Positions 1 to 64,000 of a stretch of 64,000 nt of DNA are shown one piece after another. Source of the stretch: Shinella yambaruensis (GTDB lineage Bacteria; Pseudomonadota; Alphaproteobacteria; Rhizobiales; Rhizobiaceae); NCBI RefSeq assembly GCF_022899355.1, contig NZ_JALJCK010000008.1:62001-126000 (forward strand), given 5' to 3'. The notes beneath the pieces are model-generated. The model made no database searches. It saw only the letters and a program-made list of their open reading frames with translations, and was not told the origin of the DNA. The number at the start of each line of letters is the position of its first letter. Position 1 is the first letter of the stretch. The position numbers and the translations under genes are program-made.

Positions 1-2
1 AC

Positions 3-2189
3 GTGGTCCTGATCCTGGGCGCGGTCGCTTTGACCCTTCTGCCCTGGTACCGGATCGACGGCGGCTTCTACGGGTTCGGTTGGCTGGCCGGTTTCCCTCT
101 TTCGACCGAGGTCGCGCCCGGCCTCGTGCAGATCGCCGCGCATGGCCGATGGTGGCTAGCCGGCGTCGTTCTGCTGCTTCTTCTCGCCGGCGCGGCGCGC
201 GGCATGGCGGACCCGATGCGCCGCGGCGCCGCGCTGGCCTGGCTGGGCGCGCTCGGCGTCCTCTTCCTGTCGCTGCAGGGCCTTGCCATCGGCTTTTCCG
301 GCTGGACGTGGACGATCAGCGAAAGCCTGTTCGGCGCGCTTTCGGACGGCCAGCCCTCGATGGGCGCCGGCGCCGTGCTGTCGGCCGTCGTCTTCGTGCT
401 GCTCTTTTCCTTCGGCCTTGCGGAGCGCGGCGTCATGAAGGGCGATGCCTTCGTCGTCAGCGCCATCTCGCTGCTCGTCTTCCTCGTCGCCGTCTTCGTC
501 TTCTATCCGATCGGCAGCATGTTCGCCGGCTCGGTGCAGGATTTCGACGGCTCGTTCAATCCGGACGGCTTCATCCGCAACATGCAGGATCCCGGCATCT
601 GGAGCCTTGGCTGCGTCATCGGCGGCGGGCGCTGCGGCGTTGCCTGGCGCACCCTGTGGCTCGCCATCATGACCGGTCTCGGCTCGACGCTGCTCGGCCT
701 CGCCTTCGCGCTGGTCGCCACCCGCACGCGTTTTCCCTACAAGAAGGGCCTGCGCCTCCTCACCATCCTGCCGATCATCACGCCGCCCTTCGTCATCGGC
801 CTCGCGCTGACGCTGCTCTTCGGCCGCGCGGGCGTCATCACGCAGGGACTTTCCGAGCTTTTCGGCATCGAGCCCGGCCGCTGGCTCTACGGCCTCACCG
901 GCATCTGGATCGCGCAGGTCCTGTCCTTCACGCCGATCGCCTTCCTCGTCCTGATCGGCGTCGTCGAGGGCGTCAGCCCGTCGATGGAGGAGGCCTCCAC
1001 GACGCTGCGCGCCGACCGCTGGCGCACCTTCCGGCGCGTCTCGCTGCCGCTGATGAAGCCGGGCCTCGCCAATGCCTTCCTCATCGGCTTCATCGAGAGC
1101 ATGGCCGATTTCGGCAATCCGCTGGTGCTCGGCGGCAGCCACGGCGTGCTCTCGACGGAGATCTTCTTCGCCGTCGTCGGCTCGCAGAACGATCCCTCGC
1201 GCGCCGCCGTGCTCGCCATGGTTCTGCTCGTCTTCACGCTCTCGGCCTTCCTTGCCCAGCGCTTCTGGCTGTCGGGCAAGAACTTCGCCACCGTCACGGG
1301 CAAGGGCGACAGCGGGGCGCATATCGCGCTGCCGCGCGGCCTGTCGATCGGCGTGCATGCCATCGTCATCCCCTGGGGCCTCTTCACGCTCGTCGTCTAC
1401 GGCATGATCCTCGTCGGCGGCTTCGTGAAGACCTGGGGCCTCGACAATTCGCTGACGCTCGACCACTACGCCAAGGCCTTCTCCATCAGCTTCGACGGCA
1501 GCATCGCCTGGACGGGCGTCGCCTGGAACTCGTTCTGGACGACGATGGAGATCGCGCTGATCTCCGCGCCGCTGACGGCCATCGTCGGCCTTTTGACGGC
1601 CTATATCATCGTGCGCCAGAAGTTTACCGGCAAGAACGTGTTCGAGTTCGCGCTGATGATGAGCTTCGCCATTCCCGGCACGGTCATCGGCGTCAGCTAC
1701 ATCATGGCCTTCAACCTGCCGCCGCTGGAAATGACCGGCTCGGCGCTGATCCTGATCGCCTGCTTCGTGTTCCGCAACATGCCGGTTGGCGTGCGCGGCG
1801 GGATCGCGGCGATGAGCCAGCTCGACAAGAGCCTGGACGAGGCCTCGCTGACGCTGCGCGCCGGCAGCTTCCGCACCATCCGCAAGGTCATCCTGCCGCT
1901 CCTGCGGCCCGCCATCACCGCCGCGCTCGTCTATTCCTTCGTGCGCGCCATCACCTCGATCAGCGCCGTCATCTTCCTCGTCAGCGCCGAATACAACATG
2001 GCGACCTCCTATATCGTCGGCCTCGTCGAGAACGGCGAATACGGCGTGGCGATCGCCTATTCCTCCATGCTGATCGTCGTGATGATCACCGTCATCACCG
2101 GCTTCCAGCTTCTCGTGGGCGACCGGCGCCTGCGCCGTGAGAACCGCGTCGCCGGCCTTGCCCCCTCTCGTCAGGAGAAAACCGCATGA
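3..2189 (+). CDS. AfuB/FbpB-type ABC transporter permease (5' end cut off)
   Basis: Inner-membrane permease of the Fe3+/AfuB class with two fused permease domains. The frame is open at the left edge, so the true start lies outside the window; 728 residues are visible. An N-terminal extension with several hydrophobic segments (about residues 1-170) precedes the first transport domain, as in long AfuB proteins. Both EAA loops that contact the ATPase are visible (EEASTTLRADRWRTF and DEASLTLRAGSFRTI, each followed by a PL..P motif). The stop overlaps the next ATG (ATGA), so it is translationally coupled to an ATPase. No binding-protein gene is visible and it presumably lies upstream. Annotation pipelines usually call this family iron permeases, but AfuABC of Actinobacillus was shown to carry hexose phosphates. 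The phosphatase gene downstream favours a phosphorylated substrate here (inference). Confidence 0.9.
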   Translation: MVLILGAVALTLLPWYRIDGGFYGFGWLAGFPLSTEVAPGLVQIAAHGRWWLAGVVLLLLLAGAARGMADPMRRGAALAWLGALGVLFLSLQGLAIGFSGWTWTISESLFGALSDGQPSMGAGAVLSAVVFVLLFSFGLAERGVMKGDAFVVSAISLLVFLVAVFVFYPIGSMFAGSVQDFDGSFNPDGFIRNMQDPGIWSLGCVIGGGRCGVAWRTLWLAIMTGLGSTLLGLAFALVATRTRFPYKKGLRLLTILPIITPPFVIGLALTLLFGRAGVITQGLSELFGIEPGRWLYGLTGIWIAQVLSFTPIAFLVLIGVVEGVSPSMEEASTTLRADRWRTFRRVSLPLMKPGLANAFLIGFIESMADFGNPLVLGGSHGVLSTEIFFAVVGSQNDPSRAAVLAMVLLVFTLSAFLAQRFWLSGKNFATVTGKGDSGAHIALPRGLSIGVHAIVIPWGLFTLVVYGMILVGGFVKTWGLDNSLTLDHYAKAFSISFDGSIAWTGVAWNSFWTTMEIALISAPLTAIVGLLTAYIIVRQKFTGKNVFEFALMMSFAIPGTVIGVSYIMAFNLPPLEMTGSALILIACFVFRNMPVGVRGGIAAMSQLDKSLDEASLTLRAGSFRTIRKVILPLLRPAITAALVYSFVRAITSISAVIFLVSAEYNMATSYIVGLVENGEYGVAIAYSSMLIVVMITVITGFQLLVGDRRLRRENRVAGLAPSRQEKTA

Positions 2190-3247
2190 TCAACCAGAAA
2201 GCCGGCTCCGTCACGTTCGAGAACGTGAAGAAGACCTTCGGCGCCTTCACCGCCATCCCCGACCTTTCGCTCACCATCGAGCCCGGCACGCTCGTCACCC
2301 TGCTCGGCCCCTCCGGCTGCGGCAAGACGACGACGCTGCGCATGCTGGCCGGGCTGGAACACCCGACGGCCGGGCGCATCCTCATCGGCGGCAAGGACGT
2401 CACCATGCTGCCGGCCAACGAGCGCGACGTCTCGATGGTCTTCCAGTCCTATGCGCTCTTTCCGCATATGAGCTCGCTCGACAATGTCGCCTACGGTCTG
2501 GAATCCTCCGGCCTCTCGCGCAGGGAGGCGCGGGAGAAGGCGGAGGAGGGGCTTTCGCTCGTCGGCCTTGCCGGCATGGGCGGGCGCCTGCCGGCCGAGC
2601 TTTCCGGCGGCCAGCAGCAGCGCGTCGCCGTCGCCCGCGCGCTGGTGCTGGAGCCGCAGGTGCTGCTGCTCGACGAGCCGCTCTCCAACCTCGACGCCCG
2701 CCTTCGCCGCCGGGTGCGCACGGAGATCCGCGAGCTCCAGCAGCGCCTCGGCTTCACCGCCGTCTATGTCACGCACGACCAGGACGAGGCGCTCGCCGTC
2801 TCCGACCGCATCATCGTCATGAAGGACGGCGAGATCGCCCAGTCGGGCGCCCCGCGCGACCTCTACGAGTTCCCGGCCTCCTCCTTCATCGCCGACTTCA
2901 TGGGCGAGGCGAATGTCATCGCCTGCGAGGTCGTCGGCATCGACGGCGCCGAGGCCGATATCCGCATCGGCAGCCTTACGCACCGCGTGCCCGCCGGCCG
3001 GGCGAAACCCGGCGCCGCCAGCCTTGCCGTGCGCCCCGGCGCGGTGACGCTCGCCGAGGGCCGCGGCGAGGGGCTGGCCGGCCGCATCCTGCATTCGGCC
3101 TATCTCGGCGACCATGTCGAATACGAGGTGGAGACCGATGTCGGCACGCTCTTCATCGTCGACCATGCCGTCGACCGCATCCTGCCCGCCGCCTCTAACG
3201 CCACGCTCGGCTTCAAGAACCGCGGCATCGCCCTCATCAGCAACTAG
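2186..3247 (+). CDS. ABC transporter ATP-binding protein, AfuC/FbpC/PotA type
   Basis: Cytoplasmic ATPase partner of the upstream two-domain permease; 353 residues, a normal length for this class. Walker A (GPSGCGKTT), the Q-loop (VFQSYALFP), signature LSGGQQQR, Walker B (LLLDEPLSNLD) and the switch histidine (VTHDQDE) are all intact. The remaining roughly 110 C-terminal residues fit a TOBE-like regulatory domain. The start ATG overlaps the permease stop by 4 nt. The stop codon is the first base triplet of a strong intrinsic terminator, so this ends a transcript. Confidence 0.95.
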   Translation: MINQKAGSVTFENVKKTFGAFTAIPDLSLTIEPGTLVTLLGPSGCGKTTTLRMLAGLEHPTAGRILIGGKDVTMLPANERDVSMVFQSYALFPHMSSLDNVAYGLESSGLSRREAREKAEEGLSLVGLAGMGGRLPAELSGGQQQRVAVARALVLEPQVLLLDEPLSNLDARLRRRVRTEIRELQQRLGFTAVYVTHDQDEALAVSDRIIVMKDGEIAQSGAPRDLYEFPASSFIADFMGEANVIACEVVGIDGAEADIRIGSLTHRVPAGRAKPGAASLAVRPGAVTLAEGRGEGLAGRILHSAYLGDHVEYEVETDVGTLFIVDHAVDRILPAASNATLGFKNRGIALISN

Positions 3248-3298
3248 AGCGATTCCGCTTTTCCTCGAATCGCGGAACCGCTCTATCTTTTTGTTTTT
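3245..3298 (+). terminator. Intrinsic terminator after the first ABC unit
   Basis: A 14-bp stem (arms 3245-3258 and 3272-3285, one G-T pair) is followed by TCTTTTTGTTTTT. The left arm begins with the TAG stop of the ATPase gene. The same hairpin-plus-T-run arrangement is the first half of an intergenic repeat I remember as common in Rhizobiaceae. Confidence 0.85.
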
Positions 3299-3344
3299 AC
3301 GCAATTCCCGACGCAAAACCGCTTCGCACTTTTGCTGGAATTGC
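3299..3344. repeat. Nested inverted repeat, second half of a Rhizobiaceae-type intergenic repeat
   Basis: Outer arms GCAATTCC (3301-3308) and GGAATTGC (3337-3344) enclose inner arms GCAAAA (3313-3318) and TTTTGC (3330-3335). It follows the terminator directly and ends 18 bp before the next start codon. Its repeat status across genomes is from memory; only one copy lies in this window. Confidence 0.6.
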
Positions 3345-3362
3345 TTACCCAAGGAAATCAGT

Positions 3363-4163
3363 ATGACGTCGCAAGAGACGGACCTCGACAGGCGCTTCGT
3401 CCTCGCCAAGGCCATCGCCCAGGAGGCGGGGGCCATGGCGCTCGATTACTTCAACCGCCGCGACAGCCTGGTGATCGAGACCAAGCGCGACCCGCAGGAC
3501 GTCGTCTCCATCGCCGACCGCACCGTGGAGAAGCTGATCCGCGAGCGGGTCGCGGCGACGTTTCCCGGCGACGGCTTCCTCGGCGAGGAGTTCGGCCACA
3601 CGGCGGGCAGCTCCGGCTACACCTGGGTCGTCGATCCCATCGACGGCACCGCGCCCTTCGTCAGCGGCATGCCGAACTGGTGCGTCTCTGTCGCCGTGCT
3701 GCACGGCGACGAGCCCGTCATCGGCGTCATCGGCGCGCCCTGCCACAACGAGCTCTATGCCGCCGCCGCCGGCAGGGGCGCCAAGCTCAACGGCAAGGTC
3801 CTGACGCTCGACCCCACCCGCAACGTGCGCAACGCCATGACCGGCATCGGCGCCAACAGCCATGTGACGCCGGAGGCCATGGCCGACATCGTCAGCCGGC
3901 TGCTGCAGGCCGGCGGCACCTTCATCCGCAACGGCTCCGGCGCGCTGATGCTCGCCTATGTCGCGGCCGGCCGGCTCGTCGGTTACTACGAGCCCTACAT
4001 GCACGCCTGGGATTGCCTTGCCGGCTATTGCCTCGTGAAGGAGGCCGGCGGCTGGCACCACCCCTTCCCGGTGGAGGGCGAACGGCTGACCAAAGGATCG
4101 CCGGTCGTCGCCGCAGGCCCGGGCGCCCGCGCCGACCTCGAAAAGCTGGCCGGGCTTGCCTAG
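3363..4163 (+). CDS. Inositol-monophosphatase-family phosphatase (first copy)
   Basis: 266 residues. Mg-dependent phosphatase fold: the first metal site GEEFG, then WVVDPIDGTAPF and C-terminal AWDCLAGYCLVKEAGG carry the family's acidic ligands. The usual DGTxNF is DGTAPF here, a small departure near the active site that may alter specificity. Possible substrates are inositol phosphate, histidinol phosphate (HisN type) or another sugar phosphate. The start at 3363 is chosen because AGGAAA lies just upstream and the alignment starts there; the frame is open further upstream through the repeat. It sits between two AfuBC-type transporters, and a paralogue follows at 8606, so hydrolysis of an imported phosphate ester is the likely role (inference). 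Confidence 0.85.
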   Translation: MTSQETDLDRRFVLAKAIAQEAGAMALDYFNRRDSLVIETKRDPQDVVSIADRTVEKLIRERVAATFPGDGFLGEEFGHTAGSSGYTWVVDPIDGTAPFVSGMPNWCVSVAVLHGDEPVIGVIGAPCHNELYAAAAGRGAKLNGKVLTLDPTRNVRNAMTGIGANSHVTPEAMADIVSRLLQAGGTFIRNGSGALMLAYVAAGRLVGYYEPYMHAWDCLAGYCLVKEAGGWHHPFPVEGERLTKGSPVVAAGPGARADLEKLAGLA

Positions 4164-4183
4164 CCGGCCAGTTTCACACATCA

Positions 4184-4199
4184 ATGCACGGCTGTGCAA
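4184..4199. promoter_or_regulatory. Operator-like palindrome, copy 1
   Basis: TGCACGGCTGTGCA (4185-4198) is an imperfect palindrome of LacI-operator size. Very similar sequences occur at 4328, 12840 and 12931, the last two beside a lacI-family gene. It lies just upstream of a TTGACA hexamer (4207-4212). Confidence 0.55.
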
Positions 4200-4206
4200 T
4201 ATTGTG

Positions 4207-4236
4207 TTGACAAGTGCCGACCCTCAATGATTGACT
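4207..4236 (+). promoter_or_regulatory. Possible promoter of the second transporter unit
   Basis: TTGACA at 4207-4212 is a perfect -35 hexamer. No good -10 follows at 16-18 bp; TTGACT at 4231 is the best and is poor. The position, 9 bp after the operator-like palindrome and upstream of a six-gene operon, is the main support. Confidence 0.25.
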
Positions 4237-4258
4237 GCACCCACTGACCAGCCGGGAT

Positions 4259-4329
4259 GGGAGGAAACATTCCCGGTTTGGTCGAATTCGGTGCGGTGGC
4301 CGGCGGAAGCCGGCAGGGGAGGAAACATT
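4259..4329. repeat. Pair of 13-bp direct repeats in the leader
   Basis: GGGAGGAAACATT occurs at 4259-4271 and again at 4317-4329. The second copy runs into the operator-like palindrome at 4328. Each resembles a strong ribosome-binding site, but no start codon in a long frame follows either. Meaning unknown. Confidence 0.5.
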
Positions 4330-4344
4330 GCACGGCTTTGCGAA
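4328..4344. promoter_or_regulatory. Operator-like palindrome, copy 2
   Basis: TTGCACGGCTTTGCGAA matches copy 1 closely (TGCACGGCT-TGC shared). Its centre lies about 145 bp from that of copy 1 and about 50 bp before the permease start, a spacing compatible with DNA looping by a LacI-type tetramer (inference). Confidence 0.5.
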
Positions 4345-4385
4345 GACGGTTGGAAAAATGTGCCGCAGCGCACAAGGCGGGCTCC

Positions 4386-6212
4386 ATGGCCACGTCTGAT
4401 GCGGCTGTAGCGCCAGCGCCCGTTGGCGGCGCGCGCTGGCGCTACCGGTTGCGGCTGGCGCTGCGCGAGCCGACGACGGTGATCGCCGTCCTGATGGCGG
4501 CGCTGTTTGCCTATCTCATCGTGGTGCCGATCCTGTCGATCCTTTCGGATGCGGCCACCGTGCAGTTCGGCGACGAGCGGCGCACGGCGGGCGAAACGGG
4601 CAGCTTCACCGCCTACTATCTCTACCGCGCCTTCGCCTCGCCCGTCGCGCACGATCTCTTCTGGGAGCCGCTCCTCAACACGCTGAAGGTGGCCTTCGGC
4701 GCCATCGCCATCTCGCTGTCGGTCGGCGGCGTGCTCGCCTGGCTGATCGCGCGCACCGACATGTTCGGCCGCCGATGGTTCGCCACCGCCCTCATCGTGC
4801 CCTACATGCTGCCGGCCTGGACCTTCGCGCTCGCCTGGACCACGCTGTTCAAGAACCGCACCGTCGGCGGCCAGCCGGGCTGGTTCGAGGCGATCGGCCT
4901 GTCGCCGCCGGACTGGCTCGCCTATGGCCAGGTGCCGATCACCATCATCCTCGCGCTGCACTATACCCCTTTCGTCATCCTGCTGTTCGGCTCGGCTCTG
5001 CGCCGCTTCGACAGCCAGCTGGAGGACAGCGCGCGCATTCTCGGCGCGCCGGGCCGGGTGGTCGCCTTGCAGATCATCCTGCCGCTGATGCGCCCCGCGC
5101 TGCTGTCGGCCGTGCTGCTCATCTTCGCCAAGTGCCTCGGCGAGTTCGGCGTGCCCTATGTGCTCGGCCTGCCGGTGAAGTTCGACGTGCTGGCGACCTC
5201 GCTCTACCGCTCCATCGGCTCGCGCCAGACCGGCGTTGCGGGCGTGCTCGCCGGCGCCATCATGCTGATCGGCGTTCTGGCCATCATGATCGACGCGCAT
5301 CTCGCCCGCGAGGCGCGGCGCTTCGTCACCGTCGGCTCCAAGGGCGCGATGAACCGGCTGTCGCGGCTGAAATCCTGGCGCTGGCCGGCCAGCGGCTTTG
5401 CCGCCGCCGTCTTCATCGTCTCCGTCGGCATGCCGCTCCTGACGCTGGCCCTCTCGACGGTCATGCACCAGCCCGGCAGCTTCGCCTGGTCGAATTTCAC
5501 GCTCGACTACTGGATCGGCCGGGACCTGCCGACGGTCGCCATGCGCACCGGCATCCTGCTCAGCCCCGATCTCTGGCAGGCGGCGCTGAACACGCTCTCC
5601 ATCGTCGGCATCGCCTCCGTCTGCTCGGGCATCCTCGGCGTGCTCACCGGCTATGTCGTGGTGCGCACGACCATCCGGCCGCTGGCGATCTTCCTGCGGC
5701 AGGTCACCTTCATGCCTTATCTGGTGCCCGGCATCGCCTTCGCCGCCGCCTATCTCTCGCTCTTCGCCGTGCAGCGCGGGCCGATCCCCGGCCTCTACGG
5801 CACGACGCTGATCCTCATCCTCGCTTTGATGGCGGACCAGATGCCCTATGCGTCCCGCGCCGGCATCTCGGCCATGATGCAGCTCGGCAAGGACCCGGAG
5901 GAGGCGGCGCAGATCGTCGGCGCCGGCTGGTTCCGCCGCATGACGTCCATCGTCATCCCCATCCAGAAAGGCTCGCTCGTCACCGGCATCCTCCTGCCCT
6001 TCATCTCGGGCATCAAGGGGCTCAGCCTCTTCGTCATCCTCGCCGTGCCCGCCACGGACGTGCTGACGACCTTCTCGCTGCGCCTCGTCGACTACAACTA
6101 CACCCAGGCCGCCAATGCCGTGGTGCTGATCATCGCCGGCCTTGCCTATGGCGGCACGGTGCTCGCCCAGCGGCTCACCCGCACCAACCTTGCCGAGGGA
6201 CTTGGAAACTGA
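4386..6212 (+). CDS. FbpB-type two-domain ABC transporter permease
   Basis: 608 residues from ATG 4386, a usual length for two-domain Fe3+-type permeases. It lacks the long N-terminal extension of the permease at the left edge. The first membrane segment starts about residue 35 (VIAVLMAALFAYLIVVPIL). Two EAA loops (EDSARILGAPGRVV and EEAAQIVGAGWFRR) mark the two transport domains. The start is uncertain: the frame is open to 4257, but upstream codons give no transporter-like sequence and run through the repeated leader. First gene of an operon with an ATPase (1-nt overlap), a binding protein, three phosphatase-type genes and two operator-like sites in the leader. Confidence 0.9.
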   Translation: MATSDAAVAPAPVGGARWRYRLRLALREPTTVIAVLMAALFAYLIVVPILSILSDAATVQFGDERRTAGETGSFTAYYLYRAFASPVAHDLFWEPLLNTLKVAFGAIAISLSVGGVLAWLIARTDMFGRRWFATALIVPYMLPAWTFALAWTTLFKNRTVGGQPGWFEAIGLSPPDWLAYGQVPITIILALHYTPFVILLFGSALRRFDSQLEDSARILGAPGRVVALQIILPLMRPALLSAVLLIFAKCLGEFGVPYVLGLPVKFDVLATSLYRSIGSRQTGVAGVLAGAIMLIGVLAIMIDAHLAREARRFVTVGSKGAMNRLSRLKSWRWPASGFAAAVFIVSVGMPLLTLALSTVMHQPGSFAWSNFTLDYWIGRDLPTVAMRTGILLSPDLWQAALNTLSIVGIASVCSGILGVLTGYVVVRTTIRPLAIFLRQVTFMPYLVPGIAFAAAYLSLFAVQRGPIPGLYGTTLILILALMADQMPYASRAGISAMMQLGKDPEEAAQIVGAGWFRRMTSIVIPIQKGSLVTGILLPFISGIKGLSLFVILAVPATDVLTTFSLRLVDYNYTQAANAVVLIIAGLAYGGTVLAQRLTRTNLAEGLGN

Positions 6213-7333
6213 TGCCCGATATCGTTCTCAGCAATGTGCAGAAATCCTACGGCGCCGGCTCGCCCAACGCGGTAAGCGACCTCGACCTCCACATCAGGGA
6301 CGGCGAGTTCATGTGCCTGCTCGGCCCCTCCGGTTGCGGCAAGACGACGACGCTGCGTATGATCGCCGGGCTGGAGAACCTGACGGACGGCGAGATCCGC
6401 GTCGGCGAGAAGATCGTCGACAGCCCGGCGCGCGGCGCCTTCATCGGCCCGGAAAAGCGCGGCATGGGCCTCGTCTTCCAGTCCTATGCGCTCTGGCCGC
6501 ATCTCACCATCGAGCGCAATACGGATTTCGGCCTGCGCCTGCGCAAGGTGCCGAAGGCCGAGCGCGAGGCGCGCGTGACCGAGGTCATGAAGGCGCTGGA
6601 CATCGAGAAGTACCGGCACCGCTATCCCTCCCAGCTTTCCGGCGGCCAGCAGCAGCGCGTGGCGCTCGCCCGCATGCTGGCGGTCAATCCCGGCGTGCTG
6701 CTGCTCGACGAGCCGCTGTCCAACCTCGACGCGCGCCTCAGGCTCGAAATGCGCGCCGAGCTGAAGCGCATCCACGCCGCCTTCGGCACCACCATCGTCT
6801 TCGTCACGCACGACCAGTGGGAGGCGATGACGCTCGCCACCTCCATCGCCGTCATGAACGAGGGCCGGCTGCAGCAGCTCGGCACGCCCAACGACATCTA
6901 CGACCGGCCGGCGAACCGCTTCGTCGCCGAATTCGTCGGCAGCCCGCCGATCAACATTCTCGAAACCGCGACCGGCCATGCGCTGGATCGCGCCGCATCG
7001 CATTGGCTCGCCGGTCGGCTCGGCGAGAGCGCGGGGGTCGGCTCGGTGGGCTTTCGGCCCGAGGCCCTGCAGATCGCGCGCTCGGAGGCTGCCGTTCCCG
7101 GCGACAGCTTCCGCCATGCGGCCGAGGTCACCGGCATCCTGCCGACCGGCGGAAGCTGGATCATCGAACTGAAGGTCGACGGCCGCGCCCTCTTCGCCAC
7201 CACCACCGAATGCCCGGTGCTGAAGGGCGGCGAGCGGGTCTTCGTCCATGCCCGGCCGACGGCCATGCATGTCTTCGACGCGGCGGGCCTGAGGCTTGCC
7301 GGCGCCGACGACACGCTGGCGCGCGCCGCCTGA
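6212..7333 (+). CDS. ABC transporter ATP-binding protein, FbpC/PotA type
   Basis: 373 residues; start ATG at 6212 shares one base with the permease TGA (TGATG). Walker A (GPSGCGKTT), Q-loop (VFQSYALWP), LSGGQQQR, LLLDEPLSNLD and VTHDQWE are intact. The C-terminal 130 residues form a probable TOBE regulatory domain. It pairs with the 4386 permease and the 7406 binding protein. Confidence 0.95.
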   Translation: MPDIVLSNVQKSYGAGSPNAVSDLDLHIRDGEFMCLLGPSGCGKTTTLRMIAGLENLTDGEIRVGEKIVDSPARGAFIGPEKRGMGLVFQSYALWPHLTIERNTDFGLRLRKVPKAEREARVTEVMKALDIEKYRHRYPSQLSGGQQQRVALARMLAVNPGVLLLDEPLSNLDARLRLEMRAELKRIHAAFGTTIVFVTHDQWEAMTLATSIAVMNEGRLQQLGTPNDIYDRPANRFVAEFVGSPPINILETATGHALDRAASHWLAGRLGESAGVGSVGFRPEALQIARSEAAVPGDSFRHAAEVTGILPTGGSWIIELKVDGRALFATTTECPVLKGGERVFVHARPTAMHVFDAAGLRLAGADDTLARAA

Positions 7334-7405
7334 ACCGAAACGGAAACTGAAACCCGCGCCATCCGATGGGAAGAGACGGACGGGGCGAAGCTGGAGGAGG
7401 AGAGC

Positions 7406-8512
7406 ATGCGGAAATACGGTTTACTGGCAGGCGCTGCGCTGGCGCTATGCATGGCCGGCGGGGCGCTGGCGGAAGACTTCAACCTCGACGCGCTGATCGA
7501 GGCGGCGAAGAAGGAGCCGCCGCTGTCGGTCTATGACAGCACCGGCAAGATCGTCGACATGGTCGAGGCGTTCAACGCCAAATACGGGCTGAAGGCGGAG
7601 GGCTCGAAATCCAAGGCCACCGCGCAGCTCGAAACGATCATCCGCGAATCCCAGTCGGGCAACATCCAGACGGACGTATCCTTCATCTCCGACCCCTCGG
7701 CGGTGGTCGGCCAGCTGATGCCCGCCGGCTTCGTGGAGAACTGGGTGCCGCCGGATCTTGCCAAGGACATCTCGCCCGAGGCGCACAACCCGCTGCTCGT
7801 CGTGTCGAGCCCCAATTTCCTCGCCTACAACACCAAGCTCTACGACAAGTGCCCGATCACCAATATCTGGCAGCTCACGGAGGCGGAGTGGAAGGGCAAG
7901 TTCGCCATGCAGGACCCGCTTGGCAAGCCGTCCTACACCGACTGGTTCAACCAGATGCGCAGCCGCATCGACGACAAGATCGCCGCCGCCTACGAGAAGC
8001 AGTACGGCAAGAAGCTGGAGAGCGACCTCGGCAGCGCGACCGAGGCCTTCGTGGCGGCGCTCGCGGCCAACGGCCCGCTGCTGACGGATTCGGATTCCGC
8101 CGCCGCCGAGGCCGTCGCCGCACCCGGCCAGAGCGAGCCCTTCGTCGGCCTCGTCGCCTCGGCCAAGTTCCGCGACAATGCGGGCAAGGGCTTCTCGCTG
8201 GGTCTTTGCGCCGGGGTGGATCCGATCATCGGCTTCTCAAACCCGACGGTCGGCGTCATCGTCAAGGGCTCGGACAGCCCGAACACGGCAAAGCTCTTCG
8301 TCCACTATGCCATGACGGCCGAGGGCATCGCGCCGCAGGCCGAGGACGGCAAGCTGTCCAGCAACCGCACCGTCGGCCTGCCGGACGACGAGCCGTCGGG
8401 CATCGGCAAGCATCTCGATGCCCTGCTGAACTACGACCCGGCGACGGGCCTCGAAGACTGGGACAGCCGGCAGGACTGGCAGGATTTCTGGCGCGTCCAC
8501 TACAAGCGCTGA
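7406..8512 (+). CDS. Periplasmic binding protein of the Fe3+/AfuA-type ABC transporter
   Basis: 368 residues with a Sec signal peptide (MRKYGLLAGAALALCMAGGALA, cut near ALA-ED). A GGAGGAGG ribosome-binding site lies 5 nt before the ATG, stronger than those of its neighbours, as expected for an abundant binding protein. The body fits the AfuA/FbpA solute-binding superfamily (LSVYDSTGK near the start, AEGIAPQAEDGKLS near the end). No run of tyrosines typical of ferric-binding proteins is obvious, so the iron label should not be assumed. Given the phosphatases downstream, a phosphorylated organic ligand is possible. Confidence 0.85.
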   Translation: MRKYGLLAGAALALCMAGGALAEDFNLDALIEAAKKEPPLSVYDSTGKIVDMVEAFNAKYGLKAEGSKSKATAQLETIIRESQSGNIQTDVSFISDPSAVVGQLMPAGFVENWVPPDLAKDISPEAHNPLLVVSSPNFLAYNTKLYDKCPITNIWQLTEAEWKGKFAMQDPLGKPSYTDWFNQMRSRIDDKIAAAYEKQYGKKLESDLGSATEAFVAALAANGPLLTDSDSAAAEAVAAPGQSEPFVGLVASAKFRDNAGKGFSLGLCAGVDPIIGFSNPTVGVIVKGSDSPNTAKLFVHYAMTAEGIAPQAEDGKLSSNRTVGLPDDEPSGIGKHLDALLNYDPATGLEDWDSRQDWQDFWRVHYKR

Positions 8513-8522
8513 GCGAAAGACG

Positions 8523-8545
8523 GGCGGGCCGTTTCCCGGCCCGCC
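8523..8545 (+). terminator. GC-rich hairpin after the binding-protein gene
   Basis: Perfect 9-bp stem GGCGGGCCG/CGGCCCGCC with loop TTTCC, 10 bp after the stop and without a T-run. Inside the operon, so more likely an mRNA-stabilising or partial-termination hairpin that raises binding-protein level over downstream genes. Confidence 0.5.
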
Positions 8546-8605
8546 TGCCGCCCTTGCGGCGGCAATGATGAACCGGAAACGAACAGGGCAGGAAAGACAG
8601 GGCAC

Positions 8606-9451
8606 ATGAGCATTGACGAGGGGGCGATCGATCGCCGGGAGGCCTTCCTGCACGCGCTTGTCCGCGAGGCGGCGGAGCTTGCCCGCGCCGGCTTTGCCCG
8701 GCAGACGGGCCAGGCGGTCAGCATGAAGGGCCCGCAGGACTACCTGACGGAGACCGACGGGCAGGTGGAAGACCATCTGCGCGCCCGGATCTCGGAGGCT
8801 TTCCCCGAGGACGGCTTCCTCGGCGAGGAGAGCGGCGGCGAGCCCGGCCGGCAGGCCTGGGTGGTCGATCCCATCGACGGCACGGCCAATTTCGCCCGCG
8901 CGATCCCGCATTTCTGCGTCGCAATCGCCTTCATCGCCAGGGGCGAGGTGCAGCTCGGCGCCATCGTCAACCCGGTGCTGGACGAGGTCTATTTCGCCCG
9001 CCTCGGCCGCGGGGCGCACCGCAACGGCAAGCCGATCCGCGTTTCCGCCACGAGCGACATTACCGCCACCTCCTTCGAGATGGGCTGGTCGAACCGCCGG
9101 CCGCTCGCCCGCTATATCGGCGCGCTCAACGCGCTCTTCGAGGCGGGCAGCAATGTGCGGCGCGGCGCCTGCGGGGCGCTGGGGCTCGCCTATGTTGCGG
9201 ACGGGCGCAGCGACGGCTATGCGGAGCTGCACATGAATTCCTGGGATTGCCTTGCCGGCCTCCTGCTCGTGCGCGAGGCGGGCGGGGTGACGGGGCCGTT
9301 CCTGTCGCTCGGCGGGCTGACCGACGGCGCGGCGGTGCTGGCCGCCGCGCCCGGCGTCGCCGCCATCCTGTCGGAGGCGACGGGCATTCCCCTTCTGACC
9401 GGGCCGGACCTTCTGGCCGTGGCGGAAGAAGAGCATCGGAGAACCGCATGA
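8606..9451 (+). CDS. Inositol-monophosphatase-family phosphatase (second copy)
   Basis: 281 residues. All family motifs are present: GEESGG, WVVDPIDGTANFARAIP and NSWDCLAGLLLVREAGG. Unlike the copy at 3363 it keeps the canonical DGTxNF. It is probably a Mg-dependent sugar or inositol monophosphatase in the cytoplasm. Overlaps the next gene by 4 nt (ATGA), and so is coupled to a tyrosine-phosphatase-like protein. Same operon as the AfuABC-like transporter. Confidence 0.88.
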   Translation: MSIDEGAIDRREAFLHALVREAAELARAGFARQTGQAVSMKGPQDYLTETDGQVEDHLRARISEAFPEDGFLGEESGGEPGRQAWVVDPIDGTANFARAIPHFCVAIAFIARGEVQLGAIVNPVLDEVYFARLGRGAHRNGKPIRVSATSDITATSFEMGWSNRRPLARYIGALNALFEAGSNVRRGACGALGLAYVADGRSDGYAELHMNSWDCLAGLLLVREAGGVTGPFLSLGGLTDGAAVLAAAPGVAAILSEATGIPLLTGPDLLAVAEEEHRRTA

Positions 9452-10089
9452 CCGACAAACCCACCCGCCACTACGATCGCCCGCCGATCAGCCGCGTCTA
9501 CGAGAACCTGCCGGGCTTCGGCGTCGATCTCTTCGTCGGCGGCCGCGAGGGGGCGTCGGACGTGCCGCTACTGCGCGAGAACGGCATTTCCACCGTGCTC
9601 AACTGCGCGGTCAACCTCGACTTCAACTATGTCGCGGCGCCCGACGAGGTCTCGCATGACAGCCGCGTCGGCTACGGCCCGGCGCCCATCCGCTACTACA
9701 AGCTCGGCATCGTCGACGGCCCCGGCAATCCCGACACGATGTTCCTCGCCGGCTACTACCAGCTGCTCGGCGCCTTGCAGCAGGTCCTGCCGGAAAAGCC
9801 GAGCTATCCCATGCGCGAGCGCGGCAACGTGCTGGTCAACTGCCGGGCGGGGCGCTCCCGCTCGGTGATCCTCGCCGCGCTCTTGCTGCATTTGCAGATC
9901 CCCGGCGAATTCCCGACGCTTGGCTCCGCGGTCGACCATGTGCGGGTGAAGCGCGAGCTGCGCCCCGACGAATGGCACGAGACGCCGAAGCCCATGCTTG
10001 TCGCCGCCGCCGAGAGCGCCGCCGGCTGGGTGCGCCTCGTCGAGGCCGACCGCGTCCGCGCCGCCGCCCCCGCAAGAGCCACCGCATGA
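9448..10089 (+). CDS. Tyrosine/dual-specificity phosphatase-like protein
   Basis: 213 residues. A CX5R phosphate-binding loop is visible (NCRAGRSR, Cys about 132, Arg about 138), and an Asp in VDGPGN (about 90) could be the general acid. The histidine that normally precedes the catalytic Cys is Asn, so activity or Cys pKa may differ. The fold resembles DSP or PTEN-like cysteine phosphatases, which in some bacteria act on inositol phosphates rather than proteins. Both ends overlap neighbours by 4 nt. In this setting a small-molecule phosphatase is more likely than a signalling enzyme (inference). Confidence 0.7.
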   Translation: MTDKPTRHYDRPPISRVYENLPGFGVDLFVGGREGASDVPLLRENGISTVLNCAVNLDFNYVAAPDEVSHDSRVGYGPAPIRYYKLGIVDGPGNPDTMFLAGYYQLLGALQQVLPEKPSYPMRERGNVLVNCRAGRSRSVILAALLLHLQIPGEFPTLGSAVDHVRVKRELRPDEWHETPKPMLVAAAESAAGWVRLVEADRVRAAAPARATA

Positions 10090-11675
10090 TCCGCATCGCC
10101 GTCATCGCCGATCCGCATGTGCATGATTGCGCCTGGATACCGGATGGTTCCGGCCTGCCCGGCGCCATCCGCAGCTTTACTGAAACCGCCGCCTCGACGC
10201 GCGTCTTCAACGAAAGCATCCCCGCCTTCCGCGCCGCGCTGGACCGCGTCGCCGAGGCCGGCGTGAAGATCGTGCTCCTCGTCGGCGACCTCACCGACGA
10301 CGGCCAGCGACCGAACATCCGCGCCGCGCTCGCCCTTGTTGAGGAGTACCGCCGGCGCCACGGCCTCCGCGTGCTGATGACCCCCGGCAACCACGATTTC
10401 TACGCCCTTGCGGGCCGGCCGCAGGACAAGAGCTTCCTCATGGCCGACGGCCGGTCGCTGCTCCTCAGAAGCGCCGATTGCCCGGAGGCGGCGACGCTCG
10501 GCACGGCGGAGGCGCTCGCCATGCTCTCCGGCCTCGGCTTCATGCCCGAGGCGGGCGACCTGCACTGGGAAAGCCCCTTCGGCACCGATCCGGCCTGGGA
10601 GGCCCGCAGCTACGAGGCGGTGAGCCCGGACGGCGGCACGCACTGCCGGATGATCGATTCCTCCTATCTCGTCGAACCGGTGGAAGGCCTCTGGGTGCTC
10701 GCCGTCGACGCCAATGTCTGCGTGCCGCGCGACGGGGCGGGCGACCTTGCCGATCCCGGAGAGTTCCACGATCCGACCGACGGCGGCTGGCGGGCCGTGC
10801 TCGCGCATCGCGCTCATCTCTTTTCCTGGATGGCGGACGTGGCGACGCGGGCGAAGGCGAAGGGCAAGCGGCTCGTCGCCTTCTCGCACTATCCGGCGCT
10901 CGATCCGCTCGGCGGCGTGTCGAGCGAGGAGGTCGCGCTGTTCGGCCCCACCGGCCTTGCCCGCCGCGCGCCGACGGCCGCGGTGGCCGACGCCTTCGCC
11001 GCGACCGGCGTTTCCCTGCATTTCTCCGGCCATCTCCATGTCAACGACACGGCGCGGCACGAGACGGGCGCGGGACGCTTCGTCAACATCGCGGTTCCCT
11101 CGCCGGTCGGCTACGGGCCGGGCCTGAAGATCGTCGACCTCTACGCTGATCGCAGCGAGATCCGCACGCTCTCTCTCCGGCAGGTGCCCGGCCACGACGC
11201 GGCCTTCGCAGCCTACCGCACCGAGGCGGCGCGGGAAGGGGCGGCGGAGCTCGCCGCGAGTTCCGCGCCCGACCACGGCACCTTCCTCAGCCGCCATCTC
11301 GTCAACCTCGTGCACGGGCGTTACCTCGCGCGCGAATGGCCGCGCGACATGGTGGAGTTCGTGCGCACGGCGACGGTCGCCGACCTTCTCGAAGCGCTCG
11401 GGCTCGCCGCCGCCGGCGCGCCGGCCTTCGGCCTCAACGAGCTCGTCGAGGACTGGTACCGGCTGCGCAAGGCGGGCGAGCTCAGCCACGCGGACATCGC
11501 ATCCGACCGCCTCGCCTTCTACCGGGACCTTTGCGCAAGGGCGCCGCATATCGAGGGCGACGGCCTGCCGGCCCGCTTTTCCACGCTGCTGCGCATGATG
11601 CGCGCCTATCTCGAGCGCCCGCCGAATCGGGATTTCTCCCTCAGCCTGCCCGACCTCGTCGTCCGGGCGCTTTAG
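10086..11675 (+). CDS. Metallophosphoesterase (calcineurin-like)
   Basis: 529 residues. The dinuclear-metal motifs are all there: ADPHVHD near the N-terminus, VGDLTDDG, PGNHDF, FSHYP and SGHLHVND. The first about 380 residues hold the catalytic domain; the rest is an unrecognised C-terminal extension. No signal peptide is seen, so it is probably cytoplasmic. Substrate unknown: the class includes nucleotidases, cyclic-nucleotide and glycerophosphodiester phosphodiesterases. Last gene of the operon, coupled by ATGA to the CX5R phosphatase, followed by a Rhizobiaceae-type repeat. Confidence 0.85.
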   Translation: MIRIAVIADPHVHDCAWIPDGSGLPGAIRSFTETAASTRVFNESIPAFRAALDRVAEAGVKIVLLVGDLTDDGQRPNIRAALALVEEYRRRHGLRVLMTPGNHDFYALAGRPQDKSFLMADGRSLLLRSADCPEAATLGTAEALAMLSGLGFMPEAGDLHWESPFGTDPAWEARSYEAVSPDGGTHCRMIDSSYLVEPVEGLWVLAVDANVCVPRDGAGDLADPGEFHDPTDGGWRAVLAHRAHLFSWMADVATRAKAKGKRLVAFSHYPALDPLGGVSSEEVALFGPTGLARRAPTAAVADAFAATGVSLHFSGHLHVNDTARHETGAGRFVNIAVPSPVGYGPGLKIVDLYADRSEIRTLSLRQVPGHDAAFAAYRTEAAREGAAELAASSAPDHGTFLSRHLVNLVHGRYLAREWPRDMVEFVRTATVADLLEALGLAAAGAPAFGLNELVEDWYRLRKAGELSHADIASDRLAFYRDLCARAPHIEGDGLPARFSTLLRMMRAYLERPPNRDFSLSLPDLVVRAL

Positions 11676-11773
11676 AGTTTGTCAGGAAAAGTGGGAGCCG
11701 GTTTTCCCGAAGAGACAAACGAAAACAAAGAAACCGAGAATCTGTCTGGTTCAGAATGAACCTGAAAGATTCT
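11676..11773. repeat. Rhizobiaceae-type intergenic repeat with two nested hairpins
   Basis: First hairpin: TTTGTC (11678-11683)/GACAAA (11714-11719) with inner GGAAAA/TTTTCC. Second: AGAATCT (11737-11743)/AGATTCT (11767-11773) with inner GGTTCA/TGAACC. It fills the gap between convergent genes and may terminate both. I recall this sequence as a frequent rhizobial repeat; only one copy is in the window. Confidence 0.65.
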
Positions 11774-12788
11774 AGGGCCGCACGCTCTTGCGCCAGGCGA
11801 CCTGCGTCGGCAGGCGCTTGGGCGGGGCGGGGTCGGCCTCGTCCTTCTCGATGATGGAGACGATATGGTCGGCGATCTCGCCGATCGGCTGGCGGAAGGT
11901 GGTGAGGTTGTAGCCGATCCAGCCGGCCTGCGGGATGTCGTCGAAGCCGACGACGCAGAGCGCCTCGGGGATGTCGAGGCGGAATTCCAGCCGCGCCACG
12001 TCCATGAAGCCGAGCGCCAGCAGGTCGGTGACGCAGAACACGCCGTCCGGCCGGCCGGAGGCGCCGAGCAGCTGGCGGGCGCCTTCCGCGCCGGTCGCGT
12101 AGCTGGTCGGCCCGGCACGGCTGACCTGCGCTTCGAGACCGAGCTCGGCGGCAGCGGCGACGAAGGATTGCTCGCGCGTCACGATGCTCGGCGTGCCCGC
12201 CGTCGAGCTGACCACGGCAAGGCGCCGGCAGCCGGCCCGGTGCAGCATGAGGCAGGCCTCGCGCGCCGCGCTCTCATTGTCCACCAGCACGATCTCCGGC
12301 CCCTCGATCGGGTCGTCGCGGTTGATGAGGATGACGCGCTGGCCGTTCTCGATGCAGGTCTCGATCAGCGAGACGGGCGGCGCGCCGGACACCACCACCG
12401 TGGCGTCGGCGCGGTAGTTCAGCGTCTGGCGCAGCGCCGCCTCGACATTGTCCGGCTGGCCGGCCGTGTTCAGCACCATGACCACCTTGCCGATCGCCTG
12501 CAGCTTGCGCGTGGTGACCTCCACCACATTGGAGTGGAAGGGCGCCTGCAGCTCCGCCACGATCATGCAGACGATGCCGGACCGGTGATGGATCAGCCCG
12601 CGCGCCAGGTGGTTGACGTGGTAGCCGAGCTTTTCCGCCGCCGCGAGCACCTTGGCGCGCGTCGCCGGCGAAACGCTGGCCCCGTCGGTGAAGGTGCGCG
12701 AGACGGCCGAGCGCGAGACGCCCGCGAGCTCGGCCACGCGAATGGCGCTGACCGAGGCCTTTTTCGGCCTGGACCTGGATGTCGTCAC
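11772..12788 (-). CDS. LacI-family transcriptional regulator
   Basis: 338 residues from GTG 12788. The helix-turn-helix (SAIRVAELAGVSRSAVSRTF, about residues 12-31) and hinge are followed by a periplasmic-binding-protein-like ligand domain. GTG is preferred over ATG 12818 because AGGCAGG lies 5 nt before it. Convergent with the phosphatase operon and divergent from the amidohydrolase gene at 13010. Two copies of the TGCACGGCTGTGCA-type palindrome lie upstream of it and two lie before the transporter operon at 4386, so it probably controls that operon and itself. Confidence 0.9.
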   Translation of the reverse strand: MTTSRSRPKKASVSAIRVAELAGVSRSAVSRTFTDGASVSPATRAKVLAAAEKLGYHVNHLARGLIHHRSGIVCMIVAELQAPFHSNVVEVTTRKLQAIGKVVMVLNTAGQPDNVEAALRQTLNYRADATVVVSGAPPVSLIETCIENGQRVILINRDDPIEGPEIVLVDNESAAREACLMLHRAGCRRLAVVSSTAGTPSIVTREQSFVAAAAELGLEAQVSRAGPTSYATGAEGARQLLGASGRPDGVFCVTDLLALGFMDVARLEFRLDIPEALCVVGFDDIPQAGWIGYNLTTFRQPIGEIADHIVSIIEKDEADPAPPKRLPTQVAWRKSVRP

Positions 12789-12839
12789 GTCTTCCTGCCT
12801 CCGGATGCGTTTGTGCATACTTGCGCATACTCTTCGCCC

Positions 12840-12856
12840 TGTGCAAAGCCGCAGCG
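12840..12856. promoter_or_regulatory. Operator-like palindrome, copy 4 (degenerate)
   Basis: TGTGCAAAGCCGCAGCG shares GCAAAGCCG with the reverse complement of copy 2. About 50 bp upstream of the lacI start codon, consistent with autoregulation. Confidence 0.35.
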
Positions 12857-12930
12857 TTATGAATTTCCCCGGAAAAGCGTGAAATCGCGGGATCGCACCG
12901 CCATTCCCACCATCGGTCCCGCGCCGGATT

Positions 12931-12946
12931 TCGCACGGCTGTGCAA
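12931..12946. promoter_or_regulatory. Operator-like palindrome, copy 3
   Basis: TCGCACGGCTGTGCAA; the core GCACGGCTGTGC is identical to copy 1. It lies between the divergent lacI gene and the amidohydrolase gene, so it may also bring the 13.0-16.75 kb module under this regulator. Confidence 0.5.
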
Positions 12947-13009
12947 GCAGCTCTCCGCCGACCGGCGGGCGGCAAGGGAACCCGAATCCGTCTTTCGCGT
13001 TATGGCTGC

Positions 13010-13843
13010 ATGACGGACCTGATCGAGAACGATGGACGGCGGGAAGGGGCGCTCTGGAGCGTTGCACGCGGCCAGTCGCCGATCATCGGCACCGCCATTC
13101 ACGACGGCCACCTGCTGCGCAGCGACCTTGCGGCACGCATGAAGCTCGACGCCGCCGGCCGGCTGCGCGAGGAGGACCCTTTCACCGCCGCCTTCATCGA
13201 AGATATTGGCAACCGGATCGTCGTCCACCGTTCGCGCTTCGAGGTGGACCTGAACCGGCAGCGCGAGGGCGCCGTCTATCTGCGCCCGGAACAGGCCTGG
13301 GGCCTCGACATCTGGGCCGAGCCGCCCGGCCAGGAGGCGCTGGAGACGCTGCTTGCCCAGCACGACGGCTACTATGCCATGCTGAAGGCCGTGCTTTTGG
13401 ACATGGAGCGTGCGCATGGCCGCTTCGTCCTCCTCGACATGCACAGCTACAACCATCGCCGGGCCGGCCCCGACGGGCCGCCGACCGCGCAGGCGGAGGC
13501 GCCGGACATCAATATCGGCACCTTCTCCATGGACAGGGCGTTCTGGGCGCCGGTGGTCGATGCCTTCATGGCCTGTCTGCGCGAGCAGCCGTTCCCCGGC
13601 CGGCAGCTCGACGTCCGGGAAAACGTCGCCTTTGCCGGCAAGGGCGAGCAGACGCGCTTCGTGCACCAGCATTTCCCTGGCCGCGGCTGCGCCATCGCCG
13701 TGGAGTTCAAGAAGATCTTCATGGACGAGTGGACGGGCGCGCCGGACCGGGAGGCGATCGATGCCTTTCGCGCCGCCATCCGCGCCAGCCTGCCGGTGCT
13801 CGAAGGCGCTCTCCGGGCCATGCCGGGCGGGGACGGGCCATGA
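13010..13843 (+). CDS. N-formylglutamate amidohydrolase-like protein
   Basis: 277 residues. HutG2/FGase-family features are visible: IHDGHLL near residue 30, a metal-site DMHSYNHR around 143-148, DINIGT and VEFKKIFMDEWTG. The family releases glutamate from N-formylglutamate in histidine breakdown, but no hut gene is near. Instead it is coupled by ATGA to a DUF1704 metallopeptidase-like gene and then to an ATP-grasp ligase, so it more likely deacylates a product of that module (inference). No strong ribosome-binding site precedes ATG 13010. Confidence 0.8.
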   Translation: MTDLIENDGRREGALWSVARGQSPIIGTAIHDGHLLRSDLAARMKLDAAGRLREEDPFTAAFIEDIGNRIVVHRSRFEVDLNRQREGAVYLRPEQAWGLDIWAEPPGQEALETLLAQHDGYYAMLKAVLLDMERAHGRFVLLDMHSYNHRRAGPDGPPTAQAEAPDINIGTFSMDRAFWAPVVDAFMACLREQPFPGRQLDVRENVAFAGKGEQTRFVHQHFPGRGCAIAVEFKKIFMDEWTGAPDREAIDAFRAAIRASLPVLEGALRAMPGGDGP

Positions 13844-15693
13844 GCGGGCGTGCCCGCAAGGCGGCGGACCCGCTCGCCGCGGTCGCCGCCGCGCTGGAGC
13901 GCGGCCTTCCCGTCCGGCTCGACCTGCCGCGCCGCGGCCGGCTCCACCTCGATCGCCCGCTGCCGTTTCTCGCCGTGCATGTGAACCGGCGCTCGGCTCC
14001 CGCCGCCCGCGCGGCCACCATGGCCAATGCCGCCTATCTCCTGGCCGGAAACCTCTCCGACGCCGCGGCCATCGTGCGCCTCGTCGGTGAACGGATGCGC
14101 GAGGAATTCGGCGCCTTCCTCGTGCTCGATTTCGGTGAGCTTGCACGCGACCAGTTGGCCGCGGACACGCCCTATCTCGCGCCCTTCGAGATCAGCGTCT
14201 CGGCCTCGCCCGATGCGGCGGCGGAGCGTGCGCAGTCGGCCTTCGTCGGTGCGGTGGAGAAGATCGACGGCCGCTACCGCGCGCCGCGCATCGCACGGCC
14301 GACGCTTGCCGAGGACCCCCATGCGGGCCTTGCCCGGCGCCTGCCGGATATCCCGACGCTCACCGTGCGCGTCGCGCCGATCTACCGGGTGCCGACCTCG
14401 CGCGCCGTCTATCCCGAGCTGCAGGGCCGGCTGGTCGCCCACCTGGTCGATGCCGGGCTGCGTGCGGCAAGCCAGTTCGCCCGCGCCGAGACGGCGCTGG
14501 CGCCCGCCACCCACCGGGCGCTCGGCCGGCGCGTCTTCGTCGAGGCGGTGACCCGCGCCGACCGTGCCATGGACGATATCGCCGCCAGCTTCGATTTCCT
14601 GCTCGCGGTGACACCGATCAATGCCGATGCTGCCTTCGAAGCCTTCCGCGCGGCCGGCTGCGAGCGCGCGCCGACCTTTCTCTACCGCCCGCTCGCCATC
14701 GACATCGCCGCGCGCAAGAAGGCGCTGTTCTCCATTGACCTCGACCGGTTCGAGGATCCGGTGCTGGAACGGCTCTACGGCGAAAAGCAGCAGGAGCTGG
14801 ACCTGCAGCTCTCCATGCTCGCCGCCCGCGAGGATGCCCGCTTCGTCGAGATGAGCCGGGCGCTCTACGGCTCCGTCGACGGCCGGCTGGCGAAGGTCGC
14901 CGGCGATATCCTGGAGGCGACCGCGAAACCCGGCCGCAAGGCCGCCCCGCAGGAGGTGGACCATCGCTATGTCGAGCGGCGGGCGCGCGCGATGATCGAC
15001 CGCTACAGCGCGCAGTTCTCCGCCTTCGCGCCGAGCGTCGAGGTGCGCAACGACCTTCCGCCCGGGCTGATGGTGTCGAGCGACCGGCTGCTGATCGCCC
15101 GCACCACGACGATGGCGCGCGAGCGGGTCGAGGCGCTGCTGAGCCACGAGGTCGGCGTGCATCTCCTCACCTATTGCAACGGCTCCGGCCACGGGCTGCG
15201 GCTCTTCCGTTCCGGTCTCGCCGGCTACGAGGGGGCGCAGGAGGGGCTGGCGGTGCTGGCGGAATATCTCGTCGGCGGCATGACGACGGCCCGCCTCCGG
15301 CTGATCGCCGCGCGGGTGGTCGCCTGCGCCGCCATGCTCGACGGGGCGGGTTTCGTGGAGACCTACCGGCTGCTGGTGCGAGAGCATGGCTTTGCCCCGT
15401 CCGGCGCCTTCAACATCGCGCTTCGCCTCCACCGCGGCGGCGGGCTTGCCAAGGATGCGGTCTACCTGCGCGGCCTCCTGGAAATCCTCGCGCATCTGCG
15501 CGGCGGCGGCGATCTCGAGCCGTTCTGGCTCGGCAAGATCGCGGCCCGCCACTTCGCCGTCATGCAGGAGCTCAGCCTGCGCGGCCTGCTCAAGGCGCCG
15601 CGCCTGACGCCGCAATTCCTGACCGCCAAGGGCGCGCAGGAGCGCCTTGCCCGGCTGCGCGCCGGCCTTTCACCCCTCGATCTCATCGCCTGA
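13840..15693 (+). CDS. DUF1704 'QEGLA motif' protein, predicted zinc carboxypeptidase
   Basis: 617 residues. It has the family signature QEGLA at 467-471 and an HExxxH metal site (HEVGVH, 436-441); Glu468 is well placed as third ligand. Pipelines call the family 'flavohemoglobin expression-modulating QEGLA motif protein', a name with little functional content. Eukaryotic DUF1704 relatives (MATCAP/TMCP) are tubulin tyrosine carboxypeptidases, so a bacterial carboxypeptidase that trims a C-terminal residue is a reasonable prediction. No signal peptide is seen. It overlaps the amidohydrolase by 4 nt, and its stop overlaps the ribosome-binding site (GAGGAGG) of the ATP-grasp gene. Confidence 0.85.
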   Translation: MSGRARKAADPLAAVAAALERGLPVRLDLPRRGRLHLDRPLPFLAVHVNRRSAPAARAATMANAAYLLAGNLSDAAAIVRLVGERMREEFGAFLVLDFGELARDQLAADTPYLAPFEISVSASPDAAAERAQSAFVGAVEKIDGRYRAPRIARPTLAEDPHAGLARRLPDIPTLTVRVAPIYRVPTSRAVYPELQGRLVAHLVDAGLRAASQFARAETALAPATHRALGRRVFVEAVTRADRAMDDIAASFDFLLAVTPINADAAFEAFRAAGCERAPTFLYRPLAIDIAARKKALFSIDLDRFEDPVLERLYGEKQQELDLQLSMLAAREDARFVEMSRALYGSVDGRLAKVAGDILEATAKPGRKAAPQEVDHRYVERRARAMIDRYSAQFSAFAPSVEVRNDLPPGLMVSSDRLLIARTTTMARERVEALLSHEVGVHLLTYCNGSGHGLRLFRSGLAGYEGAQEGLAVLAEYLVGGMTTARLRLIAARVVACAAMLDGAGFVETYRLLVREHGFAPSGAFNIALRLHRGGGLAKDAVYLRGLLEILAHLRGGGDLEPFWLGKIAARHFAVMQELSLRGLLKAPRLTPQFLTAKGAQERLARLRAGLSPLDLIA

Positions 15694-15703
15694 GGAGGCT
15701 CTC

Positions 15704-16753
15704 ATGCGCATCGCTTTCTTCGTCAACTCGATCGCCGACGAAACCCCGCAGTTCACCACGACGACGCTGGCGCTCGCCGCGCTCAACCGCGGCCACGAGA
15801 TTTGCTACGTCACGCCCGGCGATTTCGTGCTGCGCGCGGATGACAGCCTTGCCGTGCGCGGGCTGGTGCTGCCCTCCTCGGGCTACAAGAAGCCGGAGAC
15901 GCTGCACAAGGACCTGCAGGGGGAGAATACCGAGACGCGCATCTTCGACGTCGCGGAGATCGACGTCCTGTTCCTGCGCAACGACCCCTCGCTCGACGTG
16001 ACGGACCGGCCCTGGGCGGCCCATGCCGGGGCGCTGTTCGGGCGGCTTGCGGCGCTGCGGGGCACCCTGGTCGTCAACGATCCGGCCGGCCTCGCCAAGG
16101 CGCAGAACAAGCTCTACCTGCAGGATTTCCCGCCCTCCGTGCGCCCGGCCACGCTGGTCTCCAAGAGCATCGAGGAGATCCGCGGCTTCATCGCCGGGGA
16201 GAAGAAAAAGGGGGCGATCATCAAGCCCTTGCAGGGTTCGGGCGGCAAGAACGTCTTCAAGGTCGCCTCGCCCGACGACCAGAACCTCAACCAGATCTTC
16301 GAGGCGGTGAGCGGCGAGGGCTATCTCATCGCCCAGAGCTTCATGCCGGAGGCGAGCGAGGGCGACGTACGCTTCTTCGTGATGAACGGCCGGCCGCTGA
16401 TGCGCGACGGCAAATACGCCGCCTTCCGCCGCGTGCCGGCCAAGGGCGAGATCCGCTCCAACGTGCATGTCGGCGGCGGGCCGGTGCCGGTGGAGGTGAC
16501 GCCCGCCATGCTCGCCGTCGTCGAGGCGGTACGCCCGAAGCTCGTCGAGGACGGCATGTTCCTCGTCGGCCTCGACATCGTCGGCGACAAGATCCTGGAG
16601 ATCAACGTCTTCACGCCGGGCGGGCTCGGCAATCTGGCGCAGCTCTACGAGACCAACTTCTCCGACACGGTCATCGCCGCGCTGGAGGACAAGATCGCCA
16701 TGCGCGCGGCCTATGGCGGCCGGCTGGACAACAGCCGGCTCGCCACGCTGTGA
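15704..16753 (+). CDS. Glutathione-synthetase-like ATP-grasp ligase
   Basis: 349 residues. ATP-grasp features: KPLQGSGGKNVF (about residue 175), the adenine-side YLIAQSFMPEA, a DVRFFV strand, and Mg ligands in VGDKILEINVFTPGG. The N-terminal domain matches the glutathione synthetase substrate domain. GshB is usually near 310-320 residues and lies elsewhere in rhizobial genomes, so this is probably a paralogue joining a carboxylate to an amino acid or peptide. Its tight link to a carboxypeptidase-like and an amidohydrolase-like gene suggests a make-and-break cycle for an amide bond (inference). Confidence 0.85.
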   Translation: MRIAFFVNSIADETPQFTTTTLALAALNRGHEICYVTPGDFVLRADDSLAVRGLVLPSSGYKKPETLHKDLQGENTETRIFDVAEIDVLFLRNDPSLDVTDRPWAAHAGALFGRLAALRGTLVVNDPAGLAKAQNKLYLQDFPPSVRPATLVSKSIEEIRGFIAGEKKKGAIIKPLQGSGGKNVFKVASPDDQNLNQIFEAVSGEGYLIAQSFMPEASEGDVRFFVMNGRPLMRDGKYAAFRRVPAKGEIRSNVHVGGGPVPVEVTPAMLAVVEAVRPKLVEDGMFLVGLDIVGDKILEINVFTPGGLGNLAQLYETNFSDTVIAALEDKIAMRAAYGGRLDNSRLATL

Positions 16754-16772
16754 GCGGCGTGCCTCTCCCGTC

Positions 16773-18194
16773 TCAGCGCCGGGTGGCGATGCCGGCGGTG
16801 AGGATGCCGAGCAGCGTCAGGAGCGCGATGCCGAGCACGACATAGCGCGCCGCATCGACCGCCACGTCCCCGCCGGCCGCCATCAGCGTGCCGGCAAGCG
16901 CCGAGGTGACGGAGAAGGCGATGAGCTGGGTCGTGGTGATCGCCGCGGCCGCCTTGCCGCCCTCGGCCGGGTCGTGCGTGCTGCTCATGGCGGCAACGCC
17001 GAGCAGGGGCCAGGCAAGGCCGATGCCCGCGCCCGCCAGCGCCAGCACCGCGACCCAGGCGACGACCAGCCCCGTGCCGGCGCCGGCCACCTGCAACAGG
17101 CCGTAGGCGATGAGGCCCGCCGTCAGCAGCAGCGGCCCGGTGCGCACGGCGCGGCGCTGGCCGGCGGGCGACGTCACCGACACGACGAGGAGCTGCGCGA
17201 TGACCCAGGCGAGCGAGAGCACCGCCCCGAGCAGGCCGCCGACCAGCGGGCTGACGCCGGCGAGCTGCTGGCTGAAGAGCGGGATGAAGGTCTCCACCAT
17301 GACGCCGGCGCTGAGCGCGGCGACGGTGAGATAGACCCATTTCAGCGCATTGCCGCGCCGGTAGGTGATGCGCGGCAGGATGGTGTTGCGCGCGCGCCGC
17401 TCGACGAGCACGAAGAGGACGAGAAGCACGAGGCCGGCGCCGACGGTCGCCAGCGTCGGCCAGCCGATCGGCACGATGGCGCTGAGGCTGATGGCGACGG
17501 TGGCAAGCACCAGCGGCACGAGCGAGGCGACGGGCACGGGCGTACGGTGCTGCGAGCCGCCCATGCCGGCAAAGGCGCGCTGCGCGAGAAGGGCGAAGAG
17601 CAGCGCGACGATGGCGAGCGCCCCATAGGCCCAGCGCCAGAGGCCGAGCTCGGCGAAGATGCCGCCGAGCGCCGGCCCGAACAGCGTGCCGAGGCCCCAC
17701 ATGGCCGAGACGGCGCCGGTTCCCCGCGCCCAGTGCCGCTCGGGCAGCGCCGCGCGGATCACGGCATAGCCGAGCCCGGCGAGCAGCCCGCCGCCGAGCC
17801 CCTGCACCACGCGGCCGACGATGAGGAACTCCATGGTCGGGCTGGCGGCATTGCCGGCCGCGCCGAGCGCGAAGACGAGGAAGGCCAGCACATAGGCCGG
17901 CCCCGGCCCCTTCCAGTCGAGCATGCGGCTGACGAAGAGCGAGGCGACGATGGCCGAGACGACGAAGGACGTCGTCACCCAGGCATAATAGGCCTGGCCG
18001 CCGATATCGGCGACGATGGAGGGCATCAGGGCCGCGGTGAAGTAGAGGTTCATCGCATAGAGCAGCACGCCGCTCGCCAGGATGGCGACGATGACGAGAT
18101 GGCGGCCGGACAGGAGGTCCGACCAGGTGTCGAGGCGTGCGCCGGGCGCAGGCGAGAGATCGGCCGCGCCGGCCGATGTCAGCGGTTCTTTCAT
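16773..18194 (-). CDS. MFS drug/metabolite exporter (DHA2-like)
   Basis: 473 residues, about 12-14 hydrophobic segments, the first starting near residue 32 (LVIVAILASGVLLYAMNLYFTAAL). The Asn/Thr-rich first helix and loop-2 region SRMLDWKGP suit an MFS drug:H+ antiporter. Downstream of a doxX-like gene on the same strand (22-nt gap), divergent from a TetR regulator, the classic layout for a repressor-controlled exporter. Convergent with the ATP-grasp gene, with 19 bp between stops. Confidence 0.85.
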   Translation of the reverse strand: MKEPLTSAGAADLSPAPGARLDTWSDLLSGRHLVIVAILASGVLLYAMNLYFTAALMPSIVADIGGQAYYAWVTTSFVVSAIVASLFVSRMLDWKGPGPAYVLAFLVFALGAAGNAASPTMEFLIVGRVVQGLGGGLLAGLGYAVIRAALPERHWARGTGAVSAMWGLGTLFGPALGGIFAELGLWRWAYGALAIVALLFALLAQRAFAGMGGSQHRTPVPVASLVPLVLATVAISLSAIVPIGWPTLATVGAGLVLLVLFVLVERRARNTILPRITYRRGNALKWVYLTVAALSAGVMVETFIPLFSQQLAGVSPLVGGLLGAVLSLAWVIAQLLVVSVTSPAGQRRAVRTGPLLLTAGLIAYGLLQVAGAGTGLVVAWVAVLALAGAGIGLAWPLLGVAAMSSTHDPAEGGKAAAAITTTQLIAFSVTSALAGTLMAAGGDVAVDAARYVVLGIALLTLLGILTAGIATRR

Positions 18195-18216
18195 GGGAAT
18201 GCTCCGGGGGAAACGG

Positions 18217-18585
18217 TCAGGTGCGCGGGCGCGAGACGGCCAGCACGATAAGCGAGACGACCAGCACGATGGCGGGGGCCGTCATGTGGGCATAATCCTG
18301 GTTGATGAGGGTGGTGAGGGTCGCCGCCGCCATGACCGCCGTGCCGAGCGCGGCGCCGAGGCGGCGCGTGGCAACGGCGATCAGCAGCAGGGCGGCCGCA
18401 AGTTCAAGGGCGGCGGTGAGGTAGGGAAACCAGCCCGGATAGCCCCAGCGTTCATAGGCCGCCGCATTGTCGGCGGAGAGGAAGGCGTTGCCATAGGCGC
18501 CGAACAGGAAGAACGCCGCGAGCGGCCAGGCGAGCAGCGCGGCGAGGCGGGAGGAGAGGGACGGGGAAAGGATCGACTGGGACAT
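18217..18585 (-). CDS. DoxX-family small membrane protein
   Basis: 122 residues with four hydrophobic segments (AALLAWPLAAFFLFGAYG; FPYLTAALELAAALLLIAV; LGTAVMAAATLTTLI; PAIVLVVSLIVLAVS). Size and topology match DoxX/DUF417-like proteins found with redox or efflux genes. First gene of the operon with the MFS exporter and under the same TetR-type sites. Confidence 0.7.
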   Translation of the reverse strand: MSQSILSPSLSSRLAALLAWPLAAFFLFGAYGNAFLSADNAAAYERWGYPGWFPYLTAALELAAALLLIAVATRRLGAALGTAVMAAATLTTLINQDYAHMTAPAIVLVVSLIVLAVSRPRT

Positions 18586-18660
18586 GACACTCCGCTTTTC
18601 GGCAAAGCCCGCCCTTTCCAGCGGCGCGAGGCTGGACGGGGCGGTGGTTTCACCATAGAT

Positions 18661-18675
18661 TGAGCGTTCATTCTA
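18661..18675. promoter_or_regulatory. TetR-type operator, site 1
   Basis: TGAGCGTTCATTCTA, 13 of 15 bases identical to site 2 at 18705-18719, in the gap between the divergent doxX-MFS and tetR genes. The two sites start 44 bp apart. Confidence 0.55.
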
Positions 18676-18703
18676 ATTATGATCGCCGTTCCGTCAAGAT
18701 AGA

Positions 18704-18719
18704 TAGAGCGATCATTCTA
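18704..18719. promoter_or_regulatory. TetR-type operator, site 2
   Basis: TAGAGCGATCATTCTA is a partial palindrome (TAGA..GATC..TCTA symmetric). It ends 14 bp before the tetR start codon, suiting autorepression. Confidence 0.55.
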
Positions 18720-18733
18720 TTTTTGGAGACCGC

Positions 18734-19339
18734 ATGGCACGCAAGCTTGTTCCCGAGCAGCACGAGGGAAAACGCCACGAGATCCTGGAGGCCGCGCATC
18801 GCTGCTTCCTGCGGCACGGGCTGCAGGGCGCGTCGGTCTCGATGATCTGCAAGGAGGCGGGCATCAGCCCCGGCCATCTCTACCACTATTTCCCCAGCAA
18901 GGAGGCGATCGTCGAGCAGATGGCGGACGAATACCTCGCGCGCCTGCACGGCGTCTTCGGCCGGCAGCGGGAGACGGGCGATGCCGCGACCGTGCTGCTT
19001 TCGGAGATCTGGAGCATGGAGAGCTGGGAGGACACCGCCCACTGTCGCATCCTGTTCGAGCTTTTGGCGGAAGCGGGGCGCAACGAGCGGGTGCGCGCCA
19101 TCCTCGCCCGCAACACCGACGGCGTGCGCGTGCTCCTGTCGCAGGTGCTGAAGGCCGGCCAGGAACGCGGCGAGGTGGACCCGGCGCTCGACCCCGAGCA
19201 CACCAGCGCCATGCTGATCGCCATCGTCGACGCCGCCCCCATGCTGCCGCTGATGGTGCCCGGCATCCGCTTCGACGAGAGCCGGGCGCTGATCACCACC
19301 ATGGTCCGGCGCTTCCTGCGGCCCGAAGGCCAGGTCTGA
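18734..19339 (+). CDS. TetR-family transcriptional regulator
   Basis: 201 residues. The N-terminal helix-turn-helix is typical: ILEAAHRCFLRHGLQGASVS, then CKEAGISPGHLYHYFPSKEAI. The C-terminal domain is an all-helical ligand domain with no recognised subfamily. Divergent from doxX-MFS with two shared operator-like repeats, so it is the likely repressor of that exporter. GGAGA lies 6 nt before the ATG. Confidence 0.9.
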   Translation: MARKLVPEQHEGKRHEILEAAHRCFLRHGLQGASVSMICKEAGISPGHLYHYFPSKEAIVEQMADEYLARLHGVFGRQRETGDAATVLLSEIWSMESWEDTAHCRILFELLAEAGRNERVRAILARNTDGVRVLLSQVLKAGQERGEVDPALDPEHTSAMLIAIVDAAPMLPLMVPGIRFDESRALITTMVRRFLRPEGQV

Positions 19340-19384
19340 GAGCCGCCTTGCCGCCCTAGATCCTTGTTTGCCGCATTGTCCGAC

Positions 19385-19406
19385 GCCGAAGCGACTTTGC
19401 TTCGGC
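19385..19406. terminator. Hairpin between convergent tetR and oxidase genes
   Basis: Perfect 8-bp stem GCCGAAGC/GCTTCGGC with loop GACTTT. No T-run on either side, so termination strength is uncertain, but the position between convergent stops fits a bidirectional terminator. Confidence 0.5.
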
Positions 19407-19414
19407 TGGAAATG

Positions 19415-21010
19415 CTAGCGGATCAGCGGCAGCGCGGCGAACTGGTGGTAGGGCGGCGGCGAGGAGAGTGCCCATTCCAGGGTGGCGGCCCCTTCGCCCC
19501 AGGGATTGTCGCCCGCAACGCGCTTGCGTGCGAAGGCTTCGGCGACGGCGAAGAAGAAGACGGCAAGGCCGGCGGCCGAGATGTAGGAGCCGACCGAGGA
19601 GACGAGGTTCCAGCCGGCAAAGGCATCCGGATAGTCCGCATAGCGCCGCGGCATGCCGGCGAGCCCGAGGAAATGCTGCGGGAAGAAGACGAGGTTGACG
19701 CCGACGAAGGTCAGCCAGAAATGCAGCTTCCCCAGCGTCTCGCTCATCCGGTAGCCGCTCATCTTGGGGAACCAGTAGTACCAGGCGGCGAAGATGGCGA
19801 AGGCCGCGCCGAGCGACAGCACGTAATGGAAATGCGCGATGACGTAGTAGGTGTCGTGCAGCACGCGGTCGATGCCCGGATTGGCGAGCACCACGCCGGT
19901 GACGCCGCCGATGGTGAAGAGCAGCACGAAGCCCGTCGCCCACAGCATGGGCGTGGCGAAGCGGATCGACCCGCCCCACATCGTCGCCAGCCATGAGAAG
20001 ACCTTGATGCCCGTCGGCACGGCGATGACCATGGAGGCGAAGGCGAAATAGCGCTGCGAGTCCAGCGACAGGCCGACCGTGAACATGTGGTGGGCCCAGA
20101 CGACGAAGCCGATGGCGCCGATCGCCACCATGGCATAGGCCATGCCGAGATAGCCGAAGATCGGCTTTCTCGAGAAGGTCGAGATGACGTGGCTGACGAT
20201 GCCGAAGGCCGGCAGGATCATGATGTAGACCTCCGGATGGCCGAAGAACCAGAACAGGTGCTGGTAGAGGATCGGGTCGCCCCCGCCGGCCGGCTGGAAG
20301 AAGGTCGTGCCGAAATTGCGGTCGGTGATGAGCATGGTGACGGCGCCCGCCAGCACCGGCAGCGAGAACAGCAGCATGAAGGCGGTGACCAGCATCGCCC
20401 AGGCGAAGAGCGGCATCTTGTGCAGCGTCATGCCCGGCGCGCGCATGTTGAGGATCGTGGTGATGAAGTTGATCGCCCCGAGGATCGACGAGGCGCCGGA
20501 CAGGTGGATCGACAGGATGACGAAATCCACCGCCGGCCCCGGCTGGCCGTCGCTCGAATAGGGCGGATAGAGCGTCCAGCCGCCGCCATGGCCGTTCACC
20601 CCGGCGGCGCCCGGCACGAACATCGACAGCACGAACATCGCGAGCGAGGCGACCAGCAGCCAGAACGACACGTTGTTCATGCGCGGAAAGGCCATGTCCG
20701 GCGCGCCGATCATGATCGGGATGAACCAGTTGCCGAAGCCGCCGATCAGCGCCGGCATGATGACGAAGAAGATCATCACCAGCCCGTGCGCGCTGACCAC
20801 GACGTTGAAGACGCCGGGATCGGAGAAGACTTGCAGGCCAGGTGCCTGCAGCTCCATGCGCAGCGCCACCGAAAGCCCGGTGCCGAGGATGCCCGACAGC
20901 ATGGAGAGGAGGAGGTAGAGCGTGCCGATGTCCTTGTGGTTGGTGGAGAACAGCCAGCGGGCGGCAAGGCCCGGCCGGTGTTCCGCTTCGCCGAGGGTGT
21001 GTTCGGACAT
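19415..21010 (-). CDS. ctaD: Cytochrome c oxidase subunit I, orphan copy
   Basis: 531 residues from ATG 21010 ([11 protein letters not shown]). Catalytic subunit of an aa3-type haem-copper oxidase: [14 protein letters not shown], heme-ligand region, [14 protein letters not shown] (CuB His, cross-linked Tyr and the D-channel Glu of A1-type enzymes), HHMFTVGL, the K-channel Lys in GIKVFSW, and [10 protein letters not shown]. Family-typical length. Subunits II and III and assembly genes are absent on both sides; the neighbours are regulators. It must use subunits encoded elsewhere or be a spare copy. Divergent from a LysR gene. Confidence 0.93.
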
Positions 21011-21178
21011 CGCATGCGCCTTTCCTGCGTGCGGCCGGGTGCGGCGGGGGAGCCGGCACCTCTCCCCGCCTTTGTCGGTCCTGTTGCGTGAAAGGAGTGT
21101 GGGCCGGCGGGAAGAAAGAAGGCAAACGGAATTAAATGCTGTATGAAGACAAAATAATTGCACTCAATGGGGAGCCTC

Positions 21179-22021
21179 ATGGATATCGACCGGGCGCGCA
21201 CCTTCCTCGAGATCGTCCATACCGGCAGCTTCCTGAAGGCCTCCGAGCGGCTGCATATCACCCAGACGACGGTGAGCGCGCGCATCCGCACGCTGGAGGA
21301 GGCGCTGGGGCGCAGGCTTTTCGTGCGCACGCGCAACGGGGCGGCGCTGACGGCCGCCGGCCGCGAATTCGAGCGTTTCGCGCAATCCTTCGTCCAGGTC
21401 TGGGAGCGGGCGCGCCAGCAGCTCACCGTGCCGCCCGGCCGGACATCGGTCGTGGCGGTGGGCGGCGAGATGAGCCTGTGGAACCCGCTGCTGCTCGACT
21501 GGCTGGTCTGGATGAAGGGCAATTGCCCCGAAATCGCCATCCACGCCGCCGTCGGCATGCCCGACCAGCTGCTGGAACAGCTGCGCACCGGCGTGCTCGA
21601 CATCGCCGTGCTCTATGCGCCGAAGCTGATGCCGGGCTTCAAGGTCGAGCTGGTGGAGGAGGAACGGCTCGTGCTGGTGCGCAGGCCGGCCGGCCCGCAG
21701 GAGAGCGTCGCGCCGGACTATGTGCATGTCGACTGGGGGCCGCGCTTTGCCGGGCAGGGCGGCTTCGGGCCGGCGGGTTTTGCCGAGCCGGCGCTGAAGG
21801 TGGATTTCGGCCCGCTCGCCCTCCACTATATCCTGCGCACCGGCGGCATGGGCTATTTCCGCAAGGGAACGGTCGCACCGCATCTGGCGGCGGGCGACCT
21901 CGAACGGGTGGAGGACGCACCCGAATTCCCCTATCCGGCCTATGCCGTCTATCCGGAGGCGGCCGGGGCCCGGCGCGACGTGGAGGAGGCCCTTCGCGGC
22001 CTCAGGCAGGTTTCTCCCTGA
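21179..22021 (+). CDS. LysR-family transcriptional regulator
   Basis: 280 residues from ATG 21179 (MDIDRARTFLEIVHTGSF), with GGGGAG upstream. The winged helix-turn-helix (LKASERLHITQTTVSARIRTLEEALG) is canonical; the C-terminal half is a LysR effector domain. Divergent from the orphan ctaD (168-bp gap) and 178 bp upstream of a co-directional peptide-type ABC operon, so either could be its target. No clear T-N11-A palindrome stands out in the ctaD gap. Confidence 0.9.
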   Translation: MDIDRARTFLEIVHTGSFLKASERLHITQTTVSARIRTLEEALGRRLFVRTRNGAALTAAGREFERFAQSFVQVWERARQQLTVPPGRTSVVAVGGEMSLWNPLLLDWLVWMKGNCPEIAIHAAVGMPDQLLEQLRTGVLDIAVLYAPKLMPGFKVELVEEERLVLVRRPAGPQESVAPDYVHVDWGPRFAGQGGFGPAGFAEPALKVDFGPLALHYILRTGGMGYFRKGTVAPHLAAGDLERVEDAPEFPYPAYAVYPEAAGARRDVEEALRGLRQVSP

Positions 22022-22051
22022 CGCAGCGGCAGGCAGCCCGGCAGCGCGATT

Positions 22052-22085
22052 TTCCGCCGCCCGCAACGGGCATGCGGCGGCGGAA
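22052..22085 (+). terminator. GC-rich hairpin after the LysR gene
   Basis: Stem TTCCGCCGC (22052-22060)/GCGGCGGAA (22077-22085), 9 bp perfect, 30 bp after the stop; no T-run follows. Possible weak terminator that separates the regulator from the transporter operon. Confidence 0.45.
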
Positions 22086-22199
22086 TGTCACCCGGACAAG
22101 ATTTTGTTGTTGCCGACGGCAAGAGAAGAATTTCCTGCCTATGTTAACCGGCGAATCGCCGCCAATATCGGCAGCAGACGCTGACCGCAGGAGACAAAG

Positions 22200-23810
22200 A
22201 TGCTGATCGCGAACCCAACCCGGCGCTCGTTCTTGCAGGCCGGGGCCGCCCTTCTCGCCTCGACGGCGCTGCCGGCCATCGCCCTTGCCGAGAGCGCGCC
22301 TGCCGGCGGCCGGCTGGTGGTGGCGGCCGATTCCGAGCCGAAGAACCTCAATCCCGCGATCGTCGCCTCCAACGGCGTGTTCTTCGTCGCCAGCAAGGTT
22401 ATCGAGCCGCTGGCCGAGGCCGCCTTTGCGGGCGAGGACGGACTGTCGCCGCGCCTTGCGACGAGCTGGGAAGGATCGGACGACGGCCTTTCCGTCACCT
22501 TCCGCCTGCGCGAGGGCGTGACCTGGCACGACGGCAAGCCCTTCACCTCCGCCGATGTCGCCTTTTCGGCACTTGAAGTCTGGAAGCCGCTGCAGAATCT
22601 CGGCCGCATCGTCTTCGCCCATCTCGAGGCCGTCGAAACGCCGGATGCCGCCACCGCCATCTTCCGCTTTTCCAGGCCCACGCCGCTCCAGCTCATCCGC
22701 AACGCCCTGCCGGTCGTCAGCAGCGTGATCCCGAAGCATCTCTACGAGGGCACGAATATCGCGACGAACCCGGCGAACACCCAGCTCGTCGGCACCGGAC
22801 CCTTCCGCTTCGCCGAATACAAGCCGGGCGAATATTACCGCCTGACGCGCAACGAGGCCTATTGGGACAAGGAGCAGCCGAAGCTCGACGAGATCATCTT
22901 CCGCGTGCTGCCGGACCGCGCCGGGGCGGGCGCGGCGCTGGAGGCGGAGGAGATCCAGCTCGCCGCCTTCTCCGCCGTGCCGCTCGCCGATCTCGACCGC
23001 ATCTCCAAGGTGCCGGGCCTTGCGGTCGTCACCAGGGGCTACGAGGCGCTGACCTACCAGCTCGTCGTGGAGATCAACCATCGCCGCAAGGAACTCGCCG
23101 ACCTCAAGGTGCGCCAGGCGATCGCCCACGCCATCGACAAGACCTTCGTCGTCGACACCATCTTCCTCGGCTATGCCGAAGCCGCCACCGGCCCGGTGCC
23201 GAAGAACGCGCCGCAATTCTACGAGGCCGACGTGCCGGCCTATGCCTTCGATGTCGCCAAGGCCAATGCCCTGCTCGACGAGGCCGGCTATGCGAAGGAT
23301 GCGAACGGTAGGCGCTTCACGCTGAAGCTGCGCCCCGCGCCCTATTTCAACGAGACGCGCCAGTTCGGCGACTATCTCCGCCAGGCGCTTGCCGCCATCG
23401 GCATCGATGCGGAACTGGTGAACGCGGATTCGGCCGCCCACCAGAAGGCCGTCTATACCGACCACGATTTCGACCTCGCCGTCGCCCCGCCGGTCTTCCG
23501 CGGCGATCCGGCGATCTCCACGACCATCCTGGTGCAGTCGGGCATTCCGGCCGGCGTCGGCTTCTCCAACCAGGGCGGCTATGCCAATGCCGAGCTCGAC
23601 GCCGTCATCGCAAAGGCGGCCGAGACGATCGACACGGCGGCCCGCACCGCGCTCTACCGCCAGTTCCAGAAACTGGTCGCCGCCGACCTGCCGCTGATCA
23701 ACGTCGCCGAATGGGGCTTCATCACGGTGGCGCGCGACAGCGTGCTCAACGTCGCCAGCAACCCGCGCTGGGCGGTGTCGAACTGGGCCGATACCGCGCT
23801 CAAGACGTGA
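22200..23810 (+). CDS. Oligopeptide/nickel-type ABC transporter binding protein (family 5)
   Basis: 536 residues. The N-terminus TRRSFLQAG followed by a hydrophobic stretch looks like a Tat signal, with cleavage near ALA-ES. Family 5 motifs: ADSEPKNLNPAI, LATSWEGSDDG, FRLREGVTWHDGKPFTSADV, NPANTQLVGTGPF. Binds peptides or other amphiphilic solutes in the periplasm. Followed by a 153-bp palindromic repeat and then two permease domains, two ATPase domains and a class V aminotransferase, suggesting an amino-containing substrate. Confidence 0.9.
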   Translation: MLIANPTRRSFLQAGAALLASTALPAIALAESAPAGGRLVVAADSEPKNLNPAIVASNGVFFVASKVIEPLAEAAFAGEDGLSPRLATSWEGSDDGLSVTFRLREGVTWHDGKPFTSADVAFSALEVWKPLQNLGRIVFAHLEAVETPDAATAIFRFSRPTPLQLIRNALPVVSSVIPKHLYEGTNIATNPANTQLVGTGPFRFAEYKPGEYYRLTRNEAYWDKEQPKLDEIIFRVLPDRAGAGAALEAEEIQLAAFSAVPLADLDRISKVPGLAVVTRGYEALTYQLVVEINHRRKELADLKVRQAIAHAIDKTFVVDTIFLGYAEAATGPVPKNAPQFYEADVPAYAFDVAKANALLDEAGYAKDANGRRFTLKLRPAPYFNETRQFGDYLRQALAAIGIDAELVNADSAAHQKAVYTDHDFDLAVAPPVFRGDPAISTTILVQSGIPAGVGFSNQGGYANAELDAVIAKAAETIDTAARTALYRQFQKLVAADLPLINVAEWGFITVARDSVLNVASNPRWAVSNWADTALKT

Positions 23811-23888
23811 CGGCGGGGCCATGACGGGCGCTTTCGTGAACAGCTCTTATCTTCTCGGGATAAATGGCGACCGCATGGGACGCCAGCA

Positions 23889-24041
23889 CCCCCCTCTGCC
23901 CTGCCGGGCATCTCCCCCACAGGGGGGGAGATCGAATGGAGCGCCGTCTCGCCCATCTTCCACTACGCGGTTTGAGCGAGGCTCTTGCCTCTTCCCGATC
24001 TCCCCCCTTGTGGGGGAGATGCCCGGCAGGGCAGAGGGGGG
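23889..24041. repeat. Palindromic repeat family A, copy 1 (153 bp)
   Basis: Long inverted repeat: arms begin CCCCCCTCTGCCCTGCCGG and end with the reverse complement GGCAGGGCAGAGGGGGG. Copies 2 (25921) and 3 (60099) have exactly the same length and arm sequence with a variable middle. It lies between the binding-protein and permease genes, where it can fold into a large hairpin in the mRNA. Confidence 0.85.
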
Positions 24042-24077
24042 TGGTTCCCTCACCACGCCCCCCATCCGGCGCCCCCC

Positions 24078-25063
24078 GTGACCCGCGCCCTCCGCCTCAC
24101 CACGCGCCGTGCCCTCAGCAGCATTCCCGTCCTGCTGATCGTCGTCATCCTCACCTTCCTGCTCTTGGAGACCGCAGCGGGCGATGCGGTCGATGCCTAT
24201 CTGCTCTCCATCGGCGGCGGGGATGCGGCGATCGCCGAGACGCTGCGGCAGGCCTACGGGCTCGACCAGTCCATGGCGGCGCGGCTGTGGCTCTATCTCT
24301 CCGCGCTCGCCCGGCTCGATCTCGGCTGGTCCGTCGCCTTCGACCGGCCGGTGCTCGGACTGATCATCGAGCGCCTGCCGAACACGCTGCTTTTGATGGG
24401 AAGCGCCACCGCGCTCGCCTTCGCCTTCGGCTCCACGCTCGGCATCCTCGCCGGCGCGCGGCCGGGCAGCCTGCGCGACCGGCTGCTCTCCACCCTCTCG
24501 CTGGTCGTCTATGCCATACCGGGCTTCTGGCTCGGCCTGGTGCTCGCCATCGTCTTTGCCGTGCAACTGCGCTGGCTGCCCACCTCGGGCATCGAGACGA
24601 TCGCCTCCGGCCGCACGGGCCTTTCCCGCGCCGCCGACATCGCGGCCCATCTCGTCCTGCCCGTCGGCACGCTGGCGCTCATCTACACCGCGCTGTTCCT
24701 GCGCGTCATGCGCGCCGGCATGGCCGGCATCTGGCGGCTGGATTTCGTGCTCTTCGCCCGTGCCAAGGGGCTTTCGCGCGTCCGCATCGTCTTGCGCCAC
24801 GTGGCGCGCAATGCGCTCCTGCCGCTTATCACCATGCTCGGCCTGCAGGCAGCCGCCATGCTCGGCGGCAGCGTCGTCATCGAGAGCATCTTCGCCATTC
24901 CCGGCTTCGGGCGTCTGGCGCAGGAGGCGGTGAGCGGGCGCGATGCGGCGCTGCTCTGCGGCATCATCGTCGTGAGCGCCGTGCTGGTCATCCTCGTCAA
25001 CCTTCTCGTCGACATCGTCTATGCCGCGCTCGATCCGCGCGTCGGCACCGCGGAGCGCGGCGC

Positions 25064-25067
<4 letters not shown>
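24078..25067 (+). CDS. Oligopeptide-type ABC transporter permease (DppB-like)
   Basis: 329 residues from GTG 24078 (VTRALRLTTRRALSSIPVLL). About six hydrophobic segments, the QAYGLDQS region and the EAA-like loop FARAKGLSRVRIVLRH match DppB/NikB permeases. The start is uncertain: the frame stays open upstream through the palindromic repeat and no clear ribosome-binding site is seen. Overlaps the next gene by 4 nt (ATGA). Confidence 0.88.
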
Positions 25068-26892
<1,825 letters not shown>

Positions 26893-26896
<4 letters not shown>

Positions 26897-27690
26897 GCCT
26901 TCTCGTCGCGCAAAATCTTGGCAAGCGCTTTTCCTCCGGCGGCCGCACGGTGGAGGCGCTGCGCGATGTCTCCCTCAGCCTTGCGGCGGGGGAGACGCTC
27001 GGCCTTGCCGGCGCCTCGGGCAGCGGCAAGTCCACGCTGGCGCGCATCCTCACCCGGCTTATGCCGCCCGATGGCGGCAGCGTGCGCTTCGCCGGCGAGG
27101 ACTGGCTCGCCCTTTCGGGCGCGGACCTGCGCCGCCGTCGCGCCCGCATGCAGATGGTGTTCCAGGACGTTTCCGGCGCCTTCAATCCGCGCGCCACCGT
27201 CGCCGACGCGCTCGACGATCCCCTGCGCATCCACGCCGTGGTGCCGAAGGGCGAGCGCCCGCGCGAGATCGCGGCCCTGCTCGAACGGGTCGGCGTGCCC
27301 GCCGCCTATGCCGGCCGCGCGGTCCGCGACCTCTCCGGCGGCCAGCGCCAGCGCGTCGCCATCGCCCGCGCCATCGCCACGCGCCCGGCGCTGATCGTGC
27401 TCGACGAGGCGGTCTCGGCGCTCGACGTCTCGGTGCGCGAACGCATCCTGCACCTGCTCGCCACGCTGCAGGAAGAGCGCGGCATCGCCTATCTCTTCGT
27501 CTCGCATGATCTTGCCGTGCTGCGCGCGCTCTCCCATCGCATCGCCGTGATGGAGGCCGGGCGCATCGTCGAATGCGGGCCGGCGGGCCGCGTCATCGCC
27601 GATCCGCAATCGCCCGCCGCCCGCGCCCTCATCCGCGCCGTGCCGCGCCTCCTACCCCAGGAAAGCAAGGAAAGCCCCGATGGCCGCTGA
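26893..27690 (+). CDS. Oligopeptide-type ABC transporter ATP-binding protein (DppF-like)
   Basis: 265 residues; ATG overlaps the fusion gene stop (ATGA). Walker A GASGSGKST, Q-loop VFQDVSGAFNP, LSGGQRQR, Walker B LIVLDEAVSALD and VSHD. Walker B ends DEAVSALD where DEPVSALD is usual. Shorter than many DppF proteins (about 320) because the C-terminal oligopeptide extension is reduced. Overlaps the aminotransferase gene by 11 nt. Confidence 0.9.
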
Positions 27691-28777
27691 CCGCTGGAAC
27701 GCCCTGAACGATGTCCCCGATTTCCCGCCCCACCGCCTCGGCCCGCTCGCCGACCGGCTCGCCCGCATCCTGAAGACCCGCAACGACATCCTCCTCTTCC
27801 AGACGGAGGCCGTCGTGGCGCTGGAGGCGGTGGCGACCAGCATCGCCCGGCCGGGGCTGACGGCGCTCAACATCGTCACCAGCCCGTTCGGCGCCTGGTT
27901 CGGCGACTGGCTGCGGCGCGGCGGCGCGGACGTCGTCACGCTCTCGGCCGAACCCGCCCGGCCCATCGGCATCGAAAGCGTGGAGGCGGCCTTCGATGCC
28001 CATCCCGACGTGAAGGCCGTCATCCTCTGCCATGCCGAATCGGCGAACGGCGTGCTCAACCCGCTGGCGGAGATTGCCGCCGCGGCCCGTGCCCGCGGCA
28101 TCGTGACGATCGTCGATGCGGTCGCCTCGGTGGGCGGGCATGCGCTCGACGTCGACGCGCTCGGCATCGATATCGCGGTGATCGGCCCGCAGAAATCGCT
28201 GGCCGGGCCGGCCGGCGTCTCGGCGCTGTCGGTCGGCCGGGCGGCCTGGGCCCTGGTTTCGGCGGCGGGCGGGCGGCGCAGCTCGACGCTTTCCCTGCTC
28301 GACCGCCGCGACTGGCTCGACAGCGGGCGCGGCGCGCTTCCCGGCACGGCGGCGCCGCTGGAATTCTTCGCTTTGGAGGCCGCGCTCGACCGCTTCGAGG
28401 CGGAGGGGGCGGACGCCGTGCTCGCCCGCCATGCCCGGGCGGCGGCGGCGTCGCGCGACGGTCTCCTGGCGCTCGGCGCCCGTCCCTGGGCGGATTTCGG
28501 CCGGGCATCCCATCTCGTCACCACCGCGGCGCTGCCCGAGGTCGTCGATCCCGAGACCTTCCTTACGGCCGCCGCGCCGCTCGACATGGAGCTGTCCGCC
28601 GGCATCGGCCCCGGCGCCGCGCGCCTGGTGCGGCTCAACCATACGGGCCGCCGCGCGCGCTTCGATAGCGTGCTCGGCAATGTGCTTGCCTATGGCATCG
28701 CCCTGCAGAAATGCGGCGCCCCGGCGGATCTTGCCGCCGCCGCCGCGGCTGTCGCCGCGCATTACGGCGCGGATTGA
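27680..28777 (+). CDS. Class V aminotransferase (alanine-glyoxylate transaminase-like)
   Basis: 365 residues. PLP enzyme of fold type I: TIVDAVASVGG holds the cofactor-binding Asp, and GPQKSLAGPAGVS holds the Schiff-base Lys. Resembles serine/alanine-glyoxylate or 2-aminoethylphosphonate-type aminotransferases. Last gene of the ABC operon with an 11-nt overlap, so it likely acts on the imported compound. This suggests an amino acid, amine or aminophosphonate-like substrate rather than a long peptide (inference). Confidence 0.82.
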   Translation: MAADRWNALNDVPDFPPHRLGPLADRLARILKTRNDILLFQTEAVVALEAVATSIARPGLTALNIVTSPFGAWFGDWLRRGGADVVTLSAEPARPIGIESVEAAFDAHPDVKAVILCHAESANGVLNPLAEIAAAARARGIVTIVDAVASVGGHALDVDALGIDIAVIGPQKSLAGPAGVSALSVGRAAWALVSAAGGRRSSTLSLLDRRDWLDSGRGALPGTAAPLEFFALEAALDRFEAEGADAVLARHARAAAASRDGLLALGARPWADFGRASHLVTTAALPEVVDPETFLTAAAPLDMELSAGIGPGAARLVRLNHTGRRARFDSVLGNVLAYGIALQKCGAPADLAAAAAAVAAHYGAD

Positions 28778-28873
28778 AGCCGTTCGAGGAAATCGGGCAT
28801 CGCGTGTGCAACGGACAAAATCGCCGGCGTCCGCAGGGCATCGAATAAGGACTTGGAGGCGTGCCTCCTGCCT

Positions 28874-28996
28874 CCTTCTCCCCACGGGGGAGAAGGTCGC
28901 GGCAGCGGGATGAGGGGGCGGGCGCAGGCGGAAGACGGCGTGCTTACCCCCTCATCCGACCCTTCGGGCCACCTTCTCCCCGTGGGGGAGAAGGGG
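28874..28996. repeat. Palindromic repeat family B, copy 1
   Basis: Arms CCTTCTCCCCACGGGGGAGAAGG and the matching right end, with inner GGATGAGGGGG and CCCCCTCATCC pairing. About 123 bp. Each arm is itself a hairpin, so the element can fold as two local hairpins or one long one. It lies after the aminotransferase gene in a 608-bp gene-free stretch (28778-29385). Confidence 0.8.
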
Positions 28997-29190
28997 AAAC
29001 GGCACCGTTGTGCGCCCTGGTGGCACTGGGGGTAGTGGTGTGCGCCAGGCGGGCGGTGTGCTGCTCTCGTAGCCACCCGACAAGCCTGCGCAAAAATCGG
29101 GCACGCCGCGCCGCCGGCAGAAGCAACGCGGCATTTGCATAGCTGCATTGCACAATAAATGTTTCCCATATGGTCAAAAAAATCGCATAG

Positions 29191-29207
29191 TGCCCCCAGT
29201 TGATGCA
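29191..29207. promoter_or_regulatory. Possible NtrC-type site upstream of nasT
   Basis: TGCCCCCAGTTGATGCA matches TGCAC-N5-TGGTGCA at 10 of 12 fixed positions. Plausible for nitrogen control of nasTS, but no good sigma-54 promoter follows, so this is a weak call. Confidence 0.3.
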
Positions 29208-29277
29208 CACGGCGGTTTTCCTCCCAGTGCCGCCGCATCAGCTGTTCCCCTCTGGAGGTTTTTGACCTTCACACTTC

Positions 29278-29310
29278 ATGGGCCGCGGTTTCCGCTGGCC
29301 CATTTTTTTT
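29278..29310 (+). terminator. Intrinsic terminator in the gap before nasT
   Basis: Stem ATGGGCC-GCGG/CCGC-T-GGCCCAT followed by eight T (29303-29310). It lies 76 bp before the nasT start. It could end transcripts from the ABC operon or act as an attenuator for nasT. I found no paired A/G hexaloop hairpins before it, unlike the leader at 31345. Confidence 0.75.
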
Positions 29311-29385
29311 GGCCCCTTCGCCGCTTGATTTTCCCGGCCATTCGGAGGCATCTGCGGGAAACCTTCACGCCGACACGGTGGGGAT

Positions 29386-30000
29386 ATGCAACCGGGCGCA
29401 CTGAACGTACTGGTCATCGACGAGAACCGCATCCGCGCCGCCATCATCGAGGAGGGGCTGCGCGATGCCGGCTATGCCGTGACCGTGGTCGAGGAGATGC
29501 AGGGCCTTGCCCGCCGCATCGCCGAGCTCAACCCCGACGTCATCGTCATCGACCTGGAAAACCCCAACCGCGACATGCTGGAGAGCATCTTCCAGCTGAC
29601 GCGCGCCATCCAGCGCCCCATCGCCATGTTCGTCGACAAGTCCGACGAGGCCTCCATCGAGGCGGCGGTGGAGGCGGGCGTCTCGGCCTATATCGTCGAC
29701 GGGCTGAAGCAGGAGCGCGTGCGGCCGATCCTGAAAATGGCGATCAGCCGCTTCAACGCCTTCTCCCGCCTCAGCCGCGAACTGGAGGAGACGCGCAGCG
29801 AGCTGGAGAACCGCAAGGTGATCGACCGCGCCAAGGGCCTCCTGATGCGCTCGCGCGGGCTGTCCGAGGAGGCGGCCTATGCGCTCTTGCGCCGCACCGC
29901 GATGAACCAGAACCGCAAGATTGCCGAGATCGCCCAAAGCCTCGTCACGGCGGCGAGCCTGCTCGATCCGGGAGCGCCCGATCCGGGAGTGAAGACATGA
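29386..30000 (+). CDS. nasT: NasT: ANTAR-domain response regulator, antiterminator
   Basis: 204 residues. An N-terminal receiver-like domain (LVIDENRIRAA; Asp at about 56 in VIVIDLEN) is followed by a coiled linker (ELEETRSELENR) and a C-terminal ANTAR domain (VIDRAKGLLMRSRGLSEEAAYALLRRTAM, about 145-195). In related bacteria NasT binds two-hairpin leader RNA and prevents termination upstream of nitrate-assimilation genes, and NasS inhibits it without nitrate. The matching leader is at 31345-31473. The gene comes before nasS, with ATGA overlap. Confidence 0.93.
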   Translation: MQPGALNVLVIDENRIRAAIIEEGLRDAGYAVTVVEEMQGLARRIAELNPDVIVIDLENPNRDMLESIFQLTRAIQRPIAMFVDKSDEASIEAAVEAGVSAYIVDGLKQERVRPILKMAISRFNAFSRLSRELEETRSELENRKVIDRAKGLLMRSRGLSEEAAYALLRRTAMNQNRKIAEIAQSLVTAASLLDPGAPDPGVKT

Positions 30001-31208
30001 CGACGCGCCACGCCATCACCGCCGGCTTCGTGCCGCTGCTCGACAGCGCCCTCCTCGTCGCCGCGAAGGAGAAGGGCTTTGCCGCGGCGCAGTCGATCGA
30101 CCTCACGCTGGTGCGCGAGCGCTCCTGGGCGAGCATCCGCGATCGCCTCGCCGTCCGCCAGTTCGACGTGGCCCATATTCTCGGCCCCATGCCGATTGCC
30201 TGCAATCTCGGCCTCTCCGCCCCGGCCCCGAAGATGATCGTGCCCATGGCGCTCGGCCTCGGCGGCAACGCCGTCACCGTCTCGGCAGCGCTCTGGCGGG
30301 CGATGGCCGAGGCGGGCGCGACGGACGATCTCGACGCGCGTCGCAACGGCGCTGCGCTGCGCCGGGTCATCGACGGGCGCAGGGGCGAGCCGCTGCGCTT
30401 CGGCGTCGTGCATCCCTATTCCGGGCATAATTACGAGCTGCGCTACTGGCTGGCGGCGAGCGGCATCGATCCGGACCGCGAGATCGACATCCTCGTCCTG
30501 CCGCCGCCGGATATGGGCGATGCGCTCGCCGAAGGGCTCATCGACGGCTATTGCGCGGGCGAACCGTGGAACACGTTCGGCGTCCTGAAACGCGGCGCGC
30601 ATCTTGCCACCGTCAAGGCGGCGATCTGGAAGTCCAGCCCGGAAAAGGTGCTCGGCGTCGATGCGGGCTGGGGCGAGGCGAACCCGGAGGCGCTCGCCGC
30701 CCTGCTGGTCGCGCTGCATCACGCCGCCCTCTGGTGCGGTGATCCGCGCAACCATGCGGAACTCGCTTCGCTGCTGGCGCTGCCCGCCTATGTCGGGCGC
30801 GAACCGGAGCTCCTGCTGCCGGCCCTCACCGGCGTCCTGCCGGTCGGCGGCGGCGCGGTGCGCACGGTCGGCGATTTCTTCGTGCCGCAGGCCAAGGCGG
30901 CCACCTTCCCTTGGAAGAGCCATGCGCTGTGGTTCTACACCCAGATGGTCCGCTGGCGGCAGGTGGCGCATACCGAGGCGAACCGTCAGGTCGCCGCTGA
31001 GACCTACCGCCCGGATGTCTACCGCGCCGCGCTGAAGGCGCTCGGCATCGCCATGCCCTCGGCGAGCGCCAAGGTGGAGGGCGCGCTGACCGCGGAAACC
31101 CCCGTCGGCTCCTCCGGCGCGCTGACGCTCGGCCCCGACGGCTTCTTCGACGGCGGGCGCTTCGATCCCGACGACGTCGACGGCTATATCGCAGCGCAAT
31201 CGCGCTGA
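29997..31208 (+). CDS. nasS: NasS: nitrate-sensing CmpA/NrtA-like protein
   Basis: 403 residues in the nitrate-binding-protein family. It has no signal peptide (MTTRHAITAGFVPLLDSALL starts directly in the binding fold), which separates the cytoplasmic sensor NasS from exported NrtA. Motifs include VRERSWASIRD, VAHILGPMPIA and GYCAGEPWN. It binds nitrate and, in the free state, sequesters NasT. Translationally coupled to nasT. Confidence 0.92.
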   Translation: MTTRHAITAGFVPLLDSALLVAAKEKGFAAAQSIDLTLVRERSWASIRDRLAVRQFDVAHILGPMPIACNLGLSAPAPKMIVPMALGLGGNAVTVSAALWRAMAEAGATDDLDARRNGAALRRVIDGRRGEPLRFGVVHPYSGHNYELRYWLAASGIDPDREIDILVLPPPDMGDALAEGLIDGYCAGEPWNTFGVLKRGAHLATVKAAIWKSSPEKVLGVDAGWGEANPEALAALLVALHHAALWCGDPRNHAELASLLALPAYVGREPELLLPALTGVLPVGGGAVRTVGDFFVPQAKAATFPWKSHALWFYTQMVRWRQVAHTEANRQVAAETYRPDVYRAALKALGIAMPSASAKVEGALTAETPVGSSGALTLGPDGFFDGGRFDPDDVDGYIAAQSR

Positions 31209-31317
31209 CGCCTATTTTATGCGCAGTGCACAAAATTTGGCGCCGCTTTGCCGATGGCCTGTGCGCATGTCGGCACGCGGTCTTTCAGGACATGAATTAA
31301 ATCAATCGCTTGCCGAC

Positions 31318-31334
31318 TTGGCACGCCGATTGCT
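31318..31334 (+). promoter_or_regulatory. Sigma-54 promoter of the nitrate assimilation operon
   Basis: TTGGCACG-CCGA-TTGCT matches the sigma-54 consensus at every fixed position, with GG at 31320-31321 and GC at 31332-31333. Predicted start of transcription is near 31345, directly before the leader hairpins. Implies NtrC-type activation; no convincing NtrC site was found immediately upstream. Confidence 0.85.
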
Positions 31335-31344
31335 TTTCTCTCCA

Positions 31345-31402
31345 TAGGCCTTCGGGCCACGATATCGGCGTCCAACGACGGGCGCCACCAGCAAAGCCGC
31401 TG
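31345..31402 (+). ncRNA. ANTAR-type two-hairpin leader RNA (NasT target)
   Basis: A 5' hairpin GGCC-TTCG-GGCC (31347-31358) comes first. Next is P1, GGCGTCC/GGGCGCC (31367-31386) with hexaloop AACGAC. Two bases later is P2, CAGC/GCTG (31389-31402) with hexaloop AAAGCC. Both hexaloops have A at position 1 and G at position 4, the signature of ANTAR-bound RNA. P2 overlaps the 5' arm of the terminator stem (31393-31402), so P2 and terminator cannot form together. Confidence 0.85.
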
Positions 31403-31473
31403 ATCGGGTTTTTCGCGCACATGGCCTCCCTCGTGTCGCGCGAAAAGAACCTGGCCAGCGGCTTTTTGTTTTT
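31393..31473 (+). terminator. Conditional intrinsic terminator in the nas leader
   Basis: Outer stem AAAGCCGCTG (31393-31402)/CAGCGGCTTT (31456-31465), 10 bp perfect, runs into TTTTTGTTTTT (31463-31473). An inner stem TTTTCGCGC (31410-31418)/GCGCGAAAA (31438-31446) stabilises it. It ends 48 bp before the transporter start codon. Predicted to be relieved by NasT when nitrate is present. Confidence 0.88.
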
Positions 31474-31521
31474 CACCCCCAAAGATGGAGCGGCACGACC
31501 TTGTCGGGCCACGGAGACGCC

Positions 31522-32748
31522 ATGTCAAAGATCAAGCAGCCCCTGTCCCCGCGCGAACCTGCCGTCGCGCTCTGGATGTCCACCTTCGCCTTCACCATCT
31601 GTTTCGCCGTCTGGACGATTTTCGCCATCATCGGCATCCGCATCAAGGAGGACCTCGGGCTCACCGAAGCCCAGTTCGGCCTGCTCGTCGGCACGCCCAT
31701 CCTCACCGGCTCGCTGGTGCGCATCCTGCTCGGCGTCTGGACGCCGCGTTATGGCGGCCGCCTCGTCTATACGCTGACCATGCTGGCGGCGGCGCTTTCG
31801 ACGCTCATGCTCTCGCACGCCGCGACCTTCCCGCAGATGCTGCTCGCCGGGCTCGGCGTCGGCCTTGCCGGCGGGTCCTTCGCGGTCGGCGTCGCCTATG
31901 TCTCGCCTTTCTTCCCGCCGGAAAAGCAGGGCACGGTGCTCGGCATCTTCGGCGCCGGCAATGTCGGCGCGGCGCTGACGAAGTTCCTCGCGCCCTTCGT
32001 GCTCGTCGCCGCCGGCTGGCAGATGGTGGCGGAAATCTGGGCGGCGGCGCTGATCCTTACCGCCTGCCTCTTCTGGTTCACAACCAGCGACGACCCGGCC
32101 TTCCGCAATCGCCGCGACGGCAAGGCGCCCAAGCGCAGCCTCATGCAGGAATTCGCGCCGCTGAGGAAGGCGCAGGTCTGGCGCTTCTCGCTCTATTATT
32201 TCTTCGCCTTCGGCGGCTTCGTGGCGCTGGCGCTCTGGCTGCCGCGCTACCTCGTCGGCGTCTACGGCTTCGATATCGCCACCGCCGGCATGGTCGCCGC
32301 CGCCTATTCCATCCCCGGCAGCATCTTTCGCGCGCTCGGGGGCATGCTCTCCGATCGCAAGGGCGCGCGCGCCGTCATGTACTGGATGTTCGGCATTTCC
32401 GCGGTCGCGACGCTCGTCCTGTCGCTGCCGTCCGGCGTCACGCCCGCCGTCTTCATCGTCACCGTCTTCGTGCTCGGCTTCGTCATGAGCCTCGGCAAGG
32501 CGGCGGTCTACAAGCACATCCCGGCCTATTACCCCGATGCCGTCGGCCCGGTCGGCGGGGTCGTCGGCATGGTCGGCGGGCTCGGCGGCTTCGTGCTGCC
32601 CATCGCCTTCGGCCTGCTGAAGGACGCGACCGGCCTGTGGTCGAGCTGCTTCCTGCTGCTCTTCGCCGTCGTCGCCGTCTCGCTCCTCTGGATGCATCTT
32701 TCCATCCGCCAGATGGAGCGCCCCTCCGTCTCCGCCGTCGCCGCGTAA
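31522..32748 (+). CDS. NarK/NasA-type nitrate/nitrite transporter (MFS)
   Basis: 408 residues from ATG 31522 with GGAGA upstream. Twelve-helix MFS protein of the nitrate/nitrite porter family; the nitrate signature region VGVAYVSPFFPPEKQGTVLGIFGAGNVGAAL is visible around residue 130, with a second near the C-terminus (GGVVGMVGGLGGFVLPIAFG). Imports nitrate for assimilation. First gene behind the sigma-54 promoter and NasT leader; nirB follows after 16 nt. Confidence 0.92.
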   Translation: MSKIKQPLSPREPAVALWMSTFAFTICFAVWTIFAIIGIRIKEDLGLTEAQFGLLVGTPILTGSLVRILLGVWTPRYGGRLVYTLTMLAAALSTLMLSHAATFPQMLLAGLGVGLAGGSFAVGVAYVSPFFPPEKQGTVLGIFGAGNVGAALTKFLAPFVLVAAGWQMVAEIWAAALILTACLFWFTTSDDPAFRNRRDGKAPKRSLMQEFAPLRKAQVWRFSLYYFFAFGGFVALALWLPRYLVGVYGFDIATAGMVAAAYSIPGSIFRALGGMLSDRKGARAVMYWMFGISAVATLVLSLPSGVTPAVFIVTVFVLGFVMSLGKAAVYKHIPAYYPDAVGPVGGVVGMVGGLGGFVLPIAFGLLKDATGLWSSCFLLLFAVVAVSLLWMHLSIRQMERPSVSAVAA

Positions 32749-32764
32749 CGTTGAGAAAAATCCC

Positions 32765-35215
32765 ATGACCGAGAAACTCGTCATCGTCGGCAATGGCATG
32801 GCCCCCGGGCGCATGCTGGAGCACCTCCTCGAAAAGGCCCCCGGCCGGTACGAGGTCACCATCTTCAATGCCGAGCCGCGGGTGAACTACGACCGCATCA
32901 TGCTCTCGCCCGTCCTCTCCGGCGAGAAGGCGTATGAGGAGATCATCATCCACGGCGACGGCTGGTACATCAAGCACGGCATCACGCTCTACAAGGGCCA
33001 CCGTATCGTCGCCATCGACCGCGACGCGAAGACCGTCACCTCCGATCACGGCGTCACGGAACGCTATGACAAGCTGGTCATCGCCACCGGCTCCGTGCCC
33101 TTCATCCTGCCCGTGCCGGGCAACGACATGCGCGGCGTCATCACCTATCGCGACCTCGACGACGTGCAGGCCATGCTGCTCGCCGCCCAGTCGCGCGAAA
33201 AGGCCGTCGTCATCGGCGGCGGCCTGCTGGGCCTCGAAGCCGCCGCCGGCCTTGCCGGCCGCGGCATGGACGTCACGGTGCTGCACGTCATGCCGACGCT
33301 GATGGACCGCCAGCTCGACCCCGCCGCCGGCTATCTCCTGCAAAGGGAGCTGGAAGGGCGCGGCATCAAGATCATCTGCAAGGCGAACACCAGGGCCATC
33401 GTCGGCAACGGCAAGGTCGAGGGCATCGCGCTGGACGACGGCCGCGTCATTCCCGCCACGCTCGTCGTCATGGCCGTCGGCATCCGGCCGAGCGTGAGCC
33501 TCGCCAAAGAGGCGGGCCTTGCCGTCAACCGCGGCATTGTCGTCGATCACGGCATGCAGACCTCGGACGGCAGCATCCTGGCGCTCGGCGAATGCGCGGA
33601 AGTGGGCGGCATGGTCTACGGCCTCGTTGCCCCGCTCTACGAGATGGCGCGCGTCGCCGCCGCGCATCTGGCCGGCGACCGCTCGGCCGCCTTCGTGCAT
33701 TCCGATACGCCGACCAAGCTGAAGGTCACCGGCATCGAGCTCTTTTCGCTCGGCGATTTCGCCGATGGCGACGACCGCGAGGAAATCGTGCTGCGCGATG
33801 CCTCGGCCGGCGTCTACAAGCGGCTGGTGCTGAAGGACAACCGCATCATCGGCACGGTGCTTTACGGCGAGACCGCCGATGGCGCCTGGTTCAACGACCT
33901 GAAGAAGAAGCAGACCGACATTTCCGAGATGCGCGAGACGCTGATCTTCGGCCAGGCCTATCAGGGGGGCGCCCCGCTGGACCCTATGGCGGCCGTTGCA
34001 GCCTTGCCGGATGATGCGGAAATCTGCGGCTGCAACGGCGTCTGCAAGGGGAAGATCGTTTCGACGATCACGGAAAAGGGCCTGGCCTCGCTCGACGACG
34101 TGCGCGCCCACACCAAGGCGTCCGCCTCCTGCGGCTCCTGCACCGGCCTCGTCGAGCAGCTGATGACGCTGACGCTCGGCGACAGCTACAACCCCGCCGC
34201 CGTTCAGCCCCTGTGCGGTTGCACCGATCTCGGCCATGACGACGTGCGCCGCCTGATCAAGGCGAAGGGGCTGAAGACCATCCCCGCCGTCATGCAGGAA
34301 CTGGAATGGAAGACCTCCTGCGGCTGCGCCAAATGCCGGCCGGCCCTCAACTATTACCTCGTCTGCGACTGGCCCGACGAATATGCCGACGACTACCAGT
34401 CCCGTTTCATCAACGAGCGCGTGCATGCCAACATCCAGAAGGACGGCACCTATTCCGTCGTGCCGCGCATGTGGGGCGGCGTGACGAATTCCGGCGAATT
34501 GCGCGCTATCGCCGATGTGGTGGACAAGTTCGAGATACCCTTGGTGAAGGTGACGGGCGGCCAGCGCATCGACCTGCTGGGCATCGAGAAGGAGGACCTG
34601 CCCGCCGTCTGGGCAGATCTCGGCAAGGCCGGCTTCATCTCGGGGCAGGCCTATGCCAAGGGCCTGCGCACGGTGAAGACCTGCGTCGGCTCCGACTGGT
34701 GCCGCTTCGGCACGCAGGATTCCACCGGGCTCGGCATCCGCATCGAGAAGTTCATGTGGGGCTCCTGGACGCCGGCCAAATTGAAGATGGCCGTCTCCGG
34801 CTGTCCGCGAAACTGCGCGGAGGCGACCTGCAAGGATATCGGCGTCGTCTGCGTCGATTCGGGCTTCGAGATCCATTTCGCGGGCGCGGCGGGCCTCGAC
34901 ATCAAGGGCACGGAGGTGCTCGGCCTCGTCAAGACCGAGGACGAGGCGCTGGAGCATATCGTGGCGCTGACGCAGATGTACCGCGAGCAGGCGCGCTATC
35001 TGGAGCGCATCTACAAATGGGCCAAGCGCATCGGCCTCGACGAAATCCGCCGCCAGATCATGGGCGACGCGGACAAGCGCAGGGCCTTCTACGACCGGTT
35101 CGTCTTCTCCCAGAAATTCGCGCAGGTCGATCCCTGGTCGGAGCGGGTCTCCGGCAAGGACAAACACGAATTCAGGCCGATGGCGACCATCGGCTACGGC
35201 GAGGCCGCGGAATGA
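32765..35215 (+). CDS. nirB: Assimilatory nitrite reductase [NAD(P)H], large subunit
   Basis: 816 residues, normal length. Order of domains: FAD/NAD(P)H pyridine-nucleotide oxidoreductase (VIVGNGMAPGRML at the start, VIGGGLLGLEAAAGLAGRG near 155), a BFD-like [2Fe-2S] domain (CGCNGVCKG...CGSCTG), further Cys pairs (CGCTD, CGCAKC), and the sulfite/nitrite-reductase half with the sirohaem-[4Fe-4S] cysteines C-x5-C (TCVGSDWC) and C-x3-C (GCPRNC). Reduces nitrite to ammonium in the cytoplasm. Followed by nirD. Confidence 0.96.
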   Translation: MTEKLVIVGNGMAPGRMLEHLLEKAPGRYEVTIFNAEPRVNYDRIMLSPVLSGEKAYEEIIIHGDGWYIKHGITLYKGHRIVAIDRDAKTVTSDHGVTERYDKLVIATGSVPFILPVPGNDMRGVITYRDLDDVQAMLLAAQSREKAVVIGGGLLGLEAAAGLAGRGMDVTVLHVMPTLMDRQLDPAAGYLLQRELEGRGIKIICKANTRAIVGNGKVEGIALDDGRVIPATLVVMAVGIRPSVSLAKEAGLAVNRGIVVDHGMQTSDGSILALGECAEVGGMVYGLVAPLYEMARVAAAHLAGDRSAAFVHSDTPTKLKVTGIELFSLGDFADGDDREEIVLRDASAGVYKRLVLKDNRIIGTVLYGETADGAWFNDLKKKQTDISEMRETLIFGQAYQGGAPLDPMAAVAALPDDAEICGCNGVCKGKIVSTITEKGLASLDDVRAHTKASASCGSCTGLVEQLMTLTLGDSYNPAAVQPLCGCTDLGHDDVRRLIKAKGLKTIPAVMQELEWKTSCGCAKCRPALNYYLVCDWPDEYADDYQSRFINERVHANIQKDGTYSVVPRMWGGVTNSGELRAIADVVDKFEIPLVKVTGGQRIDLLGIEKEDLPAVWADLGKAGFISGQAYAKGLRTVKTCVGSDWCRFGTQDSTGLGIRIEKFMWGSWTPAKLKMAVSGCPRNCAEATCKDIGVVCVDSGFEIHFAGAAGLDIKGTEVLGLVKTEDEALEHIVALTQMYREQARYLERIYKWAKRIGLDEIRRQIMGDADKRRAFYDRFVFSQKFAQVDPWSERVSGKDKHEFRPMATIGYGEAAE

Positions 35216-35226
35216 GGAGCACGGAC

Positions 35227-35556
35227 ATGACCTGGTTTCCCATCGGCAACATCGCCGACATCCCCCTTCGCGGCGCGCGCTGCGTGAAGACGCCGGAGGG
35301 GAAGATCGCCGTCTTCCGCACGGCGGAAAACGAGGTCTTCGCCATCGAGGACCATTGCCCGCACAAGGGCGGGCCGCTCTCGCAGGGCATCGTGCACGCC
35401 AAGGCCGTCACCTGCCCGCTGCACAACTGGGTGATCTCGCTGGAGACCGGCAAGGCGCTCGGGGCGGACGAAGGGGCGGTCAGGACCATCCCGCTGCGCA
35501 ACGAGGACGGGGCGCTGTTCATCGCGCTGGAACGCCTGATGGCGGCGGCGGAGTAG
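35227..35556 (+). CDS. nirD: Nitrite reductase small subunit (Rieske-like)
   Basis: 109 residues from ATG 35227 (MTWFPIGNIADIPLRG). AGGAG 8 nt upstream decides this start over the in-frame ATG 35212 that overlaps the nirB stop. It keeps the Rieske cluster ligands, C-P-H (DHCPHKGG) and C-P-L-H (TCPLHNW), so it should hold a [2Fe-2S] centre, unlike NirD proteins that lost them. Partner of NirB. Confidence 0.92.
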   Translation: MTWFPIGNIADIPLRGARCVKTPEGKIAVFRTAENEVFAIEDHCPHKGGPLSQGIVHAKAVTCPLHNWVISLETGKALGADEGAVRTIPLRNEDGALFIALERLMAAAE

Positions 35557-35663
35557 GTGGTGATGCAGGCAAAACTCCCCTCCTCCCACAGGTTGAAGAC
35601 CTCCTCTGGACTCTTTCCCACAAAGGCAGGGCGATCGCCTATGGAGGAAAACGGTTGCCCCAT

Positions 35664-35792
35664 CCCCTTCTCCCCCGCGGGGAGAAGGTGCCGGCAGGCG
35701 GATGAGGGGGGTGGCGAAGGCGCAGACGACCCGTCAGAGCCACCCCCTCATCCGACCCTTCGGGCCACCTTCTCCCCGCGGGGGAGAAGGGG
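35664..35792. repeat. Palindromic repeat family B, copy 2
   Basis: 129 bp; begins CCCCTTCTCCCCCGCGGGG and ends with its reverse complement, with inner GGATGAGGGGG/CCCCCTCATCC. It fills the middle of the 349-bp gap between nirD and nasA (35557-35905), which otherwise shows no gene or promoter I can support. nasA is presumably read through from the nas promoter. Confidence 0.82.
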
Positions 35793-35905
35793 AGAACGGC
35801 AAGGTCGAATTCCATATGCGACAACCTTCCTAACAAGGGGGCGATGCCGGCAGGCAGAGAGAGGTGCCGGGGTGCGCCGTCACCGGCCCCTGAAGGGAGC
35901 CGCCC

Positions 35906-38557
35906 ATGCCCGTTGAAACGAAAACCACCTGCCCCTATTGCGGCGTCGGCTGCGGGGTGATCGCCGCGGTCGGCGAGGACGGCGCGGTTTCCGTCAGGGG
36001 CGATCCGGACCATCCCTCGAACTACGGCCGGCTCTGCTCGAAGGGCTCGGCGCTCGCCGAGACGATCGATCTCGACGGCCGCATCCTCCATCCCGAGATC
36101 GCCGGCCGGCAATCGACATGGGACGAGGCGCTCGACCTCGTCGCGGAGAAATTCTCCGCCGCCATCGCCGAACACGGCCCGGATTCCGTCGCCTTCTACG
36201 TCTCCGGCCAGCTCTTGACGGAGGACTACTACGTCGCCAACAAGCTGATGAAGGGTTTTGTCGGCTCGGCGAACATCGACACCAATTCGCGGCTGTGCAT
36301 GTCTTCCTCCGTCGCCGGCCACCGCCGGGCCTTCGGGGCCGATACGGTGCCGGGGACCTACGAGGACCTGGAGCTTGCCGACCTGGTCGTCCTCGCCGGC
36401 TCGAACCTCGCCTGGTGCCACCCGGTGCTCTACCAGCGGCTGGCCGCGGCCAAGGCGCGGCGGCCGGGCCTGAAGGTGGTGGTCATCGATCCGCGCCGCA
36501 CCATGACGGCGGATATCGCGGACCTCCATCTCGCCATCCGGCCGGATACGGATGTGGCGCTGTTCGCCGGCCTGTTCTCCCATCTCGTCAAGAACGGCGC
36601 GGTGGACCAGAATTTCATCGCGGCGCACACGATGGGCTTTTCCGAGGCGTTCGCGGCGGCGGTTTCCTTTCCGGAGGCGCTGGAGCGGACCGGCCTGCCG
36701 GCCATGCAGCTTCGCGAATTCTACCGGCTGTTCACGGCGAGCGAAAAGGTGGTGACCTGCTACAGCCAGGGCGTCAACCAGTCCTCCTCCGGTACCGACA
36801 AGGTCAACGCCATCCTCAATTGCCACCTCGCCACCGGCCGCATCGGCCGGCCGGGCATGGGGCCGTTCTCGCTGACCGGCCAGCCCAACGCCATGGGCGG
36901 GCGCGAGGTCGGCGGCCTTGCCAACATGCTGGCCGCCCATATGGAGATCGAAAGCGCGGAAGACCGCGACCGCGTGCAGCGCTTCTGGCAGGCACCGCGC
37001 ATCGCCGAGAAGCCGGGGCTGAAGGCGGTCGACCTGTTCTGTGCAGTGGCGGAGGGGCGCATCAGGGCGCTGTGGATCATGGCGACCAATCCGGTCGTCT
37101 CGATGCCGGACGCCGATGCCGTCGAGGCGGCGATCAGGGCCTGTCCCTTCGTCGTCGTCTCCGACATCCTGCGCGAGACGGACACCGCCCGCCACGCCGA
37201 TGTGCTCCTGCCCTCGCGCGGCTGGGGCGAGAAGGACGGCACCGTCACCAATTCCGAACGGCGCGTCTCCCGCCAGCGGGCGTTCCTCGGCGCGCCGGGC
37301 GAGGCACGGGCGGACTGGTGGCAGCTGGCCGAGGTCGGCCGGCGCATGGGCTTTGCGCGTGCGTTCGCCTATGACGGGGCGTCGGGGATCTTCGCCGAGC
37401 ATGCGGCGCTCTCCGCCTTCGAGAACGGCGGCAGCCGGGATTTCGATATCGGCACCCATGCCGGCATCGGGCCGGTGGCCTATGACGCGCTTTCGCCCTT
37501 CCAGTGGCCGCAGCCGGCAGGCCGCGGGGAGGGGGAAACCCGGTTCTTCGCGAACGGCGGCTTCTATCATCCGGACGGCCGGGCGCGCTTCGTCGCCGTC
37601 ATGCCCGCCGCGGCCGACCGCACCGATGCCGCCTATCCCTTCACGCTGAATACCGGCCGCATCCGTGACCAGTGGCACACCATGACGCGATCCGGCAAAA
37701 GCGCCCGCCTTTCCACCCATATCGCGGAACCCTTTGCCGAGCTTCACCCGCGCGATGCGCTGGAGATCGGCGTCGTGCCCGCCGGCCTGGTCGAGATCGA
37801 AAGCCCGCGCGGCAGCGTGGTGGTGCGCGCCCTCGTCACGGACCGGCAGGCGCGGGGCAGCCTCTTCGCGCCGATGCACTGGAACGACCAGTTCGCGGCG
37901 AAAGCCCGCGTCGACACCCTCGTGCCGCCGCTGACGGACAGGATCTCCGGCCAGCCGGCCTCGAAGAACGTCGCCGTCGCCGCCCGCCCGTTCAAGGCCG
38001 CCTCCTATGCCTTCGCCGTGTCGCGGGAAAGGCCGGAAGGGCTCGAGGCCGCCTATTGGGCGCTGGCGAAGGCCGAGGGCGGCTGGCGGCTGGAGCTTGC
38101 CTTCGATCGTCCCGAGGAGGACTGGGCCGCCTGGTGCCGGCGTGCCTTCGCCATCCCGGACGCGGTCGAACCGCTCGGTTACGCCGACCGGGAGACCGGC
38201 GAGATCCGTCTCGCCTTCTTCGACGGCCCGCGCCTGCTCGCGGCCTTCTTCCTTGCGCGCGAACCGGTGGCGGTGGCACGCAACTGGGCGATCGCGCAGC
38301 TTTCGGCCGGGCATGCGAACCTGCGCCGGCGCTTCGCCCTCGTCGCCGGCCGGCCGGGGGCGGACAGGCCGGATCCCGGCGCCACGGTCTGCGCCTGCTT
38401 CGGCGTCGGCGTCAACCAGATCGTCGCGGCCGTGCGCGGCGGATGCCACGGTGTCGAAGCGGTCGGGGCGGCGCTCAAGGCCGGCACAAATTGCGGTTCC
38501 TGCCGCGGGGAGATCCGCAGCATCGTCGACAGGTGTCTTGCCGCGGCAGCGGAATGA
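35906..38557 (+). CDS. nasA: Assimilatory nitrate reductase, catalytic subunit
   Basis: 883 residues. The N-terminal [4Fe-4S] motif is C-x2-C-x3-C (TCPYCGVGC) plus Cys in RLCSKGSAL. Molybdenum ligand Cys lies in TNSRLCMSSS. Molybdopterin-dinucleotide oxidoreductase domains cover most of the length. The C-terminus adds a BFD-like [2Fe-2S] domain (VCACFGVGVNQI...GTNCGSCRGEI), which suggests it receives electrons through this domain; no separate NADH-dependent reductase subunit (NasC type) is in the cluster. Reduces nitrate to nitrite in the cytoplasm. Confidence 0.95.
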   Translation: MPVETKTTCPYCGVGCGVIAAVGEDGAVSVRGDPDHPSNYGRLCSKGSALAETIDLDGRILHPEIAGRQSTWDEALDLVAEKFSAAIAEHGPDSVAFYVSGQLLTEDYYVANKLMKGFVGSANIDTNSRLCMSSSVAGHRRAFGADTVPGTYEDLELADLVVLAGSNLAWCHPVLYQRLAAAKARRPGLKVVVIDPRRTMTADIADLHLAIRPDTDVALFAGLFSHLVKNGAVDQNFIAAHTMGFSEAFAAAVSFPEALERTGLPAMQLREFYRLFTASEKVVTCYSQGVNQSSSGTDKVNAILNCHLATGRIGRPGMGPFSLTGQPNAMGGREVGGLANMLAAHMEIESAEDRDRVQRFWQAPRIAEKPGLKAVDLFCAVAEGRIRALWIMATNPVVSMPDADAVEAAIRACPFVVVSDILRETDTARHADVLLPSRGWGEKDGTVTNSERRVSRQRAFLGAPGEARADWWQLAEVGRRMGFARAFAYDGASGIFAEHAALSAFENGGSRDFDIGTHAGIGPVAYDALSPFQWPQPAGRGEGETRFFANGGFYHPDGRARFVAVMPAAADRTDAAYPFTLNTGRIRDQWHTMTRSGKSARLSTHIAEPFAELHPRDALEIGVVPAGLVEIESPRGSVVVRALVTDRQARGSLFAPMHWNDQFAAKARVDTLVPPLTDRISGQPASKNVAVAARPFKAASYAFAVSRERPEGLEAAYWALAKAEGGWRLELAFDRPEEDWAAWCRRAFAIPDAVEPLGYADRETGEIRLAFFDGPRLLAAFFLAREPVAVARNWAIAQLSAGHANLRRRFALVAGRPGADRPDPGATVCACFGVGVNQIVAAVRGGCHGVEAVGAALKAGTNCGSCRGEIRSIVDRCLAAAAE

Positions 38558-38613
38558 GGGGGAGCCGGCGGCACCGGCCCTCGCGCCGGCCCCTGCGCCG
38601 AACGAGGATCGCG

Positions 38614-39402
38614 CTATCCGGCGGCGGCCTTGCGGCCGAAGGACAGCAGGTCGCGCGTATAGGCCTCGGCAGGGGCGGCGATCACCGCCTCCGTCCGGCC
38701 GAATTCGATGACGTCGCCGCGGCGCATGACGAGGAGCGTGTCGGAAATGTGCGCGACGACCTTGAGGTTGTGGGTGACGAAGAGCATCGAGAGGCCGCGG
38801 CTTTCCTTGAGGTCCGCGAGCAGGTTGAGGATCTGCGCCTGCACGGAGACGTCGAGCGCCGAGGTGGGCTCGTCGAGGATGAGCAGGCCCGGTTCCAGCG
38901 CCAGCGCCCGGGCGATCGCCACGCGCTGCGCCTGGCCGCCGGAAATCTCCCGCGCGCGTCGGTCGAGGAAATCGGCGGTGAGGCCGCAATCGGCGACGAG
39001 CGCGGCGATCTTCTCGCGCAGCGCCGGGCCTTGCCGCGCGCCGGCGGCCAGCAGGGGCTCGGCGACGATCTCGGCGATGGTGAGGCGCGGGCTCAGCGAC
39101 AGGAAGGGATTTTGCGAGACGACGCCGATCTTCTGGCGCGCGCCGCGCAGGGCGTCGCCCTGCAGTGCCAGCCAGTCCTGCCCGTCGAGCCGCACCGTGC
39201 CGCTTTCCACCGGCAGGAGGCGCAGGATGGCGCGCAGCAGGCTTGTCTTGCCCGAGCCGCTTTCCCCGACGATGCCGAGGGTCTCGCCCTTTTCAAGCCG
39301 GAAGCTGGCGCCGTTGACGGCCGGTTTCGGGCGCGGCGCGAAGAGGCCGGCGCGATAGCGGATGACGAGATCCCTGACGTCGAGCATCGGGGCCGGGCTC
39401 AT
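38614..39402 (-). CDS. Oligopeptide-type ABC transporter ATP-binding protein (DppF-like)
   Basis: 262 residues. Walker A GESGSGKTS, Q-loop VSQNPFLSLSP, ISGGQAQR (signature with I and A substitutions), LLILDEPTSALD and VTHN (switch His kept, next residue Asn rather than Asp). Last gene of the minus-strand operon that starts at the Lrp gene; overlaps the DppD-like gene by 4 nt. Convergent with nasA across 56 bp of GC-rich sequence without a clear T-run terminator. Confidence 0.9.
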   Translation of the reverse strand: MSPAPMLDVRDLVIRYRAGLFAPRPKPAVNGASFRLEKGETLGIVGESGSGKTSLLRAILRLLPVESGTVRLDGQDWLALQGDALRGARQKIGVVSQNPFLSLSPRLTIAEIVAEPLLAAGARQGPALREKIAALVADCGLTADFLDRRAREISGGQAQRVAIARALALEPGLLILDEPTSALDVSVQAQILNLLADLKESRGLSMLFVTHNLKVVAHISDTLLVMRRGDVIEFGRTEAVIAAPAEAYTRDLLSFGRKAAAG

Positions 39403-40352
39403 GCCGCATCCTCCGGCAGGTGGCAGAGCCAGGTGTGGCGGTCACGGGCGCGTTCGGGCGGCGGCTCGGCGGCGCAGACGGGCATGGCCTTCGGACAGCG
39501 CGGGGCGAAGGCGCAGCCGGCGATCCTCGTCCGCGGTGGCGGGATGGAGCCCTCGATGGCGGCAAGGCGGGCGCCGTGCGGGGCGGCATCCGGCAGGGCG
39601 GCGAGCAGCGCGCGCGTATAGGGATGGCCGGGCTTCTGCAGCACGGCCTCCACCGGGCCGGTCTCGACGGAGCGGCCGGCATAGAGCACCGTCGCCCGGT
39701 CGCAGGCCTCCGCGATGACATCCATGTCGTGGGTGATCATCAGCACGGTGAGGCCGCGCTCGGCGACGAGCTTGCGCAGCAGCGCGAGGACCTGCGCGCC
39801 GACGGAGACGTCGAGCGCCGTGGTCGGCTCGTCGGCGATGAGGAAGTCGGCGCCCGTCGCCAGCGCCTGGGCGATCACCACGCGCTGCTGCATGCCGCCG
39901 GAAAGCTGGTGCGGATAGCTCTTCAATACCCTTCCAGGATCGGGCAGGCCGGTGGCGGCGAGAAGGTCGGCCGCCTCCCTGCGGCGGGCCTCGCGCGGCA
40001 GGGTGCGGTGGGCGCGGATGACGTCGTCCATCTGGCGGGCGATGGAAAGCACCGGGTTGAGCGCGGCCGCGGGGTCCTGCGCGATCATGCCGATGCGCTT
40101 GCCGCGCAGGGCCTTCGCCTGTTCGCGCAGGTCCGCGCCGTCGAAATGGAAGCGTGCGGCCTCGATGCGGGCGCCTTTCGGCGCAAGGCCGAGCGTGGCC
40201 ATGCCGGTCATCGTCTTGCCGCAGCCGGATTCGCCGATGACGCCGTGGATCTCGCCGCGCTCGATCCTAAGGCTGACGGCGCGCACGGCATGCACCTCGC
40301 CCTCCGGCGTCGGGATGCGGACGCAGAGGTCGCTTATGTCAAGCAGGGGCAC
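39399..40352 (-). CDS. Oligopeptide-type ABC transporter ATP-binding protein (DppD-like)
   Basis: 317 residues from GTG 40352 (VPLLDISDLCVRI), chosen because GGGAGG lies 8 nt upstream and the DppD alignment begins there; an in-frame ATG lies further out. Walker A GESGCGKTM, Q-loop IAQDPAAALNP, LSGGMQQR, IADEPTTALD, ITHD, and a C-terminal Cys/Pro-rich oligopeptide-transporter tail (GCAFAPRCPKAMPVC). Overlaps the permease gene by 14 nt. Confidence 0.9.
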   Translation of the reverse strand: MPLLDISDLCVRIPTPEGEVHAVRAVSLRIERGEIHGVIGESGCGKTMTGMATLGLAPKGARIEAARFHFDGADLREQAKALRGKRIGMIAQDPAAALNPVLSIARQMDDVIRAHRTLPREARRREAADLLAATGLPDPGRVLKSYPHQLSGGMQQRVVIAQALATGADFLIADEPTTALDVSVGAQVLALLRKLVAERGLTVLMITHDMDVIAEACDRATVLYAGRSVETGPVEAVLQKPGHPYTRALLAALPDAAPHGARLAAIEGSIPPPRTRIAGCAFAPRCPKAMPVCAAEPPPERARDRHTWLCHLPEDAA

Positions 40353-41178
40353 GGACGGTCCCTCCCTTGCGCTCGCGCAGCGCATCGCCGAGCACGCTGA
40401 AGGCGAGCGCGACAATGAAGATCGTCAGGCCGGGCATGGCCGAATACCACCAGCGCGCCGGGAAGAACTTCCGGCCGGCATCGACCATCTGGCCCCAGTC
40501 GGCCGTCGGCGGCAGAACGCCAAGGCCGAGGAAGGAGAGGGCGGCGGCGGTCAGCAGCGCCGGGCCGACGTCGAGCGCGGCCTGCACGGTCAGCGGCCGG
40601 CCGGTGGCGGGCAGGATGTGGCGGGCGATGATGCGCGGATGCGACACGCCGGCAAGCCGCGCCGCTTCCACATAGGGCTGGCCGCGCAGCACCAGCACTT
40701 CCGCGCGGGCAAGCCGGGCATACCAGGGCCACCAGGTCACGGCGACGGCGATGATGCTGTTGAGGAAACCCGGGCCGAGGGCGGCGGCCATCAGCACGGC
40801 GAGCAGCAGCGCGGGAAAGGCGAGGAAGACGTCGGTGCCGCGCATCAGCGCCTCGTCGATCCAGCCGCCGAAATAGCCCGCCGCAAGGCCGACCGGCAGG
40901 CCGATGAGCAGCGAGAAGGCGACGATCAGCACGCCGTTGGTCAGCGAGACGCGGGTGCCGTAGATGATGCGGCTCAGGATGTCGCGGCCGAGATGGTCTG
41001 TGCCGAGCCAGTAGTCCGCCGAGGGCGGCGCGAGCTTCGCCAGCACGTTCGGCGCGCCGGCGCCCTGCGCGGGATAGGGCGCGATCCACGGCGCGAAGAG
41101 GCCGACGAAGACGAAGAGGAGGACGACGGCAAGGGCGATCGTGCCGGGCCAGCCGAGGCGGTGAACGAGCTTTTTCAT
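40339..41178 (-). CDS. Oligopeptide-type ABC transporter permease (DppC-like)
   Basis: 279 residues from ATG 41178. LGTDHLGRDILSRIIYGTRVS and the EAA-like loop AARLAGVSHPRIIARHILP are typical DppC motifs. Unfused here, in contrast to the paralogue at 25064. Overlaps the DppB-like gene by 4 nt. Confidence 0.92.
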   Translation of the reverse strand: MKKLVHRLGWPGTIALAVVLLFVFVGLFAPWIAPYPAQGAGAPNVLAKLAPPSADYWLGTDHLGRDILSRIIYGTRVSLTNGVLIVAFSLLIGLPVGLAAGYFGGWIDEALMRGTDVFLAFPALLLAVLMAAALGPGFLNSIIAVAVTWWPWYARLARAEVLVLRGQPYVEAARLAGVSHPRIIARHILPATGRPLTVQAALDVGPALLTAAALSFLGLGVLPPTADWGQMVDAGRKFFPARWWYSAMPGLTIFIVALAFSVLGDALRERKGGTVRAPA

Positions 41179-42197
41179 GAGAGCGCCACCCGCGGGTCGA
41201 CCAGCGCCTGGGCGATGTCGATGAGGAGGTTCATCACGACATAACAGATCGTCACCACCATGGTGACGGCCGCGATGACCGGAAAGTCCTTGGCGAGGAT
41301 CGCCTCGGAAACGTAGCGGCCGAGCCCCGGCCAGGCGAAGATGATCTCGACCAGCACCGCGCCGGTCAGCGCATAGGCGAAGGAGAGGCCGATCACCGTC
41401 AGGGCCGGACCCATGGCGTTCGGCAGCGCATGGCCGAACAGGATGCGCGGCTCGGACAGGCCGAGCGTGCGGGCGGCGACGACGTGGCGGCGCTCGAGGA
41501 TCTCGATCATCGCCGAGCGCGTCAGGCGCATGGCGACGCCGGCGGGGTAGGAGGCGAGCGTCAGCGCCGGCAGGACGAGATGGGTCACCGCATTGCCGAA
41601 GGCATCGAGCCGGCCGGCAAGGAGCGCGTCGACAAGCGTGAAATTGGTGACGACGGGCAGCGGCGCGCCGATCGCGATCTCGCGCGACAGCCGGCCGGAC
41701 AGCGGCAGGATGCCGAGCCATTGCGCGAAGACCAGCTGCAGGATCATGGCGAGGAAGAAGGTCGGCATGGCGACGGCGGCGATGGAGCCGAAGCTGCCGA
41801 GCCTGTCCGGCCACCTGCCCTGCCTTGCGGCCGCGAGCACGCCGAGCGGAATGCCGATAAGAAGCGCAAGGCCGGTGGAGAAGACCGCAAGCTCCAGCGT
41901 CGCCGGCAGGTAGGCCTTGAGGTCTTCGGCGATCAGCCGGCGCGACTTGTAGGAGACGCCGAAGTCGCCGGAGGCCATCGCGGCCGCGAAGGTGGCGAAG
42001 CGGGCGGGCAGGGGCGCGTCGAGGTTGAGTTCCTGGCGCGCCTTCTCGATCTGCTCGGCCGTCGGGCGCGGGCCGGCATAGAGCGCGGCCGGATCGGAGG
42101 GAACCACCTGCGCCACGATGAAGACCAGGAAGGTCACGCCGACGACGACGAAGGCGGAGAGGACCGTGCGGCGCAGGATGTAGCGGAGGAGTTCCAT
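41175..42197 (-). CDS. Oligopeptide-type ABC transporter permease (DppB-like)
   Basis: 340 residues, start ATG 42197 (MELLRYILRRTVLSAFVVVG). Six membrane segments; DPAALYAGPRPTAEQIEKARQELNLD and the EAA-like loop AARTLGLSEPRILFGHALPN match DppB. A 387-bp gap with broken palindromic repeats separates it from the binding-protein gene upstream. Confidence 0.92.
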   Translation of the reverse strand: MELLRYILRRTVLSAFVVVGVTFLVFIVAQVVPSDPAALYAGPRPTAEQIEKARQELNLDAPLPARFATFAAAMASGDFGVSYKSRRLIAEDLKAYLPATLELAVFSTGLALLIGIPLGVLAAARQGRWPDRLGSFGSIAAVAMPTFFLAMILQLVFAQWLGILPLSGRLSREIAIGAPLPVVTNFTLVDALLAGRLDAFGNAVTHLVLPALTLASYPAGVAMRLTRSAMIEILERRHVVAARTLGLSEPRILFGHALPNAMGPALTVIGLSFAYALTGAVLVEIIFAWPGLGRYVSEAILAKDFPVIAAVTMVVTICYVVMNLLIDIAQALVDPRVALS

Positions 42198-42246
42198 CAG
42201 CGGGCCGATCGCATGGCGGAGGGGAGGGTGAAAGGACTGCGGCGAG

Positions 42247-42552
42247 CACCCCCGCTGCCTGCCGGCATCTTCCGGGCGGACGCGTTGCGCCGGGCCGGAT
42301 GCGGGGCGCGGGTGCCATGATCGGACGGGTTCGCCTGCGGCATTCTCCCCATGTCGCTGCCGCGACCTCCTCCCCGAGGGGGAGAAGGGAGCAGGCAGGA
42401 CGGGTCCGCCCCATGGGCACGACCTCTCGCCGCCAAAGGAGAGGTCGCGAGGCGGGAACCCGGCTTCAACGGCACCGTCGAAGAAGGGCGGAGCGCCACC
42501 CCACCGGATCTCCTCCTTTCAGGGGGAGATGGCCGGCAGGCCAAGGAGGGGT
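42247..42552. repeat. Degenerate mosaic of palindromic repeats A and B
   Basis: Within the 42198-42584 gap. A family A left-arm remnant begins near 42247, a B-type hairpin (CTCCCCGAGGGGGAG) lies near 42368, and an A-type right arm ends near 42552. No open frame or promoter is convincing in this stretch. It separates the binding-protein gene from its permeases, as copy A1 does in the 22-28 kb operon. Confidence 0.6.
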
Positions 42553-42584
42553 GCGCGCGCGTCATCTGGGGGTTTCCCGTTCCG

Positions 42585-44150
42585 TTACCGGCTCAGTTCG
42601 TTGACGAAGGTGACATGGCCATAGGCCGGATTGTCGGTGTAGCCCTTGATGTCCGAGCGGATGATGTGGACGTTCGGCCGGTCGACCATGAAGACGGCCG
42701 CCGCTTCCTCGATCACCGTGCGCTGCGCCTCGATGAAGAGGGCTTCGGCGCGGGGGCGGTCGGTGCCGGAGAGCTTGGCCGCCTCGTCGATCTTGGCGTC
42801 CACCTCGGGGTTGGAATAGTAGCCGAGGTTGAAGTTCGGCTTTTCTTCCGTGTGGAACAGGTTGAAGAGGTAGTCGTAGGGCGTGACGAAGGTCGGCCAC
42901 CAGAACATGACGAAGATATCCTGCGCGGCCTTCGGGTCCGACTTGCCGAGCTGCCATTGCGCTTCCCAGGCCATCGGCTGCAGCGTCAGCGTGATGCCGA
43001 GGGTTTCGAGGTTCGCCTTCCAGAGTTCGCCGGCTACGGCCGAAAGCGCCTGGGTGGTGGAATAGGTCATGACCAGCTCCAGCCCCGGCTCGATGCCTTC
43101 CTCCGCCAGCAGCGCCCTGGCGGCTTCCAGGTCGGTGCTGGGGATCGGCGCATCGGCGTCATGGCCCCAGATGCCGGCGGGCACGACGCCCTTGGCGCGG
43201 GTGCCGAGGCCCATCGTGCCGGCGGCGATCACGTCGTCATAGGGGAAGGCGAGCGACAGCGCCTGGCGCACCTTCACCTTGTCGAGCGGCGCACGCTTGA
43301 CGTTGTAGAGGCCGAACAGCGTTTCGAAGGAGGGGTTGGAGACGACGTTGAGGTCCGGATTGGCCTTCATCGCCTCGAGGTTCTCGAAGGGAATGGAATA
43401 GGTCCAGTCGGCCTGGCCGCTCTCGATCATGTTCTGGGCGAGCGTCGTGTCCTCGATGATCTCGAAGGAGATCGTCTGGAAGGCGCCGTCCGGCACGGTG
43501 TCCCAGTAGCCTTCGACGCGGTCGAGCACCGCGCGCTGGCCAGGCTCGTAGCGCGAGATCCTGAACGGGCCGGTGCCGGCATCGTTGCCGGCGTTGAACC
43601 AGGCATTGTCCTTGTCGAAGGAGGAGGGCGCGTAGATCCAGGCGGCAAAACCGGCCGAGGCGATGAGGTCGAGCGGCTGCGGCTCGGAGAGCTGGAAGAC
43701 GACCTTCAGCGGCTCGGGCGTCTCGATCGCGGTGACCGGACCCCAGATGAAGGCCGCGCCGCCGCCGATCTTCTTGGTGCGCTCGATGGAGCCCTTGACG
43801 GCCTCGGAGGTCAGCGGCGTGCCGTCGTGGAATGTCACGCCGTCGCGCAGGGTGAAGGTCCAGGTCTTGCCGTCGGCGCTCACCTCCCAGGCGGTGGCGA
43901 GCCGGGGCTCGATCTTCGCCTCCGTCTTCTCGTCGCCGGGAATGTAGCGCGTCAGGCCCTCATAGACATTGGCCAGCACCGCGCCGTCGTTGGAGAACGA
44001 GGTCGCCGGGTCGAGGTCCGGGAAGCTCGTCGGATAGGCGAGCGTGAAGATCTGGCTGGCGCCCTGCGCCATGGCGAAGTTCCAGCGCGCGGTGGCGGCG
44101 GTGGCGAGGGCGGCAAGGACGGTGGTCTTCAGGAAATTGCGGCGGTTCAT
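42585..44150 (-). CDS. Oligopeptide-type ABC transporter binding protein (family 5)
   Basis: 521 residues. Tat-type signal (NRRNFLKTT, then AALATAATARWNFAMAQG). Family 5 motifs: PDLDPATSFSNDGAVLANVYEGL, LATAWEVSADGKTWTFTLRDGVTFHDG, NDAGTGPFRI. Same operon as HyuA and DUF917 proteins, so the ligand is perhaps a cyclic amide, hydantoin-like or modified peptide compound (inference). Confidence 0.9.
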   Translation of the reverse strand: MNRRNFLKTTVLAALATAATARWNFAMAQGASQIFTLAYPTSFPDLDPATSFSNDGAVLANVYEGLTRYIPGDEKTEAKIEPRLATAWEVSADGKTWTFTLRDGVTFHDGTPLTSEAVKGSIERTKKIGGGAAFIWGPVTAIETPEPLKVVFQLSEPQPLDLIASAGFAAWIYAPSSFDKDNAWFNAGNDAGTGPFRISRYEPGQRAVLDRVEGYWDTVPDGAFQTISFEIIEDTTLAQNMIESGQADWTYSIPFENLEAMKANPDLNVVSNPSFETLFGLYNVKRAPLDKVKVRQALSLAFPYDDVIAAGTMGLGTRAKGVVPAGIWGHDADAPIPSTDLEAARALLAEEGIEPGLELVMTYSTTQALSAVAGELWKANLETLGITLTLQPMAWEAQWQLGKSDPKAAQDIFVMFWWPTFVTPYDYLFNLFHTEEKPNFNLGYYSNPEVDAKIDEAAKLSGTDRPRAEALFIEAQRTVIEEAAAVFMVDRPNVHIIRSDIKGYTDNPAYGHVTFVNELSR

Positions 44151-44183
44151 GTCGGGCTCCCAATGGATGGTTTGATCGGACGA

Positions 44184-45305
44184 TCAGGTGTCTTCTTCGT
44201 AATGCGGGACCGCGGGCGCATCGGCGGAGACGCCCATCGGCACGAAGTCGAAATCATAGCCGAAGGCCCGGGGGCCGACGGAGGCGAGCGCGATCTCGCT
44301 GCGCAGCAGCACCGGCGCGGGCATGGACAGCACGTCGATGCGCAGGCCGTAGCGCAGCTCCTCCGTGCCGATGGCGCGGCCGGTCTCCGAATCCACGATG
44401 CAGATGAGGTCCGGCACCATGGTGATGATCGTCTCGCCCTCGCGGGCGATGAGATATTCGTTCTGGATCTCGACGGTCAGCGTGCGGCCGGCATCGCCAT
44501 CCAGCCCCGCCACGGTCAGCTTGCCGCGGGTGAAGCCGGCCATGACGCGGCGGCCGATATCGGTCACCTTGCCGCGCATCAGCCGCACGCCGCCGGATTG
44601 CTTCAGGATCGCCTCGACCGGGTCCGCCTTGGCGGCGCGGGCGGTGAGCACGGCGTCGCCGAGGCTCCAGGCCTGGCTCGTCGTGTGCGGCACGCCGAAG
44701 CGGCGCACGAAGTCGCCCGACATCGGCGCGGTCGTCATCAGCGCGGTGCAGCCCATGGCGATGGTGCTGGCGCGCAGCAGCTTTTCCAGCATTTTCGGCG
44801 TGGTGGCGTCGGTGACGACCAGCACGTTGCCGTCCGCATCGGCGAGCGCCGCCGGCTGCACCGGCTGGCCATGGATGAAGAAGGTCGTCATCTGCACCTC
44901 CGGGAAGGCGCGGCCCATGCCGTCGGCATCGACGACCGGCAGGTCCACCATGGCCGCCGTCAGCATCGGCGCGATGCCGTTGCCGCCGCCCACCTCGTCG
45001 CCGAGCAGCGCATCGACCTTGCGGCCCATATGGCGCTCCAGCGCGTGCAGGAGCCGCACGCCCTCGCCGCCCTCGGCGATCTTCTCGATGCCGACGGTGG
45101 GCGCGCCGATGCCGCCGATGCCGATGATCTGCGCATCCGGGTCCATGTCGGCCGGGCGCACCATGCGGATGCGTTTACCCTCCCGCAGCAGCGCCTTGGC
45201 GCGCAGCGCGCCGTGATAGGTGCTGCCGCCGCCGCCGGTGCCGAGGATGCCGCAGCCGATGGCGATGCGGTCGATATCCGCCTCGGTGAGCGTCCAGTAT
45301 TTCAT
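44184..45305 (-). CDS. DUF917-family protein
   Basis: 373 residues. Recognised from the N-terminal GCGILGTGGGGSTYHGAL, GIGGIGAPTVGIEK and EVGGGNGIAPM motifs. Function of the family is unsettled; members repeatedly occur beside hydantoinase/oxoprolinase HyuA genes and may be a partner subunit. Here it overlaps HyuA by 4 nt (ATGA). No signal peptide. Confidence 0.85.
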   Translation of the reverse strand: MKYWTLTEADIDRIAIGCGILGTGGGGSTYHGALRAKALLREGKRIRMVRPADMDPDAQIIGIGGIGAPTVGIEKIAEGGEGVRLLHALERHMGRKVDALLGDEVGGGNGIAPMLTAAMVDLPVVDADGMGRAFPEVQMTTFFIHGQPVQPAALADADGNVLVVTDATTPKMLEKLLRASTIAMGCTALMTTAPMSGDFVRRFGVPHTTSQAWSLGDAVLTARAAKADPVEAILKQSGGVRLMRGKVTDIGRRVMAGFTRGKLTVAGLDGDAGRTLTVEIQNEYLIAREGETIITMVPDLICIVDSETGRAIGTEELRYGLRIDVLSMPAPVLLRSEIALASVGPRAFGYDFDFVPMGVSADAPAVPHYEEDT

Positions 45306-46846
45306 GCCCGCAATTCTCCAATGACTTTCGCCGCGACGCGCACGGCATTGCCGGGCAGGTAGGCGAGCGGCGTTTCCTCGATCTCGGCGAGCGTCGTCGT
45401 TTCGGCGGCCGCGCCCGCCTCGACGGCGCGCGCCCGCGCCTCCGCGACGACGGATTCGAGCGCGATCTCGCGCGTCGTGCCTTCCAGCGAGACCACGCTG
45501 TCGACCTCGCCGGACACCTGCGCGATGGCCGCGCCGATGGCGTTGGCCGAGCCGAAATGATCCGGCTTCAGCGAAACGGAGGTGCCTTCCAGCAATCCTT
45601 CGACCAGCACGGAGCCGCCGCCGACGAGGATGGCCGGGATCGGCTCGGCGCTCGGCTTCATGCGGTCGAGCACGGTCTCGATGCTGGCCTTCATCTGCGC
45701 CAGCATCTTCTGAGCGAAATCCGGCGTGATGTGGGAAAGGCGGCTGCGGTCGCCGAGGTCGGCGAGGCCGGCGGCAACCGCGATGTCCGTTGCCGTCAGC
45801 GTGTCGCCGCCAAAGCACAGCGCCCTTTGCGGCAGGCGGAAGCCGACGGAGTCGGGGCCGACGGTCGGCGCAGCGCCGGGGCGCACGATGCTACCGCCGC
45901 CGAGGCCGAAGGAATAGACGTCGGGCACGCGGAAATTGGTCGGCACGCCGCCGATCATCGCGCCCTCGCTGCGGGTGCGCGGGAAACCGGCGACGAGCAT
46001 GCCGATATCCGTCGTCGTGCCGCCGATATCGATGACCGCGGCGTCGGAAAGCCCGGTGAGGAAGGCGGCGCCGCGCATGGAGTTGGTCGGGCCGGAGGCG
46101 ATGGTGAAGACCGGGTAGCGTTCGGCGAAGTCCGCCGCCATCAGCGTGCCGTCGTTCTGGGTGAGATAGAGCGGGCAGGCAAGGCCGAGCGCGGCGAAGG
46201 CCGAGCGGAAGGCGCCGACCGTCTCGCGGCCGAGCGTGTGGAGGCTGGCATTGAGGATCGCCGCGTTCTCGCGCGGCAGGAGGCCGGTGCGGCCGATGCG
46301 GTGCGACAGGCTGATCGCGGCATCCGGCATTTCCTCGGCGACGATGGCGGCCGCCTCGATCTCCATGCGCGGATCGACCAGCGCGAAGACGGAACAGATC
46401 GCGATGGCGGAGATGCCCCGGGCGCGCCAGTCGCGGCAGGCCGCGCGGATGGCGAGGCCATCGAGCGGCGCGATGTCCGAGCCGTCATAGTTGAGGCCGC
46501 CGCCGACCAGCGCCGCGCCGCCCTCGACGATGGGACGCAGGGTGTCCGGCCAGTCGATCATCGGCAGCAGCGAGCGCGTCGCCGCGCCGCAGAGCCGGAG
46601 CACGCCGACCTTCTCCAGGTGCCGTCCCTCGACCACCGCATTGAGGAAATGCGTGGTACCGATCATCACGCCGTTGACCGCGCCGGCGGCGATGCCGGCC
46701 TCGGCCAGCACCGTGCGGATCGCCGCCGCGACGCCGGAGGTCACGTCCGCCGTGGTCGCGGATTTCACCGTGGCCAGAACCGTCGTGCCGGAGAGCAGCG
46801 CCGCATCCGTATTGGTTCCGCCCACATCCACCCCGATGCGCAGCAT
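45302..46846 (-). CDS. Hydantoinase/oxoprolinase-family protein (HyuA-like)
   Basis: 514 residues. N-terminal ATPase-like fold: GVDVGGTNTDAALL at the start, IGTTHFLNAV, a second phosphate loop DIGGTTTDIGML, and GGDTLTATD. Length is that of short HyuA proteins, without the partner HyuB domain. ATP-dependent opening of a cyclic amide is the family reaction; DUF917 probably completes the enzyme. Ribosome-binding AAGGAT overlaps the end of the Lrp gene, 3 nt upstream. Confidence 0.87.
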   Translation of the reverse strand: MLRIGVDVGGTNTDAALLSGTTVLATVKSATTADVTSGVAAAIRTVLAEAGIAAGAVNGVMIGTTHFLNAVVEGRHLEKVGVLRLCGAATRSLLPMIDWPDTLRPIVEGGAALVGGGLNYDGSDIAPLDGLAIRAACRDWRARGISAIAICSVFALVDPRMEIEAAAIVAEEMPDAAISLSHRIGRTGLLPRENAAILNASLHTLGRETVGAFRSAFAALGLACPLYLTQNDGTLMAADFAERYPVFTIASGPTNSMRGAAFLTGLSDAAVIDIGGTTTDIGMLVAGFPRTRSEGAMIGGVPTNFRVPDVYSFGLGGGSIVRPGAAPTVGPDSVGFRLPQRALCFGGDTLTATDIAVAAGLADLGDRSRLSHITPDFAQKMLAQMKASIETVLDRMKPSAEPIPAILVGGGSVLVEGLLEGTSVSLKPDHFGSANAIGAAIAQVSGEVDSVVSLEGTTREIALESVVAEARARAVEAGAAAETTTLAEIEETPLAYLPGNAVRVAAKVIGELRA

Positions 46847-46849
46847 GGG

Positions 46850-47365
46850 TTATCCTTTCTTCTTGCCGCCGAGGTCCGTGCCGCGGCTGATCGCGGTCGT
46901 CCTCGTGCCGAATACCTTGTAGAGTCGCAGGACGACCGAACTCGTCACGCGCTTCACGCCGGGCAGCTTGCCCAGCTCCTGGTCGATGAATTCGAGAAGC
47001 GCCGCATGATCGGCGACGAAGAGCGAGGCGCTCAGATTGGCCGTGCCGCTGGTGGCGGCGAGGTAGCCGATCTCGTCATATTCGGCGAGCTGAATGGCGA
47101 CCTCTTCCTGCCGGCCCGGCTCGACCTCGATCAGAAGCTCGACCTGCACGTCGCGCCCCAGCGCCACGGGATCGGGAATGGCGCCGATGACGATCATCTT
47201 GGCCTGCAGCAGGCCGGCGATGCGGTTGCGGATGGTGCGCTCGGAGACGCTGCCGATCCGGCCGGCGATCTCGGCGGCCGAAAGGCGTCCGTCCTCGCTG
47301 AGGTAGCGGATGATCTCGCGGTCCAGATCGTCGACGAGGTAGCGTTGGCTCATGCGCGGTTCCAT
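46850..47365 (-). CDS. Lrp/AsnC-family regulator
   Basis: 171 residues from ATG 47365 (or 167 from ATG 47353; upstream sequence does not decide). Helix-turn-helix LSAAEIAGRIGSVSERTIRNRIAGL and a RAM-like sensor domain (VELLIEVEPGRQEEVA; LPGVKRVTSSVVLRLYKV). First gene of the HyuA-DUF917-ABC operon, a frequent layout for a local amino-acid-type sensor. Three T(T/G)CCG-N3-CGG(A/C)A palindromes lie upstream. Confidence 0.9.
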   Translation of the reverse strand: MEPRMSQRYLVDDLDREIIRYLSEDGRLSAAEIAGRIGSVSERTIRNRIAGLLQAKMIVIGAIPDPVALGRDVQVELLIEVEPGRQEEVAIQLAEYDEIGYLAATSGTANLSASLFVADHAALLEFIDQELGKLPGVKRVTSSVVLRLYKVFGTRTTAISRGTDLGGKKKG

Positions 47366-47390
47366 TTCGGCCTGAATGCATCAAGTAAAT

Positions 47391-47403
47391 TTCCGAAACG
47401 GAA
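47391..47403. promoter_or_regulatory. Palindrome upstream of the Lrp gene, site 1
   Basis: TTCCGAAACGGAA, perfect 5-bp arms around AAA, 26 bp before the lrp start. A half-site TTCCGAAAAT lies at 47441. Confidence 0.5.
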
Positions 47404-47481
47404 TTGTGTCAAGAATATTTCAGCCATATCGGGCCATTCTTTCCGAAAATATCCCGGTTTTCGGCTTCCGGATGCAGAAAA

Positions 47482-47496
47482 TTGCCGATCCGGCAA
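47482..47496. promoter_or_regulatory. Palindrome upstream of the Lrp gene, site 2
   Basis: TTGCCGATCCGGCAA, perfect 6-bp arms around ATC; same TNCCG-N3-CGGNA layout as the other two sites. Confidence 0.45.
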
Positions 47497-47526
47497 CCGG
47501 AGAAGAGTCTTTCCGGGGCTGTCCGT

Positions 47527-47539
47527 TGCCGAAACGGAA
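47527..47539. promoter_or_regulatory. Palindrome upstream of the Lrp gene, site 3
   Basis: TGCCGAAACGGAA, 12 of 13 bases identical to site 1. Lies between the lacI stop (47599) and the lrp gene. Confidence 0.45.
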
Positions 47540-47598
47540 ACGCGCGGACGCAGCCCGCCGCCTGCCCACGGCGCGGTTTCCGGGCGGCTTTGGAGGGG

Positions 47599-48645
47599 TC
47601 AGAGGCCGGCGGTCTTCCGCAGCGGCAGGTTTTCCTTCAGCAGCACCTCGATGCGGATGCGCTCCTGCGAGGCGAGAAGCTCGCGATGGTCGGCGCGGGC
47701 GCGCATGATGCGCAGGGCGCTGCGCACGGCATGGCCGGGGTCCTGCGCGATCACGGCGTCGATGCGCTCGTCCATCAGCGCCTGCGCGCTGAAGGGCGTG
47801 TGCTCGTGGGCGATGACGGTGAGGGGGCGGTCCCCTTGCGCGTTCCAGACGGCGGTGAGGGGGACGCGCGCCTCGGAACTCAGGACATAGACGGCGACGG
47901 TGTCGGGATTGTGCTGCAGCGTGCGCCGGATGATGAGGTCGGCGCGCTTCTCGTCCGCATAGGTCTCCAGCGAGGGCAGGCTCTCGAGATGCGGGAACTG
48001 CGCGTTGATGATGCTGTCGAAGCCGAGGCGGCGCTGGATGCTGTCGAGCGCCATCATGGTCTCGGCGACGACCATGATCTTGCCCGGCCGCGCTCCGATG
48101 AAGCGGCCGGCGATCTTGCCGGCCGTCGCGCCGGCGGCGAAGTTGTCGATGCCGACATAGTCGGCGCTCTCCAGCCGCTCCTGGCCGGAGAGGAACTGCA
48201 CCACCTTGACGCCCCGCTCGACGAGGCGCAGCAGCGCGTCGCGCACCTGCGGCGATTCCGGCGCCATCACGGCGACGCCGTCCACCGCGTCGTGGTCGAT
48301 GGCGGTGAGGTACTTGGCGACGTGGTGCGGGTCGCTCATCGGGATCTGCACGGCCCCGACCTCGGTGGAATCGGCGCGCAAGGCCTCCTTGGCCTCGCGC
48401 ACGCGGGCGAGGAGTTCGGCAAGATACTGGTCGCCGGAGGTCGGCAGCACGAAGCGGAAGCGGTAGGTCTTGTTGCGTGCCAGCGCCACGGCGGCGGGAT
48501 TGCGCACGAAGCCGATGCGCTCGATGGCCTCGGCCACCTTCCTTGCGGCCTTCGGGCTGACATTCGGCCGCTCGTTGAGCACGCGATCGACCGTCGCGAG
48601 GCTGACACCCGCGGCTTCTGCCAGGTCTTTCGCGGTGGGCCGCAT
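47599..48645 (-). CDS. LacI-family transcriptional regulator
   Basis: 348 residues. Helix-turn-helix at the extreme N-terminus (TAKDLAEAAGVSLATVDRVLNERPNVS), hinge, then a sugar-binding-like effector domain. Divergent from the ABC/DhaK-DhaL operon at 48933; two LacI-type palindromes lie between them, one inside the likely promoter. Probably represses that operon until an imported ketose or polyol binds (inference). Confidence 0.92.
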   Translation of the reverse strand: MRPTAKDLAEAAGVSLATVDRVLNERPNVSPKAARKVAEAIERIGFVRNPAAVALARNKTYRFRFVLPTSGDQYLAELLARVREAKEALRADSTEVGAVQIPMSDPHHVAKYLTAIDHDAVDGVAVMAPESPQVRDALLRLVERGVKVVQFLSGQERLESADYVGIDNFAAGATAGKIAGRFIGARPGKIMVVAETMMALDSIQRRLGFDSIINAQFPHLESLPSLETYADEKRADLIIRRTLQHNPDTVAVYVLSSEARVPLTAVWNAQGDRPLTVIAHEHTPFSAQALMDERIDAVIAQDPGHAVRSALRIMRARADHRELLASQERIRIEVLLKENLPLRKTAGL

Positions 48646-48715
48646 TCTCCGCTCTCTTTCACGACGGCGTGATCCTGATCCGATTCCTCCAACAAAAGCA
48701 GGCGAAAAGCAAGAA

Positions 48716-48733
48716 TTGAAGTGCGCACCTCAA
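48716..48733. promoter_or_regulatory. LacI operator, site 1
   Basis: TTGAAGTGCGCACCTCAA, an 18-bp palindrome with one mismatch and a central CG, as in LacI-family operators. Centres of the two sites are 30 bp apart, about three helical turns. Confidence 0.8.
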
Positions 48734-48740
48734 AAATTGC

Positions 48741-48769
48741 TTGCATTGAGGTGCGCACCTCAATATGAC
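48741..48769 (+). promoter_or_regulatory. Likely promoter of the ABC/DhaK-DhaL operon
   Basis: TTGCAT (48741-48746), a 17-bp spacer and TATGAC (48764-48769). The second LacI palindrome occupies the spacer, so bound repressor would block RNA polymerase. Leader of about 155 nt to the first gene. Confidence 0.5.
48746..48763. promoter_or_regulatory. LacI operator, site 2
   Basis: TTGAGGTGCGCACCTCAA, a perfect 18-bp palindrome located between -35 and -10 hexamers of the predicted promoter. Confidence 0.85.
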
Positions 48770-48932
48770 TCGTTGCGTGGCCGGCAGGAGGAACGGCGCG
48801 TGCCACAAGAGGCGGCGCGGAGGAGGAGGGCCCGATTGCGGGCCCGCCGGAAAGCCAGTCCGCGCCATATGCCCGCACCGGGCGTTTTCAGCCTTCCGAT
48901 GGGGTCGGAAGGCGAGGGAGGAGGTCCCCGCC

Positions 48933-50267
48933 ATGACATTTCGCCATGCCACATCACTGGCCGCTTTCGCGGCCCTCTTGGCCGCCGGCGCCGCAGCCAC
49001 GGGTGAAGCGAGCGCAAAGGATCTGACGCTGTGCTGGGCCGCATGGGACCCGGCGAACGCGCTCGTCGAGCTCAGCAAGGATTTCGAGGCCAAGAACGGC
49101 GTCACGATGAAATTCGAGTTCGTGCCATGGCCGAACTTCGCCGACCGCATGCTCAACGAGCTGAATTCCGGCGGCAAGCTCTGCGACCTGATGATCGGCG
49201 ACAGCCAGTGGATCGGCGGCGCGGCGGAGAACGGCCAGTACGTCAAGCTCAACGATTTCTTCGACAAGGAAGGAATCAAGATGGACGACTTCATTCCCGC
49301 GACCGTCGTCGGTTACGCGGAATGGCCGAAGAACTCGCCGAACTACTGGGCGCTGCCGGCCTTCGGCGACGTCGTCGGCTGGAGCTACCGCAAGGACTGG
49401 TTCGAACGGCCCGAGCTGCAGGCGGCGTTCAAGGAGAAATACGGCCGCGACCTCGCCGTGCCGAAGACCTTTGCCGAATTGAAGGACATCGCCGAATTCT
49501 TCCAGAAGCGCGAGATCGACGGCAAGACCGTCTACGGCGCGGCGATCTATACGGAGCGCGGCTCCGAAGGCATCACCATGGGTGTGATGGACGTGCTCTA
49601 CAGCTTCGGCTTCCAGTACGAGAACCCGGACAAGCCCTATGAGCTGGAAGGCTACGTGAACTCCGCCAAGGCGGTGGCGGGCCTGGAATTCTACAAGCAG
49701 CTCTACGATTGCTGCACGCCGCCCGGCCATTCCGACGCCTACATGTCCGAGGATATCGACGCCTACAAGTCGGGCCAGGTCGCGCTGCACATGAACTTCG
49801 CCTTCACCTGGCCGGGCATCCATGCCGACGCCAATGTCGGCGGCGAGAAGTCCGGCTATTTCCCGAACCCGGCAGGCCCGGACGGCGTCGCCTTCGCCCA
49901 GCTCGGCGGGCAGGGCATTTCCGTGGTCGCGGCCTCGGAAAAGCAGGAGGATGCGCTCGCCTATATCAAATGGTTCGCCCAGCCGGAAATCCAGGAAAAA
50001 TGGTGGCAGATGGGCGGCTATTCGGCGCTGCGCAAGGTGGTCGAGGATCCAAGCTTCGCCACCAGCCAGCCCTATGCGCAGACCTTCCTCGATTCCATGG
50101 CGATCGTGAAGGATTTCTGGGCCGAGCCCGCCTATGCCTCGCTCTTGCAGGCGGCGCAGAAACGCTTCCACGACTATGTCGTCGCCGGCCAGGGCTCCGC
50201 GCAGGACGCGCTCGACGGCCTTGCCAAGGACTGGACGCAGGTCTTCGACGACGAAGGCAAGTACTGA
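48933..50267 (+). CDS. Sugar/polyol-type ABC transporter binding protein (family 1)
   Basis: 444 residues. Sec signal peptide (SLAAFAALLAAGAAATGEASA-KD). Strong ribosome-binding site GGGAGGAGG. Family 1 features: LCWAAWDPANALVELSKDFEAKNGV, DLMIGDSQWIGGAAENG, QGISVVAASEKQEDALAYIKWF. Ligand unknown; the DhaK-DhaL kinase at the operon end suggests a short-chain ketose or polyol. A repeat and a hairpin separate it from the permeases. Confidence 0.92.
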   Translation: MTFRHATSLAAFAALLAAGAAATGEASAKDLTLCWAAWDPANALVELSKDFEAKNGVTMKFEFVPWPNFADRMLNELNSGGKLCDLMIGDSQWIGGAAENGQYVKLNDFFDKEGIKMDDFIPATVVGYAEWPKNSPNYWALPAFGDVVGWSYRKDWFERPELQAAFKEKYGRDLAVPKTFAELKDIAEFFQKREIDGKTVYGAAIYTERGSEGITMGVMDVLYSFGFQYENPDKPYELEGYVNSAKAVAGLEFYKQLYDCCTPPGHSDAYMSEDIDAYKSGQVALHMNFAFTWPGIHADANVGGEKSGYFPNPAGPDGVAFAQLGGQGISVVAASEKQEDALAYIKWFAQPEIQEKWWQMGGYSALRKVVEDPSFATSQPYAQTFLDSMAIVKDFWAEPAYASLLQAAQKRFHDYVVAGQGSAQDALDGLAKDWTQVFDDEGKY

Positions 50268-50361
50268 CGCCGCCGGGCGGCCGGGTTGAGCGCAAGCCGA
50301 TGCGGCTCCCTTCTTTCCATGGAGCAGGGCCATCGCATCGGAAAGGAAACCGCTGCCAAAT

Positions 50362-50490
50362 CCCCTTCTCCCCCGCGGGGAGAAGGTGCCGGCAGGCGGA
50401 TGAGGGGGATGCCGCAAGCGCAAAGGCTCGATCCGAGCCACCCCCTCATCCGGCCCTTCGGGCCACCTTCTCCCCGCGGGGGAGAAGGGG
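50362..50490. repeat. Palindromic repeat family B, copy 3
   Basis: 129 bp, the same length and arms as copy 2 (35664). Located in the 421-bp gap between the binding protein and first permease (50268-50688). The rest of this gap holds a hairpin at 50631 and no supportable gene. Confidence 0.85.
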
Positions 50491-50630
50491 AGAACGGCAA
50501 CGTCGAACCCCAATGCGATGGCGCTGCCCCCTCGAGGAGAAGGGAAACGAGGCACCTTCTTGCGTCGCGGCCGATCGTCTTCATACTCTGCCCTGTCCCG
50601 CCGCCTCCCAGCGGGCCACGGGCGCGGCCG

Positions 50631-50653
50631 GAGCCGGGGATCTGCCCCGGCTC
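50631..50653 (+). terminator. Hairpin between binding-protein and permease genes
   Basis: Perfect 9-bp stem GAGCCGGGG/CCCCGGCTC with loop ATCTG, no T-run. Position suits a hairpin that protects the binding-protein mRNA or lowers downstream expression. Confidence 0.5.
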
Positions 50654-50688
50654 TGTCGCCGCCCAGTCAGATAGTCAGGGGAACACCC

Positions 50689-51636
50689 ATGCTGAAATCC
50701 TCCGTGGACCGGATCGCCGAGGCGACGCCGCACGCCATTGCCAGACGCATGCACGGCCTGTCCGACCGCGCGCTCGCCTGGCTCTTCGTCGCCCCGTCGA
50801 TCGTGCTCTTGCTGGCGGTCAACATCTTCCCGCTCATCTGGACGATCCGGCTGAGCTTCACCAATTTCCGCGTCAACCGGCCCAATGCCGAGGTCGATTT
50901 CGTCGGCCTGAAGAACTATGCCAGCATCCTGTCCGACCGCGACATCTGGCTGACCATGCAGGCGACGGCGCATTTCCTGATCTGGACCATCGTGCTGCAG
51001 GTCCTCATCGGCTTCTCGCTCGCCTATCTCATCAACAAGAAGTTCCGCGGCAACGATCTGTGGACGACGATCATCGTGCTGCCGATGATGCTCAGCCCGG
51101 CGGTGGTCGGCAATTTCTGGACCTTCCTCTACCAGCCGCAGATCGGCCTGTTCAACTATGCGGTCGGCTTCCTCACCGGCGCGGACCCCTCCAGCTTCTC
51201 GATGATCGGCGACGTCAAGCTCGCGCCCTGGGCGATCATCATCGTCGACACCTGGATGTGGACGCCCTTCGTCATGCTGATCTGCCTTGCGGGCCTGCGT
51301 TCCATTCCGGGGAGCATCTATGAGGCCGCCGAATGCGACCGCGCCAGCAAGTGGCGGCAGTTCTGGACGATCACCATCCCGCTCGTCCTGCCCTTCCTGA
51401 TGCTCGCCGTGCTCTTTCGCGGCATCGAGAACTTCAAGATGTTCGACCTCGTCGTGCAGCTGACGGGCGGCGGCCCGGGCTCGATCACCGAGCTCACCTC
51501 GATCAACCTCAAGCGCGAGGCCTTCGAGAAGTGGCGCACCGGCTATGCCTCCGCCTATGCCGTCATCCTCTTCGTCACGGTCTTCGGCCTAGCCTCGATC
51601 TACGTCAAGGCGCTCAACAAGGTGAAACAACGATGA
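50689..51636 (+). CDS. Sugar/polyol-type ABC transporter permease (MalF/UgpA-like)
   Basis: 315 residues from ATG 50689. Six membrane segments (LAWLFVAPSIVLLLAVNIFP first) and an EAA loop YEAAECDRASKWRQFWTITIPLV. Partner of the 51633 permease, overlapping it by 4 nt. Confidence 0.92.
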   Translation: MLKSSVDRIAEATPHAIARRMHGLSDRALAWLFVAPSIVLLLAVNIFPLIWTIRLSFTNFRVNRPNAEVDFVGLKNYASILSDRDIWLTMQATAHFLIWTIVLQVLIGFSLAYLINKKFRGNDLWTTIIVLPMMLSPAVVGNFWTFLYQPQIGLFNYAVGFLTGADPSSFSMIGDVKLAPWAIIIVDTWMWTPFVMLICLAGLRSIPGSIYEAAECDRASKWRQFWTITIPLVLPFLMLAVLFRGIENFKMFDLVVQLTGGGPGSITELTSINLKREAFEKWRTGYASAYAVILFVTVFGLASIYVKALNKVKQR

Positions 51637-52574
51637 GCAGCTATTCCGTCACCGAGCCCTCGCCAAGGCAGAAATGGGTCGCGGGCATCCTGGTCGTCGG
51701 CTACGCGCTGATCACCATCCTGCCGCTGGTCTGGATCATCGCCACCAGCTTCAAGACCCCGTCCGACGCCATCGCCTATCCGCCGAAGACCTTCTTCACG
51801 CCGACGGTGGAAGGCTATGTCAACGTCTTCACCACGCGCACCCGGCTTTCGACCGAGCAGTTGCAGGCGCTGGGCGAGCCCACCACCTGGTACGACAAGC
51901 TGGTGCGCAAGGACGGGCTCGTCATTTCCGGCCCCTCGCGTTTTGCCGAACGTTTTACCAATTCCGTCATCATCGGCTTCGGCTCGACGGTGCTCTGCAT
52001 CGTGCTCGGCACGGCGGCTGCCTATGCCTTCTCGCGCTTCAAGGTGCCGCTGAAGGACGATCTTCTCTTCTTCATCCTCTCCACGCGCATGATGCCGCCG
52101 ATCGCCGTCGCCATCCCGATCTTCCTGATGTTCCGCTCGCTCGGCCTCAGCGACACCCATGCCGGCATGATCCTGCTCTATACGGCGGTCAACCTGTCGC
52201 TCTCGGTCTGGCTCTTGAAGGGCTTCATCGACGAGATCCCCGTCGAATACGAGGAGGCGGCGCTGATCGACGGCTATACCCGCTTCCAGGCGTTCTACAA
52301 GGTCGTGCTGCCGCAGGCGGCGACGGGCATCGCCTCCACCGCGATCTTCTGCCTGATCTTCGCCTGGAACGAATATGCCTTCGCCGTCCTGTTGACATCC
52401 GGCAACGCCCAGACGGCCCCGCCCTTCATTCCCACCATCATCGGCGTCAGCGGCCAGGACTGGCCCGCCGTCGCCGCCGGCGCGACGCTCTTCCTCGTGC
52501 CGGTCATGGTGTTCACCATCCTTCTGCGCAAGCATCTCCTGCGCGGCATCACCTTCGGAGCAGTCCGCAAATGA
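51633..52574 (+). CDS. Sugar/polyol-type ABC transporter permease (MalG/UgpE-like)
   Basis: 313 residues. MalG-type features: WIIATSFKTPSDAIAYPP near the N-terminus and the EAA loop YEEAALIDGYTRFQAFYKVVLPQA. It has an unusual periplasmic insert after the first helix (TTRTRLSTEQLQALGEPTTW). Overlaps both neighbours by 4 nt. Confidence 0.92.
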   Translation: MSSYSVTEPSPRQKWVAGILVVGYALITILPLVWIIATSFKTPSDAIAYPPKTFFTPTVEGYVNVFTTRTRLSTEQLQALGEPTTWYDKLVRKDGLVISGPSRFAERFTNSVIIGFGSTVLCIVLGTAAAYAFSRFKVPLKDDLLFFILSTRMMPPIAVAIPIFLMFRSLGLSDTHAGMILLYTAVNLSLSVWLLKGFIDEIPVEYEEAALIDGYTRFQAFYKVVLPQAATGIASTAIFCLIFAWNEYAFAVLLTSGNAQTAPPFIPTIIGVSGQDWPAVAAGATLFLVPVMVFTILLRKHLLRGITFGAVRK

Positions 52575-52759
52575 CACGATTTTTCAACGGCCTCCTGCAT
52601 TTCCGGCGCAGCGCGTGGGAAATGCTGGCCTCGGTGCTGATCGCGGCGGGCGTCGTCATGCTCATGCAGCCCTTCGCGCTCACGCTCTATTCCTGGTCCT
52701 TCGTCGTCACTCTCCTCGGCACGGTGATGTTCATCATCGTCAGCCACTTCCCGGAATAG
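52571..52759 (+). CDS. Small two-helix membrane protein of the ABC operon
   Basis: 62 residues. Two hydrophobic segments (MLASVLIAAGVVMLMQPFAL; WSFVVTLLGTVMFIIVSHF). Start overlaps the permease stop (ATGA), and the first ATPase begins 4 nt after its stop, so it is a real operon member. The rhizobial glycerol ABC system (GlpSTPQUV, from memory) also includes a small protein between transporter genes. Role unknown; perhaps it stabilises the permease complex. Confidence 0.75.
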   Translation: MTRFFNGLLHFRRSAWEMLASVLIAAGVVMLMQPFALTLYSWSFVVTLLGTVMFIIVSHFPE

Positions 52760-52763
52760 GCCG

Positions 52764-53861
52764 ATGGCGCAAATCAGAATCCAGAACGTCCGCAAGGAGT
52801 TCGGCGCCTTCACCGCGGTGCGCTCCTCCTCCTTCACCATCGAGGACGGCGAGTTCTTCATGCTGCTCGGCCCCTCCGGCTGCGGCAAGACGACGACGCT
52901 GCGCATGATGGCCGGCCTCGAACTGCCGACCTCGGGCGAGATCTTCATCGACGGCGAGGAGGTCGGCATGAAGCCGGCCAGCCAGCGCGACATCGCCTTC
53001 GTCTTCCAGATGTTCGCGCTCTACCCGCACATGAACGTGCGCAAGAACATCTCCTATCCGCTGGTCAGCCAGGGCATGAAGCGCGAGGAGGTGAAGACGC
53101 GCGTCGCGGAGGTCGCCCGCATCCTCAGGATCGAGCATATCCTCGACAAGCCGGTCGGCGGGCTTTCCGGCGGCGACCGCCAGCGCGTGGCGCTCGGCAG
53201 GGCCATCGTGCGCCGGCCGAAGGCCTTCTTCATGGACGAGCCGCTCGGTGCGCTCGACGCGGAATTCCGCGAGCACATGGCGGAAGAACTGCGCGCGCTG
53301 CACGACCGCATGGGCGCGACCACCGTCTATGTCACGCACGACCAGCTCGAAGCCATGCAGATGGGCGACAAGATCGTCGTCATGAACCACGGCGTCGTCG
53401 AGCAGTTCGGCCGGCCGCAGCAGATCTACGACTGGCCGGCGACGAAATTCGTCGCCCAGTTCATCGGCTCGCCCTCGATGAATTTCCTGGAGTTCGAAGG
53501 CATGATCGGCATCGGCGGCAGCAGCGTCGATCTCGGCGGCGTCACGGTCAACGTGCCCGCCGCGCGCGAAGGCCGCGACGGCCGCCTGACGCTCGGCGTC
53601 CGGCCGGAACATGTGAAGTTCCGCGACGATGCCGCCTATCGCGGCCGTGTCAGCGCCGTCGAATATCTCGGCACGACGCAGATCGTCACCCTTTCGACGG
53701 AACACGGCGAGGTGAAAGCCCGCATCTCCTCGGCGCAGCTGGTGCGGGAGGAGGAGCTTGTCGGCCTCGATTTCGACGCGCGGACCCTCTCGCTCTTCGA
53801 TGCGGAAAGCGGCAAGGCCCTCCTCTCGGAGGGCAATGAAGGAGTGCTCGGACATGGCTGA
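52764..53861 (+). CDS. ABC transporter ATP-binding protein 1 (MalK-like)
   Basis: 365 residues. GPSGCGKTT, VFQMFALYP (Q-loop), FFMDEPLGALD, VTHDQLE. The signature reads LSGGDRQR instead of LSGGQQQR. C-terminal TOBE-like domain. Overlaps the second ATPase gene by 8 nt; two different ATPases in one operon suggest a heterodimeric motor. Confidence 0.92.
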   Translation: MAQIRIQNVRKEFGAFTAVRSSSFTIEDGEFFMLLGPSGCGKTTTLRMMAGLELPTSGEIFIDGEEVGMKPASQRDIAFVFQMFALYPHMNVRKNISYPLVSQGMKREEVKTRVAEVARILRIEHILDKPVGGLSGGDRQRVALGRAIVRRPKAFFMDEPLGALDAEFREHMAEELRALHDRMGATTVYVTHDQLEAMQMGDKIVVMNHGVVEQFGRPQQIYDWPATKFVAQFIGSPSMNFLEFEGMIGIGGSSVDLGGVTVNVPAAREGRDGRLTLGVRPEHVKFRDDAAYRGRVSAVEYLGTTQIVTLSTEHGEVKARISSAQLVREEELVGLDFDARTLSLFDAESGKALLSEGNEGVLGHG

Positions 53862-54849
53862 GGTCGTGCTTGAAAACGTCACGAAACGCTTCGGCGGCAC
53901 CGTCGCGCTCGACAACGTCTCGCTGACGGTGCCGGACGGCTCCTTCGTCGTGCTGCTCGGCCCGACAGGCGCGGGCAAGACGACGGTGCTGCGCATGGTC
54001 TCCGGCCTCGACGCGCCCGACGGCGGCGAGGTCTTCATCGGCGGCCGGCCGATGAAGGGCCTGTCGCCGGCCGAGCGCAATGTCGCCATGGTCTTCCAGC
54101 AATATTCGCTCTATCCGCACCTCACCGTCCGCCAGAATCTGGAGTTCCCCCTGAAATCCCCGCTCCTGAAGACGCCGAAGGCGGCGATCGACCGGAAGGT
54201 CCAGGAGGTCGCGGAGGTGCTGCAGATCGCCCACAAGCTGGAGAACAAGGCGACGGCGCTTTCGGGCGGCGAGATGCAACGCGTCTCCATCGGCCGCGCG
54301 CTGGTGCGCAATCCCGAGATCTTCCTGATGGACGAGCCGCTGAGCTCGCTCGACGCGAAGCTCCGGGCGGACCTGCGCATCGAATTGAAGCGCATCCAGG
54401 CGAAATCCGGCGCGACGCTGCTCTACGTCACCCACGACCAGATCGAGGCGATGACCATGGCGACCCATGTCGGCGTGCTCAATGAGGGCAAACTGGTGCA
54501 GTTCGGCTCGCCGCGCGAAGTCTACGAAGAGCCCGTCAGCGTCTATGCCGCGACCCGCCTCGGCCAGCCGCGCATCAACGTGCTGCCGGCCGACCTCTTC
54601 GCCGGCGCGCCGGCGGGGGCGAAAAGCATCGGCCTTCGCCCGGAGCACATCGCGCAAGGGGAGGGGGAGGAGGCGCTGGTCAAGCGCGTCGAGCATCTCG
54701 GCGACCAGACGCGCCTGCACCTTTCCTTCAAGCGGCACGACCTCATCACCGTCACCGACGCCCACACGCCGCTGAAAGGCGGCGAGACCATCCGCATCCA
54801 ACCGTCGCGGCCGCTCTATTTCGACGCGGCCGGCATGCGTTTAGCCTGA
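53854..54849 (+). CDS. ABC transporter ATP-binding protein 2 (MalK-like)
   Basis: 331 residues. Walker A GPTGAGKTT, Q-loop VFQQYSLYP, signature LSGGEMQR, FLMDEPLSSLD, VTHDQIE. Shorter C-terminal domain than ATPase 1. Both ATPases keep all catalytic motifs, so neither looks degenerate. Confidence 0.92.
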   Translation: MAEVVLENVTKRFGGTVALDNVSLTVPDGSFVVLLGPTGAGKTTVLRMVSGLDAPDGGEVFIGGRPMKGLSPAERNVAMVFQQYSLYPHLTVRQNLEFPLKSPLLKTPKAAIDRKVQEVAEVLQIAHKLENKATALSGGEMQRVSIGRALVRNPEIFLMDEPLSSLDAKLRADLRIELKRIQAKSGATLLYVTHDQIEAMTMATHVGVLNEGKLVQFGSPREVYEEPVSVYAATRLGQPRINVLPADLFAGAPAGAKSIGLRPEHIAQGEGEEALVKRVEHLGDQTRLHLSFKRHDLITVTDAHTPLKGGETIRIQPSRPLYFDAAGMRLA

Positions 54850-54862
54850 GGAGAGAACAACC

Positions 54863-56482
54863 ATGGCGCAATTCATCAACAAGCGCGAAGACGTCGTCAC
54901 CGAGGCGATCGACGGAGTGCTCGCCCTTTCGGGCGGCGCGCTGACCCGGCTCGACGGCTATCCGCATATCCGCGTCGTCAAGCGCAGCGACTGGGACAAG
55001 TCGAAGGTGGCGCTCGTCTCCGGCGGCGGCTCCGGCCATGAGCCCGCCCATGTCGGCTTCGTCGGCAAGGGCATGCTGACCGCCGCCGTCTGCGGCGACG
55101 TTTTCGCCTCGCCGAGCGTCGATGCCGTGCTCGCCGGCATCCTCGCGGTGACCGGTCCTGCCGGATGTCTCCTCATCGTCAAGAACTATACCGGCGACCG
55201 CCTCAATTTCGGCCTCGCCGCCGAGCGGGCGCGTGCCTTCGGCCTCAATGTCTCGATGGTCATCGTCGGTGACGACATCGCCCTGCCCGACCTGCCGCAG
55301 GCCCGCGGCGTCGCCGGCACGCTCTTCGTACACAAGATCGCCGGCGCGCTCGCCGAACGGGGAGCCGACCTCGACACGGTCACGGCGGCCGCCAGGAACG
55401 TCATCGCCGGCACGCGCTCCATCGGCATGTCGCTCGACACCTGCCGCGTGCCCGGCTCGCCGAAGGAGGACCGCATTCCCGAGGGCAAGGCCGAGCTCGG
55501 CCTCGGCATCCATGGCGAGGCGGGTGTCGAGCAGATCGACTTCGCCGGCGCGCGCGCCTCGGTCGCCACCATGGTCGAGCGGCTCGCCGCCGTCATGGGC
55601 GAGGGACCGCATGTCGCGCTGATCAACAATCTCGGCGGCGCGTCCGTCTTGGAAATGTCGGTGCTCGCCCATGACCTGCTCGGTTCCTCGGTTGGCGCGC
55701 GGATCACCCATGCCATCGGCCCCGCGCCGCTGATGACCTCGCTCGACATGCAGGGCCTTTCCATCTCCGTCTTCCCCGCCGACGCGGCCGAGCTGGAGCT
55801 CCTGAAAACCCCCGTGCCGATCGCCGCCTGGCCCGGCGTCTCGGAAGTCCGGCCGATCGCGGTCGCGGCCCTGCCGGACGGCCTGACGCCGATCACGCCG
55901 ATGCCCTCGAACCACGAGGCGACCCGTGCCTTCGTCATCAACTGCTGCAACGTGCTGATCGCCGCCGAACAGGACCTCAACGCGCTCGATGCCAAATCCG
56001 GCGACGGCGACACCGGCTCGACGCTGGCGGGCGCCGCCCGCGCGCTGATCAACGCCATCGACCGCCTGCCGCTCTCCGACCACACGCAGCTCCTGCGCGC
56101 CATCGGCCAGGAGCTGAGCCAGACGATGGGCGGCTCCTCCGGCGTGCTGCTCGCCATCTTCTTCGCCGCCGCCGGCGACGGCGCCTCCAGCGGCCTGCCG
56201 ATGCGCGAGGCCCTGCGTGCCGGTCTCGCCCGCATGCAGGAGATCGGCGGCGCCAGCATCGGCGACCGCACCATGGTGGACGCCCTCTCCCCCGCCCTCG
56301 AAGCGCTCGGTGAGAGCGTGGCGGCAGCCGCCGGCGCGGCCCGCGAGGGCGCGAACTTCACCGCGACGCTGACGCGCGCGAAGGCGGGGCGGGCGGCCTA
56401 TATCAACGCGAAGCAGCTTGAGGGACATGTCGATCCCGGCGCGGAGGCGGTCGCCCGGCTGTTCGAGCATCTGGCGGCTTGA
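54863..56482 (+). CDS. Fused DhaK-DhaL dihydroxyacetone-type kinase
   Basis: 539 residues. N-terminal DhaK domain (to about residue 330): GGGSGHEPAHVGFVGKGML, and GLGIHGEAGVEQ with the His that binds the ketose carbonyl covalently. C-terminal DhaL domain: KSGDGDTGSTL (Mg/ATP aspartates) and GGSSGVLLAIFF. The fused layout means ATP, not PEP-phosphotransferase, is the phosphate donor. Substrates in the family include dihydroxyacetone, glyceraldehyde and erythrulose. Last gene of the transporter operon, so it likely phosphorylates the imported sugar. No isomerase or aldolase gene is nearby. Confidence 0.93.
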   Translation: MAQFINKREDVVTEAIDGVLALSGGALTRLDGYPHIRVVKRSDWDKSKVALVSGGGSGHEPAHVGFVGKGMLTAAVCGDVFASPSVDAVLAGILAVTGPAGCLLIVKNYTGDRLNFGLAAERARAFGLNVSMVIVGDDIALPDLPQARGVAGTLFVHKIAGALAERGADLDTVTAAARNVIAGTRSIGMSLDTCRVPGSPKEDRIPEGKAELGLGIHGEAGVEQIDFAGARASVATMVERLAAVMGEGPHVALINNLGGASVLEMSVLAHDLLGSSVGARITHAIGPAPLMTSLDMQGLSISVFPADAAELELLKTPVPIAAWPGVSEVRPIAVAALPDGLTPITPMPSNHEATRAFVINCCNVLIAAEQDLNALDAKSGDGDTGSTLAGAARALINAIDRLPLSDHTQLLRAIGQELSQTMGGSSGVLLAIFFAAAGDGASSGLPMREALRAGLARMQEIGGASIGDRTMVDALSPALEALGESVAAAAGAAREGANFTATLTRAKAGRAAYINAKQLEGHVDPGAEAVARLFEHLAA

Positions 56483-56499
56483 GGGGCGTCGAAAAAATC

Positions 56500-56540
56500 A
56501 AGGCTGGGGCGGCGATGGTGCCGCTCCGGCCTTTTCGTTT
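56500..56540 (+). terminator. Intrinsic terminator after the DhaK-DhaL gene
   Basis: 14-bp stem (arms 56500-56513 and 56520-56533, two G-T pairs) with loop GATGGT, followed by TTCGTTT. Marks the operon end. Confidence 0.8.
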
Positions 56541-56550
56541 GCGGTGAAGA

Positions 56551-56800
56551 CCCCCTCTGCCTGCCGGCATCTCCGCTTGAGGGCAGGCGAGTTGCATATG
56601 GAATGAGGCGACGCGTCTTGCCCCTTCTCCCCCGCGGGGAGAAGGTCGCGGCAGCGGGATGAGGGGGTGGCGCAGATGTCGGACGGTGTGCAAGCCCCCT
56701 CATCCGGCCCTTCGGGCCACCTTCTCCCCGCGGGGGAGAAGGGGAAAGCAGCAGCGTGCTGCCATATGCAATTCGCCTGCCCTTGTGGGCAGGGGCCTTC
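56551..56800. repeat. Composite palindrome: A remnant, outer arms and B copy 4
   Basis: An A-type left arm begins near 56551. Outer 21-bp arms (56581-56601 and 56762-56782, one mismatch, containing TTGCATATGG) enclose a B element at 56621-56744 (124 bp). It fills the 56483-56804 gap between the convergent kinase and RND genes. The nesting implies a mobile or expanding history. Confidence 0.75.
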
Positions 56801-56804
56801 CGCT

Positions 56805-59800
56805 TTACACCGCCTGCGTCTCTCCCTCCATCGTCGACTTGCCATGCTGCACCAGCGGGCGGTTGCCCGCCAAACGCCGCAGCAGCACATAGAAGACCGG
56901 CGTCATGAAGATGCCGAAGAAGGTGACGCCGATCATGCCGGAGAAGACGGCAAGGCCCATGGCGGCGCGCATTTCCGCGCCCGCGCCCGTGGACAGGACC
57001 AGCGGCACGACGCCCATGATGAAGGCCATCGAGGTCATCAGGATCGGGCGCAGGCGCAGGCGGCTCGCCTCTATCGCGGCCTTGATCGGCGTCCTGCCCT
57101 CGAACTCCAGCTCGCGCGCGAATTCGACGATCAGGATGGCGTTCTTCGCCGACAGGCCCACCAGCACCACGAGGCCGATCTGGGTGAAGACGTTGTTGTC
57201 GCCGCCCGTGTACCAGACCCCGGCGAGCGCGGCGAGCACGCCCATCGGCACGATCAGGATGATGGCGATCGGCAGCGTCAGGCTTTCATATTGCGCGGCG
57301 AGCACCAGGTAGACCAGCAGCAGCGCCAGCGGGAAGACGACGATGCTCGAATTGCCGGCGAGGATCTGCTGGTAGGTGAGGTCCGTCCACTCGAAGTCGA
57401 TGCCGGGAGGCAGCGTCTCGGCCGCGATCTTCTCGACGGCTTCCTGCGCCTGGCCGGAGGAGAAGCCGGGGGCCGGGCCGCCGTTGATGTCGGCGGCGAG
57501 GAAGCCGTTGTAGCGCGTGGTGCGCTCCGGCCCGGTCGTCGCGTCCACCTTGAGGAGGGCGGCGAGCGGGATCATCTCGCCCGTCTGCGAGCGCACTTTC
57601 AACTGGCCGATATCCTCCGGCTTGGCGCGGAAGGCGGAGTCCGCCTGGACGCGCACGGAGTAGGTGCGGCCGAACGCGTTGAAGTCGTTGACGTAGAGCG
57701 AGCCGAGATAGATCTGCAGCGTCTCGAACACGTCGGTCACGCGCACGCCGAGCTGCTGGGCCTTGGAGCGGTCGAGGTCGGCGTAGAGCTGCGGCACGTT
57801 GATCTGGAAGCTGGAGAACAGGCCCGCCAGCTCCGGCGTCTGGTAGGCTTTCGCCAGGAACGCCTGCGTCGCCTCGTTGAGCGGCCCGTAGCCGAGGCCG
57901 GCGCGGTCCTCGATCTGCAGCTTGAAGCCGCCCGTCGTGCCGAGGCCGTTGACCGGCGGCGGCGGGAACATGGCGATGAAGGCATCCTGGATGGCGCCGA
58001 ACTTCTGGTTCAGCTGCATGGCGATCGCCCCGCCGGAAAGCTCCGGCGTCGTGCGCTCCTCGAAGGGGGCGAGCGAGGCGAAGACGATGCCGGAATTCGA
58101 GCCGATGGTGAAGCCGTTGATCGACAGGCCCGGGAAGGCGATGGCATGCTCGACGCCCGGCTGCTCCAGCGCGATCTCGCTCATCTTCTTGATGACCTCT
58201 TCCGTGCGGTCGAGCGTCGCGCCGTCCGGAAGCTGGGCGAAGCCGATGAGGTACTGCTTGTCCTGCGCCGGCACGAAGCCGCCCGGCACGGCGTTGAACA
58301 CCGCATAGGTCGCGCCGACGAGGGCGAGATAGACCGCCATCACCAGGGACTTGCGCGTGACGAGCCCGCCGACGCTGCGGCCGTAGCCGTTGCCGGCGGC
58401 GCTGAAGGCGCGGTTGAAGCCGCGGAAGAACCAGCCGAACAGGCCGTCCATCACGCGCGTCAGCCAATCCTTCGGCGCATGGTGGTCCTTCAGGAGAAGG
58501 GCGGCGAGCGCCGGGGAGAGCGTCAGCGAGTTGATGGCGGAGATGACCGTCGAGATCGCTATGGTGAGCGCGAACTGGCGGTAGAACTGGCCGGAGAGGC
58601 CGCTGATGAAGGCGAGCGGCACGAAGACGGCGACGAGCACCAGCGCGATGGCGATAATCGGGCCTGACACTTCGCGCATCGCCCGGTAGGTCGCTTCGCG
58701 CGGGGACAGGCCGTTCTCGATGTTGCGCTCGACGTTCTCGACGACGACGATGGCATCGTCCACCACGATGCCGATGGCGAGCACGAGGCCGAAGAGCGTC
58801 AGCGCGTTCACCGAGAAGCCGAAGGCATACATCACGGCGAAGGTGCCGATGATGGAGACCGGGACGGCGAGCAGCGGGATGATCGAGGCGCGCCAGGTCT
58901 GGAGGAAGATGATGACGACGAGCACGACGAGCGCCACGGCCTCGAGCAGCGTATCGACGACCTTGTCGATCGAGGCGCGCACGAATTCCGTCGTGTCGTA
59001 GACGATCTCGTATTTCACGCCCTCGGGCATGGCGATCTGGAGCTGGTCCATCGTGGCGCGGACATTGTCGGCGATCTCGATGGCGTTGGAGCCCGGCGCC
59101 TGGAGCACGGCGACGGCGACGGCCGGCTCGCCGTCGAGCAGCGAGCGCAGCGAATAGTCGGCCGCGCCCATCTCGATGCGGGCGACGTCGCGCAGGCGGG
59201 TGATCTGGCCCTCGGCGCCGGTCTTGACGATGATGTTGCCGAATTCCTCCGGCGTGCGCAGGCGCCCCTGCGCATTGACGTTGAGCTGGAGGTTGACGTC
59301 GTTGGCGGTGGGCGAGGCGCCGATGATGCCGGCGGCGGCCTGCACGTTCTGCTCGCGGATGGCGTTGGAAATGTCGCTGGCGGCGAGCGCATGCTCCGCC
59401 GCCTTCTGCGGATCGATCCAGACACGCATCGCATAGTCGCCCGCGCCAAAAACCTGGACCTGGCCGACGCCCTCGATGCGGGCGAGGCGGTCCTTGATGT
59501 TCAGCGTGGCGTAGTTGCGCAGATAGGTGATGTCGTAGCGGTCGGTCTTCGAGACGAGGTTCACCACCATGATGAAGTCCGGCGAGCTCTTGACCGTGGT
59601 GACGCCGAGCGCGCGCACTTCGGCCGGCAGGCGGGGTTCGGCCTGCGACACGCGGTTCTGCACGAGCTGCTGGGCCTTGTCCGGATCGGTGCCGAGCTTG
59701 AAGGTGACCGTCAGCGTCAGGACGCCGTCGGAGGTCGCCTGGCTGTTCATGTAGAGCATGTCCTCGACGCCGTTGATCTGCTCTTCGAGCGGCGTCGCGA

Positions 59801-59987
59801 CGGTTTCGGAAATGACGACCGGGTTTGCGCCGGGATAGGTGGCGCGCACGACGATCGAGGGCGGCACGACCTCCGGATATTCGGAGATCGGCAGGGCGCG
59901 CATGCCGATCAGGCCGGCGACGACGATGAGGATCGACAGCACCCCGGCGAAGACCGGGCGGTCGATGAAGAAACGGGAGATGTTCAT
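56805..59987 (-). CDS. RND efflux pump, inner-membrane transporter (HAE1/AcrB-like)
   Basis: 1060 residues from ATG 59987 (MNISRFFIDRPVFAGVLSIL), normal for AcrB/MexF-type pumps. Twelve helices with two large periplasmic loops. The proton-relay DD lies in IGIVVDDAIVVVENVERN; FAQLPDGATLDRTEEV and the second half motif GLSAKNAILIVEFAREL are visible. Exports hydrophobic or amphiphilic compounds with the adaptor at 60307. No outer-membrane channel gene lies in the window, so a shared channel must be used. Confidence 0.95.
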   Translation of the reverse strand: MNISRFFIDRPVFAGVLSILIVVAGLIGMRALPISEYPEVVPPSIVVRATYPGANPVVISETVATPLEEQINGVEDMLYMNSQATSDGVLTLTVTFKLGTDPDKAQQLVQNRVSQAEPRLPAEVRALGVTTVKSSPDFIMVVNLVSKTDRYDITYLRNYATLNIKDRLARIEGVGQVQVFGAGDYAMRVWIDPQKAAEHALAASDISNAIREQNVQAAAGIIGASPTANDVNLQLNVNAQGRLRTPEEFGNIIVKTGAEGQITRLRDVARIEMGAADYSLRSLLDGEPAVAVAVLQAPGSNAIEIADNVRATMDQLQIAMPEGVKYEIVYDTTEFVRASIDKVVDTLLEAVALVVLVVIIFLQTWRASIIPLLAVPVSIIGTFAVMYAFGFSVNALTLFGLVLAIGIVVDDAIVVVENVERNIENGLSPREATYRAMREVSGPIIAIALVLVAVFVPLAFISGLSGQFYRQFALTIAISTVISAINSLTLSPALAALLLKDHHAPKDWLTRVMDGLFGWFFRGFNRAFSAAGNGYGRSVGGLVTRKSLVMAVYLALVGATYAVFNAVPGGFVPAQDKQYLIGFAQLPDGATLDRTEEVIKKMSEIALEQPGVEHAIAFPGLSINGFTIGSNSGIVFASLAPFEERTTPELSGGAIAMQLNQKFGAIQDAFIAMFPPPPVNGLGTTGGFKLQIEDRAGLGYGPLNEATQAFLAKAYQTPELAGLFSSFQINVPQLYADLDRSKAQQLGVRVTDVFETLQIYLGSLYVNDFNAFGRTYSVRVQADSAFRAKPEDIGQLKVRSQTGEMIPLAALLKVDATTGPERTTRYNGFLAADINGGPAPGFSSGQAQEAVEKIAAETLPPGIDFEWTDLTYQQILAGNSSIVVFPLALLLVYLVLAAQYESLTLPIAIILIVPMGVLAALAGVWYTGGDNNVFTQIGLVVLVGLSAKNAILIVEFARELEFEGRTPIKAAIEASRLRLRPILMTSMAFIMGVVPLVLSTGAGAEMRAAMGLAVFSGMIGVTFFGIFMTPVFYVLLRRLAGNRPLVQHGKSTMEGETQAV

Positions 59988-60098
59988 GGCAATACCCCTC
60001 TCCAGGGACGAACGGACCCATCCGGCGGGCGATGCGCCGCCGGCGGGCATGGGATTGTTGGTATTGGCGGCCTCTAATCTTGGCCGTTTGCCGTAGCA

Positions 60099-60251
60099 CC
60101 CCCCTCTGGCCTGCCGGCCATCTCCCCCTCAAGGGGGGAGATCGGATGGAGCAGCCTCTCGCCCATCTCCGACGTCGCGGATTGAGCGGGGTTCTTGCCT
60201 CCTGCCAATCTCCCCCCTTGAGGGGGAGATGGCCGGCAGGCCAGAGGGGGG
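60099..60251. repeat. Palindromic repeat family A, copy 3 (153 bp)
   Basis: Exactly the length of copies 1 and 2; arms vary slightly (GGCCTGCCGGCC in place of GCCCTGCCGGGC, changed on both sides so pairing is kept). Lies in the 319-bp gap between adaptor and pump genes (59988-60306), which holds no other feature I can support. Confidence 0.88.
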
Positions 60252-60306
60252 TGTCATGGCACCGTTGGAATAATGCTTGTGAGACGCCGCGGCTGCGGCG
60301 GCCCGC

Positions 60307-61497
60307 CTACTTCGCCGAAGCGACGTTCTCCTGCACCTGCGGGTCGACGACGACGCCGGGGCGGATGCGCTGCAGGCCGTTGACGACGATGCGGTCGCCG
60401 CCGGAAAGGCCGCTTTCGACGACACGCTCGTTGCCGGACAGGCTGCCGAGCACGACCGGCCGGTAGGCGACCTTGTTGTCCTTGTCGACGACGAAGACGA
60501 ACTTCTTGTCCTGGTCGGTACCGATCGCCTTCTCGCTGACGAGGATCTTGCTCTCGGCCTTCGGCTCGCCCATGCGGATGCGCACGAACTGGCCGGGGAT
60601 CAGCCTGCCGCCGGGATTGTCGAAGACGGCGCGCACGGTGATCGTGCCGCTCGCCGCGTCCACCTCGTTGCCGATGAGCTGGAGCTTGCCGCGGATCGGC
60701 GTGCCCTCGTCGGCGAGCGTGCCCACCTCGACGGGGATCTGGTCGATCGGCGGCAGCGCGTCCGTGGAGGCCGGCAGGGCGGCAAGGGCTCTCGCGACCG
60801 TCTCCTCGCTGACATTGAAGCCGGCATAGATCGGGTCGACCGAGACGAGCGTCGTCAGCGCCGGCGAGGTCGAGCCGGCGGCGACGAGGTTGCCGGTGGT
60901 GATCTCCACCTTGCCGACGCGGCCGGAAACCGGCGCGCGCACTTCCGTATAGCCGAGCTCCAGCTTGGCGGCGTGCAGCGTGGCCTCGGCCGTCTTCAGC
61001 GCGGCGCGGGCCTCGGCCAGCGCGTTCTGGCGCGTGTCCACCTCGCTTTGCGAGATGCTGTTGCTCCTGGCGAGGCGCTGGCCGCGCTCAAGCTCGGTCG
61101 TGGCGAGCTTGACCCGGGCCTCGGCCGAGGCGTACTGGCCTTCCGCCTGCGTCACCGCGGTCCTGAAGGGCTCCTGGTCGATGGTGAAGAGCAGATCGCC
61201 CGCCTTCACCAGCGCGCCCTCGCGGAAGTTCACCGCCTCGATGGCGCCGGCGACGCGCGAGCGGATCTGCACGCGGTCGATCGCCTCCAGGCGGCCGGAA
61301 AATTCCTGCCAGGTCACCACGTCGCGGTTTTCCACGACCGCGACCGTCACCGGAACGGCGGGCACTTCCGCCGTCACGGTGGCTTCGGCCTGGGCGACAT
61401 TGCCCGGCAGTTGGAAATAGAGGGCTGCGGCGGAAAAGGACACAGCCAGTCCCAGGCCGGCGCCCGTCAGGGCCCAGCGTTTGCGCTTCGACGTCAT
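60307..61497 (-). CDS. RND periplasmic adaptor (membrane-fusion protein)
   Basis: 396 residues. N-terminal membrane anchor/signal (RWALTGAGLGLAVSFSAAALYF). Lipoyl halves flank an alpha-hairpin (VQIRSRVAGAIEAVNFREGALVKAGDLLFTID; GYTEVRAPVSGRVGKVEITTGNLV), then beta-barrel and membrane-proximal domains. HlyD/AcrA family. Bridges the pump to an outer-membrane channel. 46 bp downstream of the alpha/beta-hydrolase-like gene. Confidence 0.93.
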   Translation of the reverse strand: MTSKRKRWALTGAGLGLAVSFSAAALYFQLPGNVAQAEATVTAEVPAVPVTVAVVENRDVVTWQEFSGRLEAIDRVQIRSRVAGAIEAVNFREGALVKAGDLLFTIDQEPFRTAVTQAEGQYASAEARVKLATTELERGQRLARSNSISQSEVDTRQNALAEARAALKTAEATLHAAKLELGYTEVRAPVSGRVGKVEITTGNLVAAGSTSPALTTLVSVDPIYAGFNVSEETVARALAALPASTDALPPIDQIPVEVGTLADEGTPIRGKLQLIGNEVDAASGTITVRAVFDNPGGRLIPGQFVRIRMGEPKAESKILVSEKAIGTDQDKKFVFVVDKDNKVAYRPVVLGSLSGNERVVESGLSGGDRIVVNGLQRIRPGVVVDPQVQENVASAK

Positions 61498-61543
61498 TTT
61501 CTCGTTCTCCTTGCGGCCCCCTGGGCCGCGGGTTCAAATTAAA

Positions 61544-62365
61544 TTAGTGAATGCTTATATCCTGAACAAAACCCGAAAACTGGCGGCCGACCTCCTCTTG
61601 CCAGGGGGAGGGCCGGTTGGGAGACCAGCCGGGGGTTTCGCCTTCGCTCCCGCCGTAAATCTCCGGCCAGCCTGCTCCGGCGGGAAGCACATGCTGGCGA
61701 ACTTTCACGCCGGCCGCCCTGAGGCAGTCGGCGTAACCGAGGGCTTCGTCGCGCAGCGGATCGTCCTCTGCCGACATGACGAGGGCGGGTGCGACGCCTG
61801 CAAGCCGCGAACAGAGGCAGGGCGCCGCATAGGGATGGCAGACGCCGCCGCTGAGATAGTGGCTCCAGCCGTCCGCCCAGCGCTGGCGCATGCCGAGCGC
61901 CTCGGACTCGCGAAAGGAGGCGGTGCCCATGAAGGGATCGAGCAGCGGCGAGAACAGCACCTGGCCGTCCAGCTCGTTGGCGAAATGGTCGCGGGCCTTC
62001 AGCGCGACGCCGGCGGCGATGTTGCCGCCGGCCTCCTCGCCGCCGATGATGAGCGGCGACTTGCGGTCGCCGAGGCCGGCGCGCTTCTTGGCGAGATAGG
62101 AAAACATGGAAAAGCCGACTTCGAGCGGCTTGGGAAAGACGCCGCCGCCCGGCGCGCCATAATCCAGCACCGCGACGATGGCGCCCGTGGAGGCGATGGC
62201 CTCGGCGACGGGGGAGGGGCGAAGGCCCTCTTCCAGGAACGCGCCGCCATGGAAGTAGAGGAGGATCGGCGCGCCCTTGGCGAACTCCGCTCCCTGATAG
62301 ACGCGCGCGGACACGGGGCCGATGGCCACCTTGTCGAACGTCATATCCTTGATCTCTACCGACAT
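61544..62365 (-). CDS. Alpha/beta-hydrolase-fold protein lacking the catalytic Ser and His
   Basis: 273 residues from ATG 62365. It keeps the hormone-sensitive-lipase oxyanion motif HGGAF (about 39-43), but the nucleophile elbow is GEEAGGN (about 109-115) where active members have GDSAGGN, so Ser is Glu111. The C-terminal His position reads PAGAGWPE. The acid loop SAEDDPLRDEA remains. I checked the codons: GAG GAG, not a Ser codon. It is therefore a likely pseudo-enzyme, perhaps a ligand-binding or chaperone role with the efflux pump. Divergent from the LysR gene. Confidence 0.82.
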   Translation of the reverse strand: MSVEIKDMTFDKVAIGPVSARVYQGAEFAKGAPILLYFHGGAFLEEGLRPSPVAEAIASTGAIVAVLDYGAPGGGVFPKPLEVGFSMFSYLAKKRAGLGDRKSPLIIGGEEAGGNIAAGVALKARDHFANELDGQVLFSPLLDPFMGTASFRESEALGMRQRWADGWSHYLSGGVCHPYAAPCLCSRLAGVAPALVMSAEDDPLRDEALGYADCLRAAGVKVRQHVLPAGAGWPEIYGGSEGETPGWSPNRPSPWQEEVGRQFSGFVQDISIH

Positions 62366-62410
62366 TGCCGTGTCCTCGGGCCCCCTGGAATTAGGATGGG
62401 GCCTCACCAT

Positions 62411-62439
62411 TTATATCGTGCCTGATCTCTGCGATATAA
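62411..62439. promoter_or_regulatory. Probable LysR binding site between hydrolase and LysR genes
   Basis: TTATATCG (62411-62418) and CGATATAA (62432-62439), perfect 8-bp arms with a 13-bp spacer, in the gap between divergent genes. Size and symmetry fit a LysR recognition site. Confidence 0.65.
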
Positions 62440-62506
62440 GTGCGCTAAAATTGACTTCACTATCCAGATTTTCGAACAATAGCAGCTTCCAACGTGGGAA
62501 TGTTCC

Positions 62507-63445
62507 ATGGATCAGCTTTCCGCAATGCGTGCCTTCCTCCGCGTGGTGGAGACCGGCAACTTCACCCGGGCCTCCGCTGCGCTCGGCATGCCCAAGGCGA
62601 CGGTGAGCAATCTCATCCAGAACCTCGAGACCCACCTCCAGACCAAGCTGCTCAACCGCACGACGCGCCGGGTGGTGGTGACGACGGACGGGGCGCTCTA
62701 TTACGAACGGGCGATCCAGATCGTCGCGGAGATCGACGAACTGGACGGCAGCCTTTCCCATTCCCATGCAAGCCCGCGCGGGCGCCTGCGCGTCGAGATG
62801 GCGGGGGCCTTCGCCGACCTGCTGGTCATCCCGCGGCTCGGCGATTTCCACAGGAAGTACCCCGACATCCATATCGACCTCGGCGTCGGCGACCGGATGG
62901 TGGATTACCTGGCGGAGAATGTCGACTGCGCGCTGCGCGGCGGGGCGCCGGGCGACCAGTCGCTGATCGCCCGGCGCGTCGCCGAGATCGACGTCGTGAC
63001 CTGCGCCGCCCCCGCCTATATCGAGGCGTTCGGGGCGCCGGACCATCCGCTGGATCTCGGCGGGGAGCACCATTGCGTCAACTATTTCCTGGCGCAGGCC
63101 AATCGCATCATGCCCTTCGCTTTCGAGAAGGATGGCGAGAAGGTCGAGGTCAACGGCCGCTACATCGTCTCGGTCAACGACGCGCGCAGCTATCTTGCCG
63201 CGGCGCTCTCCGGCCTGGGCGTCGCGCCGCTGCCGCGGTTCATGGCGACGGAGGCACTGGCGAGCGGTGCGCTCGTGCCGGTGCTGCCGGGCTGGCGCTG
63301 CGAGCCGATCCCGCTCTATATCGTCTATCCGCCGAACCGGCACCTCTCCAACAAGGTCCGCGTCTTCGTCGACTGGCTGGTGCGGCTTCTCGCCGAGGCC
63401 GAGCTCGGCGCGCCGGCAAGGGCTGCGGGGCGGATGAAGGGGTGA
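62507..63445 (+). CDS. LysR-family transcriptional regulator
   Basis: 312 residues, MDQLSAMRAFLRVVETGNFTRASAALGMPKATVSNLIQNLE helix-turn-helix, CrgA/PtxR-like branch judged from the N-terminus. Effector domain has GRLRVEMAGAFADLLVIPRL. Divergent from the hydrolase-adaptor-pump operon with a palindrome in between; its probable activator or repressor. Confidence 0.92.
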   Translation: MDQLSAMRAFLRVVETGNFTRASAALGMPKATVSNLIQNLETHLQTKLLNRTTRRVVVTTDGALYYERAIQIVAEIDELDGSLSHSHASPRGRLRVEMAGAFADLLVIPRLGDFHRKYPDIHIDLGVGDRMVDYLAENVDCALRGGAPGDQSLIARRVAEIDVVTCAAPAYIEAFGAPDHPLDLGGEHHCVNYFLAQANRIMPFAFEKDGEKVEVNGRYIVSVNDARSYLAAALSGLGVAPLPRFMATEALASGALVPVLPGWRCEPIPLYIVYPPNRHLSNKVRVFVDWLVRLLAEAELGAPARAAGRMKG

Positions 63446-63485
63446 TCCTGCGGGCTTGAAGCAGGCTTGTGGTGCGCGGGGACTA

Positions 63486-63785
63486 CCCCTCTGTCCTCCG
63501 GGCATCTCCCCCACAAGGCAGGCGAATTGCATATGGAATGAGGCGACGCGTCTTGCCCCTTCTCCCCCGCGGGGAGAAGGTCGCGGTAGCGGGATGAGGG
63601 GGCGGCGCAGACGTCAGACGGTGTGCAAGCCCCCTCATCCGACCCTTCGGGCCACCTTCTCCCCGCGGGGGAGAAGGGGAAAGCAGCAGCGTGCTGCCCC
63701 TCACCAGCGTTGCGGTTTGAGCAAGTTTTCGCATCTTGCCGATCTTCCCCCTTGAGGGGGAGATGCCCGGCAGGGCAGAGGGGGG
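63486..63785. repeat. Family A element split by a family B copy (B5)
   Basis: A-type left arm at 63486-63518, family B copy at 63556-63679 (124 bp, same as B4), then an A-type right half from about 63712 to 63785. The sequence bordering B on the left matches that at B4. This accounts for most of the 376-bp gap 63446-63821; no gene is seen there. Confidence 0.78.
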
Positions 63786-63821
63786 TGTAGCCGTAGCCCG
63801 CCGCCGCTCTCCCGCAACGCC

Positions 63822-64000
63822 TCAGTGCTGGTCGAGCACCCGTGTCAGGGTGAGGGCGGCGATGGTGCAGATGGCGCCGGAGATCAGGTAGCCGCCGATG
63901 AAGACGATGCCGAAGCTGGTGGCAAGGCCGAGCGCGACGAGCGGGGCGAAGCCCGCGCCGACGAGCCAGGCGAGGTCCGAGGTCAGCGCCGCGCCGGTGT
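63822..64000 (-). CDS. MFS transporter, C-terminal fragment (cut by window edge)
   Basis: The last 59 codons of a minus-strand gene; its start lies beyond the right edge. Translation shows two membrane helices (WLVGAGFAPLVALGLATSFG and IVFIGGYLISGAICTIAALTL) and ends TRVLDQH. The GxGFAPL pattern is typical of the last helices of metabolite:H+ symporter (MHS) MFS proteins. Too short to name a substrate. Confidence 0.65.
   Translation of the reverse strand, partial: TGAALTSDLAWLVGAGFAPLVALGLATSFGIVFIGGYLISGAICTIAALTLTRVLDQH

Follow-up and report, generated by a model that had tools for sequence, protein, structure and literature searches.

The window analysed here, a stretch of 64,000 nucleotides from Shinella yambaruensis (contig NZ_JALJCK010000008.1, positions 62,001 to 126,000), contains three consecutive genes, termed FG, DU and GR (Table 1). 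The preliminary description had presented them as overlapping genes for an N-formylglutamate amidohydrolase (FGase)-like protein, a DUF1704 protein and a glutathione synthetase-like ATP-grasp ligase. The three family names were borne out, with scores above the cut-offs of PF05013, PF08014 and PF02955, respectively. The overlap was found for FG and DU, whose end and start share the ATGA at positions 13840-13843, whereas DU and GR do not overlap and are separated by 10 bases. A near-identical plasmid of Shinella sp. WSC3-e also carries FG-DU-GR, annotated there as N-formylglutamate amidohydrolase, flavohemoglobin expression-modulating QEGLA motif protein and glutathione synthetase. As described before, no hut or gsh gene was present among the flanking genes scanned with Pfam and NCBIfam or among the annotated genes around the WSC3-e plasmid cassette. 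PADLOC models for anti-phage defence matched none of the three proteins at E values up to 0.01, and a reading of the trio as a defence system was dropped on these grounds. In a scan of positions 12780-13060, 5' of FG, for a LacI operator, the only elements returned were an inverted repeat of 10 bases, spaced by 18 bases, and a palindrome of 9 bases.

Table 1 Positions of the three genes and of their domains and motifs in the window.
Feature	Position	Strand	Description
FG	13010..13843	+	N-formylglutamate amidohydrolase-like metal hydrolase, 277 aa
DU	13840..15693	+	DUF1704/MATCAP protein, long form, 617 aa
N-terminal FGase-like domain of DU	13909..14499	+	residues ~24-220, metal ligands mostly lost
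MATCAP domain of DU	14599..15690	+	gluzincin carboxypeptidase-like, residues 254-617
HEVGVH	15145..15162	+	predicted metal-binding/catalytic HExxxH, residues 436-441; aligned with HEIGTH of 7z5g
QEGLA	15238..15252	+	E468 is the predicted third metal ligand, residues 467-471; aligned with EEGLA of 7z5g
GR	15704..16753	+	ATP-grasp ligase, PRK12458/NF009110 subfamily, GshB-like, 349 aa
C-terminal tail of GR	16730..16750	+	conserved N-x-x-[LM]-A-T-L, here NSRLATL

FG scores 85.9 bits against PF05013 (Pfam) and only 28 bits against the HutG equivalog TIGR02017 (NCBIfam, cut-off 278.75). A role in histidine utilisation was dropped, as this score lies far below the HutG cut-off. FG further differs from HutG in motifs of its own (REEDPFT, DMHSYNHRR and EFKKxFMDEW), and no hut gene was seen beside it. 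In the alignment, the presumed metal-site residues H31, D56 and H145 are retained. A fold search placed FG in the FGase fold and returned the M14 carboxypeptidase fold, including the tubulin deglutamylase CCP5, as a weak relative; searching PDB sequences with FG, a profile search included, gave no relevant match. Besides FG, the S. yambaruensis genome contains six further FGase matches.

DU scores 309.3 bits against PF08014 (Pfam, cut-off 27) and 355 bits against TIGR02421 (NCBIfam, cut-off 338.65). The structure model of the protein reached a pLDDT of 90.2 and a pTM of 0.73, and the predicted fold of the C-terminal domain matches human MATCAP (KIAA0895L). Both the HEVGVH and the QEGLA motif were found exactly where the preliminary description had placed them. 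H436, E437 and H441 as well as Q467, E468 and G469 are invariant in all 37 aligned long members, and the sequence alignment with 7z5g and the fold alignment with human MATCAP agree on H436, H441 and E468 as predicted ligands of what may be a single metal site. DU shares approximately 20 percent identity with MATCAP/TMCP (PF08014), from which it differs by the additional FGase-like domain at its N-terminus and by its location in a bacterial operon with a ligase; a tubulin target is known for MATCAP/TMCP. The FGase-like domain was present in eight of eight other long forms of DU and in none of 16 short forms. This domain is a mostly metal-less relative of FG: the position equivalent to H145 is occupied by Gly instead of a metal-binding His in the DU of the window, and across 22 N-domains it is Gly in eight, His in three (all Luteimonas), Asp in three, Trp in three, Ser in two, Tyr in two and Ile in one.

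GR scores 163.6 bits against PF02955 (Pfam) and 457.7 bits against PRK12458/NF009110, above a cut-off of 408 that two cassette-bearing class members miss with 404.3 and 377.2. Its scores remain below both glutathione synthase equivalogs (TIGR01380, 197.9 versus 299.05 bits; NF003573, 206.8 versus 272 bits) and below RimK TIGR00768 (59.5 versus 143.4 bits), and it matches 1gsa at an E value of 2.7e-34. The residues K136, K174, R223, R243, D291, E299 and N301 are invariant in 25 of 25 sequences, the GshB of the genome included. GR resembles GshB in its ATP-grasp family and key residues, but scores under the equivalog cut-offs, has a longer C-terminus and coexists with a GshB-type gene elsewhere: a different contig of the same genome, C29, holds the better GshB-type match, at 246.2 bits against PF02955. 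Ordinary glutathione synthesis by GR was dropped in view of the two missed cut-offs and this second match. The C-terminus of GR extends approximately 18 residues beyond that of the genome's GshB, which lacks the conserved tail. In 100 sequences the tail carries N at position -7 in 99, A at -3 in 95 and L at -1 in 92, and 99 end in the same final alignment column; for the 98 distinct sequences the counts are 97, 93 and 90. From Alphaproteobacteria to Planctomycetota the tail is kept to the last residue. As judged from the alignments, both GR and FG retain their predicted catalytic residues. The FGase-like domain of DU and the tail of GR did not feature in the preliminary description.

A survey of gene neighbourhoods, set beforehand as a test of the preliminary description, confirmed that the linkage of the three families is conserved. 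The order FG-DU-GR was found in 96 of 104 loci, a set including two pairs with identical sequence and one short form. FG and DU overlap in 74 of 97 cases, and DU and GR lie at most 20 bases apart in 93 of 97. Among the best 80 contig loci, in which Gemmatimonadota, Myxococcales and Poribacteria are represented and of which the one from Planctomycetota is devoid of FG, all three proteins are encoded in 79, in 78 of them by separate genes in the order FG-DU-GR, and one locus (L167) carries an FG-GR fusion. Searches for DU and GR in 151 genomes of the family identified DU in 14 and GR over the cut-off in the same 14, with both genes adjacent in every case. In a phylum sample of 200 genomes the long form of DU was found in six and GR in seven, the extra GR genome (G109) being cut by a contig start, and in a class sample both occurred in the same three of 289 genomes. 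Protein distances of FG, DU and GR correlate with r values of 0.90-0.95, calculated without a control gene. Exceptions were also seen: L171 is devoid of FG, and L055 shows no FG in the 2.7 kb up to the contig end. At L052, DU stands without FG or GR and next to an AstE/AspA-type hydrolase, in a genome (G093) that also has a full cassette (L053). One genome (G557) harbors a second copy of GR distant from DU, and GR can therefore exist alone. Conservation of the trio across phyla excludes chance, and FG-DU-GR recurs as a fixed unit in distantly related bacteria.

No fixed fourth gene was seen among the top 40 neighbour clusters within 6 kb, as surveyed with a crude gene caller that favoured an antisense ORF over DU in the window. 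The widest cluster comprised 29 loci, at variable distance and on either strand, and a fixed fourth gene or regulator was dropped as a candidate because the neighbours vary between loci. A conserved fourth gene is thus likely absent, and the trio looks complete.

We propose, with a probability of about 0.5, that FG, DU and GR constitute a self-contained set of enzymes by which an amide bond on a carboxylate is both formed and hydrolysed. Such a unit probably attaches a small chemical cap to some target and takes it off again. GR would use ATP to convert the carboxylate of a peptide-like substrate into an acyl phosphate, the activation known from glutathione synthetase, before coupling it with an amine or an amino acid. 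DU would contribute its MATCAP domain, a predicted gluzincin with the HExxxH...E signature, for the removal of a C-terminal residue, and FG would hydrolyse the amide of an N-acyl amino acid. The N-domain of DU may pair with FG and thereby keep both hydrolases and the ligase together; this putative pairing draws on the homology of the N-domain to FG. The computed basis of the proposal comprises the coupling and co-occurrence of the genes, the single fusion of FG with GR, the predicted folds, the retained catalytic residues and the relation of the N-domain to FG. We infer from it that the trio acts on one substrate and in which direction each reaction runs; the ligase and the hydrolases may instead act on different molecules. 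DU would be a putative carboxypeptidase in this scheme and may instead be an endo- or aminopeptidase. If the unit works as proposed, the chances that its substrate is a small (acyl-)peptide are close to even, and a protein C-terminus would be possible at clearly lower odds. The family ties of GR to glutathione synthetase and of FG to N-acyl amino acid hydrolases point to a small peptide at least as much as to a protein. To our knowledge, no activity is known for any member of the trio.

A serious contender, although we rate it somewhat below even odds, is a small-metabolite cassette in which GR builds an acylated di- or tripeptide, such as a redox peptide or an osmolyte, which DU and FG dismantle for recycling of its amino acids. 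GR is nearer to glutathione synthetase than to RimK by the scores given above, and characterised FGase relatives act on small N-acyl amino acids. The NAGGN operon of Pseudomonas, named after the osmoprotectant N-acetylglutaminylglutamine amide, is described as an osmotically induced set of dipeptide-forming Ngg, the asparagine synthase-like amidotransferase AsnO and a peptidase (PMC8070244). Like this small operon, the cassette combines a peptide-forming enzyme with a peptidase, but it contains neither an acetyltransferase nor an amidotransferase. The NAGGN enzymes and the cassette have at most the ATP-grasp fold in common. MscS-type genes lie 0.1-0.2 kb 3' of GR in L163 and L170 (Luteimonas), in L169 (Poribacteria) and, at a distance of 0.9 kb, in L165 (Gemmatimonadota); such genes are common, however, and others lie kilobases away in the same loci. 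In a table on a low-salinity transcriptome of Photobacterium damselae, a QEGLA protein of either long or short form is tabled with a value of 27.51, or 4.78 in log2 (PMC10308900). These osmotic hints derive from few lineages or from neighbours without a background rate, and the known eukaryotic relatives of DU work on protein tails. The latter would fit an editing of protein C-termini, which we consider rather unlikely: GR would add one or more residues and DU, together with FG, would remove them, comparable to tubulin tyrosination or to RimK/RimB acting on ribosomal protein S6. The match of the C-terminal domain of DU to KIAA0895L favours this reading, as KIAA0895L and KIAA0895 (TMCP1 and TMCP2) cut C-terminal Tyr and Glu from tubulin (PMC10499314). 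RimB is reported to reverse the glutamylation by RimK in vitro, and Rlo genes for an ATP-grasp protein and a protease lie in a shared operon (PMC12239564). The cassette likewise encodes an ATP-grasp protein and a protease in one operon, yet its protease is a gluzincin and not a retropepsin, its ligase is GshB-like and it has an extra FGase. Downstream of GR, the loci L053, L056 and L059 carry RloA-, RloB- and RloC-like genes, but all three loci belong to a single genus, and the families were named for L053 only. The closer relation of GR to glutathione synthetase than to RimK speaks against protein editing, and the neighbour survey linked no candidate target protein to the cassette. Predicted amidoligase-peptidase systems were reportedly described by Iyer, Aravind and colleagues in 2009 and share with the cassette the general theme of a clustered ATP-grasp ligase and peptidase. 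The tubulin tyrosination parallel of the preliminary description holds at the superfamily level only, as TTL-type ligases are ATP-grasp proteins, MATCAP has the fold of DU and the M14 fold of CCP5 is weakly related to FG; the earlier interpretation as a whole is partly supported.

An accessory glutathione pathway, with GR as a second glutathione synthetase and DU and FG degrading glutathione-like or gamma-glutamyl peptides, would agree with the NCBI name of GR and with the key ATP-grasp residues of GshB that it keeps. We regard it as improbable. A separate GshB-type match occurs in all 14 GR-bearing family genomes, and 149 of the 151 family genomes have one at an E value of 7e-46 or better, G541 and G612 showing weak ones only. 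GR also falls under the equivalog cut-offs, carries a tail unlike the genome's GshB and is distributed as DU is. Least probable of all appears a purely catabolic operon, in which FG and DU would break down external N-acylated peptides and GR would reuse the products incidentally. ABC transporter, LacI-type and MFS genes near the Shinella cassette would suit such a role, but none of them is constant in other genomes, and the ligase is kept where FG was not found (L055, L171).

Within the proposed make-and-break unit, the tail of GR could conceivably form a self-editing code, an idea to which we attach only a slim chance. The MATCAP domain would dock to the tail or use it as a substrate, trimming or re-extension of the tail would switch GR, and the pseudoenzyme domain of DU, paired with FG, would gate access. 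If true, bacterial MATCAP-ligase pairs would independently parallel the editing of tubulin tails in eukaryotes and might even be its ancestor. The flavohemoglobin-related name of bacterial DUF1704 proteins fails to explain the context of the trio, and their relatives in humans, reported in 2022-2023, are peptidases that act on tubulin tails. As a portable trio present in easily grown rhizobia, the cassette links one branch of DUF1704 to a particular ligase and a particular hydrolase, and the FG-like domain within the peptidase and the conserved tail of the ligase offer concrete structural handles. No description of the trio was found in the literature searched, which included few subscription papers and not the amidoligase survey of 2009. 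COG3930 occurs in a Vibrio vulnificus genome paper.

The N-formylglutamate-amidohydrolase-like protein (FG), the long-form DUF1704/MATCAP protein (DU) and the GshB-like ATP-grasp ligase (GR) very likely form a functional unit. An ATGA is common to the end of FG and the start of DU, and 10 bases separate DU from GR. The DU motifs HEVGVH (436-441) and QEGLA (467-471) lie exactly where the preliminary description had placed them. The window's contig comprises 348,706 bases within a 6.87 Mb genome, and its best plasmid match is peSHIWSC3 of Shinella sp. WSC3-e (348,572 bases; DU 99.7% identity over 96% of length). This plasmid carries the trio in identical gene order, annotated as N-formylglutamate amidohydrolase, flavohemoglobin expression-modulating QEGLA motif protein and glutathione synthetase.

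Features of the window and of the surveyed loci (L) and sampled genomes (G)
Feature	Position	Strand	Basis or remark
FG	13010-13843	+	ORF and domain matches
DU	13840-15693	+	ORF and domain matches
GR	15704-16753	+	ORF and domain matches
LacI-type regulator gene	11772-12788	-	end taken from annotated plasmid copy
Antisense open frame	13447-15615	-	722 codons, over most of DU
FG-GR fusion	L167:7915-9879	+	single frame
DUF1704 with AstE/AspA-type gene	L052:11361-12410	-	
Insertion between FG and DU	L048:6195-10472		
Insertion between FG and DU	L057:9378-14118		
Second NF009110 gene	G557:C2:2322623-2323660		over cut-off, away from DU
16 short-form loci	L045-L047, L049-L051, L054, L058, L060-L062, L064-L067, L070		different DUF1704

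GC-rich relatives repeatedly show such long antisense frames, apparently a compositional effect.

PF08014 was present in 18/200 phylum, 8/289 class, 14/151 family and 13/21 genus genomes, the window's genome being included in each. Using the FG, DU and GR proteins, we surveyed the neighbourhoods of 39 of the 41 further PF08014 occurrences that the phylum, class and genus samples contained; G062 and G146, both with short-type PF08014 scores, were omitted. All 12 loci from other genus members contained the three genes in the window's order. Beyond the genus, the complete trio was found in the same order at L044, L048, L053, L057, L068 and L069. DU and GR occurred without FG at L055, L056 and L059, of which the latter two lie at contig edges; the L055 contig extends only 2.7 kb upstream of DU. 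L063 is a fragment at a contig edge, and L052 has DU without FG and GR. At L052, the long DUF1704 gene adjoins an AstE/AspA-type desuccinylase/aspartoacylase in their place, possibly one acyl-amino-acid hydrolase substituted by another; the same genome holds a complete cassette at L053. The insertions consist of a response-regulator-like ORF (judged by eye) plus a Cytidylate_kin2 protein at L048, and of a CDP-alcohol phosphatidyltransferase-like protein at L057.

Neither FG nor GR was detected at E 1e-4 in any of the 16 short-form loci, some of which are close to contig ends. Their DUF1704 proteins span 425-456 residues in 12 cases, with open frames of 482-702 in L045, L046 and L058 and a frame split in two in L070. 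Searching with a profile built from the DU N-domain (A5) gave matches in 8/8 long loci tried, none of which had contributed to the profile, and in 0/16 short-form loci.

When 84,980 named species genomes were scanned using the long-form alignment, at least 591 stretches were obtained, 580 of these encoding a relative. The best 80 of at least 580 relatives were kept and are thus the closest among those obtained rather than a random sample. Of these 80, 79 encode the complete trio, 78 of them as separate genes in FG-DU-GR order. L171 (Planctomycetota MAG) is without FG, and L167 (Myxococcales MAG) has a 654-residue FG-GR frame with GR starting at residue 308 after a lysine-rich linker, the sole fusion among the loci surveyed. 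With these 80 included, tblastn at 1e-20 gave a DU match in 104 pooled loci, among them one short form (L067) and two pairs of duplicates. The trio lies on one strand in 97/104, in standard order in 96; L052, L055, L056, L059, L063, L067 and L171 fall short of it. Among the 97 complete loci, 74 have overlapping FG and DU genes, and DU-GR spacing is at most 20 bases in 93. The preliminary description had staked its proposal on linkage of the three families in other genomes, and a conserved trio was indeed found across samples and phyla.

Genome-wide, when the family sample was searched for DU and GR, the GR model NF009110 scored over cut-off in exactly the 14 of 151 genomes with PF08014, and its gene adjoined DU in all 14. 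Each of these 14 contains a further GshB-type match. As ordinary GshB would lead one to expect, such matches reach E 7e-46 or better in 149/151 family genomes; G541 and G612 have only weak ones. Of the phylum genomes, 7/200 matched NF009110 at E 1e-100 or better, namely all six with a long DU and G109, in which GR begins at base 48 of a contig. The class sample gave 3/289 at this threshold, the same three with long DU, two of them scoring under the curated cut-off. As the genomes are related, these counts are given without a probability. The second PRK12458-type ligase of G557, with no DUF1704 gene beside it, is the sole clear orphan GR among the sampled genomes.

An ATP-dependent ligase together with two metal hydrolases, one MATCAP-like, would most simply form and cleave an amide bond on a carboxylate. 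Kinship of GR to glutathione synthetase and of FG to N-formylglutamate hydrolase favours a small peptide as putative substrate, for which the NAGGN operon, as outlined in excerpts of PMC8070244, would be a precedent. Kinship of DU to MATCAP (excerpts of PMC10499314) and the RimK/RimB precedent (excerpts of PMC12239564) instead favour a protein tail. No published account of the trio was found among the matches listed, the search lying outside most subscription literature.

The window GR reaches about 18 residues beyond the C-terminus of the same genome's GshB, ending in NSRLATL. Among 100 GR sequences that retain their stop codon (L160, truncated at a contig end, was excluded from 101), many from close rhizobial relatives, we counted N(-7) in 99, L/M(-4) in 97, A(-3) in 95, T(-2) in 83 and L(-1) in 92, and the final residue occupies the same alignment column in 99. 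The 98 distinct sequences gave 97, 95, 93, 82 and 90, respectively. Loci from Gemmatimonadota, Myxococcales, Poribacteria, Planctomycetota, Luteimonas and Sphingomonas keep the tail as well, some residues at -4 to -1 being replaced; the C-terminus of FG showed no comparable conservation over the full range of loci. This conservation could be structural, and it is of note given that the neighbouring DU is a predicted C-terminal exopeptidase.

No fixed fourth gene appeared among the top 40 neighbour clusters listed within 6 kb of the cassette, as called by a crude gene caller that preferred an antisense ORF over DU in the window; a conserved fourth gene is likely, not certainly, absent. The LacI-type gene runs divergently from FG across a gap of about 220 bases, and its relatives within 6 kb of the cassette come from only four genera among the clusters listed. 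A scan of 12780-13060 revealed no clear operator upstream of FG. Three same-strand genes follow GR at L053, L056 and L059 (one genus). At L053 they encode an RloA-like retropepsin, an RloB-like transglutaminase-7TM protein and an ATP-grasp protein related to RimK; the RloA-like and RloB-like proteins score under the named Rlo cut-offs. At L163, L170 (Luteimonas) and L169, an MscS-type gene is located 0.1-0.2 kb downstream of GR; at L165 the distance is 0.9 kb. A table excerpted from a low-salinity transcriptome paper (PMC10308900) gives 27.51 (log2 4.78) for a Photobacterium damselae QEGLA protein. Together, these genes downstream of GR and this value hint at osmotic or envelope stress.
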